Below, piece after piece: positions 1-35,477 of a DNA stretch of 35,477 nt. The DNA comes from Acidimicrobiales bacterium. Its GTDB lineage: Bacteria; Actinomycetota; Acidimicrobiia; Acidimicrobiales; SZUA-35. The DNA lies in NCBI GenBank assembly GCA_024638815.1, contig JAHEJM010000037.1, positions 1 to 35,477 of the forward strand, written 5' to 3'. The notes under the pieces are model-generated. The model saw only the letters and a list, made by a program, of their open reading frames with translations. It was not told the origin of the DNA and ran no database searches. How positions within the stretch are numbered: the stretch's first letter is position 1; every line of letters starts with the position of its first letter. Position numbers and translations under genes: made by a program.

Positions 1-31
1 GGCGGACCCCGTCTGACCAGGGATTTCTCCG

Positions 32-105
32 TGGACCGTACTGGACTTGAACCAGTGACCTCTCGCGTGTGAGGCGAGCGCTCTAGCCAGCTGAGCTAAC
101 GGTCC
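32..105 (-). tRNA. tRNA-Val (anticodon CAC)
   Basis: Read on the minus strand, this folds into a full cloverleaf of 74 nt. The acceptor arms GGACCGT and ACGGTCC pair completely and are followed by discriminator A. The D arm is GCTC/GAGC, the anticodon stem is CTCGC/GCGAG, and the T arm is ACTGG/CCAGT with a TTCAAGT loop. The 7-nt anticodon loop CTCACAC places CAC at positions 34-36, so the tRNA reads GUG valine codons. No CCA is encoded after the discriminator base, so the 3' end must be added by the nucleotidyltransferase. I see nothing in bases 1-31. Confidence 0.96.
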
Positions 106-153
106 GAGCAGGATCTACAGCTTAACCGAGCGATGAGCGAATCAACCCCCGAT

Positions 154-768
154 TCAGGGCCGGGTGGCGATGACCACATGGTCGATGGCATTGACCGTGC
201 GCTCGGTTCCATCATCGTCGGTGACGGTCACCGGCCGCAGCACGGTTTCGGCCCGCTCGACCTGCAACCCCTCCCCGGCCAGCAACGCCTTCAACTCCTC
301 CGGCGTGGTTAGGACGGCAGGCTCCTGGGGGCCGCCGTGTCCGTGTTCGATGTTGGTCAGATCGTGACCGATGATGACCAGTCGCCCACCGGGCGCCACC
401 CAGGAGGCGGCCCGGCGCAGAAACGGCTCCCGGGTCTCCCGACCCCAGTGAAGGTAGACGTGGGCCACCAGATCCCACCGGCGATCGTCGGGATCCCACT
501 CGGTCAGGTCGGCCACCACCCAGTCGACGTTCACCCCCAGCTTCTCGGCCCCGGCCCGACCCCGGTCGATGCCCGCGGCCGAGAAGTCGACCGCCGTCAC
601 CGTCCAGCCCTGCTGGGCCAGCCAGACCGAGTTGCGACCCTCGCCGCAGGCCAGGTCCACAGCAGTGCCGGGCTCCAGACCGTCGACGACCTCGGCGAAG
701 AACCGGTTGGGCTCGACACTCCACAGTCGACCCTCGGCGTAGCGCTCGTCCCAGTCGGCGGCCTTCAT
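154..768 (-). CDS. class I SAM-dependent methyltransferase, small-molecule type
   Basis: This 204-residue protein has a class I methyltransferase fold. Motif I (DLACGEGRNS) is followed by the acidic residue at the end of strand 2 (TAVDFS), and a later strand reads WDLVAHVYLHW. This resembles the TehB/UbiE-like small-molecule methyltransferases; the substrate cannot be told from sequence. I chose the ATG at 766-768, which gives the family-like start MKAADWDERYAEG and has GGGAG 10 nt upstream. An in-frame ATG 36 nt further upstream (804) has no visible ribosome site. The gene stands alone between the tRNA and the J-domain gene, all on the minus strand. Confidence 0.82.
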   Translation of the reverse strand: MKAADWDERYAEGRLWSVEPNRFFAEVVDGLEPGTAVDLACGEGRNSVWLAQQGWTVTAVDFSAAGIDRGRAGAEKLGVNVDWVVADLTEWDPDDRRWDLVAHVYLHWGRETREPFLRRAASWVAPGGRLVIIGHDLTNIEHGHGGPQEPAVLTTPEELKALLAGEGLQVERAETVLRPVTVTDDDGTERTVNAIDHVVIATRP

Positions 769-867
769 GACAATCGATCTCCCGGTGTGATGACCTGTTT
801 CCATAGTTGTGTACTGGTTCGAGTTGCCTCGTACGCGGACCGAAGGCCTGATGGTGCTCGGCGGCGC

Positions 868-1554
868 TCAGGACGTCGATCGTAGACAGGCCACGACGCC
901 GTTGCTCAACTCGACCTGTGATGTTGTGAACGGTGGGCAGACACCGTCACCAAGATGGGCACCGATGACCTGACCGTCGGCTGTGGGCGAACACGGCACC
1001 TCGAGCAGCGCCGGACCACCGATCACATCGACACAATCATTGGCCTCGATGCCTGCTCCCAACGGCGGGCCGGGCACCGTGGTGGGAGTGGGGCCCCGCA
1101 CCTGATTGGCGGCATAGGCGGTGAAGATGAAGATCCCGAGCAGCAGACCAAGTACGGCCAGTACCGGAGCGGCCCGAAGGGCCAGGGCGCTGCGAGTCGA
1201 GATCTCCCGGATCTGGGCGTCCCGGCGGGCGGCGAGGAACTCGGGGTCGAGCAGCCGAGGGTCGATCCTGGTGATCCCGTCATCAACCCGAATACCGTCG
1301 AACGACGATGGCCCGTGATCGAACACCTCGAGGTCGTAGTGCTGTCGTGCCGTGGCGTTGCCCAGGGTGGCCCACGCCTCGTTGACCCGTCGCATCGCCA
1401 CCTCGGCCCGAGCCGACTCGGCGGGCGAACGCCCGCCGAACCGATCGGGATGCCATTTGCGGGCGGCGGCCAAATAGGCGCGGCGGATCTGAACGGTGTC
1501 GGCGGTGCGCTCGACGCCGAGCACTTCGTAATGGGTGCGGGGTTTGTCAGCCAC
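868..1554 (-). CDS. membrane-anchored J-domain protein with an external cysteine-containing domain
   Basis: The first 75 residues form a J domain with the HPD tripeptide at residues 35-37, the signature needed to stimulate an Hsp70 (DnaK) ATPase. A charged linker follows, then one transmembrane helix at about 124-148. The final 80 residues are outside the membrane and carry four cysteines, resembling the small septum-type domains attached to actinobacterial membrane proteins. By the positive-inside rule the J domain is cytoplasmic. It lacks the Gly/Phe and zinc-finger regions of true DnaJ, so it is a class III J protein, not the general chaperone. The start is the GTG at 1554, with GGAG 10 nt upstream. 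An in-frame TTG at 1572 is less likely. The client process is unknown. Confidence 0.8.
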   Translation of the reverse strand: MADKPRTHYEVLGVERTADTVQIRRAYLAAARKWHPDRFGGRSPAESARAEVAMRRVNEAWATLGNATARQHYDLEVFDHGPSSFDGIRVDDGITRIDPRLLDPEFLAARRDAQIREISTRSALALRAAPVLAVLGLLLGIFIFTAYAANQVRGPTPTTVPGPPLGAGIEANDCVDVIGGPALLEVPCSPTADGQVIGAHLGDGVCPPFTTSQVELSNGVVACLRSTS

Positions 1555-1635
1555 CGAATACGGGCTCCACAAAGCCCCAGCCTACTTGCGCCCCATGTCG
1601 ACGGGCACCTCCGGCCGGTGCTCGTCGGCCCGCCG

Positions 1636-2373
1636 TCAGGCGCTGGTGACCGAGTTTTCCGACCGAGCCCACTCCACCGAGGGAGTTGCCACCGGTCGCG
1701 ACTGGGCGGGTGCAACCAAGCCGATTCCCAGCCGGTAGGTGGAGGCCAGGACGGCCACCACCATGCCCAGACCGCGGGCTACGGCAAAGCCGGCCATGGC
1801 TTCAGCCGGCAGCGACTCGGCCAACGACCACACCAGCCAGCCGACAGTGAGTTCGAATCCGAGCAGACCGGCCAGCCAGGCGAAGGCCTTCCCCCCGTCA
1901 TGGCCCGACCGGGTCAGCCATCGAGGAAGGAGTAGCCCGGCGACAAAGGCGAATGCAGCTGCCATTGACCAGGCCACAACCGCGGCCGAGCCCAGCGACG
2001 GGGCAGCCAGGGCGCATCCGGTGGCCACCATCAAGAATCGTAGGTGGGTGGTCCACCGACCGAGGCTTCCCCAGAAGCCGATGGTCAGGGCCGACAGCCC
2101 GGGAACGTGATCCCAAACCCGTACCACCCACATCGCCCCCACCAACAGGGTGAAGATGGCCAACACGACCATGGCGGCCCGGGCCACTGCCAGGTAGCCG
2201 GTGAGCGCAATCGGTGTGATCGACCCGAGCAGGGCCCTGGTTCCGCCGACGGTCATCAGCATGGCCGGCGCCGCCCACAGCAGCACCAGGAGCCGGACAA
2301 TCACCTGGCAGGAGATTCCGGCTCGGACTTCATCGAGTACGCATGGTGGGGGGCTCTGATCGGCGGCGGTCAC
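1636..2373 (-). CDS. polytopic membrane protein of unknown function
   Basis: This 245-residue protein has about six hydrophobic segments, near residues 24-50, 58-87, 113-130, 132-153, 165-190 and 196-222, joined by short loops. I do not recognise the family and see no catalytic or transport motif. The predicted start is a GTG at 2373 without a clear ribosome site, so the N-terminus is uncertain. It lies downstream of menA on the same strand after a 190-bp gap, so it may be in the same transcript, but nothing ties it functionally to menaquinone synthesis. Its length and Ala/Leu/Val-rich composition are those of an integral inner-membrane protein. Confidence 0.65.
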   Translation of the reverse strand: MTAADQSPPPCVLDEVRAGISCQVIVRLLVLLWAAPAMLMTVGGTRALLGSITPIALTGYLAVARAAMVVLAIFTLLVGAMWVVRVWDHVPGLSALTIGFWGSLGRWTTHLRFLMVATGCALAAPSLGSAAVVAWSMAAAFAFVAGLLLPRWLTRSGHDGGKAFAWLAGLLGFELTVGWLVWSLAESLPAEAMAGFAVARGLGMVVAVLASTYRLGIGLVAPAQSRPVATPSVEWARSENSVTSA

Positions 2374-2564
2374 ATCTCAGACTTCGGCGATGGTGGCTCG
2401 GCCTTGACCGAGCTCGGCCATCGTTTACCGAACTGCAAGGAAGACGAGCCGCACTGGCACCGTCGACCGGCGCACCGTCCGCAGTGGCGGCGTCGGCTGC
2501 ACTGTCGACCGAGCCGTCGACTGCACTGTCGCACGGCGCGTCGACCGGGCAGTGGACCGGGTGG
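2374..2564. repeat. intergenic stretch with degenerate short repeats
   Basis: The gap between menA and the downstream membrane-protein gene carries imperfect tandem copies of a motif around CTGCACTGTCG and GTCGACCG, spaced about 24-27 bp, mainly at 2458-2560. I see no ORF with coding character and no U-tailed terminator. It may be decayed coding sequence or a local duplication. Confidence 0.4.
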
Positions 2565-3476
2565 TCACCCTCCGGCCAGCACCAGACCGAGGGCCAGCAT
2601 GACCCCGGTGGCCATCTGGACCTTGCCGGTGGCGGCCAGGGTGGCGATGAGTTCCAAGCCTCCGGCGCCGTCCAGAACCGACCGGATCGGGCCGATGGCC
2701 GGGACCAGGCCGACCAGCCCAAGCGCGGCCCACGGCTCGATGGCGGCACAGGCCACGATGAACGCGGCGGCCACCGCCATCAGTGCGGCGTACATCCACC
2801 GAGTGGCACGATCACCGATTCGAACCGCCAGCGTCTTCTTGCCGGTGACCGAATCGGTGGGAATGTCCCGCAGGTTGTTGATCACAAGCAGGGCGACGGC
2901 CAGCAGCCCCATCGGCACGGAGGCCAACACACTCAGCGCAGTAATCGACTCGGTCTGGACATAGGTCGACCCCACGGTGGCCACCAGGCCGAAGAAGACG
3001 AAGACGAAGACCTCACCCAGCCCGTAGTAGCCGTAGGGTCGGGGCCCTCCGGTGTAAGCCCAGCCGGCGATCATCGACGCCGCGCCGACCACGAACAGCT
3101 CGGGGCCGACGGCCAGAGCCAGGGCCCCGCCGGCCAGACCGGCGACGGCGAAGCTGACCGCGGCCGCCACCTTCACCTGGGTTGTCGTGGCCTGCCCGCC
3201 GGCCACCAATCGCGCCGGGCCGACCCTGGTGTCGTCGGTGCCCCGCTGCCCGTCGGCGTAGTCGTTCACGTAGTTGGTGGCCACCTGGAGGGCCAGGGCC
3301 ACGATCATGGCCGCCACCGCCCGCCACCAGATGATGGACCCGTCGATCGACGCCGCCGCCGTACCCACCGCCACCGGGGCCACCGCCGCAGGCAGGGTTC
3401 GGGGACGGGCCCCGTCGATCCACGGTTGGAGTCGATCCAAGGCCCGGCTCAAACCATCAGTCGCAGCACGAGTCAC
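2565..3476 (-). CDS. menA: 1,4-dihydroxy-2-naphthoate polyprenyltransferase (UbiA family)
   Basis: MenA attaches the polyprenyl tail to 1,4-dihydroxy-2-naphthoate at the inner membrane, a late step in menaquinone synthesis. The family signatures are all present: GARPRTLPAA at the N-terminus, the Asp-rich prenyl-diphosphate/Mg site NYVNDYADGQRGTD, the YTGGPRPYGYYGLGE loop, and NNLRDIPTD followed by GKKTLAVRIG as the second Asp-rich region. About eight to nine membrane helices are visible over 303 residues, normal for MenA. The open frame extends to 3587, but that extension is Pro/Arg/Ala-rich shadow of the upstream gene. I place the start at GTG 3476, overlapping the zinc-ribbon gene by 20 nt, which suggests translational coupling. 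The exact start is uncertain because there is no strong ribosome site. Confidence 0.9.
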   Translation of the reverse strand: MTRAATDGLSRALDRLQPWIDGARPRTLPAAVAPVAVGTAAASIDGSIIWWRAVAAMIVALALQVATNYVNDYADGQRGTDDTRVGPARLVAGGQATTTQVKVAAAVSFAVAGLAGGALALAVGPELFVVGAASMIAGWAYTGGPRPYGYYGLGEVFVFVFFGLVATVGSTYVQTESITALSVLASVPMGLLAVALLVINNLRDIPTDSVTGKKTLAVRIGDRATRWMYAALMAVAAAFIVACAAIEPWAALGLVGLVPAIGPIRSVLDGAGGLELIATLAATGKVQMATGVMLALGLVLAGG

Positions 3477-3663
3477 GCCACCCGCAGGCTTGGCACCGGT
3501 AGTGGGCGTGTTCGGGGGCCATGGCGCCGCCGCAATGCGGGCACTCGGAGAACACGGCGTAGCGGGACGGCGTCGAGCCCGGGCCACAGGTGCTCGACTC
3601 GGGCGATGCCGGATCTCGGCCCGCCGCCCCGATCGGTGCGGAACTGCGGGGTGGTGCCGTCAT
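3457..3663 (-). CDS. small zinc-ribbon protein
   Basis: This 68-residue ORF begins at the ATG at 3661-3663, 10 nt after the murF stop, and ends inside the first codons of menA. The N-terminal half is Pro/Ser-rich and probably disordered. The C-terminal half contains a CPHC pair and a CQAC pair about 17 residues apart (a CxxC-x-CxxC zinc ribbon), with HAHYRC and GWRDSCC around the second pair, the C-terminus reading SCCD. This knuckle is typical of small actinobacterial zinc-ribbon proteins. The longer open frame to 3873 overlaps murF and has no coding character before this ATG. The function is unknown. The tight murF-ribbon-menA packing suggests co-transcription. Confidence 0.72.
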   Translation of the reverse strand: MTAPPRSSAPIGAAGRDPASPESSTCGPGSTPSRYAVFSECPHCGGAMAPEHAHYRCQACGWRDSCCD

Positions 3664-3673
3664 GGATCCGACT

Positions 3674-5128
3674 CTACTCGGCGCCGACAGTGGCGTCGCT
3701 GACCTGGGGCGACGTAGCCGGCTCGGTGAGTATGCGGGCCAGCCGCTCGAGTCCGGCCACCCTGCTTCCCTTGACCAGTACGGCCGTGCCGGCCGACAGA
3801 GAGCCGATCCGGACATGGGCCTTTTCAATGGTGTCGACGTGGTGGACCGATGGACCGTAATCGGGGGCGGCAATCGCTATCACGGTGATACCGGCGGCCG
3901 CCGCCTCGTCGGCCACGGCCCGGTGCTCGGCCATTCGCTCTTCTCCCAACTCGGCCATCTCCCCCACCACGGCAACCAGCCGGGCCGCGCCGGTGTCGGA
4001 CAGGGCGGCCAGAGCGGCCCGCATCGAGGTGGGGTTGGCATTGTAGGAATCGTTGATGATGGTGGCGCCGGTCGGGGCCGTCGTCACCTCCATCCGCCAC
4101 GGCGAGAGCTCAACCGAGCCCAGATTGTCCACCGCCTGCTTGAACTCGATGCCGACGGCCAGCGCGGTGGCCACGGCGGCGGCGGCGTTGACCGCCATGT
4201 GGGCGCCCCGTACCGGCAGCGTCGTGGTGTGTCGACGCACCGGTCCGTTGTCCACCGAGACGTCGAACGTCACCGTCGGTCGCAGGTCGGGCTCCATCGT
4301 CAACTCGGCCACGGTGACATCGGGCCGGATGGCCTCGGAGCCGTGCACGCCGGCCACCGTCACCCCCGGCCCGAGGCCGAAGGTCATGACGCGGGCCCGG
4401 ATTCGATCGGCCATGGCCGCCACGTACGGGTTGTCGGCGTTCAGGACCGCCACGCCGTCGGCCGGCAGGGCCTCGACCAGCTCCCCCTTGCCCTCGGCCA
4501 CGGCCTCGATGGAGCCGAAGAGCTCGGAGTGGACCAGGGCTACGGCTGTCACCATACCGATCGTGGGTCGGGCCATCTCACACAGGTAGCCGATGTGCCC
4601 CACTCCCCTGGCTCCCATCTCCACGATGACCACCGCGCCGTTGTCGGGGGCGTTGGCCAGCGTGAGCGGAACCCCGATCTCATTGTTGAACGACTTCTCG
4701 CTGGCCCACGGCGTGGGCCGACCGGGCACCGTGCAGGCGGCCCGTGTCAGGTCCTTGACCGAGGTCTTGCCCACACTTCCGGTGATGCCGATCACCGGGC
4801 CGGTGAGCCGGTCCCGACCGAGACGCCCGATGGCCATCAAGGCCCGGTCCGTGTCGTCCACCCTGATGCCGGGAATCGAGGCGTGGCGGGCCGCGAGTTC
4901 GACGTCGCGGCTGCACAGGTAGGCGGCGGCACCTGCGTCCAGGGCGGCTTCGAGGAAGTCATGGCCGTCCCTCTCGGCGATCAGAGGCACGAACAGTGAG
5001 CCCGGTTCGAGGGTCCGGCTGTCGATGGCCACACCGTCGACCATTATCTCGTTCGCAATCGGACGGCCCTCGCCGGGCAGAATGGTGCCGTCGACGGCGG
5101 TGGCCAAATCCTCCAGTCGGAATCGCAC
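3674..5128 (-). CDS. murF: UDP-N-acetylmuramoyl-tripeptide--D-alanyl-D-alanine ligase
   Basis: MurF adds D-Ala-D-Ala to UDP-MurNAc-tripeptide in the cytoplasm, completing the pentapeptide precursor. The 484-residue protein has the three Mur-ligase domains. An N-terminal substrate domain (VAIDSRTLEPGSLFVPL) is followed by the central ATPase domain with P-loop GITGSVGKTS near residue 110 and FNNEIGVPLTL. The C-terminal domain carries NDSYNANPTSM and VVGEMAELG. The open frame extends to 5233, but I start at GTG 5128 (VRFRLEDLATAVDG), where the family homology begins; the ribosome site is weak. It is divergent from ddl, whose product makes its D-Ala-D-Ala substrate, across 143 bp, so the two can be co-regulated. 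Confidence 0.95.
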   Translation of the reverse strand: MRFRLEDLATAVDGTILPGEGRPIANEIMVDGVAIDSRTLEPGSLFVPLIAERDGHDFLEAALDAGAAAYLCSRDVELAARHASIPGIRVDDTDRALMAIGRLGRDRLTGPVIGITGSVGKTSVKDLTRAACTVPGRPTPWASEKSFNNEIGVPLTLANAPDNGAVVIVEMGARGVGHIGYLCEMARPTIGMVTAVALVHSELFGSIEAVAEGKGELVEALPADGVAVLNADNPYVAAMADRIRARVMTFGLGPGVTVAGVHGSEAIRPDVTVAELTMEPDLRPTVTFDVSVDNGPVRRHTTTLPVRGAHMAVNAAAAVATALAVGIEFKQAVDNLGSVELSPWRMEVTTAPTGATIINDSYNANPTSMRAALAALSDTGAARLVAVVGEMAELGEERMAEHRAVADEAAAAGITVIAIAAPDYGPSVHHVDTIEKAHVRIGSLSAGTAVLVKGSRVAGLERLARILTEPATSPQVSDATVGAE

Positions 5129-5271
5129 ACTACCGGTGTATCGGGAAGTGCCCCGATTCCCGCCGGAGTTCGCTCCGAACCGTGGCCCCGCACGGGGTCG
5201 TCGATCCTGCACCAGATCTGCACACCGATCCATGCCCCCATCAGGCGAGGGATGCCCATTACCCTGTTGAC
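5129..5271. promoter_or_regulatory. divergent murF/ddl promoter region with a leaderless ddl promoter
   Basis: On the plus strand TACCCT (5260-5265) lies 6 nt before the ddl GTG, the spacing of an actinobacterial leaderless promoter; no Shine-Dalgarno sequence precedes that start. A CGGAG/CTCCG stem closed by a TTCG tetraloop (5164-5177) and a CCCCG/CGGGG stem with a 2-nt loop (about 5187-5198) lie in the middle and could form in the murF leader or act as an insulating structure. I see no clear -35 element. Confidence 0.5.
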
Positions 5272-6372
5272 GTGACCTCCTCTCAGCCCATTCGCCTCAT
5301 CGTGCTGTTCGGTGGCCAGTCGGCCGAGCACGACGTCTCGTGCACCACCGCGGCCCATGTACTGGCCGCCGCCGACCCCGACCGGTACGACATCCACCCC
5401 GTGGGTATCACCAAGGAGGGTCGATTCGTCAGCGCCGCCGACGCCACCGCCCGGCTGCCCGCCGATCGAGGGCCGGAAGCGCAAATCGAGCCGCTTCGGC
5501 CCGAGGGCCCGGGCACCGAGCTGATCGCCACCGTGGCGGCCACCCCGCCCGACCAGCAGACCGTGGTCCTACCCCTGCTGCACGGGCCGCTGGGCGAGGA
5601 CGGCACGGTCCAGGGTCTGTGCGAGCTGGCCAACGTGCCCTATGTCGGGGCCGGCGTGCTCGGCTCGGCGGTGGCCATGGACAAGGCCATGGCCAAGACC
5701 GTGCTCGATGCCGCCGGTCTGCCCCAGGCCAGGTGGTTGTGGTTCACCGAATCGGAGGTGGCCGCCGACCAGGCCGGGGTTGTCAAGACCATCGCGGCCG
5801 AGCTGGGCCTTCCCTGTTTCGTGAAACCGGCCAACATGGGCTCGTCGGTCGGGGTCGGCAAGGCCAAGACGGGAGACGATGTGGCCCGAGCCCTGGCCAC
5901 GGCCTTCGTCTACGACGAGATCGTGGTGGTTGAAGAGGCGGTCACTGCCCGGGAGATCGAGCTGTCGGTGCTGGGCAACCACCAACTCGAGGTGTCGGTG
6001 CCGGGCGAGATCGTGCCGGGGGCCGAGTTCTACGACTACAACGACAAGTACCACGACGGCACGGCCGAGCTCATCATTCCGGCCCGACTGCCGGATGGGG
6101 TGACCGAGCAGCTCCAGCAACTGGCCATCGAGGCCTACCGGGCGTTGCGGGTGGAGGGTATGGCCCGGGCCGACTTCCTGTATGAGGAGGGCGGCCGAGG
6201 TCCGCTCATCAATGAGCTGAACACTATTCCCGGATTCACCCCGATCTCGATGTATCCCAAACTGTGGGAGGCGTCGGGCCTGTCCTATTCCGGTCTCATC
6301 GATCGTCTGATCGACCTGGCCATCGAGCGCCACCGGCGACGGGTGGTGAAGCGCACCACCGACCGGGCCTGA
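5272..6372 (+). CDS. ddl: D-alanine--D-alanine ligase
   Basis: Ddl joins two D-alanines with ATP to make the dipeptide used by MurF. The 366-residue protein starts with the family's LIVLFGGQSAEHDVS, followed by VLPLLHGPLGEDGTVQG and the ATP-grasp segments FVKPANMGSSVGV and VVEEAVTAREIELSVLG. The Mg/substrate region reads MARADFLYEEG, then INELNTIPGFTPISMYP, and the protein ends with the usual SYSGLIDRLIDLA helix. The open frame begins at 4996, but its first 92 codons are an Arg-rich shadow of murF. The GTG at 5272 is supported by the leaderless -10 box and by homology. The length is normal for DdlA-type enzymes. Confidence 0.96.
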   Translation: MTSSQPIRLIVLFGGQSAEHDVSCTTAAHVLAAADPDRYDIHPVGITKEGRFVSAADATARLPADRGPEAQIEPLRPEGPGTELIATVAATPPDQQTVVLPLLHGPLGEDGTVQGLCELANVPYVGAGVLGSAVAMDKAMAKTVLDAAGLPQARWLWFTESEVAADQAGVVKTIAAELGLPCFVKPANMGSSVGVGKAKTGDDVARALATAFVYDEIVVVEEAVTAREIELSVLGNHQLEVSVPGEIVPGAEFYDYNDKYHDGTAELIIPARLPDGVTEQLQQLAIEAYRALRVEGMARADFLYEEGGRGPLINELNTIPGFTPISMYPKLWEASGLSYSGLIDRLIDLAIERHRRRVVKRTTDRA

Positions 6373-6431
6373 ACCAAGACCGACCGAGCCCGAACCAAGT
6401 CGAGCTCGACGTTCAAGCTCGGGTGGGGCGG

Positions 6432-8795
6432 TTAGAAGCCGCCGCTGCTGCGGCCGCCACCAAAACTATGGCCGCCACCGCTGAACCCACCGCCGCCGAA
6501 ACTATGGCCGCCACCGCTGAACCCGCCGCCGCCGATACTGCGACCGCCGCCGCCGAAGCCCCCGGTGGTGGTATGGCCGAATCCGCCCCCGCCGACGACC
6601 ACCCAGGTGCCACCCCGGCGCCGGCGGGCGATGATGCGTTCCTGGATGGCCAATGCCTCATCGGCGATGTCGGCCGCGGCGTCGGCCCGCTCCCCCGGAT
6701 GCTCGGGCAGCCGTTGCAGCTGCTCCTCCAACCGTTCGAGGGCGTCACCCATGCCTGACTGAAATAGTTCCCATCCCAGGGCCTTCCGAGCTCTGGCTAC
6801 CGCTCGCTGAGCCCTGGACACCTCGCGCTGGGCCTCGCGCCGCAGGGCCTGCATCATTGCCTTCTCGTCCTCGGCCTTGGTCATGACCTCATCCATCTGC
6901 CGATTGAGAGCGTTGCCGGTGTCGGCCACCCGCAGGTAGTTGGGCTTCACCTGGCGCAGCTCCATCTCCAGCCCGTCCAGAGCTCCGGCGAACTCGGCCG
7001 GCTCACGGTTGAAACTGTCGTCCAGATCCTCGTCGTTGGCGGCGATGAAGGTGGCCAGCTCGCTCAGAATCTCGCGACCCTGGGCCATGATGCCGGGCGC
7101 CTCCTCCCGAGCATGTTCCAGGTCCACCATGAGGTCTTCCATCTGGTCCAGGTAGTGGTCGGCGGTGATGATATGCAGACCGGCTTGTTCCAGCTCCCGA
7201 CCGGCGTCGTCGAACCGCTGCCGGCTGAGGGTCTCGGTCATGGTCACAGCCCTGATCTTCCGGGCCTGTTCGATCTCGTCGACCGCCTGCTCGGCGAAGT
7301 CGGCGGCCCACCGCCAGGAATCGGCGGCGTGGAGCGACGCCAGCGACGTGAAGCGACGGCGTACATCCTCGGACCGGGCCAGCTCCAGCTCGGCTGCCGA
7401 CTCCAGTTCCTGATTCCATTTCTTCAACGACTCCACTCGCGACGGCAGGGCCTGGAGGTAGTGGCTGGTCGCAAACAGCTTGGCTTCGTTGCCCTCGACG
7501 TTGTCGCTGTGAGCCAGCCAGTCCTGTTCCAGTGATGCGAACTCGAGTGCCGACAGCTCGGTCTGCATCTTCTCCAGTTCGTTGACCTGACCGGCCACGG
7601 CCCAACCCTGGGACGCCCGCTGACCGGCCAGCGACTTGGCCCCCTCGATTTCCTCCAGCAACAGCTCACGCTTGCCCGGCACCGCCACCCGGAGATGATC
7701 CAAATGAGCCCCGAATGCGACAAGCCGATCGAGGGCCTCGTCGTTGAGGTCGAGCGCTCGGGACAGCTCGACCACACGCTGGCGGGCGGCCTCCAGGGCG
7801 GTTCGGTCGGCGCTTCCGACACCGCCGGGCAGCGACTGGTTGAGCAGCGCAGCCGCTCGTTCGGTCTCGGTGCGGGCCGAGGCGGTCTGACGGAGAAGAT
7901 CCGACAGCGACTCGCTGGTTCGGCCGGACGTGAGCTTCTCCCAGACATCGGCCTGGGCCGACACCCGGTCGTCCCGCTCCCGAAGTACACCGACCCGGAT
8001 CTGCGGCCCGGCCATGGAGCTCTGCAGGCGTTGGCGGGCCTCGGTGAGTTTGCGCCGGCGGTTGACGGCCACGAACACCCCGGCTCCCGCCCCCAGCACA
8101 CTCAACCCACCGACCACGGGAAGTAGTGAAATGCCGTCACCGTCGGGCTCAGGGGCAACCTGGCCGTCATCGACCGCCCCTTCGCCCTCGGTTCCGGAAA
8201 CGAGTTCTCCGTCTTCGGCGCCCGAACCCGTGGCGGCGTCGATGCGGGAGGAGATCTCCACGATGGCGTCGGTCATGGCCTCCGTGTACTCACCGTCACG
8301 AGCCCGGTCGCCGATGGTGTTCTCCCGGATGGCATCGGCGTCGCCCACATCGGCCAACCAGCGATCACCGATCCACAGGTCGGACTGCCGATCCTCGATG
8401 GAGAGGCTGATCATGACGGTCGAGTCGTCCAATCCTTCCCCACCGTCGCTGAAACACTGGGCCACGATCTCATTCACGGCATCGACCAGATCACCGCCGG
8501 GGGCACGGTCGAAGCCCCGAATGACGAAGCGGACGTCGGGAGGAGCCGAGTTCAGTATCGACTCGTTGATGGTGTCGACGTTCAACTCCCCGCTGGTGTC
8601 GACGACCGCCTGGTCGCAGTCGAACGGATCCTGGGCCAGGGCCGGAGCGGCCGACACCATGGTGAGGGTGAGGGTCAGAACAGCCATCGCCGTCAGGGCC
8701 GCCGCGGTCGACGAGAAGACCCGATGTCCGACCGATCCGGCGATCGACGACCGGACTACACGGAGGAAGGTCGCGCTGGTGTTCCCATCAGTCAT
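6432..8795 (-). CDS. TPM-domain membrane protein with coiled coils and a Gly-rich tail
   Basis: The 787-residue protein has an N-terminal signal/anchor helix at about 25-53 ending ALAQDPF. A TPM (TLP18.3/Psb32/MOLO-1) domain of about 150 residues follows, with LSIEDRQSDLWIGDRW and IGDRARDGEYTEAMTDAI. A second membrane helix lies near 230-255 (LLPVVGGLSVLGAGAGVFVAV), and roughly 450 residues of charged helical coiled coil come next. The last 55 residues are almost only Gly, Ser, His and Phe, including a near-identical 12-residue repeat (GGGGFSGGGHSF). Bacterial TPM proteins are membrane-associated and poorly understood; some relate to membrane-protein or photosystem repair. I chose ATG 8795, so the gene overlaps the end of tetR by 8 nt. 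Translational coupling is likely. Confidence 0.85.
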   Translation of the reverse strand: MTDGNTSATFLRVVRSSIAGSVGHRVFSSTAAALTAMAVLTLTLTMVSAAPALAQDPFDCDQAVVDTSGELNVDTINESILNSAPPDVRFVIRGFDRAPGGDLVDAVNEIVAQCFSDGGEGLDDSTVMISLSIEDRQSDLWIGDRWLADVGDADAIRENTIGDRARDGEYTEAMTDAIVEISSRIDAATGSGAEDGELVSGTEGEGAVDDGQVAPEPDGDGISLLPVVGGLSVLGAGAGVFVAVNRRRKLTEARQRLQSSMAGPQIRVGVLRERDDRVSAQADVWEKLTSGRTSESLSDLLRQTASARTETERAAALLNQSLPGGVGSADRTALEAARQRVVELSRALDLNDEALDRLVAFGAHLDHLRVAVPGKRELLLEEIEGAKSLAGQRASQGWAVAGQVNELEKMQTELSALEFASLEQDWLAHSDNVEGNEAKLFATSHYLQALPSRVESLKKWNQELESAAELELARSEDVRRRFTSLASLHAADSWRWAADFAEQAVDEIEQARKIRAVTMTETLSRQRFDDAGRELEQAGLHIITADHYLDQMEDLMVDLEHAREEAPGIMAQGREILSELATFIAANDEDLDDSFNREPAEFAGALDGLEMELRQVKPNYLRVADTGNALNRQMDEVMTKAEDEKAMMQALRREAQREVSRAQRAVARARKALGWELFQSGMGDALERLEEQLQRLPEHPGERADAAADIADEALAIQERIIARRRRGGTWVVVGGGGFGHTTTGGFGGGGRSIGGGGFSGGGHSFGGGGFSGGGHSFGGGRSSGGF
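6463..6534 (-). repeat. 36-bp tandem repeat encoding a Gly/Ser/His/Phe tail
   Basis: Two nearly identical 36-bp units, in frame, encode GGGGFSGGGHSF twice at the C-terminus of the TPM protein. The first copy of the shared AAACTATGG block begins at 6463 and the second at 6499. Diverged Gly-rich units continue to about 6600. Confidence 0.75.
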
Positions 8796-9426
8796 GGTGT
8801 CTCGCTTGCCGCTCGGGGTGGTACGTGGCTGGGGGCCCCGGTGTCCCCGGTACCAACACAGCTTCCAAAAACGATAACAAAGTGCGACGCAACCCGGCTG
8901 CCACCCGGACATCGAGCGTCAGGCCCATGATTCGCAAAACCTCGGGTTCGGTGACCACCCCGGACACCACGGCGTAGGCCGAAGCCAGCAGCAGCCGGGG
9001 GTCGTGGGGACCGAACGCACCGGTTCGCATTCCCCGGCGGAGTCCGTTTTCGGCCTCGGCAACGATGGGTTCCAACCGATCGACTGCGGCTCGGGACCAC
9101 GGCGGGCCCAGGCGGCTGGTCTCCCGAAGCACACCGACCAGCTCGGGGCGGCGCAAGGCCAGCGCGAAACTGGCCCGCACCGCAGCCTCGACCGAGGCCC
9201 ACCCCGGCTCGGAATCGGCCGTGGCAGCCCGCAATTCGGTCACCAGATCATCGGCGGCCCGACTCAGCACGGCCTCGATCAGCCCGTTCTTCGAACCGAA
9301 GTGGTACAGAATCGTCTGCTTGGTGACCCCGAGTTGACCGGCCAGGGCATCGAGAGAAGTGCCGGCCACGCCCTGTTCGGCGAAGGCGACGGTTGCCACG
9401 TCCAGTACCCTATGCTTGGTAGTCAC
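8788..9426 (-). CDS. TetR-family transcriptional regulator
   Basis: The 212-residue protein has the TetR N-terminal DNA-binding domain. Helix-turn-helix residues AGTSLDALAGQLGVTKQTILYHFGSK lie near residues 20-45, and the motif YHFGSKNGLIEAVL is very typical. The C-terminal two thirds are a helical ligand-binding and dimerisation region that does not reveal the ligand. The start is a GTG at 9426 with no ribosome site. TACCAT lies 7 nt upstream, so the gene is probably leaderless. The start codon itself lies inside an inverted repeat, which points to autoregulation. The gene is divergent from the FAR-HAD/LarA-like/PlsC operon, so that operon is the likely target; TPM, overlapping downstream, may be co-regulated. 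Confidence 0.88.
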   Translation of the reverse strand: MTTKHRVLDVATVAFAEQGVAGTSLDALAGQLGVTKQTILYHFGSKNGLIEAVLSRAADDLVTELRAATADSEPGWASVEAAVRASFALALRRPELVGVLRETSRLGPPWSRAAVDRLEPIVAEAENGLRRGMRTGAFGPHDPRLLLASAYAVVSGVVTEPEVLRIMGLTLDVRVAAGLRRTLLSFLEAVLVPGTPGPPATYHPERQARHHD

Positions 9427-9439
9427 TTACCAAATGGTA
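9416..9439. promoter_or_regulatory. candidate TetR operator and leaderless tetR promoter
   Basis: TTGGTA (9416-9421) and TACCAA (9428-9433) form perfect 6-bp arms around 6 nt. TACCA (9428-9432) and TGGTA (9435-9439) form a second overlapping palindrome. On the minus strand the second element contains TACCAT, 7 nt before the tetR GTG. Regulator binding here would cover the tetR transcription and translation start and lie about 80 bp upstream of the operon start at 9518. The operator function is inferred. Confidence 0.6.
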
Positions 9440-9517
9440 GACGAACCGTCGGCATCGAGGACAGGGGTTCGTCGCCGGCAGTATCACCCGGCACTTGCGC
9501 AGAGACAAAATGAAGCG

Positions 9518-12010
9518 ATGATTGCAGACCAACTGGCAGGAAAACGTATCGCCGTGACCGGGGCGACCGGCTTCCTCGGGACCGCCCTGGTGGAACGCCT
9601 GCTGAGGGGGGTGCCCGAGTGTCGGGTCGTACTGCTGATCCGTGCCGGGCGACGATCGTCGCCGAAGCAACGGGCTCGCCGGGAGATCTTCCGCAATGAC
9701 GCCTTCCGTGGCATGCTCCAGGATCGGGGCAAGGACGCCTTCTGGGACGAAATCGACCGCCGGGTCGACGTCATCGAAGGAGATGTCAGCCTCGACGGCC
9801 TGGCTTTGACGGCCGACGGTCGGCGGATCCTGGCCGATTGTGACGTCGTCATCCATTCTGCGGCCACGGTCAGCTTTGACGCCCCACTGGATGGCGCCGT
9901 CGAGGTCAACCTACTGGGCCCGACCCGAATCGTGGAGACCCTGCACGACATGGGCGTCGCACCCCACTTCGTCGCCGTGTCCACCTGCTACGTCGCCGGC
10001 AACCGTCGGGGCCATGCCCCGGAGCAGCTGCTCAGTGACAGCCCCTTCCACATCGACGTGGACTGGCGGAAGGAGGTCACCGCCGCCCGCCGAACCAGAG
10101 CCGACTTCGACGCCCAATCCCGGGCGGCCGAACACCTGGAGGAATTCCGCAAGCAGGCCCGCCACGAGCTGGGCGCAGCCGGCACTCCCCTGCTGGCGGC
10201 CAAGACCGAGCAGCTTCGCCAGCGTTGGGTCAACGACCAGCTGGTGGAGGCCGGGCGGGCCCGGGCCGCCTCACTGGGTTGGCCCGATGCCTACGCCTAC
10301 ACAAAGGCCCTGGGTGAACGGGCCCTGGACGAGACCAGGGGCGATGTGCCGGTGTCCATCGTTCGCCCATCGATCATCGAGTCGGCGTGGGCCGAACCCC
10401 ATGCCGGCTGGATCAAGGGCTTCCGGATGGCCGAGCCCATCATCATCAGTTACGCCCGGGGTCTGCTCAAGGAGTTCCCCGGGGTTCCCGAGGGTGTCAT
10501 CGACGTGATCCCCGTCGACCTGGTGGTCCACGCCATCATCGCCGTCGCCGCCAGAGGTCCCGGCTACCGGAACGTTTCCGAGGGAACCGACGAAACCCGA
10601 GTTGAAGACGACAAGCCAAACGACCGCGATGTTTCGGCGCCAAGCGCCGAAACTAGAGTTGAAGACGGGAAGCAGAAGGACCGCGATGTTTCGGCGCGTA
10701 GCGCCGAAACTCGACCAATCGCCCGACGGGCGATTGACATCACCCAGGTCGCCTCCGGCACCCGCAACCCGCTGCACTACCGACGTCTGGTCGACCTGGT
10801 GAGCGGCTGGTTCACCGAGAACCCGCTCTATGACCGCAAGGGTCAGCCCATCTCGGTGCCCGAGTGGTCGTTCCCGGGGCGGGGGGCGGTGGAACGGCAG
10901 CTCAACCGAGTCCACCGGAACCTGGAGTGGGCCGACCGCACGTTGAAGTTGCTGCCGCTTCGAGGGCGACAGGCCCTTCTCAACGCCGAGCTCGAGGGGC
11001 GCCGGGACGAGGTGTCCCGGGCCGTCGGTTATGTCAAGATCTACGGCGCCTACGCCGAATGTGAGGCCCTGTACGGGGTGGAGAACCTCCTGGCGCTCCA
11101 CGACTCACTTGATCCCGCCGATCAGGAGACCTTCGGTTGCGATCCGGCCGTCATCGACTGGGATGTCTATGTCCAGCAGGTCCATCTGCCGTCGGTGGTG
11201 GAGCACGCCAGGGTCAAGACCACGGGTGAACGTTCGGATCCCGACGCCCGAACCGCCCGGCTCCGGAAACGGGTGCTCTCCCCGGATCGCCATCTGGCCG
11301 CCTTCGATCTGGAGAACACCATCATCGCCTCCAACGTCGTCTTCAGCTATGCCTGGCTGGCCACCCGGAACCTGGGGGCCGGTGACCGCATGCGCTTCAG
11401 CTTGAAGACCTTGAGCGAAGCCCCCGGTTTGCTGGCCCTGGACCGAAGGGACCGAACCGACTTCCTGCGCCATTTCTATCGCCGCTATGAGGGCGCCTCA
11501 GTAGCCGAGTTGGACGAGCTTGGCTCCGAGTTGCTGGCCGATCACATCCTGACCAAGGCCTTCCCCGCCGCCCTGCGCCGGGTGCGGGAACACCGCCGCC
11601 TCGGTCACCGTACGGTGCTGATCACCGGAGCGCTGAACGTTGTGGTCAACCCGCTCCGACCACTGTTCGACGACGTGATCTGCGCCGAGATGACCCAGCG
11701 CGGCGGCCGCTACACCGGCGAGCTGATCACCGTGCCTCCCACCGGTGAGGTCCGAGCTCAAGCCCTTCGGGACTATGCCGACCTCCATAACGTCGATCTG
11801 GCCGAATCGGTGGCCTACGCTGATTCCTCCTCCGACCTTCCCCTGCTGGACGCCGTCGGCTTTCCGGTTGCAGTGAACCCCGAAACCCGGCTGGCGTCCA
11901 TGGCGAGCAAACGGGGGTGGTTGATCGAGTACTGGTCCAAGGCCGACGGCGGCACCGACAGGCTGCTGCCTCTGGGACCGCTGCCCACCATGCGACGGAG
12001 CCGCAAGTGA
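9518..12010 (+). CDS. fatty acyl-CoA reductase-like / HAD-IB fusion protein
   Basis: This 830-residue protein joins two enzymes. Residues 1-380 are an extended SDR of the NAD-binding-4 type: nucleotide motif GATGFLG (15-21), VSTCYVAG and the catalytic Y259xxxK263 pair. A charged linker of about 50 residues contains a 19-residue tandem repeat. Residues 440-575 resemble the FAR C-terminal domain (VIDWDVYVQQVHLPSVVEHA). Residues 590-815 are a HAD-IB phosphatase-like domain. Its motif I reads D597-L-E599-N-T instead of DxDxT, the usual motif III Lys is R746 (GEVRAQAL), and motif IV is D769SSSD. Acyl-CoA or acyl-thioester reduction is likely; phosphatase activity is doubtful. I start at ATG 9518; the frame upstream to 9359 is tetR shadow. 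It heads the operon. Confidence 0.85.
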   Translation: MIADQLAGKRIAVTGATGFLGTALVERLLRGVPECRVVLLIRAGRRSSPKQRARREIFRNDAFRGMLQDRGKDAFWDEIDRRVDVIEGDVSLDGLALTADGRRILADCDVVIHSAATVSFDAPLDGAVEVNLLGPTRIVETLHDMGVAPHFVAVSTCYVAGNRRGHAPEQLLSDSPFHIDVDWRKEVTAARRTRADFDAQSRAAEHLEEFRKQARHELGAAGTPLLAAKTEQLRQRWVNDQLVEAGRARAASLGWPDAYAYTKALGERALDETRGDVPVSIVRPSIIESAWAEPHAGWIKGFRMAEPIIISYARGLLKEFPGVPEGVIDVIPVDLVVHAIIAVAARGPGYRNVSEGTDETRVEDDKPNDRDVSAPSAETRVEDGKQKDRDVSARSAETRPIARRAIDITQVASGTRNPLHYRRLVDLVSGWFTENPLYDRKGQPISVPEWSFPGRGAVERQLNRVHRNLEWADRTLKLLPLRGRQALLNAELEGRRDEVSRAVGYVKIYGAYAECEALYGVENLLALHDSLDPADQETFGCDPAVIDWDVYVQQVHLPSVVEHARVKTTGERSDPDARTARLRKRVLSPDRHLAAFDLENTIIASNVVFSYAWLATRNLGAGDRMRFSLKTLSEAPGLLALDRRDRTDFLRHFYRRYEGASVAELDELGSELLADHILTKAFPAALRRVREHRRLGHRTVLITGALNVVVNPLRPLFDDVICAEMTQRGGRYTGELITVPPTGEVRAQALRDYADLHNVDLAESVAYADSSSDLPLLDAVGFPVAVNPETRLASMASKRGWLIEYWSKADGGTDRLLPLGPLPTMRRSRK
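10592..10736 (+). repeat. in-frame 57-bp tandem repeat with perfect triloop palindromes
   Basis: Two 57-bp units begin at 10592 and 10649, with the start of a third at 10706; each encodes 19 residues beginning ETRVED. The palindromes have 10-bp arms GTTTCGGCGC and GCGCCGAAAC around a 3-nt loop (10631-10653 and 10688-10710). A further palindrome with arms CAATCGCCC/GGGCGATTG around GAC lies at 10716-10736. All are inside the reductase linker and keep the reading frame. Confidence 0.85.
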
Positions 12011-13692
12011 ACGCCAACAGTACGCAATCAACCAGCCAGGCAACCAGCCAGTCGACCAACCGATCGGGTCGGGGACGTCGTGGCGACAAGCCGATGGCGA
12101 ACCCCCGGGCCGGGTTCGTTCTCGAGGTCGACCGTGAAACCCCACCCATCCTGTTCCACCATGGTGAGGGATTCAGGTTGGAGAAGCTGCCGGTCGGGCG
12201 CAGCCGAGTGATCTATCCCGGTGAGCCGCTTCGGGGTTTGCACGACCCCGATGGCGCCATTCGCCATGCCCTGCTCAACCCGATTGACGACGATCCGCTG
12301 CCCTCCCTGCTCCGGCCGGGCATGAAGCTCACCATCGCCTTCGACGACATCTCCCTGCCCCTGCCTCCGATGCGCAAACCCGATGTGCGCCAGCGCATCA
12401 TCGAGGCCGTGCTCGACATGGCGGCCGAGGCCGGCGTGGACGACGTGCACCTGATTGCAGCCTTGTGCCTGCACCGGAGGATGACCGACGACGAGCTGCG
12501 TCACGCCGTCGGTGATCGGGTCTTCGAGGCCTTCGCCCCCCATGGTCTGCTGTACAACCATGATGCCGAGGACCCCGACGGCATGGTCATCCTCGGCCAC
12601 ACCGACAAGGACGAGACGGTGCAGATGAACCGCCGGGCGGCCGAATCCGACCTGGTCGTCTACGTCAACATCAACCTGGTGTCGATGGACGGGGGGTGGA
12701 AGTCCACGGCCACGGGTCTGGCCGGCTATGAGGGAGTCAGGCCCCACCACAACGTGCACACGCTTCGCCACTCCCGGTCGTTCATGGATCAGAACAGTTC
12801 CGAACTGCACCGCTCGAACTGGCGGCAGGGCGAGGTCATCAAGGCTTCCGGGCCCCGGATCTTCCAAATCGAATCGACGGTCAACACCAACACCTTCGGC
12901 CACGACGGGCCGATGTCGGTGCTGCAGAAGCGGGAGTGGGAGTGGACGATGCGGGACCGGGCCACCTTCGCCGCCATGCAGGCAGGTCTGGAACGACTGC
13001 CCATGTCGACTCGTCGGCGGATCTTCCACTCATGGCGTGCCCCCTACGACATGACCTCCATCCAGGCCGGTGAGGTGGAGGCCGTACACGAACGAACCAC
13101 CGAAATGGTCTACGCCCAACACCTGGTCCCGGTGTCGGGCCAGACGGACGTGCTGACCATGGGGCTGCCCTACCTCACCCCCTACAACGTCAACTCGATC
13201 ATGAACCCGATACTGGTCATGGTCCAGGGCCTGGGCTACTTCTTCAACCTGTACCGGGGCAGGCCGCTCGTTCGGGAGGGCGGCGTGCTGATCATGAGCC
13301 ACCCCACCACGTGGGAGTTCCACCCGGTCCATCACCCGAGCTACATCGACTTCTTCGAGCAGGTTCTGGCCGACACCACCGATCCGGTCGAGATCGAGAA
13401 GCGGTACGAGAGGCACTACGCCGAGGACGAGTGGTATCGCCACCTCTACCGCACCAGCTACGCCTACCACGGCGTGCACCCGTTCTACATGTGGTATTGG
13501 GGGTCACACGCCATGCAGTACCTGGGTCAGGTCATCGTGGTCGGTGGTGATTCCAAAGCGGTGCGCAGGCTGGGGTTCAAACCGGCCTCCACCCTCACCG
13601 ATGCCCTCGAGATGGCGGAGGACACCGTCGGGCCCCAACCCACGGTGACTCACTACCACAATCCGCCGCTCCTCATGGCTGACGTCAGCTAG
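12007..13692 (+). CDS. LarA-like (DUF2088) protein, possible nickel-pincer-dependent enzyme
   Basis: The 561-residue protein matches the lactate-racemase LarA family, which uses a nickel-pincer nucleotide cofactor. Recognisable segments are FDDISLPLPP (112-121), the catalytic-His helix ALCLHRRMTDDEL with H156, YNHDAEDPDGMVILGHT, NRRAAESDLVVYVN, the cofactor-tethering-type lysine K232 in GGWKS, and H247/H248. Compared with LarA as I remember it, the DxTRP Arg is replaced (S116-L117) and the EPHYFAGFSGG histidine is absent (VSMDGG). It is also about 100 residues longer than LarA. The start GTG 12007 overlaps the upstream stop by 4 nt (GTGA), indicating coupling; ATG 12094 would drop a low-complexity Ser/Thr/Gln tail. 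The reaction is unknown. Confidence 0.75.
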   Translation: MNANSTQSTSQATSQSTNRSGRGRRGDKPMANPRAGFVLEVDRETPPILFHHGEGFRLEKLPVGRSRVIYPGEPLRGLHDPDGAIRHALLNPIDDDPLPSLLRPGMKLTIAFDDISLPLPPMRKPDVRQRIIEAVLDMAAEAGVDDVHLIAALCLHRRMTDDELRHAVGDRVFEAFAPHGLLYNHDAEDPDGMVILGHTDKDETVQMNRRAAESDLVVYVNINLVSMDGGWKSTATGLAGYEGVRPHHNVHTLRHSRSFMDQNSSELHRSNWRQGEVIKASGPRIFQIESTVNTNTFGHDGPMSVLQKREWEWTMRDRATFAAMQAGLERLPMSTRRRIFHSWRAPYDMTSIQAGEVEAVHERTTEMVYAQHLVPVSGQTDVLTMGLPYLTPYNVNSIMNPILVMVQGLGYFFNLYRGRPLVREGGVLIMSHPTTWEFHPVHHPSYIDFFEQVLADTTDPVEIEKRYERHYAEDEWYRHLYRTSYAYHGVHPFYMWYWGSHAMQYLGQVIVVGGDSKAVRRLGFKPASTLTDALEMAEDTVGPQPTVTHYHNPPLLMADVS

Positions 13693-13742
13693 CGATGACC
13701 GGATAGAGCGACAGGTTGCGAGGAACAGGGTACGAACGACAA

Positions 13743-14636
13743 ATGGGCTGGTTGCGATTCATCACCCAACCTCCTCCCACCCCCCGCGGGGTGGAGAGGC
13801 CGGAAACCGAACCGAAGACCGGGGTTCACTACGACACCGGATGGGCGCATCGACCGGTGGCCAAGTGGGTTCGCAAGGCCGGAGTCTGGGGGTTCTTCAA
13901 ACCGGCCATCGCCATCTATTCCAGTCCCCGGGTCATCGGCCTCGACCGGCTCGACAAGGTGGCAACGCCCGTCATCTTCGCCGCCAATCATCACAGTCAT
14001 GCCGACACCAGCCTGCTGCTGGCCACGCTGCCGAGCCGGCTGCGGGACGATCTGGCCATCGCCGCCGGTGCCGACTACTTCTTTCCCAACCGGGTGGCCG
14101 GCGCCATCTCGGCCTTGTTCATCGGGGCCATCCCGATCGAGCGTCAGAAGTTGTCGAAGCTCTCCATCCGCAACAGCCTCGGCGCCCTCGAGCGGGGCCA
14201 GAACCTGCTGATCTTTCCCGAAGGCGGACGGAGTCCCGACGGCTGGAGCCAGGAGCACCGACCCGGCGCAGCCTACCTGGCCAAGAGGAGCCAGGCCCCG
14301 GTGATCCCCGTCTACCTCGACGGCACGGCCAACGTGCTGCCAAAGGGCAGGAGCTGGCCGTCACGAGGGCGCTGCGCCGTGGTGTTCGGTGATCCCATGC
14401 AGATCGAGGCCGATGAGAATCCCCGGGTCTTCGCCAAGCGAGTGGAGCAGCGGGTGAACGAACTGGCCGACGAGTTCGCCTCAGGCTGGTGGGAAGCCCG
14501 CAAGAAGGCCTACCGCGACGCCACTCCCGGCACCACGGGCCCCGAGGCAGGGGCCTGGCGGCGCCGGTGGGCTCTGGGCCCCAAGCCGGGACAACACCGT
14601 TCGAAGCCGGGCCCTCGCCGCTGGCCCGAGCTTTGA
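13743..14636 (+). CDS. PlsC-type 1-acyl-glycerol-3-phosphate-like acyltransferase
   Basis: The 297-residue protein has the acyltransferase motifs in order: HX4D in NHHSHADTSLL, then GAIPIERQKLSK, FPEGGRSPDG and VIPVYLDG. These enzymes transfer an acyl chain from acyl-CoA or acyl-ACP onto a glycerophosphate or similar acceptor at the membrane. It is the third gene of the operon, 50 nt after the LarA-like stop, so its substrate is probably tied to the same lipid pathway and need not be phosphatidic acid. The C-terminal 40 residues are basic and Pro/Gly-rich. I prefer ATG 13743 (MGWLRFITQ) over a TTG at 13716; neither has a strong ribosome site. Confidence 0.85.
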   Translation: MGWLRFITQPPPTPRGVERPETEPKTGVHYDTGWAHRPVAKWVRKAGVWGFFKPAIAIYSSPRVIGLDRLDKVATPVIFAANHHSHADTSLLLATLPSRLRDDLAIAAGADYFFPNRVAGAISALFIGAIPIERQKLSKLSIRNSLGALERGQNLLIFPEGGRSPDGWSQEHRPGAAYLAKRSQAPVIPVYLDGTANVLPKGRSWPSRGRCAVVFGDPMQIEADENPRVFAKRVEQRVNELADEFASGWWEARKKAYRDATPGTTGPEAGAWRRRWALGPKPGQHRSKPGPRRWPEL

Positions 14637-14720
14637 GCTCTCGGGCGATCCACGCCGGATTCCGAACCTGATCGACCGGGCTCGGCCCTGGTCCAAGGGT
14701 TGTCGACAGATCTAGTGTTC

Positions 14721-14779
14721 GGCGCGGAGCGCCTCATGGCAACTCTTTGAGTTGCTTCGAGTTTGGCCTCCGGCCAAAC
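14721..14779. repeat. cluster of three palindromes with 3-nt loops
   Basis: GGCGC/GCGCC around gga (14721-14733), GCAACTC/GAGTTGC around ttt (14739-14755) and GTTTGGCC/GGCCAAAC around tcc (14761-14779) follow one another between the convergent plsC and lipoprotein genes. Neither side has a U-run. They may act as a bidirectional terminator. The triloop architecture matches palindromes at 10631-10736 and 32442-32484. Confidence 0.65.
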
Positions 14780-14827
14780 GTCGCCGAGACCTGACTTGAT
14801 CGTGAACATCCAAGCCGCCAAGCAAAA

Positions 14828-15406
14828 CTAGGGGGTCTCGACCTCGGTGTCGAGTTCACGGCAATCGAGTACCTGATCACGGTTTCCGCAGGTCAGCCCG
14901 AACCGCTCATAGTCGCTTCCCACCGGTGACTGTTCGAACAGGCGGTCACAGGCCGCACCGTCGCCGGCCTCACACCCGTCCCACAGCCGGTCGAGGGTGG
15001 AGTCGTCGCCGTAGTCCATGGGCTGATCGTCGGGGGTGTCGTCGCCGAAGGCCAGCCCACCTCCCGATGGTTGGCCACCGACCGAGCCGTTGAGTTCGGC
15101 GTCGGATCGATCCAGCACCTCCTGAGCTCGCTCGCAACTGGCTACGAGTTCCTCCTCCATCACGGAGTCCAGCGGGCCTCGCCGCAGCTCATCGGTGGCG
15201 AGCTGCAGGACACAATCGGTCACCTCGTCGGCCACATCGGCCCCGCCCAGACGCTGACGAAGCTCGACCTCCGGGGCCGGATCGGCCGTTTCGTCGCCAC
15301 CGGCACAGGCGGCCAGCGCCAGGCAACATGCGGCGAATCCGGCGGTGGCCCGGCAACGGATCCTCAATCGACTGCACTGGTGTGGCACCCTGTTCTCATC
15401 GGACAC
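14828..15406 (-). CDS. small secreted lipoprotein with a C-terminal cysteine domain
   Basis: The 192-residue protein begins with a basic stretch and hydrophobic segment (ATAGFAACCLALAACAGGD) ending in a lipobox-like LAAC, so it is probably exported and lipidated. The mature part is acidic. The last 50 residues contain the actinobacterial motif CEAGDGAACDRLFEQSPVGSDYERFG...TCGNR, which recurs in secreted proteins of unknown function and probably forms two disulfides. The open frame runs to 15823, but sequence before GTG 15406 is Pro/Ser/Arg shadow over the nitroreductase. The start has no clear ribosome site. It is divergent from the nitroreductase with an 83-bp gap. No enzymatic motif is visible. 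Confidence 0.7.
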   Translation of the reverse strand: MSDENRVPHQCSRLRIRCRATAGFAACCLALAACAGGDETADPAPEVELRQRLGGADVADEVTDCVLQLATDELRRGPLDSVMEEELVASCERAQEVLDRSDAELNGSVGGQPSGGGLAFGDDTPDDQPMDYGDDSTLDRLWDGCEAGDGAACDRLFEQSPVGSDYERFGLTCGNRDQVLDCRELDTEVETP

Positions 15407-15489
15407 GGCATTCGAGCCGTGAGCGGCCGGTCGGACGTCACGGCCGGGGCACCGACCGGACGACGACCCGGACCCAGCAAGGAGCAGCC

Positions 15490-16149
15490 ATGAAGTTGAA
15501 CCTGTCGGCCGACGAGGTGCTGACCACCACCCGCTCGGTGCGAAAGCGGCTGGACTTCGACCGTCCGGTCGAGGCGACGACGGTGCTGGAGTGCATCGAC
15601 ATGGCCCTCCAGGCCCCGACCGGGTCGAATCGCCAGGGCTGGCAGTGGATGGTGGTGGCCGATCCCGACAAGAAGCGGGCCATCGCCGAGGTGTACCGAA
15701 CCCACTTCGCCGCCTATGCCAAGCTGCCGCCACCGGACTACGACTCCGCCGACACCCGGGCCCGGCGCCGGGACCACGTGCGGTCATCGGCCAACTACCT
15801 GGCGGAGAACTTCGAGCGGGCACCGTTCATGGTCATACCACTGATCGCCGGCCGTCTCGGTCCGGGAGCCGGGACCTTCCAGCAGGCGTCGGCCTGGGGC
15901 TCCATCCTGCCTGCGGTGTGGAGCTTCATGCTGGCCCTACGGGAGCGAGGCCTCGGTTCGGCCTGGACCACCCTGCACCTGCCTGATGAGCGGATCGTGG
16001 CCGACCTTCTCGACATTCCGTTCGACGACTACACCCAGGCCGGGCTGTTCCCCGTCGCCTACACCAAGGGCACCGATTTCAAACCGGCACCCCGCCTACC
16101 GGCGGTCGAGCTCACCCACTGGGACACCTGGGAGAATCGGACCATCTGA
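15490..16149 (+). CDS. nitroreductase-family FMN oxidoreductase
   Basis: The 219-residue protein belongs to the nitroreductase superfamily, which uses FMN and NAD(P)H to reduce nitroaromatics, quinones or halogenated rings. Motifs are TTRSVRKRLDFDRPV (FMN phosphate loop), ALQAPTGSNRQGWQWMVV (flavin ring contact), ASAWGSILPAVWSFMLALRERGLGSAWTTLH and the C-terminal FPVAYTKG. The start ATG 15490 has a near-perfect AAGGAG (15479-15484) 5 nt upstream, one of the best ribosome sites in the window. The frame upstream of it is shadow. It ends 2 nt before the stop of the convergent DUF3048 gene. The physiological substrate cannot be inferred. Confidence 0.9.
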   Translation: MKLNLSADEVLTTTRSVRKRLDFDRPVEATTVLECIDMALQAPTGSNRQGWQWMVVADPDKKRAIAEVYRTHFAAYAKLPPPDYDSADTRARRRDHVRSSANYLAENFERAPFMVIPLIAGRLGPGAGTFQQASAWGSILPAVWSFMLALRERGLGSAWTTLHLPDERIVADLLDIPFDDYTQAGLFPVAYTKGTDFKPAPRLPAVELTHWDTWENRTI

Positions 16150-16151
16150 GA

Positions 16152-17420
16152 TCAGCGCAGTAGGCCGGCGTTCACCTCGATGAGCTGAACCCATGTACGG
16201 CCCGGGGTCAGCTCGATCACATCGCCATCGGTGGTGGTCAGGGTGGCCACGCTGTCGAGGCTGGGTCGGGTCCAGATGCCGTCGAGACGCACCCCGTCGG
16301 TGTAGACCGTGGCCGGTCCGGTGCCGACATACACGAACTCCGGCACCTGACCGCCGGAGGCGTCCACCATGCCGGTTCCGACCCGGTCGGCCTCGATCAC
16401 CACCACGTTTACCGCCGTCACCGGTTCGCCCGTGTCGAGTTCATGGCGCTGGCCCCGCTGGTAACGGATCCACTCCTGGCCCGTCCATTGCCACGAGGCG
16501 GGGGAGGCGGCGTAGTCGATGGCGAACTCGTTGACCGACTCCCCCTTGGCCGGTTCACCGTCGTCCCGATAGGCGAACTGGGGTGGCGGCGGGCCTCCGA
16601 AAGCCGAGGCCCAGTGGGGAGCGGTGTCGGTGTAGAGATTGGAGGGAGCCCGTCGCTGTTCGTCACGCCAGTAGCCCGACGAGGTGCCGAAGCTGCGATT
16701 CTGGATGCGGGGCTGGCGACGGAGGATCATCTCGGTGATGTCGTTTGCCCCCGAGTACATGAGCAGCGGATCGCCGAGGCTGCTGATCAGGCTGATGTCG
16801 GTGGTGCGGGCCGACCGGACGGGTCCGACGATCGATGGCCGGCTGTGAAAGACGGCGGCAAACCGGGTCACACCACCTTCCACCTCCTCCTCGATGACGA
16901 TATCGGCCGCGTTGAGGCCGGTCTGGGGGTAGGCGGCCGGACCGTTGTCGATCTTGACCACGGCAGCGGCCCGGTCGGGGACCTCGTCGCCGATGGCGTC
17001 GGCGGCCCGAACCCCGGTCAGGGGCAGTACACCGGGCTCCACCGTGGGCGGCGGCACCGCCGGCGTGACCACCATTTCACTGAGGCCGAGTCGGCCCAGC
17101 CGGCCGGCGTAGATGTTGTCCGGGTCGCCACCGGGCCATCCGACAATGGTGGTCACCGGGGGTAGGCCGCTACCGGCCGTGGTTGGGGTGGTTGAACGCC
17201 CAACGTCGTTCTCACCGGCACCGTCGACCGGGGCACTCGTACCGTCCTCGCCTTCGGACTCGGCGAACGGCAGGTCGTCGACCGATTCATCGTCGCCGGA
17301 TCCACAGGCGGCCAGGACGAACAGAGCCAGAACGGCGGCCATGACGACGGCCGAAGCCGAGAATGGTCGTGGCTCCCCGGTGAGGATTGTGGGCGGCGGC
17401 TCGGCTGTGTCCTGTTCCAT
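16152..17420 (-). CDS. DUF3048 domain-containing lipoprotein
   Basis: The 422-residue protein has a signal segment (VVMAAVLALFVLAACGSG) with lipobox LAAC near residues 36-39, so it is predicted to be lipidated and extracytoplasmic. A Ser/Thr/Asp-rich linker follows to about residue 90. The DUF3048 core includes RAAAVVKIDNGPAAYPQTGLNAADIVIEEEVEGGVTRF and FHSRPSIVGPVRSAR, then the C-terminal half VNVVVIEAD and TWVQLIEVN. DUF3048 (YerB-like) proteins are secreted and widespread in Gram-positives; no activity is firmly assigned. The start is the ATG at 17420 (MEQDTAEPP). It is convergent with the nitroreductase, and 153 bp separate it from the gntR stop upstream, so it may be transcribed alone. 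Confidence 0.88.
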   Translation of the reverse strand: MEQDTAEPPPTILTGEPRPFSASAVVMAAVLALFVLAACGSGDDESVDDLPFAESEGEDGTSAPVDGAGENDVGRSTTPTTAGSGLPPVTTIVGWPGGDPDNIYAGRLGRLGLSEMVVTPAVPPPTVEPGVLPLTGVRAADAIGDEVPDRAAAVVKIDNGPAAYPQTGLNAADIVIEEEVEGGVTRFAAVFHSRPSIVGPVRSARTTDISLISSLGDPLLMYSGANDITEMILRRQPRIQNRSFGTSSGYWRDEQRRAPSNLYTDTAPHWASAFGGPPPPQFAYRDDGEPAKGESVNEFAIDYAASPASWQWTGQEWIRYQRGQRHELDTGEPVTAVNVVVIEADRVGTGMVDASGGQVPEFVYVGTGPATVYTDGVRLDGIWTRPSLDSVATLTTTDGDVIELTPGRTWVQLIEVNAGLLR

Positions 17421-17573
17421 GACCTCTTCCGCGACTCAGCGGGTGGTGCGGGCTCCGTCGATACCTGTCGGCCGACGGACGCGACCGATGAGTCGTTTCG
17501 ACTAGGCAGGAGTACCCAGTCCGGCTCTCCGGGCCGGGACAGGCCTACCTGATACGGCGATTGGTTGCGGCGA

Positions 17574-18350
17574 TCAGCCGCCTTCGACCAGACGAAGGCC
17601 GGGGCGGTCCAGGGTTGAAGGTAGCTGAGCCGGGAGCCCCGGGCGCGGCAACTGGGCAACAAACTCGGTCAGGTGCCCGGGGAAGACGTGTTCGGCCATG
17701 AGAATAGGGTGACCCTCTCGGTCGAATGAGGTCCGCCTGACCACCAGGGCGGCGCTGGCCTCGGGGACATCCAAGAGGGAGGCGTCCTCGCTGTTCATCA
17801 GCTCGGCCCCAATGGTCTGGGTGGCACCGGCGGCCCGAACAGCCGGCAGATCGTAGAAGCTGCGTTCGGAGACGTCGGCGTGGGAGATGTCGGCGGCCAG
17901 ATCGTCCCGGCACCACACGGTTACCCGGGCAAAGGGCGAACCGTCGACCAGGCTGAGCCGTCGAACCTCCAGCACCCGGGGACCGAGGACGGGGGCAACC
18001 GACGTCGGAGCGTCGACAAAACGGAACTCGAGCACCCGCCGCCGGTGGGGCCGGCCGGTCTCGGCCAGGCGACGCTCGATGGTGACAAGGGTGTCCAGGT
18101 GCTGCACCACCGGCTCGGCCGCCACCATCCAGCCGAACCCCTGGCGGGATTCGACCAGACCATCGGCCCGCAACTCTTCGAGGGCCTTGCGAACCGTGAC
18201 CCGACTGGCCTCGTGCATCCGACCCAGTTCGGCTTCACTGGGCAACACCTGGCCCGGCCCGTACGTGCCACGCCGGATTCCGTGACGCAGGATCTCGGCG
18301 ATTTCCTTGTAGCGAATACTTCTCATCTCGGCGATCGGTAGTCGGGGCAT
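17574..18350 (-). CDS. GntR-family (HutC/UTRA type) transcriptional regulator
   Basis: The 258-residue protein has a GntR winged helix-turn-helix at about residues 12-75: YKEIAEILRHGIRRGTYGPGQVLPSEAEL, then RVTVRKALEELRADGLVESRQGFGWMV. A UTRA ligand-binding domain follows (LEVRRLSLVDGSPFARVTVWCRDDLA, then VVRRTSFDREGHPILMAEHVFPG). The UTRA domain normally binds a small carboxylic or sugar-derived effector. I start at ATG 18350, with GGGTGGG about 8 nt upstream; ATG 18326 is an alternative. TATAAT lies 23 nt before the start and sits within a direct repeat. The gene is divergent from acn, making the aconitase gene and gntR itself the likely targets. Confidence 0.88.
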   Translation of the reverse strand: MPRLPIAEMRSIRYKEIAEILRHGIRRGTYGPGQVLPSEAELGRMHEASRVTVRKALEELRADGLVESRQGFGWMVAAEPVVQHLDTLVTIERRLAETGRPHRRRVLEFRFVDAPTSVAPVLGPRVLEVRRLSLVDGSPFARVTVWCRDDLAADISHADVSERSFYDLPAVRAAGATQTIGAELMNSEDASLLDVPEASAALVVRRTSFDREGHPILMAEHVFPGHLTEFVAQLPRPGLPAQLPSTLDRPGLRLVEGG

Positions 18351-18364
18351 TGTCAGCCCACCCG

Positions 18365-18402
18365 ACAACTTGTATTATAGTTGTATTAGAGCCCTGGAGC
18401 CA
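18365..18402. promoter_or_regulatory. gntR promoter with candidate GntR operators
   Basis: On the minus strand, TATAAT (18374-18379) with TGGCTC (18397-18402) at 17-bp spacing makes a promoter for gntR. On the plus strand TTGTATTA occurs twice (18370-18377 and 18381-18388), 11 bp apart, one helical turn. ACAAcTTGT (18365-18373) overlaps the first copy, and ACAACTTG recurs at 18442-18449, closer to acn. Regulator binding is inferred. Confidence 0.55.
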
Positions 18403-18567
18403 GTCACCGAAGGTACCACTACCCAATCGTGTCGGTTCCATACAACTTGGCCCGAAATCCCGGGGCATCTGCCATCGATCGGATAGAACCCACGAAGGCA
18501 GCCCGATATCGGCCGCTTCGGGCCATCACGTCTCATCATCCGTAACCCGACAGAAATCGAGGCAACC

Positions 18568-20883
18568 ATGGCAGCCAGCGACACGCCCAAGTCCACCGTC
18601 GGACCCGAAACCCCGATCGAGCTGATTCGGTCGGTGTACGCCACACTGGATGAACGGGTCGGCGCCTTCCGCACTCGCGTCGGCCATCCCCTGACACTGG
18701 CGGAGAAAATCCTGGCCAACCATCTCGACAGGGCCGACGCCGACGTGGAACGGGGTGTCAGCTATGTCGACTTCCGCCCCGATCGGGTGGCCATGCAGGA
18801 CGCCACGGCCCAAATGGCGTGGCTTCAGTTCATGACGGCCAAGCTTCCTCGGGTCCAGGTTCCGACCACCACCCACTGTGATCACCTGATCCAGGCCAGG
18901 GTCGACGGCAAACGTGACCTGCTGGCCGCTCTGGACGCCAACGACGAGGTCTATGACTTCCTGGAGTCGGTTTGCGCCAAATACGGAGCAGGATTCTGGA
19001 AACCGGGTAGCGGCATCATCCACCAGGTCGTGCTGGAGAACTACGCCTTTCCCGGCGGCATGATGATCGGCACCGACAGCCACACCCCCAACGCCGGTGG
19101 CCTGGGAATGGTGGCCATCGGTGTCGGCGGCGCCGACGCCGTCGATGTCATGACCGGTTTCCCGTGGAACGTCCGCTGGCCCAAACTGATCGGCGTGCAT
19201 CTCACCGGCGAGTTGGCGGGTTGGACCGCCCCCAAGGACGTCATTCTGAAGGTGGCCGAGATCTTGACGGTGAAGGGCGGTACCGGTGCCATCGTCGAGT
19301 ACTTCGGACCGGGGGCCAACTCCCTGTCGGCCACCGGCAAGGCCACCATCTGCAACATGGGGGCCGAGATCGGGGCAACGACCAGCCTCTTCGGCTACGA
19401 CGAGGCCATGGCCCGGTACCTCAAGGCTACCGGGCGGGAGGCCACGGCCGACGCCGCCGGCGCCGTCGCCCATCATCTGCGAGCCGACGACGAGGTGCTG
19501 GCCGATCCCGAGCAATACTTCGACCAGGTCATCCACATCGACCTTTCCGAGCTCCGGCCCCATATCAATGGACCTCACACCCCGGACCTGGCCCGCGAGG
19601 TCTCGGCTCTGGGCGACGAGGCCCGGGAGGCGGAATGGCCCATCGAGATCAGCGCCGCCCTCATCGGCAGCTGCACCAACTCGTCCTACGAGGACATCAC
19701 CAGGGCGGCCTCCATCGCCCGCCAGGCTGCGGCGTCGGGCCTGAAGGTCAAGACCAAGCTGATGATCACCCCGGGATCGGAACAGGTCCGGGCCACCATC
19801 GAGCGCGACGGGCTGCTGGCCGACTTCGAGGCCCTGGGTGCCGTCGTCCTGGCCAACGCCTGCGGACCCTGCATCGGCCAGTGGGACCGCTCCGATGAAC
19901 GGGAACCCGGCATCCCCAACGTCATCGTCACCTCCTACAACCGCAATTTCCCCAAGCGCAATGACGGTGACGCCGCCACCCTTGCCTTCGTCACCTCGCC
20001 GGAAACGGTCATGGCCCTGGCCCTGGCCGGGACCCTCGACTTCGATCCTCTCACCGAGCCCCTGGTCAACGAGAATGGTGAGGAGGTCATGCTCGACGTT
20101 CCTCAGGGTGTCGAGCTGCCGGCCAGGGGTTTCGACGAAGGCGACAGCGGTTTCATCGCTCCCCCCGCCGACGGATCCGGCATCGAGGTCAAGGTGTCGC
20201 CCGACTCCGATCGGCTCCAACTGCTGGATGCATTCCCTGCCTGGGACGGCAAGGACTTCGAGAATCTCCCCATCCTGGTCAAGGCCCAGGGCAAGTTCAC
20301 CACCGACCACATCTCGATGGCCGGTCCATGGCTGAAGTATCGGGGCCATTTGGAGAACATCTCCGGCAACCTCTACCTCGGTGCGGTGAGCGCCTTCAAC
20401 GACGGCATCGTGGGCCAGGGTAAGAACCAGCTCACGGGCGAGATGATGAGCTTTCCCGACATCGCCGAGGCCTACCACAAGGCCGAACAACGCTGGGTGG
20501 CCATCGGTGACGAGAACATGGGTGAGGGCTCGTCCCGGGAGCATGCGGCCATGGAACCCCGGTTCCGGGGCGGCGTGCTCGTCCTGGCCCGCTCCTTCGC
20601 CCGGATCCATGAAACAAACCTGAAGAAGCAGGGCATCGTGCCGCTGACCTTCGCCGATCCCGCCGACTACGACAAGATCGGCGAGAACGACCGAATCGGA
20701 ACCCGAGGTCTGGCCGAGCTGGCCCCGAATGAGCCGGTGACCGTCACCGTGACCAGACCCGACGGCGAGACCTGGACCTTCGAAGGCAACCACACCTTCA
20801 GCCCCGAGCAGATCGCATGGTTCAAGGCCGGTTCAGCCCTGGCCGTCATCCGCCGGCAGGTGGAGCGGGGCGAGATCGACTGA
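18568..20883 (+). CDS. acn: aconitate hydratase, mitochondrial-like type
   Basis: Aconitase isomerises citrate to isocitrate through cis-aconitate in the TCA cycle, using a [4Fe-4S] cluster. Cluster ligands are C369 in GSCTNSS and C432/C435 in [10 protein letters not shown]. Substrate-binding motifs include [34 protein letters not shown] and the swivel-domain [15 protein letters not shown]. At 771 residues, and with [23 protein letters not shown], it is closer to the mitochondrial-type aconitases than to the roughly 900-residue AcnA/IRP1 type common in Actinobacteria. ATG 18568 has GAGG 5 nt upstream. The divergent GntR regulator is the likely controller. A strong hairpin at 20937-20962 follows the gene. 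Confidence 0.95.
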
Positions 20884-20936
20884 GCAGCCGACTGCTCTCG
20901 CCCCGCTTTCGCAACAACTTCTGACGAATCGGCACA

Positions 20937-20962
20937 TCGCCGGGGTCACCGAACCCCGGCGA
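20937..20962. terminator. bidirectional terminator between acn and the HAD-PlsC gene
   Basis: Perfect 10-bp arms TCGCCGGGGT and ACCCCGGCGA enclose a 6-nt loop between the converging genes. There is no U-run on either side, which is usual in high-GC actinobacteria. A second small hairpin (GAGCAG/CTGCTC, 20882-20897) overlaps the acn stop codon. Confidence 0.7.
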
Positions 20963-20972
20963 CGGCCGCCCG

Positions 20973-22367
20973 TCACTCGGAGGCGGGCGCCTTGCCCGGC
21001 GGGTAGGTCAGGGCGACTTCGGCGTCGGTCGGCTCCCGCCGGACCTTGGCCTCATCGGGAAGCAGGTCGACGATTCGCTCCATGATCTCGGCCGTCGCCT
21101 CCTCCGGATCCTTGGATGCGGGGTGATAAGGTTCGCCCACCGTCACGCTGATGGTGGGCGGATTGGCCAGGTTGAGCACATAGGGCACCCGGCTGGAGCG
21201 GGGCCAGGCCTTCTCGGAGCCCCAGATCCCCACCGGAACCACCGGAGCTCCGGTCCGACGCGCCAACCGGGCCGCACCATAGCGCCCCTTGAGTACGGGA
21301 TCGAAGAACTCGGGGCCACGGGGAATGGTGCCCTGGGGGAAGAGGGCCACCAGCTCGCCCGCGTCCAGCAGGCGAGCGGCTTCGTTCATGGGCTGGTCGC
21401 TGCCGCTTCCCCGGTCGACGCGCACGGCGCCCAGGGCTTTCACGATGGAGCCGACGACGGGGGCGTCGGTGACCTCCTTCTTGGAAAGGAACCGTGTGGG
21501 CCGGTTGCGGCGACTGGCGGCATGGGCCACCACCAGCGGATCGAGGTAGCTGCGGTGATTGGGGGTCATGATAACCGCCCCCTCGGCCGGGAGGTTCTCG
21601 ATCTGCCGGATCTGGAAGTCGAGCCAGGGCCAGAGCTGGGGCCGGGCGATCTTGTTGACCACCTCCTGGAGTTCGATGCCGACCGGTTTGGGCACCCCCT
21701 CCGGGGCATTGAACCAGACCCGGGACCAGCCTCGGAGCACGGCGTAGGCGAAAAGCCGGGGGTCGGGATTGACCGCCACCGGATTTCCGACCTTGGACAG
21801 CATGGGAATGTCGAAGAAGCTGTCGGAGTAGGCATAGCTCTCGGCCAGATCGACCAGGTTGGCCCGAGCCCACGATTCGATCAGCCGGGCCTTGCCCGTC
21901 GACCAGACGAACTCACCGTCGATGGTGCCGTCGTAGCAGTTGTCGGGGCCGACCCGATAGCGGGTGGCCAGCACATCGTCGAAGCCCATGAGATCGGCGA
22001 ACGGCTTGACCACATCAAAAGGCGTCGTTGTGGCCAGAACGATCTTGCGACCTTCGGCCTTGTGGTCCTCGAGCGTGGCTCTGGCGAACGGTTCGACCTG
22101 GGCGGCCAGGGCGGGGGCAAGATCGATGCCTGCCGCCCTGGTGGCCTTGACCGACCACCCCTTGGCCGCTCGCGCCCCTTGGCGGGTCAACAGCATCGAG
22201 GGCAGGGTCTCACCGAACAGATTGAACACGGCGAACGCCAGGCCCTCGCCGGGCAGCGACTCCTGACGCAACAAGCCGTGATGTCGCAGGGCCTTGGAGA
22301 TGGTGGGACCGCTGGCCCCCAGCAGCAAGGTGCGGTCGAGATCGAAGAACGCAGCAGAGTTGGCCAT
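20973..22367 (-). CDS. HAD-IB phosphatase-like / PlsC acyltransferase fusion
   Basis: Residues 4-225 are a HAD-IB domain with canonical motifs: D9-L-D11-R-T13, a TTP segment after KIVLATT, a GKARLIES lysine and SDSFFD. Residues 245-445 are a PlsC-type acyltransferase with NHRSYLD (HX4D), then FPQGTIPRGPEFF and VVPVGIWGSEKAWP. The normally conserved Glu of the FPEGT motif is Gln (Q345). This SerB-like/PlsC layout is known from mycobacterial PlsC (Rv2483c). It probably acylates a lysophospholipid-like acceptor, with the HAD domain possibly removing a phosphate. The start ATG 22367 has TAGACT 9 nt upstream. A 6C-type RNA is encoded upstream on the same strand. It is convergent with acn. Confidence 0.88.
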   Translation of the reverse strand: MANSAAFFDLDRTLLLGASGPTISKALRHHGLLRQESLPGEGLAFAVFNLFGETLPSMLLTRQGARAAKGWSVKATRAAGIDLAPALAAQVEPFARATLEDHKAEGRKIVLATTTPFDVVKPFADLMGFDDVLATRYRVGPDNCYDGTIDGEFVWSTGKARLIESWARANLVDLAESYAYSDSFFDIPMLSKVGNPVAVNPDPRLFAYAVLRGWSRVWFNAPEGVPKPVGIELQEVVNKIARPQLWPWLDFQIRQIENLPAEGAVIMTPNHRSYLDPLVVAHAASRRNRPTRFLSKKEVTDAPVVGSIVKALGAVRVDRGSGSDQPMNEAARLLDAGELVALFPQGTIPRGPEFFDPVLKGRYGAARLARRTGAPVVPVGIWGSEKAWPRSSRVPYVLNLANPPTISVTVGEPYHPASKDPEEATAEIMERIVDLLPDEAKVRREPTDAEVALTYPPGKAPASE

Positions 22368-22455
22368 ACAAGGGCCAGTCTAATGAAGGAGCCGAAGCCG
22401 GGGCACATGAAGTGATGAGGGACCGGCACCGATGGTCAGCCGACCCCTTCACGCA

Positions 22456-22568
22456 ACAGAGCCGGCCGCTGAATGCGACCGGCTCTGTCGTAAAGAATGC
22501 TCGGGCTGAAGGGGGGACATAGCCCGAGCTCGATGCAGTTGCTGGAGGGGGAACCAGACTGATCGATT
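22456..22568 (-). ncRNA. candidate 6C small RNA (C-rich-loop RNA of Actinobacteria)
   Basis: Read on the minus strand there are three stems. Stem 1 (22536-22561) pairs CAGTCTGG with CCAG-CA-ACTG around the loop TTCCCCCT, which has five C. Stem 2 (22499-22529) has 9-bp arms GCTCGGGCT/AGCCCGAGC around a 13-nt loop containing six C (22511-22516). Stem 3 (22456-22488), with 10-bp arms ACAGAGCCGG/CCGGCTCTGT, is a likely terminator, though without a strong U-tail. Two hairpins with C-runs in the loops define the 6C RNA class, known as B11 in mycobacteria. From memory, B11 lies next to a HAD-family gene (Rv3661), as here. A promoter sits immediately upstream at 22575-22604. The class assignment is inferred from structure and context. 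Confidence 0.72.
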
Positions 22569-22574
22569 ACCCGA

Positions 22575-22604
22575 AGTCTATGACCGGTCCGGTGCATCTG
22601 CCAA
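22575..22604 (-). promoter_or_regulatory. sigma70-type promoter of the 6C RNA candidate
   Basis: On the minus strand TTGGCA (22599-22604) and TAGACT (22575-22580) are separated by 18 bp. This predicts transcription starting at about 22567-22568, just before stem 1 of the RNA. It is one of the best-formed promoters in the window. Confidence 0.65.
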
Positions 22605-22617
22605 CTGGTTTCGGCAG

Positions 22618-22631
22618 ATAATGCGCATCAT
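22618..22631. promoter_or_regulatory. candidate LysR-type binding site
   Basis: A 14-bp dyad, ATAATGCGCATCAT, with one mismatched pair and a perfect ATGCGCAT core, lies about 55 bp upstream of the lysR start and 14 bp upstream of the 6C RNA -35 element. Its position suits autoregulation by the LysR protein. Confidence 0.4.
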
Positions 22632-22684
22632 TCAAATAGATCACTTCATCCATCACCATTGCAGTTGTGCCATCATCTCTGGCG

Positions 22685-23608
22685 ATGGATCTACGACAAC
22701 TGCAAGCCTTCCTGGCCGTTGTGGAACACGGCGGATTCACCGCCGCCGCCCGGGCCACCCACACCGTACAGTCCAACATCTCCACCCACGTCGCCCGTCT
22801 GGAGAGGGAGCTGGAGGCGACGCTGATCGATCGAGCCACCGGCAAACCGACCGAGGAAGGTGAAGCCGTTCTTACCCGGGTCCGACGGATCCAGACCGAG
22901 CTGGCCTCGCTCCAGGCCGACGTGTCGTCATTGCGGGGATCACCTCGGGGCACGGTGCGCATCGGGGTCATCGGTACCACGGCCCGATGGCTCACCCCGA
23001 TCCTGGTCGAAACGCTGGCGGCCCAGTCCCCCGACATCCACCTCGTGGTGGCCGATGGCACCACTCGGGCCATCGAGCTGCGACTGCTCGGCGGCGAACT
23101 CGATCTCGGCGTCGTGGGACTGCCGGTCGATGATCCCGAAATCCGCACCACCGCGCTGTTCGACGAGGACCACGTGGTCGTCGGCCCCAACGACCATCCA
23201 CTGGCCAAGCTCGAAGGGCCCATCGATCTGACCGAACTGGCCAAGTACCCGCTGCTGCTGGCCGCACCGGGCACACCGTTTCGCCAGGAAGTCGACGAGA
23301 CGTTTCGAGCCCGAGGTCTACGCCCTCAGGCCAAGGTGGAGGTGGATGGTCTCCGCCTTCTGGCCTCACTGGCCTTTCAGGGCTTCGGTGTTGCCATCGT
23401 GCCCGCCACCGCAGCACCGGGCTGGGTCGGTGGGCCCTGGACTCGGCTGGCAGTCGACGGTTTGTCGCGACGAACTGTGGGCCTGGCCGCCCGACGTCGG
23501 GGAATGCCCACCGTGGCGGCCCAGGCCACGGTGTCGGTGCTTCGGGGAATCATCGCCAGTCACGCCGCCGAAGTACCCGGTCTTCACCCGGTGGGAAGCG
23601 GCGACTGA
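22685..23608 (+). CDS. LysR-family transcriptional regulator
   Basis: The 307-residue protein starts with the classic LysR DNA-binding domain (MDLRQLQAFLAVVEHGGFTAAAR...TVQSNISTHVARLERELEATL). A periplasmic-binding-protein-like effector domain follows from about residue 90 (GTVRIGVIGTTARWLTPILVE, then ELDLGVVGLPVDDPEI). I start at ATG 22685, the family start; an in-frame ATG at 22667 only adds six residues. It lies 43 nt upstream of the carboxyltransferase on the same strand and could be in its operon. The effector is unknown. It is divergent from the HAD-PlsC gene and the 6C RNA, so it could also act there. Confidence 0.9.
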   Translation: MDLRQLQAFLAVVEHGGFTAAARATHTVQSNISTHVARLERELEATLIDRATGKPTEEGEAVLTRVRRIQTELASLQADVSSLRGSPRGTVRIGVIGTTARWLTPILVETLAAQSPDIHLVVADGTTRAIELRLLGGELDLGVVGLPVDDPEIRTTALFDEDHVVVGPNDHPLAKLEGPIDLTELAKYPLLLAAPGTPFRQEVDETFRARGLRPQAKVEVDGLRLLASLAFQGFGVAIVPATAAPGWVGGPWTRLAVDGLSRRTVGLAARRRGMPTVAAQATVSVLRGIIASHAAEVPGLHPVGSGD

Positions 23609-23651
23609 ACCCTTCACCACACGACCCCGACGGCGGTAGCGTGGAGCCTCC

Positions 23652-24998
23652 ATGACTGTGGTCCACTCAGCTGCCCGCACCTCGACGACATCGGCTCGAA
23701 CCGTGGATCTGCACGGTCGCCGCGTGATGATGGTGTCGGTTGTCGGCGCGGAGGACGATCCGGAACCGGTGTTGACGGCCGAGGACGGCCGCACCCTGGT
23801 CGAAGCCATTCAGACAGCCCGACGCCAGGGCCTTCCCTTCATCATGATTCTTCGCACCACCGGTGTGTCGGTCAACGACGGTCTCGGGGCAGCATCGGCC
23901 TGGGCTCGGGCCGCTCGTGAGCTGGTCCGATCCAGCGGCATCATCCCAACCATGGCGGTGGCCGCCGGGCCCGTGGTCTCCGGCCCCGCCCTGCTGCTGG
24001 GACTGGTTGATCTGGTGGCCCTGACCACCAATGCCTACAGCTATCTGAATGGACCGAAAAGCGTCGAAACCTACACCGGTGTCCCCGTCTCGGCTCAGGA
24101 ACTGGGGGGAGCGGGTGCCCATCTACGATCGAGTGGAGTGGCTTCGCTGCTGGCCGACTCGCTCGACGAGGCACTGGACGCCCTGGCTCACGTGCTCGAG
24201 TTCCTTCCCGACAGCGTCGACCACCTACCCCCCATCAAGGAGACCGCCGATCCGGCCGACCGCCCCACCCCGGAGGCGGCTTCGCTGCTCCCGGAGGCCG
24301 CACTGGGCTCCTACGACATACGCAAGGTCATTGGCACCGTGTGCGATGACGGTGAGTTCGTCGAGCTTCGGGCCTCGTGGGCCCCCAACCTGGTCACCGG
24401 TCTGGCTCGTTTCGGCGGTCTCCCCGTCGGGGTGGTGGCCAACCAAACCCAGGCCCTGGCCGGCAGCATCGACATCCCTGCGTCCCAGAAGGGTGCCCGG
24501 TTCGTGGCCATGTGCGATGCCTTCAACCTGCCGTTGGTGACCTTGGTCGACACCTCGGGTTTCCTACCGGGAAAGGACCTCGAGTGGCGGGGCATGATCC
24601 GCCACGGGGCCCAACTCGCCTTTGCCTACGCCCGGGCCACGGTACCCCGGGTCGGCCTCATTCTCCGCAAGTCCTACGGCGGGGCCTACATCGTGATGGA
24701 CTCGGTCAACATGGGCAATGACCTCATGTTGGCCTGGCCCAGTGCCGAGGTGGCGGTGATGGGGGCCAAAGGAGCGGTCGAGATCCTTCACCGAAAGGCC
24801 ACCCCGGACGAGCGGGCCGAACTCGAAGCGCGGTATGAGGCCACCTACCTGACGCCCTATCCGGCGACGGAACGGGCCTCTATCAATGCCGTCATCGATC
24901 CGGCCGACACCCGGCGGGAACTGGTGGCCGCTCTCGCCATGCTCTGGTCGAAACGGGAAAGGCTGAGAACGCGCCGGCACGACAACACTCCTCTCTGA
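23652..24998 (+). CDS. short acyl-CoA carboxylase carboxyltransferase-like protein
   Basis: The 448-residue protein is a carboxyltransferase of the crotonase-like AccD/PccB family, which transfers carboxybiotin CO2 to an acyl-CoA. The N-lobe begins only at about residue 18, so some 60-70 residues of the usual N-terminus are missing. The usual GGARIQEG loop is replaced by TTGVSVNDG (69-77), and GPCAGG by GPVVSG. The C-lobe is more canonical: FGGLPVGVVANQTQALAGSID, then LVDTSGFLPGKDLEWRGMIRHGAQL and LRKSYGGAYIVMDS. ATG 23652 has GGAG 6 nt upstream. No biotin carboxylase or BCCP gene is in the window, so activity and partner are uncertain. It may be a regulatory or neofunctionalised paralogue. 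Confidence 0.8.
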   Translation: MTVVHSAARTSTTSARTVDLHGRRVMMVSVVGAEDDPEPVLTAEDGRTLVEAIQTARRQGLPFIMILRTTGVSVNDGLGAASAWARAARELVRSSGIIPTMAVAAGPVVSGPALLLGLVDLVALTTNAYSYLNGPKSVETYTGVPVSAQELGGAGAHLRSSGVASLLADSLDEALDALAHVLEFLPDSVDHLPPIKETADPADRPTPEAASLLPEAALGSYDIRKVIGTVCDDGEFVELRASWAPNLVTGLARFGGLPVGVVANQTQALAGSIDIPASQKGARFVAMCDAFNLPLVTLVDTSGFLPGKDLEWRGMIRHGAQLAFAYARATVPRVGLILRKSYGGAYIVMDSVNMGNDLMLAWPSAEVAVMGAKGAVEILHRKATPDERAELEARYEATYLTPYPATERASINAVIDPADTRRELVAALAMLWSKRERLRTRRHDNTPL

Positions 24999-25235
24999 CC
25001 GCCGGGCACGATCCGCGGTGAACCGACCCTCAAGCCGGGCGGCCACTCGGCCGAAAACCAATCTTGGTGCCCAACTATGGTGGCAGGGGCGGTGAGCGCT
25101 AGATTCGAGCCTGCAGAGATCCATACCGTTTGTCGCTCTGTGTGCGGGCGAGCGGGTCGGGGACCACTGGTAGTGGCGACACAAGGGGGTGTGCGCCCAA
25201 AAAGGCTTCAACGCAAGCGACGAGAGAGGACTGCT
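24999..25235 (+). promoter_or_regulatory. gltA upstream region
   Basis: This 237-bp gap holds no ORF with coding character; the frame open from 25077 is Arg/Val-rich noise before the gltA GTG. It should contain the gltA promoter, but I could not pick -35/-10 boxes with confidence. AGAGGA (about 25225-25230) ends 5 nt before the gltA start and is a good ribosome site. Confidence 0.4.
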
Positions 25236-26504
25236 GTGCCTGATTCGGTAACCATCACGGACAATCGCACCGGGAAGTCGTTCGACCTTCCCATCGTGAA
25301 CGGTGGTGTCGACGCCAACGAGTGGCGCACCAACCTTCCCGGGGTTTGGTTTCTCGATCCGGGGTTCGGGGCAACGGCATCGACCGAGAGCTCCATCACC
25401 GACCTTGACGGGGCCAACGGTATTCTCCGCTATCGGGGCTACCCCATCGAGCAGCTGGCCGAGCAGTCGACGTTCCTCGAGGTCGCCTACCTTCTGCTGA
25501 AGGGCGACCTACCGACACAGAAAGAATTCGACCAGTGGGTGTATGACGTCACCCACCACACGTACATTCACGAGAACATGCGCAAGCGGTTCTACGAAGG
25601 TTTCCATTACGACGCCCATCCCATGGGCATGCTGGTGTCGGCAATCGCCGCCCTCTCCACCTTCTATCCCGAGGCCAAGGACATCGAGGATCGGGACAAC
25701 CGGTTCATACAGATCAACCGGCTCATCTCGAAGGGGCCGACGCTGGCCTCCATGGCCTACCGAGCCTCCATCGGCATGCCCTTCGTCTACCCCGACAACT
25801 CACTCAACTACACCGAGAACTTCCTGTCGATGATGTGGCGGGTGGCCGAGCCCCACTACGATCCCGACCCGGTGTTGTCCCGGGCCCTCGACGTGCTGCT
25901 CATCCTCCACGCCGACCACGAACAAAACTGTTCGACCACGGCCATGCGGGTGGTGGGTTCGTCTCATGCCGATCCGTTCACCACCACCGCCGCCGCCACC
26001 GCCGCCCTCTACGGTCCCCGCCACGGCGGAGCCAACGAGGCGGTGATCCACATGTTGCGACGGATCGGTTCCTATGAGAACATCCCCGGCTTCATCGAGT
26101 CGGTCAAGAACGGCGAAGGCCGGCTCATGGGCTTCGGCCACCGGGTGTACAAGGCCTACGACCCCCGGGCCCGCATTGTCAAGAACCACGCCGACGACGT
26201 GTTCAAGGTCACGGGCCGGAATCCGCTCATCGACATCGCCCTCAAGCTGGAGGAGATTGCACTCGAGGACGACTACTTCAAGAGCCGCAACCTCTACCCC
26301 AATGTCGACTTCTACACCGGTCTCATCTACCAGGCCATGAAGTTCCCGATGGACATGTTCACCGTGCTGTTCGCCATCGGCCGCATGCCGGGCTGGCTGG
26401 CCCACTGGAACGAGTCGGTGGAGCAGGAGGCGCGTATATCCCGGCCCCGACAAGTCTACGTCGGGCCCGGCGAGCGCCAGTACATACCCCTCGATCAGCG
26501 GTAG
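25236..26504 (+). CDS. gltA: citrate synthase
   Basis: Citrate synthase condenses acetyl-CoA and oxaloacetate, the entry step of the TCA cycle. The 422-residue protein is a type II (hexameric-like) enzyme with the usual N-terminal domain (GFGATASTESSITDLDGANGILRYRGYPI). The catalytic histidines are in HADHEQNCSTTAMR and GFGHRVYKAYDPRARI, where the catalytic Asp also lies, and GPRHGGANEAV is conserved. C-terminal MPGWLAHWNESVEQ and RPRQVYVG are typical. The frame is open from 25077, but homology and the AGAGGA ribosome site support GTG 25236 (VPDSVTITDNRTG). A terminator hairpin follows at 26509-26525. Confidence 0.97.
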   Translation: MPDSVTITDNRTGKSFDLPIVNGGVDANEWRTNLPGVWFLDPGFGATASTESSITDLDGANGILRYRGYPIEQLAEQSTFLEVAYLLLKGDLPTQKEFDQWVYDVTHHTYIHENMRKRFYEGFHYDAHPMGMLVSAIAALSTFYPEAKDIEDRDNRFIQINRLISKGPTLASMAYRASIGMPFVYPDNSLNYTENFLSMMWRVAEPHYDPDPVLSRALDVLLILHADHEQNCSTTAMRVVGSSHADPFTTTAAATAALYGPRHGGANEAVIHMLRRIGSYENIPGFIESVKNGEGRLMGFGHRVYKAYDPRARIVKNHADDVFKVTGRNPLIDIALKLEEIALEDDYFKSRNLYPNVDFYTGLIYQAMKFPMDMFTVLFAIGRMPGWLAHWNESVEQEARISRPRQVYVGPGERQYIPLDQR

Positions 26505-26508
26505 GAGT

Positions 26509-26525
26509 GCCGACTGCCCGTCGGC
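26509..26525. terminator. bidirectional terminator between gltA and the quinone oxidoreductase
   Basis: GCCGAC (26509-26514) and GTCGGC (26520-26525) pair around TGCCC in the 23-bp gap between the converging genes. The outer bases GAG and CTC add partial pairing. There is no U-run. Confidence 0.55.
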
Positions 26526-26527
26526 TC

Positions 26528-27508
26528 TCAGCCGGTGATGTCGATCAGGATCTTGCCCACGTTGGCGTTGGCCTCCATGTGGCGGTGGGCGTCGGCGATG
26601 TCGTCGAGGCCGAACCGGGAGTCAATCACGGGAACCAACTGACCCGAGTCGAACAGGGGAAGCAACTCGGCGGCAACCCGCTGGGTCAGCGCCGCCTTTT
26701 CCTCCAGCGGCCGGGCCCGTAGCACCGTTCCGATGATCGAGGCCCTCTTGGGTAGCAGCAGACCGAGGGGAAGCTCAACCGTCTGCCGCCCCATGACCCC
26801 AACCTGGATAAGACGGCCGCCGACCCGCAGCGACTTGATGTTGTCGATGGTGTACTCACCGCCGATCACGTCGAGCACCACGTCGACACCACGCCCACCG
26901 GTGGCTGCGGCCACCTCGGCACGGAAGTCCTGGCTCCCGTAGTCGACGGCCACGTCGGCCCCCAACTCACGACAGCGATCGAGCTTGCCGGCCGATGCGG
27001 TGACGGCGATCCGGGCGCCGATGGCCTTGGCGATCTGGATGGCGGCCGTTCCCACCCCCGAGGCGCCGGCGTGAACCAGGGCCCACCGTCCGGAGGTCAG
27101 CCCGCCCTGGACGACCAGGGCGTCGAAGGCGGTGAGGAAGACCTCGGGGATGGCGGCGGCATCGGCCAACTCGATGCCGGCCGGCACCGGCAGCACCTGC
27201 CGTTGGTGGGCGGCCAGCCGCTCGGCGTAGGCGCCCCCACCCACGATGCCCATGACGGCGTCGCCGACCGACCAGTCGGTGACGGCGTGACCGACGGCGG
27301 CCACCGTCCCGGCGTACTCCATTCCCGGGATCTCGTAGGCCATGTCGGGGCCGGGATACAGGCCGCGCCGCTGCAGCAGATCGGCCCGGTTGAGAGCCGT
27401 GACCCGCACATCGACCAGGATGTCCTCCGGTCCGATGTCGGGCTCGGGAACGTCCTCGATGCCAAGCACTTCGGGGCCGCCGTATTCGCTCAAGACAACT
27501 GCACGCAT
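26528..27508 (-). CDS. NAD(P)H:quinone oxidoreductase, zeta-crystallin/PIG3-like MDR family
   Basis: The 326-residue protein is a zinc-free medium-chain dehydrogenase/reductase. It has the N-terminal MRAVVLSEYGGPEVLGIEDVPEP and VTALNRADLLQRRGLYPG, where catalytic-zinc cysteines are absent. A Rossmann segment follows (WALVHAGASGVGTAAIQIAKAIGARI) with the NADP-type serine after VTASAG. PIG3-type proteins reduce quinones or alpha,beta-unsaturated carbonyls with NADPH. ATG 27508 is the family start. It is the last gene of a run with the Pat-like and PBP genes, 9 nt after the Pat-like stop. Why a quinone reductase sits with these genes is not clear. Confidence 0.9.
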   Translation of the reverse strand: MRAVVLSEYGGPEVLGIEDVPEPDIGPEDILVDVRVTALNRADLLQRRGLYPGPDMAYEIPGMEYAGTVAAVGHAVTDWSVGDAVMGIVGGGAYAERLAAHQRQVLPVPAGIELADAAAIPEVFLTAFDALVVQGGLTSGRWALVHAGASGVGTAAIQIAKAIGARIAVTASAGKLDRCRELGADVAVDYGSQDFRAEVAAATGGRGVDVVLDVIGGEYTIDNIKSLRVGGRLIQVGVMGRQTVELPLGLLLPKRASIIGTVLRARPLEEKAALTQRVAAELLPLFDSGQLVPVIDSRFGLDDIADAHRHMEANANVGKILIDITG

Positions 27509-27517
27509 CAGGTCAGG

Positions 27518-30193
27518 CTACAGGTGGCGGACATAGGCCAGTGGAGTGGTCGGGGCCGCGGCCAGGACCACCTCGGCGTCGACGGGGACGGCGCCATCGG
27601 GCGAAAGCAGGATGGGGTTCAGCGTCACCCGTTCCAGGCTGGATGTCTCCAGGGCGGCGTCGGCCAGGCTGGTGAGGATGGTGTGCAGATCGGCATACAC
27701 CACGTCGGGGGCCGCTTCGGCGCCGATCGTCGTGACGAGACGGTCGACCATGGAGTCCACCCGGGAGTTCGCCACCGGCACGAAACCTCGTTGCAGGGCC
27801 TCGGTGGATCGCATGGCCGAACCGCCGTAGCCCACCGACAGCTCGAATCCGAAGGCTTCCACGGCCCGCAGCTCGATCCGGACCATGGCGTCGTAATCCA
27901 CCATGCGCTGCACCACCACCGGCTCGGCCGCCTCCGGCCAGCGCTCGGACATCCGCTCATAGGCCGCCCGTAGCTCATCGGCGTCATGGACATCGATGGC
28001 TGTTCCCCCCGACTCGCCGACCGAGCGGTTCAACAGTATCGGGAGCTTGATGACCACCGGATATCCGACAGAGTCGGCCTGGTCGACGAGTTCGTCCACC
28101 GTACGACCCAGACCGTAGGGGGCCACGGTCAGGCCCAGAGCGTCGAGCACCGACGGCAGGCGGGGGTCGGCCAGGGTGATGGACAGCCGGTCCTGGTCAC
28201 CCAAGAGATGCTCGAAGGTGGCGTCGGCGTCGACCGGGTGAGCGTCCTCGGCTTCGACGACGGCCTCCGCCCACCACTGCCCGTACCGCACGTATCGACC
28301 GAGCACATGGGCCGCCTCCTCGGGGAACGTGAAGTAGGGAAGGCTCGGCGATTCGGGAATCAGATCGGCCCCGGCGCCGGCCGGGTCGACGAGGCCGACG
28401 ACGGCGAACGGCTTGTCGACCGAGCGATTGACCCGATCGGCCACCGCCTCCAGCTCCTCGACCGGAAGGTTCCCGGTCGGTGCGAGGGCCAGGATGATGG
28501 CGTCGACCTGCTCGTCGACCCCGGTGGCCACGATCAGGTTCTCGTAATCGCGACTGGTGATCTCCCGCGACACCGACACGGTGTCGAGATCACCGACCAG
28601 GATTGACTCGTCTCGAACCACGGCGGCCGCCGAATCCGGGACGACCACCTCGAGACCTTCCCGATGGCAGGCGGCCCGGGTGAGCCGGGCCAGTGAGCTG
28701 GTGTTGGACACGATGGCGACCCGAGGACCGGCCGGAACCGGCTGGGTGCTCAGCAGCGCGGCCTGGGCCGCCAGCTGGGACACGGCATCGACGAGGATCA
28801 CCCCGGCCTCGGACAGGAGTCGAGCCAGGGCGGGATCGGCCGGCGCCACCGACACGATGGGCTTGGTCAGCGACACGTGGCGGGCGGCGGCAGCGAGGGC
28901 TTTGGGGTCACCGAACTCCTCGGCGTAGATGACGATGGCGGCCACCTCGTCCACCGTGGCCCAATAGATCAGCAGGTCCCCGATGGTGATATCGATCTGA
29001 CGGCCCAGGCCGGCGACCTGAAACAAACCGGCGCCGGCCAGATCGAGCTGGTGGATCACTGCCGCGGCCAGGGGTCCGGACTCCGCAGCCAGAGCCACGG
29101 AGCCGATCGGCACCGGTCCGGGCAGGGCCAGAGCGTTGAGCGACGCGGTCTCGGCGGTGTTGGCCACGCCGAACGCACCCGGTCCCATCAGCCGCATGCC
29201 GAGATCCCTGGTCTGGTCCACCAGCTGTCGGGATCGGGCCAACCCTCCGGGGTCGAAGGCGCCGAAACCGGAGGAGATGACCACCAGACCTCCGACGTCG
29301 GCCCGACCACAGTCGGCCACCGCGTCGGAAACGAGTTCGGCCGGCACGGCCACGATGGCGAGATCGATTCCCCGGCCGTCGCCGAGCGAGGCGGCCGCCT
29401 CCTCAACCGAGGTGTAGGCGGGTACGCCGGCCACCAGGCGTTCGGACCCCACCGCTTTCGGGTTGATGGCAAGAATTCTGCCTTTGTAGGTCAACCGGGG
29501 GTCGACGTCGCCTTTCAGTGATCGCACCAGTTCGTGGCCGATGGAGCCGGGTCGGCGACTGGCCCCAACCACGGCCACCGTCCGCGGTTCGAGCAGGCGG
29601 GCCACCGATCGAGCCAACGACCGACGATGGCGGGACGCCATGATCGAGGAGGCCGAAGGGGTGACGTCGAGATCGATGTCAACCTCGATCAACCCGTCCA
29701 CGAACCTGGTCTTGGTTTCAAGCCCGGCCTTGCGGAATACGGCCAACATGCGGTAGTTCTCCGGCAGCACCGATGCCGAGAGAGACCGGAATCCGGTGTC
29801 CCGGGCCGCCGCCGCCAGATACTCGAGCATCAGGGTTCCCACACCCCGACCATGGTTGGCATCGTCAACGAAGAAGGCGACCTCGGCCTGTCCCGGCTTG
29901 TCCCGCAGTGTCTCATAGAGAGCGACCGCCACCAGATGATTGGCCTCCATGACAACGAAGGCCATGCGTTTTCGGTAGTCGACCTGGGTGAAATAGTCGA
30001 GCTCCCTGTCGGTCAACTCGGGACGATGGCGAAAGAACCGGAAGTAGATGCTCTCCTCGGACTGTCGCCGGTGGAAGGCGTCGAGGGCGTCCCGATCCTC
30101 CGGCTTGATCGGTCGGATCTCGACGGTGCCGCCGTCGTTGAGCACACCGTGGGTTTCCCACTGGCTCGGATAGGCATCGATTGGCGGTTCCAT
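27518..30193 (-). CDS. GNAT / NDP-forming acyl-CoA synthetase-like fusion, Pat-type protein acetyltransferase
   Basis: The 891-residue protein has an N-terminal GNAT domain (about 20-175) with acetyl-CoA loop NHGRGVGTLMLEYL. It is followed by a CoA-binding Rossmann domain (AVVGASRRPGSIGHELVRSLKG, about 205-330), a succinyl-CoA-ligase-like domain and a C-terminal ATP-grasp domain (GYPVVIKLPILLNRSVGESGG). This is the reverse of E. coli PatZ, where GNAT is C-terminal; the N-terminal layout is described for Streptomyces lividans PatA. The phospho-histidine loop of true ADP-forming synthetases (SHTG) is replaced by VSVAPADPALARLL, so the synthetase part is probably regulatory. Such enzymes acetylate lysines, for example of acetyl-CoA synthetase. 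It starts 2 nt after the PBP stop, so the two are coupled. Confidence 0.85.
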   Translation of the reverse strand: MEPPIDAYPSQWETHGVLNDGGTVEIRPIKPEDRDALDAFHRRQSEESIYFRFFRHRPELTDRELDYFTQVDYRKRMAFVVMEANHLVAVALYETLRDKPGQAEVAFFVDDANHGRGVGTLMLEYLAAAARDTGFRSLSASVLPENYRMLAVFRKAGLETKTRFVDGLIEVDIDLDVTPSASSIMASRHRRSLARSVARLLEPRTVAVVGASRRPGSIGHELVRSLKGDVDPRLTYKGRILAINPKAVGSERLVAGVPAYTSVEEAAASLGDGRGIDLAIVAVPAELVSDAVADCGRADVGGLVVISSGFGAFDPGGLARSRQLVDQTRDLGMRLMGPGAFGVANTAETASLNALALPGPVPIGSVALAAESGPLAAAVIHQLDLAGAGLFQVAGLGRQIDITIGDLLIYWATVDEVAAIVIYAEEFGDPKALAAAARHVSLTKPIVSVAPADPALARLLSEAGVILVDAVSQLAAQAALLSTQPVPAGPRVAIVSNTSSLARLTRAACHREGLEVVVPDSAAAVVRDESILVGDLDTVSVSREITSRDYENLIVATGVDEQVDAIILALAPTGNLPVEELEAVADRVNRSVDKPFAVVGLVDPAGAGADLIPESPSLPYFTFPEEAAHVLGRYVRYGQWWAEAVVEAEDAHPVDADATFEHLLGDQDRLSITLADPRLPSVLDALGLTVAPYGLGRTVDELVDQADSVGYPVVIKLPILLNRSVGESGGTAIDVHDADELRAAYERMSERWPEAAEPVVVQRMVDYDAMVRIELRAVEAFGFELSVGYGGSAMRSTEALQRGFVPVANSRVDSMVDRLVTTIGAEAAPDVVYADLHTILTSLADAALETSSLERVTLNPILLSPDGAVPVDAEVVLAAAPTTPLAYVRHL

Positions 30194-30195
30194 GG

Positions 30196-32379
30196 TCAGG
30201 AGTGGAGCCTCGTTACGAAGTCGGCGGCGATGGGGGCGGCGACGGCGCCGCCGGAACCCCCGCCGTCGACCAGAACGGCGAAGGCCACATCACCTTGGAA
30301 GCCGACGAACCAGGCATGGGTCGCCGGCTGGTCACCCGAACCGTACTGTGCCGTGCCCGTCTTACCGTGCACGGGTCCCCCCGGAACCGGGGCGGCGGCC
30401 TGTCCGGTACCCCACTCGACCGTGGCCCGCATCATTCGGGTCAGCTGACCGATCAGGTTGGGGTCGAGGCTCTGGGGCGGAGAGGGAACGGCGGTGGTGT
30501 CGTCCATCACCAGTACCGGTAGCCGGTAGTTTCCGTCGGCCACCGCGGCGGCCATGACCGCCATCGACAGTGGGCTGACCAGGACTCGGGCCTGGCCGAA
30601 CGAGGTGGCGGCCCGCTCCACCTGATCGGAGGGAACCGGTATCGATCCGGAGAAGGCCGGCATCCCCAGGTCGTAGGCCGCTGCAACGCCGAAGCGCCGA
30701 GCCAACCCCGGATAGTCCTCGCCGGCGATGGTCTCGCCCAGCAGAATGAACGACGTGTTGCAGGACTGGGCGAAGGCCTGGAGGAACGGCATCTGCCCAC
30801 CACCCCAACCGTCGGCGTTGCCGAACCGACGGCCGTCGACCTCGAGTTCGGGCGGACAGTCGATGGGCTGATCGGCGTTGGCGCCTCGCTCCAACGCCCC
30901 GTAGGCGGTGATGATCTTGAACACCGAACCCGGTGGATACTGTCCGGTCAGGGCATGGTTGTCGGGCGATCCGAACGGACCGTTGGCCACGGCCAGTATC
31001 TCCCCCGTCGATGCCCGAATGGCAACGAGCGCACTGGGCCGATCGGTCAGATTCAACGCCCGCTCGGCCCGCTTCTGGATCTCGTAGTCGATCGTGGTCC
31101 GGATCGGCTCCCCGGCATCGGGCTCGGATAGGAAGACCACGTTGGCCGGATCATCGGACGGCAGCGGCGAGCCACTGCCGTCGGTCAGGGGAAACCGGCG
31201 GTCGATGCGAACCCTGAAGCCGGGCCGGCCGCTCAACTGATCGTTGTAGAGGGCTTGGAGCCCGGCCCGGCCCACGATGTCTCCGACCTGGAAACGATCC
31301 GGCTCGGCTTCGATGATGTCGGCCGTGGCCGGACCGACCCGACCCAGCACAGCCCGCCCCAGTTGGTCGTAGACGGCCAGCGGCGCCATCGTGTCGGTAA
31401 GCACCACGCCGGGCATGGTCTGCAACCGGGGAAGGATGGACTCCATGGTTTCGGGGCGACGCTGGGCGATGGCCAGCACCCGATCGGACGGCGAGCGACT
31501 GATGAGATCGTAGATCTCGCCACCATCGAGCTCGAGCAGCTGAGCCAGCTCGTCGGCCAGGGGTTGAATGGCAGGGGCCTGCCGTGACAGTACGCCGACC
31601 TCGATCACCGGCCGCTGTCCGAAAAGCTCCACCTCGTTCTGACCGATGATGGGCATGCGAGTGGCGGCAAGCCGTTCCCTCACCAGTCGGTCGCCGGGGG
31701 CCAGTGTCTGCTCGAGAATGCCGGGGCTCCAATCGACAAGCCATTCGGTACCGATCTGGACCACGGCGACCTCGCCGCTGGTGGTGAACTCGGTTCCATC
31801 CTCCAGTTCCCAGTCGATCGTCAGGATCGTCCGGGAGCGGACCTCCTCGATCGCCTCGGCCAATGCGGCCTCCACCCTGATGGTGTGTTGGCCCAGCGAC
31901 TCGGTGATGACGGCGTAGTCGGCCGCCGCCTCGTCCCCGGTCTCGAAGGCGAACGGCACGTCGCTGAGCCGCCCTGCCGACAACCGGCGGGCAAACTCAT
32001 CGACCGCGCCCTGAGCGGTGGCGGCCGGGTTGTCGTCGCCAGCGGCGACATTCGTGCCGACATCGGATACCGCCGCCGCCCCGCCCGACCCGTCGTCACC
32101 GGCCGTGTCGTCGGATCCTCCGACGGTCTGGTAGACCAGCAATCCGAGCACGGCCAACCCCAACACAGCACCGAAGAGCGGGATAATCCAATGGAGCGCG
32201 TCCAAATCGGCGTAGACGGCCGGGGATTCCTCGTGGTCGTCGTCGCCACCCGGCCCGGCGGCGAAGTCGGCCATCGGAAGCCGCTTCGTTCGATCGTCGG
32301 GAACTCCATCGTCCAGCTGATCGGATCGGATCAGCTGGTGATGGCCCCCACCCTGGTCCCGCTGGTTCGACTCGACCAC
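30196..32379 (-). CDS. penicillin-binding protein, class B transpeptidase
   Basis: This 727-residue protein cross-links peptidoglycan outside the membrane. It has an acidic cytoplasmic N-terminus, one membrane helix at about 62-86, an NTF2-like MecA-N domain (GAVDEFARRLSAG, then EWLVDWSPGILEQTLAPGDRL), and a dimerisation region. The transpeptidase domain shows S485-V-F-K488, S539-C-N and K673-T-G. It is a class B enzyme without a glycosyltransferase domain, closest to the PbpA/MecA-like group. The frame is open to 32559, but I start at GTG 32379, because TACCAT (32386-32391) lies 6 nt upstream as a leaderless promoter box and the preceding sequence is repeat DNA. It heads the operon with the Pat-like protein and quinone reductase. 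Confidence 0.88.
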   Translation of the reverse strand: MVESNQRDQGGGHHQLIRSDQLDDGVPDDRTKRLPMADFAAGPGGDDDHEESPAVYADLDALHWIIPLFGAVLGLAVLGLLVYQTVGGSDDTAGDDGSGGAAAVSDVGTNVAAGDDNPAATAQGAVDEFARRLSAGRLSDVPFAFETGDEAAADYAVITESLGQHTIRVEAALAEAIEEVRSRTILTIDWELEDGTEFTTSGEVAVVQIGTEWLVDWSPGILEQTLAPGDRLVRERLAATRMPIIGQNEVELFGQRPVIEVGVLSRQAPAIQPLADELAQLLELDGGEIYDLISRSPSDRVLAIAQRRPETMESILPRLQTMPGVVLTDTMAPLAVYDQLGRAVLGRVGPATADIIEAEPDRFQVGDIVGRAGLQALYNDQLSGRPGFRVRIDRRFPLTDGSGSPLPSDDPANVVFLSEPDAGEPIRTTIDYEIQKRAERALNLTDRPSALVAIRASTGEILAVANGPFGSPDNHALTGQYPPGSVFKIITAYGALERGANADQPIDCPPELEVDGRRFGNADGWGGGQMPFLQAFAQSCNTSFILLGETIAGEDYPGLARRFGVAAAYDLGMPAFSGSIPVPSDQVERAATSFGQARVLVSPLSMAVMAAAVADGNYRLPVLVMDDTTAVPSPPQSLDPNLIGQLTRMMRATVEWGTGQAAAPVPGGPVHGKTGTAQYGSGDQPATHAWFVGFQGDVAFAVLVDGGGSGGAVAAPIAADFVTRLHS

Positions 32380-32385
32380 TCTGTC

Positions 32386-32391
32386 ATGGTA
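32386..32391 (-). promoter_or_regulatory. leaderless promoter -10 box of the PBP operon
   Basis: TACCAT on the minus strand ends 6 nt before the GTG at 32379, and no Shine-Dalgarno sequence is present. The -35 element is unclear. Confidence 0.5.
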
Positions 32392-32400
32392 GCCAGACAG

Positions 32401-32512
32401 CCGCTGTCGATCGCTGCAGCGGGCCGAACGGCAGCGTCGATGTTTGCCGGAGGCAAACTCGCTAAGGACCCGCCATGCGGGTCCGACAGTGAGGCCGCAG
32501 GCCGAACGGCAG
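32401..32512. repeat. cluster of palindromes and a 13-bp direct repeat
   Basis: GTTTGCC/GGCAAAC around gga (32442-32458) and GGACCCGC/GCGGGTCC around cat (32466-32484) have 3-nt loops. CCGCTG/CAGCGG (32401-32422) and GGCC/GGCC around gca (32493-32503) are also present. GGCCGAACGGCAG occurs at 32422-32434 and again at 32500-32512. The cluster lies between the divergent PBP and membrane-protein genes, an unusual site for terminators. Confidence 0.7.
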
Positions 32513-32526
32513 TAGCCTGGGGATCG

Positions 32527-33117
32527 ATGGATCAAACGGTGCACGATCCTACGGGCCACTCACTGTTGTCGCGGGTGGTCACGCCAATGGTGTTGCTGTC
32601 CCCCCTCATCATCGGGCTGCTCCTGTTCGGGGTCGTCTACGGCTGGCGATCGTCGCAGGTGGCCGCCGACATCGACGGCCAGGCCCGGATGGTGATCATC
32701 GACTCACCAAACGGCGCCAAGGTCGTGCCCGATCGTTTGTGCCCCGATGCTCCGAACGAACTGGCCACCTTGACGTTTTACCGTCTCGACCCCGACGATC
32801 CGAGCCGGAAGAGTTCTATCTCGGGGTTGGGTTTCGATCGGGGCGTGATCGACCTGAAGGGCTGGCAGGAGGCCCCGACCGCAGAGGACGAGGCGGTGCA
32901 GATCGATCGCACGACGGGGACCGATGACGACCCGTCGACCGAGGACGGCTCCGACGCCACCCAATCCGATCCGGCAGACGACAGGGAGGCGGCCCGCGAG
33001 GGCGGCACCACAGCCGCAGCCTCCGACCCGGCGGCTCAGGACAGTCGGGATGAGATCACCCTGAAACTTCGCCGATCGGACGGAAGCTGGTGCGTGGCCG
33101 ACGTCGTCGTCCGTTGA
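32527..33117 (+). CDS. single-pass membrane protein of unknown function
   Basis: The 196-residue protein has a short cytoplasmic N-terminus, one membrane helix at about 17-40 (VTPMVLLSPLIIGLLLFGVVYG) and a small outer domain with two cysteines (DRLCPDA and WCVADVV). An acidic low-complexity stretch of about 45 residues rich in Asp, Ser, Thr and Ala lies between them. I do not recognise the family. The frame is open from 31885, but coding character starts at ATG 32527 (MDQTVHDP). TAGCCT (32513-32518) lies 8 nt upstream, consistent with a near-leaderless start. It is divergent from the PBP operon, so a cell-envelope role is possible but unproven. Confidence 0.6.
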   Translation: MDQTVHDPTGHSLLSRVVTPMVLLSPLIIGLLLFGVVYGWRSSQVAADIDGQARMVIIDSPNGAKVVPDRLCPDAPNELATLTFYRLDPDDPSRKSSISGLGFDRGVIDLKGWQEAPTAEDEAVQIDRTTGTDDDPSTEDGSDATQSDPADDREAAREGGTTAAASDPAAQDSRDEITLKLRRSDGSWCVADVVVR

Positions 33118-33257
33118 TTGACCGGCTGGACCATTCAATGGTCCACGGCAACCGGATTTGATCGACCGGCACTGCTCCTGGTTGAGAAACCAACTCAAGT
33201 TTCTCGCGAATGTAACCGATGACAATCAGGTTCCATCGCCCCTTGGAAGGGAACCCA
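33118..33257 (+). promoter_or_regulatory. metalloprotease leader with a triloop palindrome and alternative stems
   Basis: TGGACCAT/ATGGTCCA around tca (33127-33145) is a perfect 8-bp triloop hairpin and may terminate the upstream gene. Downstream, GAGAAAC/GTTTCTC (33184-33205) and TTGAG/CTCAA (33182-33198) share bases and cannot form together. GGAAGG (33245-33250) ends 7 nt before the TTG start. Confidence 0.45.
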
Positions 33258-35477
33258 TTGCGTATCTGGTTTCGGCGTTCGTTCGCCCTCATCGCCGGCT
33301 TGATGTTGGTTGCCGTCGGCACATCGGCAGCCTCGGCCCAACCCTCCGAACCCTCCCCGCCGGCGGTCACGGCCACGGCATCGACGCCGGGGTTCGCCAG
33401 GGGACACGCCGCCCTGGATCGCCTCGGCAACCGGATGGACGCCGTTGCCGCCGGCTACGGTTTGTCACGAGCCGAATTGCGGAGCATGTTCCTCGCCGAT
33501 TCGACACTGGCCGTCGACGGGCGGCTCGAGTTGGCCTACTTCGATGTCCTGGGCCCCGGTGAGACTGCCGCCGAGGCCGCGACCGCGGTTGGATTCGAGC
33601 CGATCACCGGAGAGGGATCGCAGTTCGAACTCGCCAGCCTGCCCGGTGCCGACAAAACCATCTACCTCGACTTCGACGGTCACGTCACCACCGGAACCTC
33701 ATGGAACGGGGGGTACGGGGTGGACGTCATCAACTCTCCCCCCTACGACACCAACGGCGACCCGACCACGTTCACCTCCGGGGAACGCAGCGTGATCGAA
33801 CGGTCGTGGGCGGTCGTGGCCGAGGACTTCGCCCCGTGGAACATCAATGTCACCACCATCGACCCCGGGGCCGAGGCCCTGCGCGACAGCGGCTCGGGCG
33901 ACACCAGGTGGGGCATCCGGGTGGTCATCACCGCTGACACCTTCGCCAACTGCGGCTGCGGCGGCCATGCCTACATCGGCTCGTTCGACGACACCACCGA
34001 CGAGCCGACCTTCGTCTACAACACCTCGTTCGTCGGCGTCTCCGAAGCCATTTCCCACGAGGTCGGCCACACCATGCTGCTGGCCCACGACGGCAACGCC
34101 GGCTCGAGCTACTACACCGGTCACGGCAGCGGCGAGACTTCCTGGGCCCCGATCATGGGGGTGGGCTACTACGTCAACGTCAGCCAGTGGAGCAGGCAGG
34201 AGTATTACGGGGCCAACAACAACACCGACTCGGCCAACTACGGCAACGGGCGGGACGACGTCGCAATCATCTCGTCGCTGACCAACGGCAACGGATTCGG
34301 CCTGCGGCTCGACGATCATGGCGACAACGCGGCATCGGCCGGAATCATCGCCCCGAGCCCCGAGGTCAACACCGGCATCATCGGTACGAGGACCGACGTT
34401 GACACCTTCCTCTTCGCCACCGAGGGTGGAACGGCCGAATTCACCGCCACTCCGGCCTCCCAGGGCGCAAACCTCGACATCGCCCTGACGGTGCGGGACT
34501 CTGCCGGCACCGTCGTCGGCTCGGCCGACAACCCGGCCACCCTGGCCTCGAGCCTCACACTCTCGCTGCCGGCGGGTACCTACAGCATCGAGGTCGACGG
34601 TGCCGGGGTCGATGATCCGGCCGCCGATCCGCCCTCGGGCTACACCGACTACGGCAGTCTGGGTGCCTACACCCTGGTCGCCGCCTTCGACGCCGCTCCC
34701 CCACCACCGCCTCCCCCGCCACCGCCGCCGGATCCTGATCCCAGCAGTTCGTCGGCCGAAGGCGAGTTGCCGGTGGCCGGCAACGCTGTCGGCGACTACA
34801 CCGCCACCGTCGCCACCGATGGCGTGGTTCAGACCATCACTGAATCCGAATCCGGTGGAAAACGAAACCTGCGCCACGACCTGCTGGAACATCGGTGGTC
34901 CATCCCGGCGCCCGACGGCGTCCAGACCTTGACGGTCGCCGGTGCCGTGACGGATGGCGGTGATGACGACGACGGCATATCGATCGAGTGGTCGACCGAC
35001 GGCTCCAGCTGGGTCCAGCTCGGCGTGGTGCGCGGCTCGTTCACCGAGTCGTACCTACTCGGCAGCCCAACCGGCACGGTGTGGGTCCGCGTGGTCGACA
35101 CCGATCGTGGTCGGGGCCAGCGCCGCTTCGATTCGGTGGCCGTCGACCTGCTCCGTGTCGACGGGGAGCCGGCCGGCGAACCGACCGCGGCCGTGGTCTC
35201 ATCCATGACCGTCTCCACCGTCTCGGCCGGTCGGGGTTCGAGCTACGGACGGGTGTCGATCGAAATCGGCGACGATCTCGGTCAGCCGGTGCCCGGGGCC
35301 GACGTCACCGTGTCCTTCCGCGGTGACTTCAGCGACGCCAAAACCGTCACCACCGACAGCCTTGGCCGCGCCGTGTTCACCACCACCACCGCCGCGCGCA
35401 AACCAGCCTTCGAGGTCTGCGTAGCCAATGTGGTGGCGACCGGACTGAACTACGCCTCAGGCGAGATCTGCCGGTCC
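33258..35477 (+). CDS. secreted zinc metalloprotease with C-terminal beta domains (3' end outside the window)
   Basis: This open frame runs past the window end; 740 codons are visible. A signal peptide (FALIAGLMLVAVGTSAASAQP) is followed by a propeptide-like region. The catalytic domain starts near residue 130 (KTIYLDFDGHV). H267-E-V-G-H271 begins an HEXXHXXXXXHD zinc motif (267-278), with IMGVGYY as a likely Met-turn, typical of metzincin or reprolysin-like secreted proteases. A PPC-like domain follows (TDVDTFLFATEGGTAEF to about residue 475), then a Pro-rich linker near 480-495, a jelly-roll-like region and an Ig-like domain (GQPVPGADVTVSFRGDFSD). The start is TTG 33258, supported by the signal peptide and GGAAGG 7 nt upstream. 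The substrate is unknown. Confidence 0.82.
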   Translation, partial: MRIWFRRSFALIAGLMLVAVGTSAASAQPSEPSPPAVTATASTPGFARGHAALDRLGNRMDAVAAGYGLSRAELRSMFLADSTLAVDGRLELAYFDVLGPGETAAEAATAVGFEPITGEGSQFELASLPGADKTIYLDFDGHVTTGTSWNGGYGVDVINSPPYDTNGDPTTFTSGERSVIERSWAVVAEDFAPWNINVTTIDPGAEALRDSGSGDTRWGIRVVITADTFANCGCGGHAYIGSFDDTTDEPTFVYNTSFVGVSEAISHEVGHTMLLAHDGNAGSSYYTGHGSGETSWAPIMGVGYYVNVSQWSRQEYYGANNNTDSANYGNGRDDVAIISSLTNGNGFGLRLDDHGDNAASAGIIAPSPEVNTGIIGTRTDVDTFLFATEGGTAEFTATPASQGANLDIALTVRDSAGTVVGSADNPATLASSLTLSLPAGTYSIEVDGAGVDDPAADPPSGYTDYGSLGAYTLVAAFDAAPPPPPPPPPPPDPDPSSSSAEGELPVAGNAVGDYTATVATDGVVQTITESESGGKRNLRHDLLEHRWSIPAPDGVQTLTVAGAVTDGGDDDDGISIEWSTDGSSWVQLGVVRGSFTESYLLGSPTGTVWVRVVDTDRGRGQRRFDSVAVDLLRVDGEPAGEPTAAVVSSMTVSTVSAGRGSSYGRVSIEIGDDLGQPVPGADVTVSFRGDFSDAKTVTTDSLGRAVFTTTTAARKPAFEVCVANVVATGLNYASGEICRS

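Follow-up and report, generated by a model that had tools for sequence, protein, structure and literature searches.

A conserved actinomycetote operon places a nickel-pincer-type LarA homologue among lipid genes and may serve ether lipid synthesis

Why does a gene for a LarA homologue (LarAH) stand in a row with genes of lipid metabolism? The window, by which we mean the whole 35,477-nt stretch of Acidimicrobiales DNA that was analysed, raises this question with a TetR gene divergent from genes for a fatty acyl-CoA reductase (FAR) fused to a HAD phosphatase domain, a LarAH and a PlsC-type acyltransferase (Table 1), a set that a sequence-only reading had taken for a possible undescribed lipid module. 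All four genes were confirmed, as was the 50-nt gap between the LarAH and PlsC genes. The 4-nt overlap (GTGA, 12007–12010) that had been described between FAR-HAD and LarAH exists if GTG 12007 is chosen as the start, and turns into an 83-nt gap with ATG 12094. Because the alignment begins at about residue 28–33 of the GTG-12007 reading in most relatives, translation more probably begins at the ATG, and the overlap may only reflect which start codon was chosen. A HAD-PlsC fusion gene also lies nearby (window 20973–22367), and an Rfam search of window positions 6000–16000 gave no match.

Table 1 Features of the FAR-HAD, LarAH and PlsC locus, in window coordinates.
Feature	Position	Strand	Remarks
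TetR-family regulator	8788-9426	-	Divergent; PF00440 E=1.5e-12
Operator TACCAAATGGTA	9428-9439		Between TetR and FAR-HAD
FAR-HAD fusion, 830 aa	9518-12010	+	Fatty acyl-CoA reductase and HAD-IB phosphatase domains
In-frame insertion in FAR-HAD, about 52 aa	10562-10729	+	Tandem palindromic repeats
LarA homologue (LarAH14/15/16)	12094-13692	+	NF052592; alternative longer start GTG 12007
PlsC-type 1-acylglycerol-phosphate acyltransferase	13743-14636	+	PF01553 6.8e-18

We assessed how far this arrangement is conserved. Of 61 relatives, 50 had a LarAH above the NF052592 cut-off, as did 80 genomes in a phylum-wide sample of 396, and the named relatives were nearly all Acidimicrobiia, Candidatus Microthrix among them. 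FAR-HAD lay upstream of LarAH on the same strand in all 35 loci of the window's own order and in 27 of 34 loci of a second set, mostly chosen from outside the class, while PlsC lay downstream of LarAH in 33 and 23 of these loci, respectively; since the loci were chosen for holding LarAH, these counts measure linkage and not prevalence. LarAH and FAR-HAD occurred together in 55 genomes and were both missing from 5, with one genome holding FAR only and none holding LarAH only (p about 1e-6, uncorrected for shared ancestry). The gene order, whose conservation had been proposed as a check, is thus kept in relatives and supports a conserved lipid module containing the LarA homologue. Synteny and co-loss led us to reject the ideas that the set is peculiar to the window or that its genes are neighbours by chance.

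A gene of about 400 aa stands between FAR-HAD and LarAH in 15 loci of the window's order and 27 of the second set, and encodes a zinc MDR dehydrogenase that most resembles polyol and threonine dehydrogenases (above no NCBIfam cut-off); the fuller operon is FAR-HAD, this zinc alcohol dehydrogenase (MDR), the LarA homologue and PlsC. The window's family has no MDR at the locus and carries an orthologue, about 60% identical, at another site (C203:74-1237 in the window's own genome), which lies beside mftB/mftC in the relatives examined. Assignment of the MDR as a mycofactocin NDMA-dependent dehydrogenase was rejected (TIGR03989, 38.6 bits against a cut-off of 440). One genome (G015) keeps FAR-HAD followed by PlsC and has neither LarAH nor a close MDR, a joint absence suggesting a shared sub-step for these two proteins. 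Across loci, the operon is composed of TetR, FAR-HAD, MDR, LarAH dependent on the nickel-pincer cofactor (NPN) and PlsC, sometimes with PlsY or LarE-LarB-LarC, and the window holds its family's version.

The palindromic operator proposed between the divergent TetR and FAR-HAD genes was borne out by comparison. TACCAAATGGTA stands directly before the TetR start, and every one of the 32 divergent TetR/FAR-HAD gaps examined, including that of the window, contained a TACCnnnnGGTA site; these gaps reach from the window's genus out to different families within the phylum. TACCAnnTGGTA recurred in essentially all of these gaps, with 34 matches in 69 loci (1.16 Mb), where shuffling predicts 0.3 for every 35 loci, and TetR lay within 7 kb of the locus in 26 of the 35 loci of the window's order. 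The window's own genome contained three operator-type sites, equal to the reversed-control count, of which only the one in the window precedes a TetR/FAR-HAD pair; the operator is therefore a local one, and TetR would repress locally via TACCAnnTGGTA. A wider TetR regulon was rejected, as the two remaining sites lie at unrelated places and no operator was found at the 12 relocated MDR loci or the 10 LarC loci examined.

The FAR-HAD fusion comprises a FAR part (aa 13–340), a FAR_C-like region (401–565) and a HAD-IB phosphatase (593–791), with profile matches to PF07993 (8.6e-57), PF12710 (3.1e-28) and TIGR01490 (above cut-off). The fatty acyl-CoA reductase PDB 7eoz aligned across both domains (4e-57), including the FAR_C region, for which the Pfam score was under its cut-off, and the Rossmann GxxGxxG and YxxxK motifs of an alcohol-forming FAR were conserved. 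Among 55 aligned sequences, Y259/K263 and HAD residues D597, D769 and D773 were invariant, while the DxE of HAD motif I was found in 44.

The LarA homologue matched NCBIfam LarAH14/15/16 (NF052592) over model positions 1–519 of 520 at 879.6 bits (cut-off 740). H156 (catalytic), K232 (cofactor), H248 (nickel) and D114 (ribose) were invariant in 58 of 58 FAR-linked copies, which gives the enzyme the thioamide-link Lys, nickel His, ribose Asp and one catalytic His of an NPN enzyme. The second catalytic histidine (LarA H174) is absent, the loop being four residues shorter with no aligned His (one copy, with a His at column 224, is the exception in this region), and groups 14 and 15 are described as having no second catalytic histidine (PMC12611868). 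A canonical LarA racemase was rejected for this reason, and the racemisation of a hydroxylated intermediate envisaged in the sequence-only reading is not supported, because the two-histidine racemase mechanism is incomplete in the subfamily. An AlphaFold2 model (pLDDT 94.9), which supports the fold only, had as its best structural match the single-histidine NPN enzyme 9q3k (Z 40.5, rmsd 2.2 over 453 aa). LarA_Sp (9q2u/9q3k) and LarA_Bw (9q3j), which share the fold, the cofactor site and the single catalytic histidine (PMC12611868), were both the best structural matches (Z 40.5 and 36.6) and the best sequence matches, at about 24% identity in the structural alignment. They have Asn at the second His where the window protein has the shortened loop, and their genes lie among carbohydrate genes, whereas the window's LarAH lies among lipid genes.

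One alternative on which these residues bear is that LarAH acts as an epimerase on a 2-hydroxy acid, either glycerate or a 2-hydroxy fatty acid, which serves as an unusual backbone or acyl chain and is processed by FAR and PlsC. The LarA-superfamily activities given in PMC7583248 and PMC11770544 are all on 2-hydroxy acids, as this would have it, but the missing second histidine and the substrate-carboxylate Arg position (LarA R75), which is Leu in 53 of 58 copies and Arg in none, make it unlikely. The Frankia LarAH14, grouped with LarAH15/16 in the one NCBIfam family that the window protein passes, points the same way: it was inactive with NPN in seven assays covering small hydroxy acids and sugar acids (PMC7583248), and no lipid link was found for it in the accessible part of that paper.

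A search for lar cofactor genes, which had been suggested as a further check, was positive in relatives and, for LarC and LarE, negative in the window's own genome. LarE, LarB and LarC stand directly after PlsC in four loci from families outside the window's order (L165, L168, L169 and L170); in L168–L170 they form a single compact run, all pointing one way and either overlapping or separated by short gaps, while LarE of L165 is encoded on the other strand, and in L168 each of the three is above its NCBIfam cut-off. With LarE-LarB-LarC in line with the operon, its LarAH very probably uses the nickel-pincer cofactor. LarC was found in 50 of 61 relatives, and a gene reading as LarE precedes LarC in a genome of the window's genus (G001). 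The window's own genome, 91% complete, yielded neither LarC nor a true LarE, and the best LarE hit there reads as MnmA; an assembly gap is a possible explanation, and in several other fairly complete genomes LarAH was present and LarC was not found. A congener of G015 (G025) is a natural control for cofactor use, having no detectable LarC and a divergent LarAH copy in which all three cofactor and catalytic residues are lost (H156Q, K232H and H248N). A plasmid search found only ordinary LarA.

The product class is suggested by Rubrobacter. On the Rubrobacter indicoceani chromosome (G133), PlsY, FAR-HAD, MDR and LarAH stand in a row; PlsY heads the operon in Rubrobacteraceae, with the PlsY of a second Rubrobacteraceae locus above its NCBIfam cut-off, and no PlsC is adjacent in the Rubrobacter loci. 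Mainly mixed ether/ester lipids are reported for its order, Rubrobacterales, on the basis of five analysed species, which may not include R. indicoceani. A 2023 study of Rubrobacterales lipids is said to have noted a putative operon for 1-O-alkyl glycerol phosphate resembling one in other aerobes; it may be the present operon, so the term undescribed can be claimed for the module with care only. Among the ether, alcohol and hydroxy-acid lipids originally put forward as products, the ether is favoured because of the Rubrobacter link, and it is somewhat probable that the locus represents an actinomycetote operon for sn-1 O-alkyl (ether) glycerophospholipids in aerobes.

We compared the operon with known routes to such lipids. 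The anaerobic Ger/PlsA route shares the proposed product class (sn-1 ethers), whereas its DUF2229 protein was absent from all 15 genomes tested, including five Rubrobacteraceae with R. indicoceani among them. In the peroxisomal/AGPS pathway (FAR1, GNPAT, AGPS, reductase and AGPAT), the FAR, reductase and acyltransferase could match FAR, MDR and PlsC one to one, but there is no AGPS gene among the operon genes and LarAH occupies the unexplained place. No AGPS was apparent among the three PF02913 proteins (FAD oxidases) of R. indicoceani, of which the two compared with the PDB have D-lactate dehydrogenase and glycolate oxidase as their best matches and the remaining one is a 978-aa fusion. The window's own genome has two PF02913 proteins, one best matching D-2-hydroxyglutarate dehydrogenase types and the other resembling the glycolate-oxidase type. 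Another genome (G047) has a genuine AGPS homologue outside the operon, at a distance of a few kb, and a protein in G011 looks similar to that homologue; LarAH therefore need not be the ether-forming enzyme, as elimination is no proof.

FAR-based ether-lipid operons are already known. The Myxococcus xanthus elb operon likewise brings together a FAR domain, a HAD protein and an acyltransferase domain similar to PlsC, and its ElbD is required for most alkyl and vinyl ether lipid (PMC9131029). ElbD additionally carries acyl-CoA synthetase and ACP domains, whereas the window fusion is FAR-FAR_C-HAD only and thus lacks the elb-type FAR-ACS-ACP-acyltransferase architecture. Among the top papers listed in an open-access literature search, none joined the nickel-pincer cofactor to lipid synthesis or ether lipids.

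For an ether lipid product, FAR would reduce acyl-CoA to a fatty alcohol, as its family does, and PlsY or the normal cell route would supply 1-acyl-glycerol-3-phosphate or its DHAP analogue. LarAH, with NPN and one catalytic histidine, might abstract a hydride from a hydroxyl-bearing carbon of the glycerol backbone (or of a related intermediate) in an isomerisation, a step that may activate C1 for swapping the acyl group for the alcohol. MDR would interconvert ketone and secondary alcohol, PlsC would acylate sn-2 in keeping with its family, and HAD would remove phosphate. LarAH is the only part of the operon without an assigned pathway step, and its exact reaction as a hidden-redox step on the glycerol backbone is speculative. 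Hidden-redox activation of C2 by NPN would fit a single-histidine enzyme, since such an enzyme need not invert a centre. A stronger version, which we consider unlikely, makes LarAH itself ether-forming: it would take the C2 hydride of acyl-glycerol-3-phosphate, let the FAR alcohol displace the acyl group while a ketone is transiently present and return the hydride. If true, LarAH would stand in for AGPS in a redox-neutral way and be the first NPN enzyme to make lipids.

Two further explanations concern the product of the operon. Neutral storage lipids such as wax esters, with the FAR alcohol esterified by PlsC and the other genes tuning acyl supply, would account for FAR and PlsC staying together in G015, which lacks LarAH and a close MDR; we nevertheless find them quite unlikely, since no wax synthase was seen in the operon and the invariant NPN enzyme, the LarE-LarB-LarC genes and the PlsY at the head would be left unexplained. 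A conserved neighbourhood that serves phospholipid remodelling in general, or else the recovery of phosphate, and has no distinct lipid product would suit the HAD-PlsC fusion nearby and is very unlikely in view of the operon's own regulator and operator, tight packing, in-line cofactor genes and co-loss.

The operon ties together two questions, namely how aerobes would make ether lipids without AGPS or Ger/PlsA and what the substrate of LarAH14/15/16 is, and it names a small gene set open to expression or deletion that would give an orphan LarAH family its first testable job. If the product is an ether lipid, Acidimicrobiales, Candidatus Microthrix among them, should contain such lipids, and the nickel-pincer cofactor would gain a first role in making membranes. 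Three features had escaped the sequence-only reading: the MDR gene, which is part of the operon at other loci, the linkage to LarE-LarB-LarC and a lineage-specific insertion in FAR-HAD. The insertion region is 64 aa long in the window compared to 7–25 aa in 54 homologues, and the insertion forms two stem-loops and was present only in the window's genome among those compared.

In one genus of the compared relatives, represented by G015 (locus L237) and G025 (locus L238), LarAH is lost or degraded and a close MDR is absent, while FAR-HAD and PlsC are kept. The G025 LarAH has lost the cofactor lysine, the nickel histidine and the catalytic histidine alike. The genus is a naturally occurring test of the nickel step's contribution.

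Within FAR-HAD, 44 of 55 homologues carry DxE in place of DxD at HAD motif I, an unusual substitution at the general acid/base residue. The window's protein also contains an in-frame insertion found in none of the 54 homologues compared, which consists of tandem units of ~57 nt that form perfect stem-loops (TTTCGGCGCnnnGCGCCGAAA). In shortened form, as GGCGATGTTTCGGC..GCCGAAACTCG, the sequence recurs as two copies near ATP synthase genes (L199) and again near NADH dehydrogenase genes (L200), so the insertion seems to be a dispersed palindromic element taken up inside the protein.

Coordinates of the features discussed
Feature	Position	Strand	Remark
In-frame insertion, ~52 aa	10562-10729	+	within FAR-HAD
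HAD motif I	FAR-HAD aa 597-601, 11306-11320	+	homologue comparison
MDR gene of window's family	G000:C203:74-1237 (L216); also L218, L219		adjoins mftB, mftC
HAD-acyltransferase protein, 464 aa	20973-22367	-	HAD first, PlsC after

The mycofactocin genes mftB and mftC adjoin the operon's MDR gene in the window's family, hinting that the dehydrogenase may use or supply the mycofactocin redox cofactor. One genome, G047, encodes a homologue of AGPS, the alkyl-DHAP synthase, ~3 kb upstream of FAR-HAD (L060), with murF-like and ddl-like genes between the two. A second HAD-acyltransferase of the window lies ~6 kb from the operon, and some relatives have comparable HAD and PlsC matches close to theirs.

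Follow-up and report, generated by a model that had tools for sequence, protein, structure and literature searches.

A C-loop small RNA gene beside a divergent LysR-type gene in Acidimicrobiales

In an Acidimicrobiales bacterium, the minus strand next to a HAD-PlsC fusion gene carries a promoter-like sequence followed by stems with C-rich loops. A sequence-only reading of the window (by which we mean the whole 35,477-nt stretch analysed, contig JAHEJM010000037.1) had taken these for a 6C RNA. We therefore asked whether this is a small-RNA gene at all, whether it belongs to the 6C class, and what such an RNA might do here.

The small-RNA gene and its relatives

The locus contains the following features:

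20973..22367, minus strand: HAD-IB and PlsC acyltransferase fusion, 3' of the RNA, a frequent but not constant neighbour (domain searches)
22456..22568, minus strand: C-loop small RNA gene of about 113 nt (fold z of -9.2, covariance model R1, covariation)
22456..22488, minus strand: hairpin 3, a long GC stem of terminator type, without a good U-run in the source genome (fold)
22499..22529, minus strand: hairpin 2, loop around GUCCCCCCUUC, CCCCCC run at 22511-22516 (fold and alignment)
22530..22566, minus strand: hairpin 1, loop UUCCCCCU, CCCCC run at 22547-22551 (fold and alignment)
22575..22604, minus strand: sigma-70-type promoter TTGGCA-18-TAGACT (promoter scan; position kept in congeners)
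22596..22619, minus strand: inverted repeat ATCTGCC-N10-GGCAGAT over the -35 element, putative LysR binding site (order-wide consensus)
22685..23608, plus strand: divergent LysR-type transcriptional regulator, alternative GTG start at 22667 (Pfam HTH_1 and LysR_substrate)

The RNA is predicted to fold with a minimum free energy of -68.3 kcal/mol, against -35.7 +/- 3.6 for dinucleotide shuffles (z = -9.2; none of 200 shuffles was as good). This fold recovers the three stems described in the sequence-only reading, with runs of five and six C in two of the loops. The minus-strand promoter given there also proved right in letters and coordinates: the promoter scan found one site where 0.3 were expected, with the -35 box TTGGCA at 22604-22599, the -10 box TAGACT at 22580-22575 and a spacer of 18 bp, and the predicted RNA start lies near 22568 on the minus strand. 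The third, terminator-like stem stood in part. Its GC stem is present, but in the source genome it is followed by GTTGCGT, a poor U-run, and a terminator scan of the window detected no terminator at this hairpin; relatives carry TCGTTTT or CTTTTCATTTT 3' of the same stem. At the level of sequence, then, this spot is a real small-RNA gene with its own predicted promoter and C-rich loops. The downstream gene on the minus strand was correctly named as HAD-PlsC, as Pfam and NCBIfam domain searches confirmed. Elsewhere in the window lie a tRNA gene (32-105, minus strand; Rfam tRNA, 69 bits) and a second HAD-IB-like domain (11288-11926, plus strand) within an open frame of 890 aa.

By BLAST within the family, the RNA was found at the same place in six congeners, each time with a divergent LysR gene (82-89% identity) beside it; the stems differ between these genomes while the loops UUCCCCCUCC and CCCCCCUUC barely change. 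Two further loci, L008 and L009, were rejected as chance BLAST matches. A covariance model (R1), built from five sequences and hence giving only rough E-values, was run over 198 Acidimicrobiales genomes. Seven weaker matches in other genera and families (genomes G003, G131, G113, G181, G149, G128 and G206) directly adjoin the LysR orthologue and are divergent to it, the position of the orthologue having been searched independently of the R1 matches. R1 hits proposed as extra copies (G000:C4, G029:C32 and G003:C7) turned out not to be C-loop RNAs and were discarded, and no plasmid copies of the RNA were found.

Covariation of the stems in relatives, which the sequence-only reading had named as a check, is present. 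In an alignment of 14 sequences (A6), 96.2% of the cells are paired and 21 of the 29 pairs show two-sided changes. There are 65 cells with such changes, compared with 16.3 after shuffling and 2-8 after a shift of the partners by one to three columns; as the alignment was fitted to the R1 structure and so favours pairing, the shifted controls matter most. This pattern indicates that the secondary structure is under selection.

The C-runs themselves are concentrated where the RNA is expected. In loci L096-L138, 54 of 92 runs of at least five C upstream of LysR fall in hairpin loops; over the rest of these loci the count is 34 of 464. A broader set of 48 loci, partly overlapping the first, gives 84 of 137 and 69 of 366. 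Of these 48 orthologue loci, 45 have C-loop hairpins divergent to LysR; the divergent strand accounts for 82 hairpins and the other strand for two. In two of the three negative loci a run of five C persists, although the stem is shorter, and L193 alone lacks any. The number and arrangement of the hairpins vary: the window's genus has two C-loop hairpins and a separate plain terminator hairpin, sister genera have repeated GGUCCCCCUCG loops, and the distant lineages L138, L200, L207, L208 and L210 have two hairpins with C6-C8 loops, of which the second doubles as the terminator, as in the 6C plan. Loop types among the relatives are CCCCCUCC, GGUCCCCCUCG and CCCCCCA. Away from the LysR gene, L012:1501-1621 and L013:1501-1624 (family f16) each contain a hairpin with a C-loop and, after it, a terminator stem, convergent to a murA-like gene; these are perhaps a second C-loop RNA family.

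Comparison with 6C RNA

The likeness to 6C/B11 (RF01066; Streptomyces, mycobacteria and corynebacteria) is evident: both are actinobacterial small RNAs, of about 90-120 nt, with 5-8 C in their loops. The roughly six C expected in each of two 6C hairpin loops are matched by C5 and C6 in the window and by C6-C8 in distant members. In 6C the second C-loop hairpin is also the terminator, an arrangement that distant members such as L200, L208 and L210 share and the window's genus, with its C-loops and separate terminator, does not. The Rfam model, which the sequence-only reading had proposed as a check, gave no support to 6C membership: RF01066 (gathering cut-off 47 bits) did not match the window at E<=10, and the source genome gave no match either. 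Nor did it match any of the 43 related loci scanned, two-hairpin members included, at E<=1-10. As a positive control, the same model detected 6C in genomes of the phylum that we judge to be Streptomyces- and Mycobacterium-like.

Genomic position separates the two RNAs as well. Real 6C RNAs adjoin a divergent HAD-IB gene, and B11 lies between Rv3660 and Rv3661 (PMC12395582). The HAD-IB-type neighbour in the window had been read as a sign of 6C. A one-way search seemed to agree, in that, of the HAD-domain matches in four genomes, the 6C-adjacent HAD-IB protein was the one that HAD-PlsC matched best. With the 6C-adjacent protein as the query, however, a 47-49% orthologue was found elsewhere in four of eight Acidimicrobiales genomes, whereas the window's fusion and its relatives match that protein at only 31-41%. 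No C-loop RNA was found beside these orthologues (L139-L142), two of which (L139 and L141) adjoin an ssd-like gene with no C-loop RNA between. The neighbourhood was accordingly rejected as a sign of 6C: since the closer orthologue lies elsewhere, the clue is a coincidence of gene family, not of locus. The RNA of the window does not lie between HAD-IB and ssd-like genes; its locus is that of LysR, acn and gltA, and a LysR-type dyad overlies its promoter.

One might still suppose that this is a true 6C RNA, relocated in the genome and now too divergent for the Rfam model to recognise. The two C-loop hairpins, the exact 6C plan of L138, L200, L208 and L210, the HAD-IB-type gene that neighbours both RNAs, and the weak scores that R1 gives to real 6C RNAs (up to 14 bits) all speak for such a descent. 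Against it stand the silence of RF01066 even on the two-hairpin relatives, the difference in promoter and regulator neighbour, and the genomes G131 and G049, in which the 6C-typical HAD-IB/ssd-like locus is present elsewhere and without a C-loop RNA. We consider this descent unlikely.

Nor did any other Rfam family exceed its cut-off on the RNA in the loci that were scanned. The best sub-threshold match of the window RNA was ar14/NfeR1 (RF02344), at 34.7 bits, with 28.0 bits in L209, below the gathering score of 58.8. Both RNAs have three hairpins, and ar14 has CU-rich anti-Shine-Dalgarno loops; ar14 differs in being alphaproteobacterial and in having CCUCCUCCC loops in all three hairpins. Searches of open-access papers turned up no regulatory RNA described at this place in Acidimicrobiales. 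The C-loop RNA thus appears to form a family separate from 6C and apparently undescribed.

The divergent LysR-type gene

The neighbour that stays constant beside the RNA is the divergent LysR gene, on which the sequence-only reading was silent, rather than HAD-PlsC. LysR lies between aconitase/HAD-PlsC on one side and an acyl-CoA carboxylase subunit/citrate synthase on the other, and the order acn - HAD-PlsC - sRNA - LysR - acyl-CoA carboxylase subunit - citrate synthase (window 18568-26504) is kept in many Acidimicrobiales. From the position beside acn and gltA one might guess at a central-carbon signal for the regulator. Of 198 Acidimicrobiales genomes, 150 carry one copy of the LysR orthologue, and none was found outside the order in the phylum sample. 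For every NCBIfam model listed, the protein scores under the curated cut-off. Its closest relative of solved structure is OxyR; it contains no cysteine and is therefore not an OxyR-type peroxide sensor. In E. coli OxyR-OxyS a LysR-type gene is likewise divergent to a small RNA, there one that it controls, OxyS being a different RNA.

Over the -35 box lies the dyad, whose order-wide consensus is ATATC-N6-AACTGTTGGACAGAT. A first scan for a palindrome-only motif was weak, and the longer consensus gave a clear result: a score of at least 13 of 20 positions was reached by 81% of 91 LysR upstream regions and by 5% of dinucleotide shuffles, the former value being somewhat flattering because the consensus was derived from the loci that were scored. 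In L110, L118 and L134, the dyad, the promoter and the RNA, here with two to three GGUCCCCCUCG loops, are inverted as one unit. That the dyad travels with the RNA in these cassettes argues that the RNA promoter is tied to LysR. At L124/L193 (the same locus) the RNA is missing and the dyad is kept between adjacent LysR and HAD-PlsC genes; there, LysR may control HAD-PlsC directly.

The inversions also bear on the idea that the RNA acts in cis on HAD-PlsC, as an attenuator or riboswitch leader. In most loci the RNA does lie just upstream of that gene and is read in the same direction, and it ends in a terminator-like stem. A leader would have a constant downstream gene on its own strand, and this was not found: the gene next to the RNA is not HAD-PlsC in L101, L112, L117 and L120, and the three inverted cassettes read toward LysR. 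In addition, the loops are constant C-runs, and the folds contain no alternative antiterminator pairing. As the dyad, promoter and RNA are inverted together in three lineages, the RNA is no leader of HAD-PlsC; we rejected this reading on the inversions and the changing neighbours, and give it very little credence.

Proposed action of the RNA

We think it quite likely that the locus encodes a small RNA of about 113 nt that is transcribed independently, acts in trans and is paired divergently, in a conserved arrangement, with the LysR gene, and whose C-loops block G-rich Shine-Dalgarno regions without Hfq; in this account we infer transcription, LysR binding, and the direction and identity of the targets. 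The LysR protein would sense a metabolite or stress signal and bind the dyad over the -35 box, thereby controlling synthesis of the RNA. Activation is the more usual outcome for such a layout of LysR and promoter. In the folded RNA, rigid hairpin loops would present runs of 5-8 C. By pairing with G-rich Shine-Dalgarno regions on mRNAs encoded elsewhere, these loops would keep ribosomes from binding, without the help of Hfq. Target mRNAs would be expected to carry sites resembling GGAGGGGGAA or GAAGGGGGGAC.

Several observations point to this mode of action. No match to the Hfq family was found in 59 Acidimicrobiales genomes, while control genomes were positive, and the C-rich loop of B11 binds G tracts adjoining ribosome-binding sites (PMC12395582). 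Taken together, the C-rich loops held open on strong stems, the missing Hfq and what tests have shown for B11 favour anti-Shine-Dalgarno pairing as the most likely action; by analogy, the RNA probably acts like 6C/B11. In the source genome, GAGGGGGA before ATG is about three times commoner than in the reversed control, an excess that ordinary Shine-Dalgarno use explains. A search for GAGGGGGA-N-ATG in 12 congeners, combined with Pfam searches of some downstream frames, found no shared target, and the genes differ between genomes.

The conserved adjacency of a LysR gene and an RNA with predicted anti-Shine-Dalgarno loops makes LsrB-AbcR1 of the alphaproteobacteria, by analogy, the closest circuit to this pair. 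There, LsrB activates AbcR1 in Sinorhizobium, AbcR1 having the anti-Shine-Dalgarno motifs CUCCUCCC and UUCCCCUC (PMC8844928), and VtlR binds the abcR1 promoter in Agrobacterium (PMC7486931). As in the Acidimicrobiales locus, AbcR1/AbcR2 carry such loops and are encoded beside a LysR gene, the one there (LsrB/VtlR) being their activator (PMC8844928, PMC7486931); the RNAs and phyla are unrelated, and AbcR works with the Hfq that was not found here.

Repeated identical loops on hairpins are also the plan of CsrB/RsmX-type RNAs, yet a protein-titrating sponge of this kind, acting without base-pairing, is the least probable reading of all, as CsrA sites are GGA in the loop while the loops here are C-runs, and the single rsmX match (E = 0.33, sub-threshold, one locus) lay away from the RNA.

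Read as a trans-acting RNA paired with LysR, the locus offers a simple and testable circuit of one regulator, one RNA and one dyad, and an independent parallel to both 6C/B11 and LsrB-AbcR1. Its natural variants, with one to four C-loops, provide a system for asking how anti-Shine-Dalgarno RNAs pick their targets without Hfq. More broadly, the pair may, or may equally not, represent a regulon that spans the order Acidimicrobiales: one LysR, encoded in a citrate synthase/aconitase/acyl-CoA carboxylase cluster, would act through a fast-evolving, chaperone-free C-loop RNA with one to four interchangeable anti-Shine-Dalgarno hairpins. The 6C mechanism would then have arisen a second time, independently, in Actinomycetota, here coupled to central carbon metabolism.
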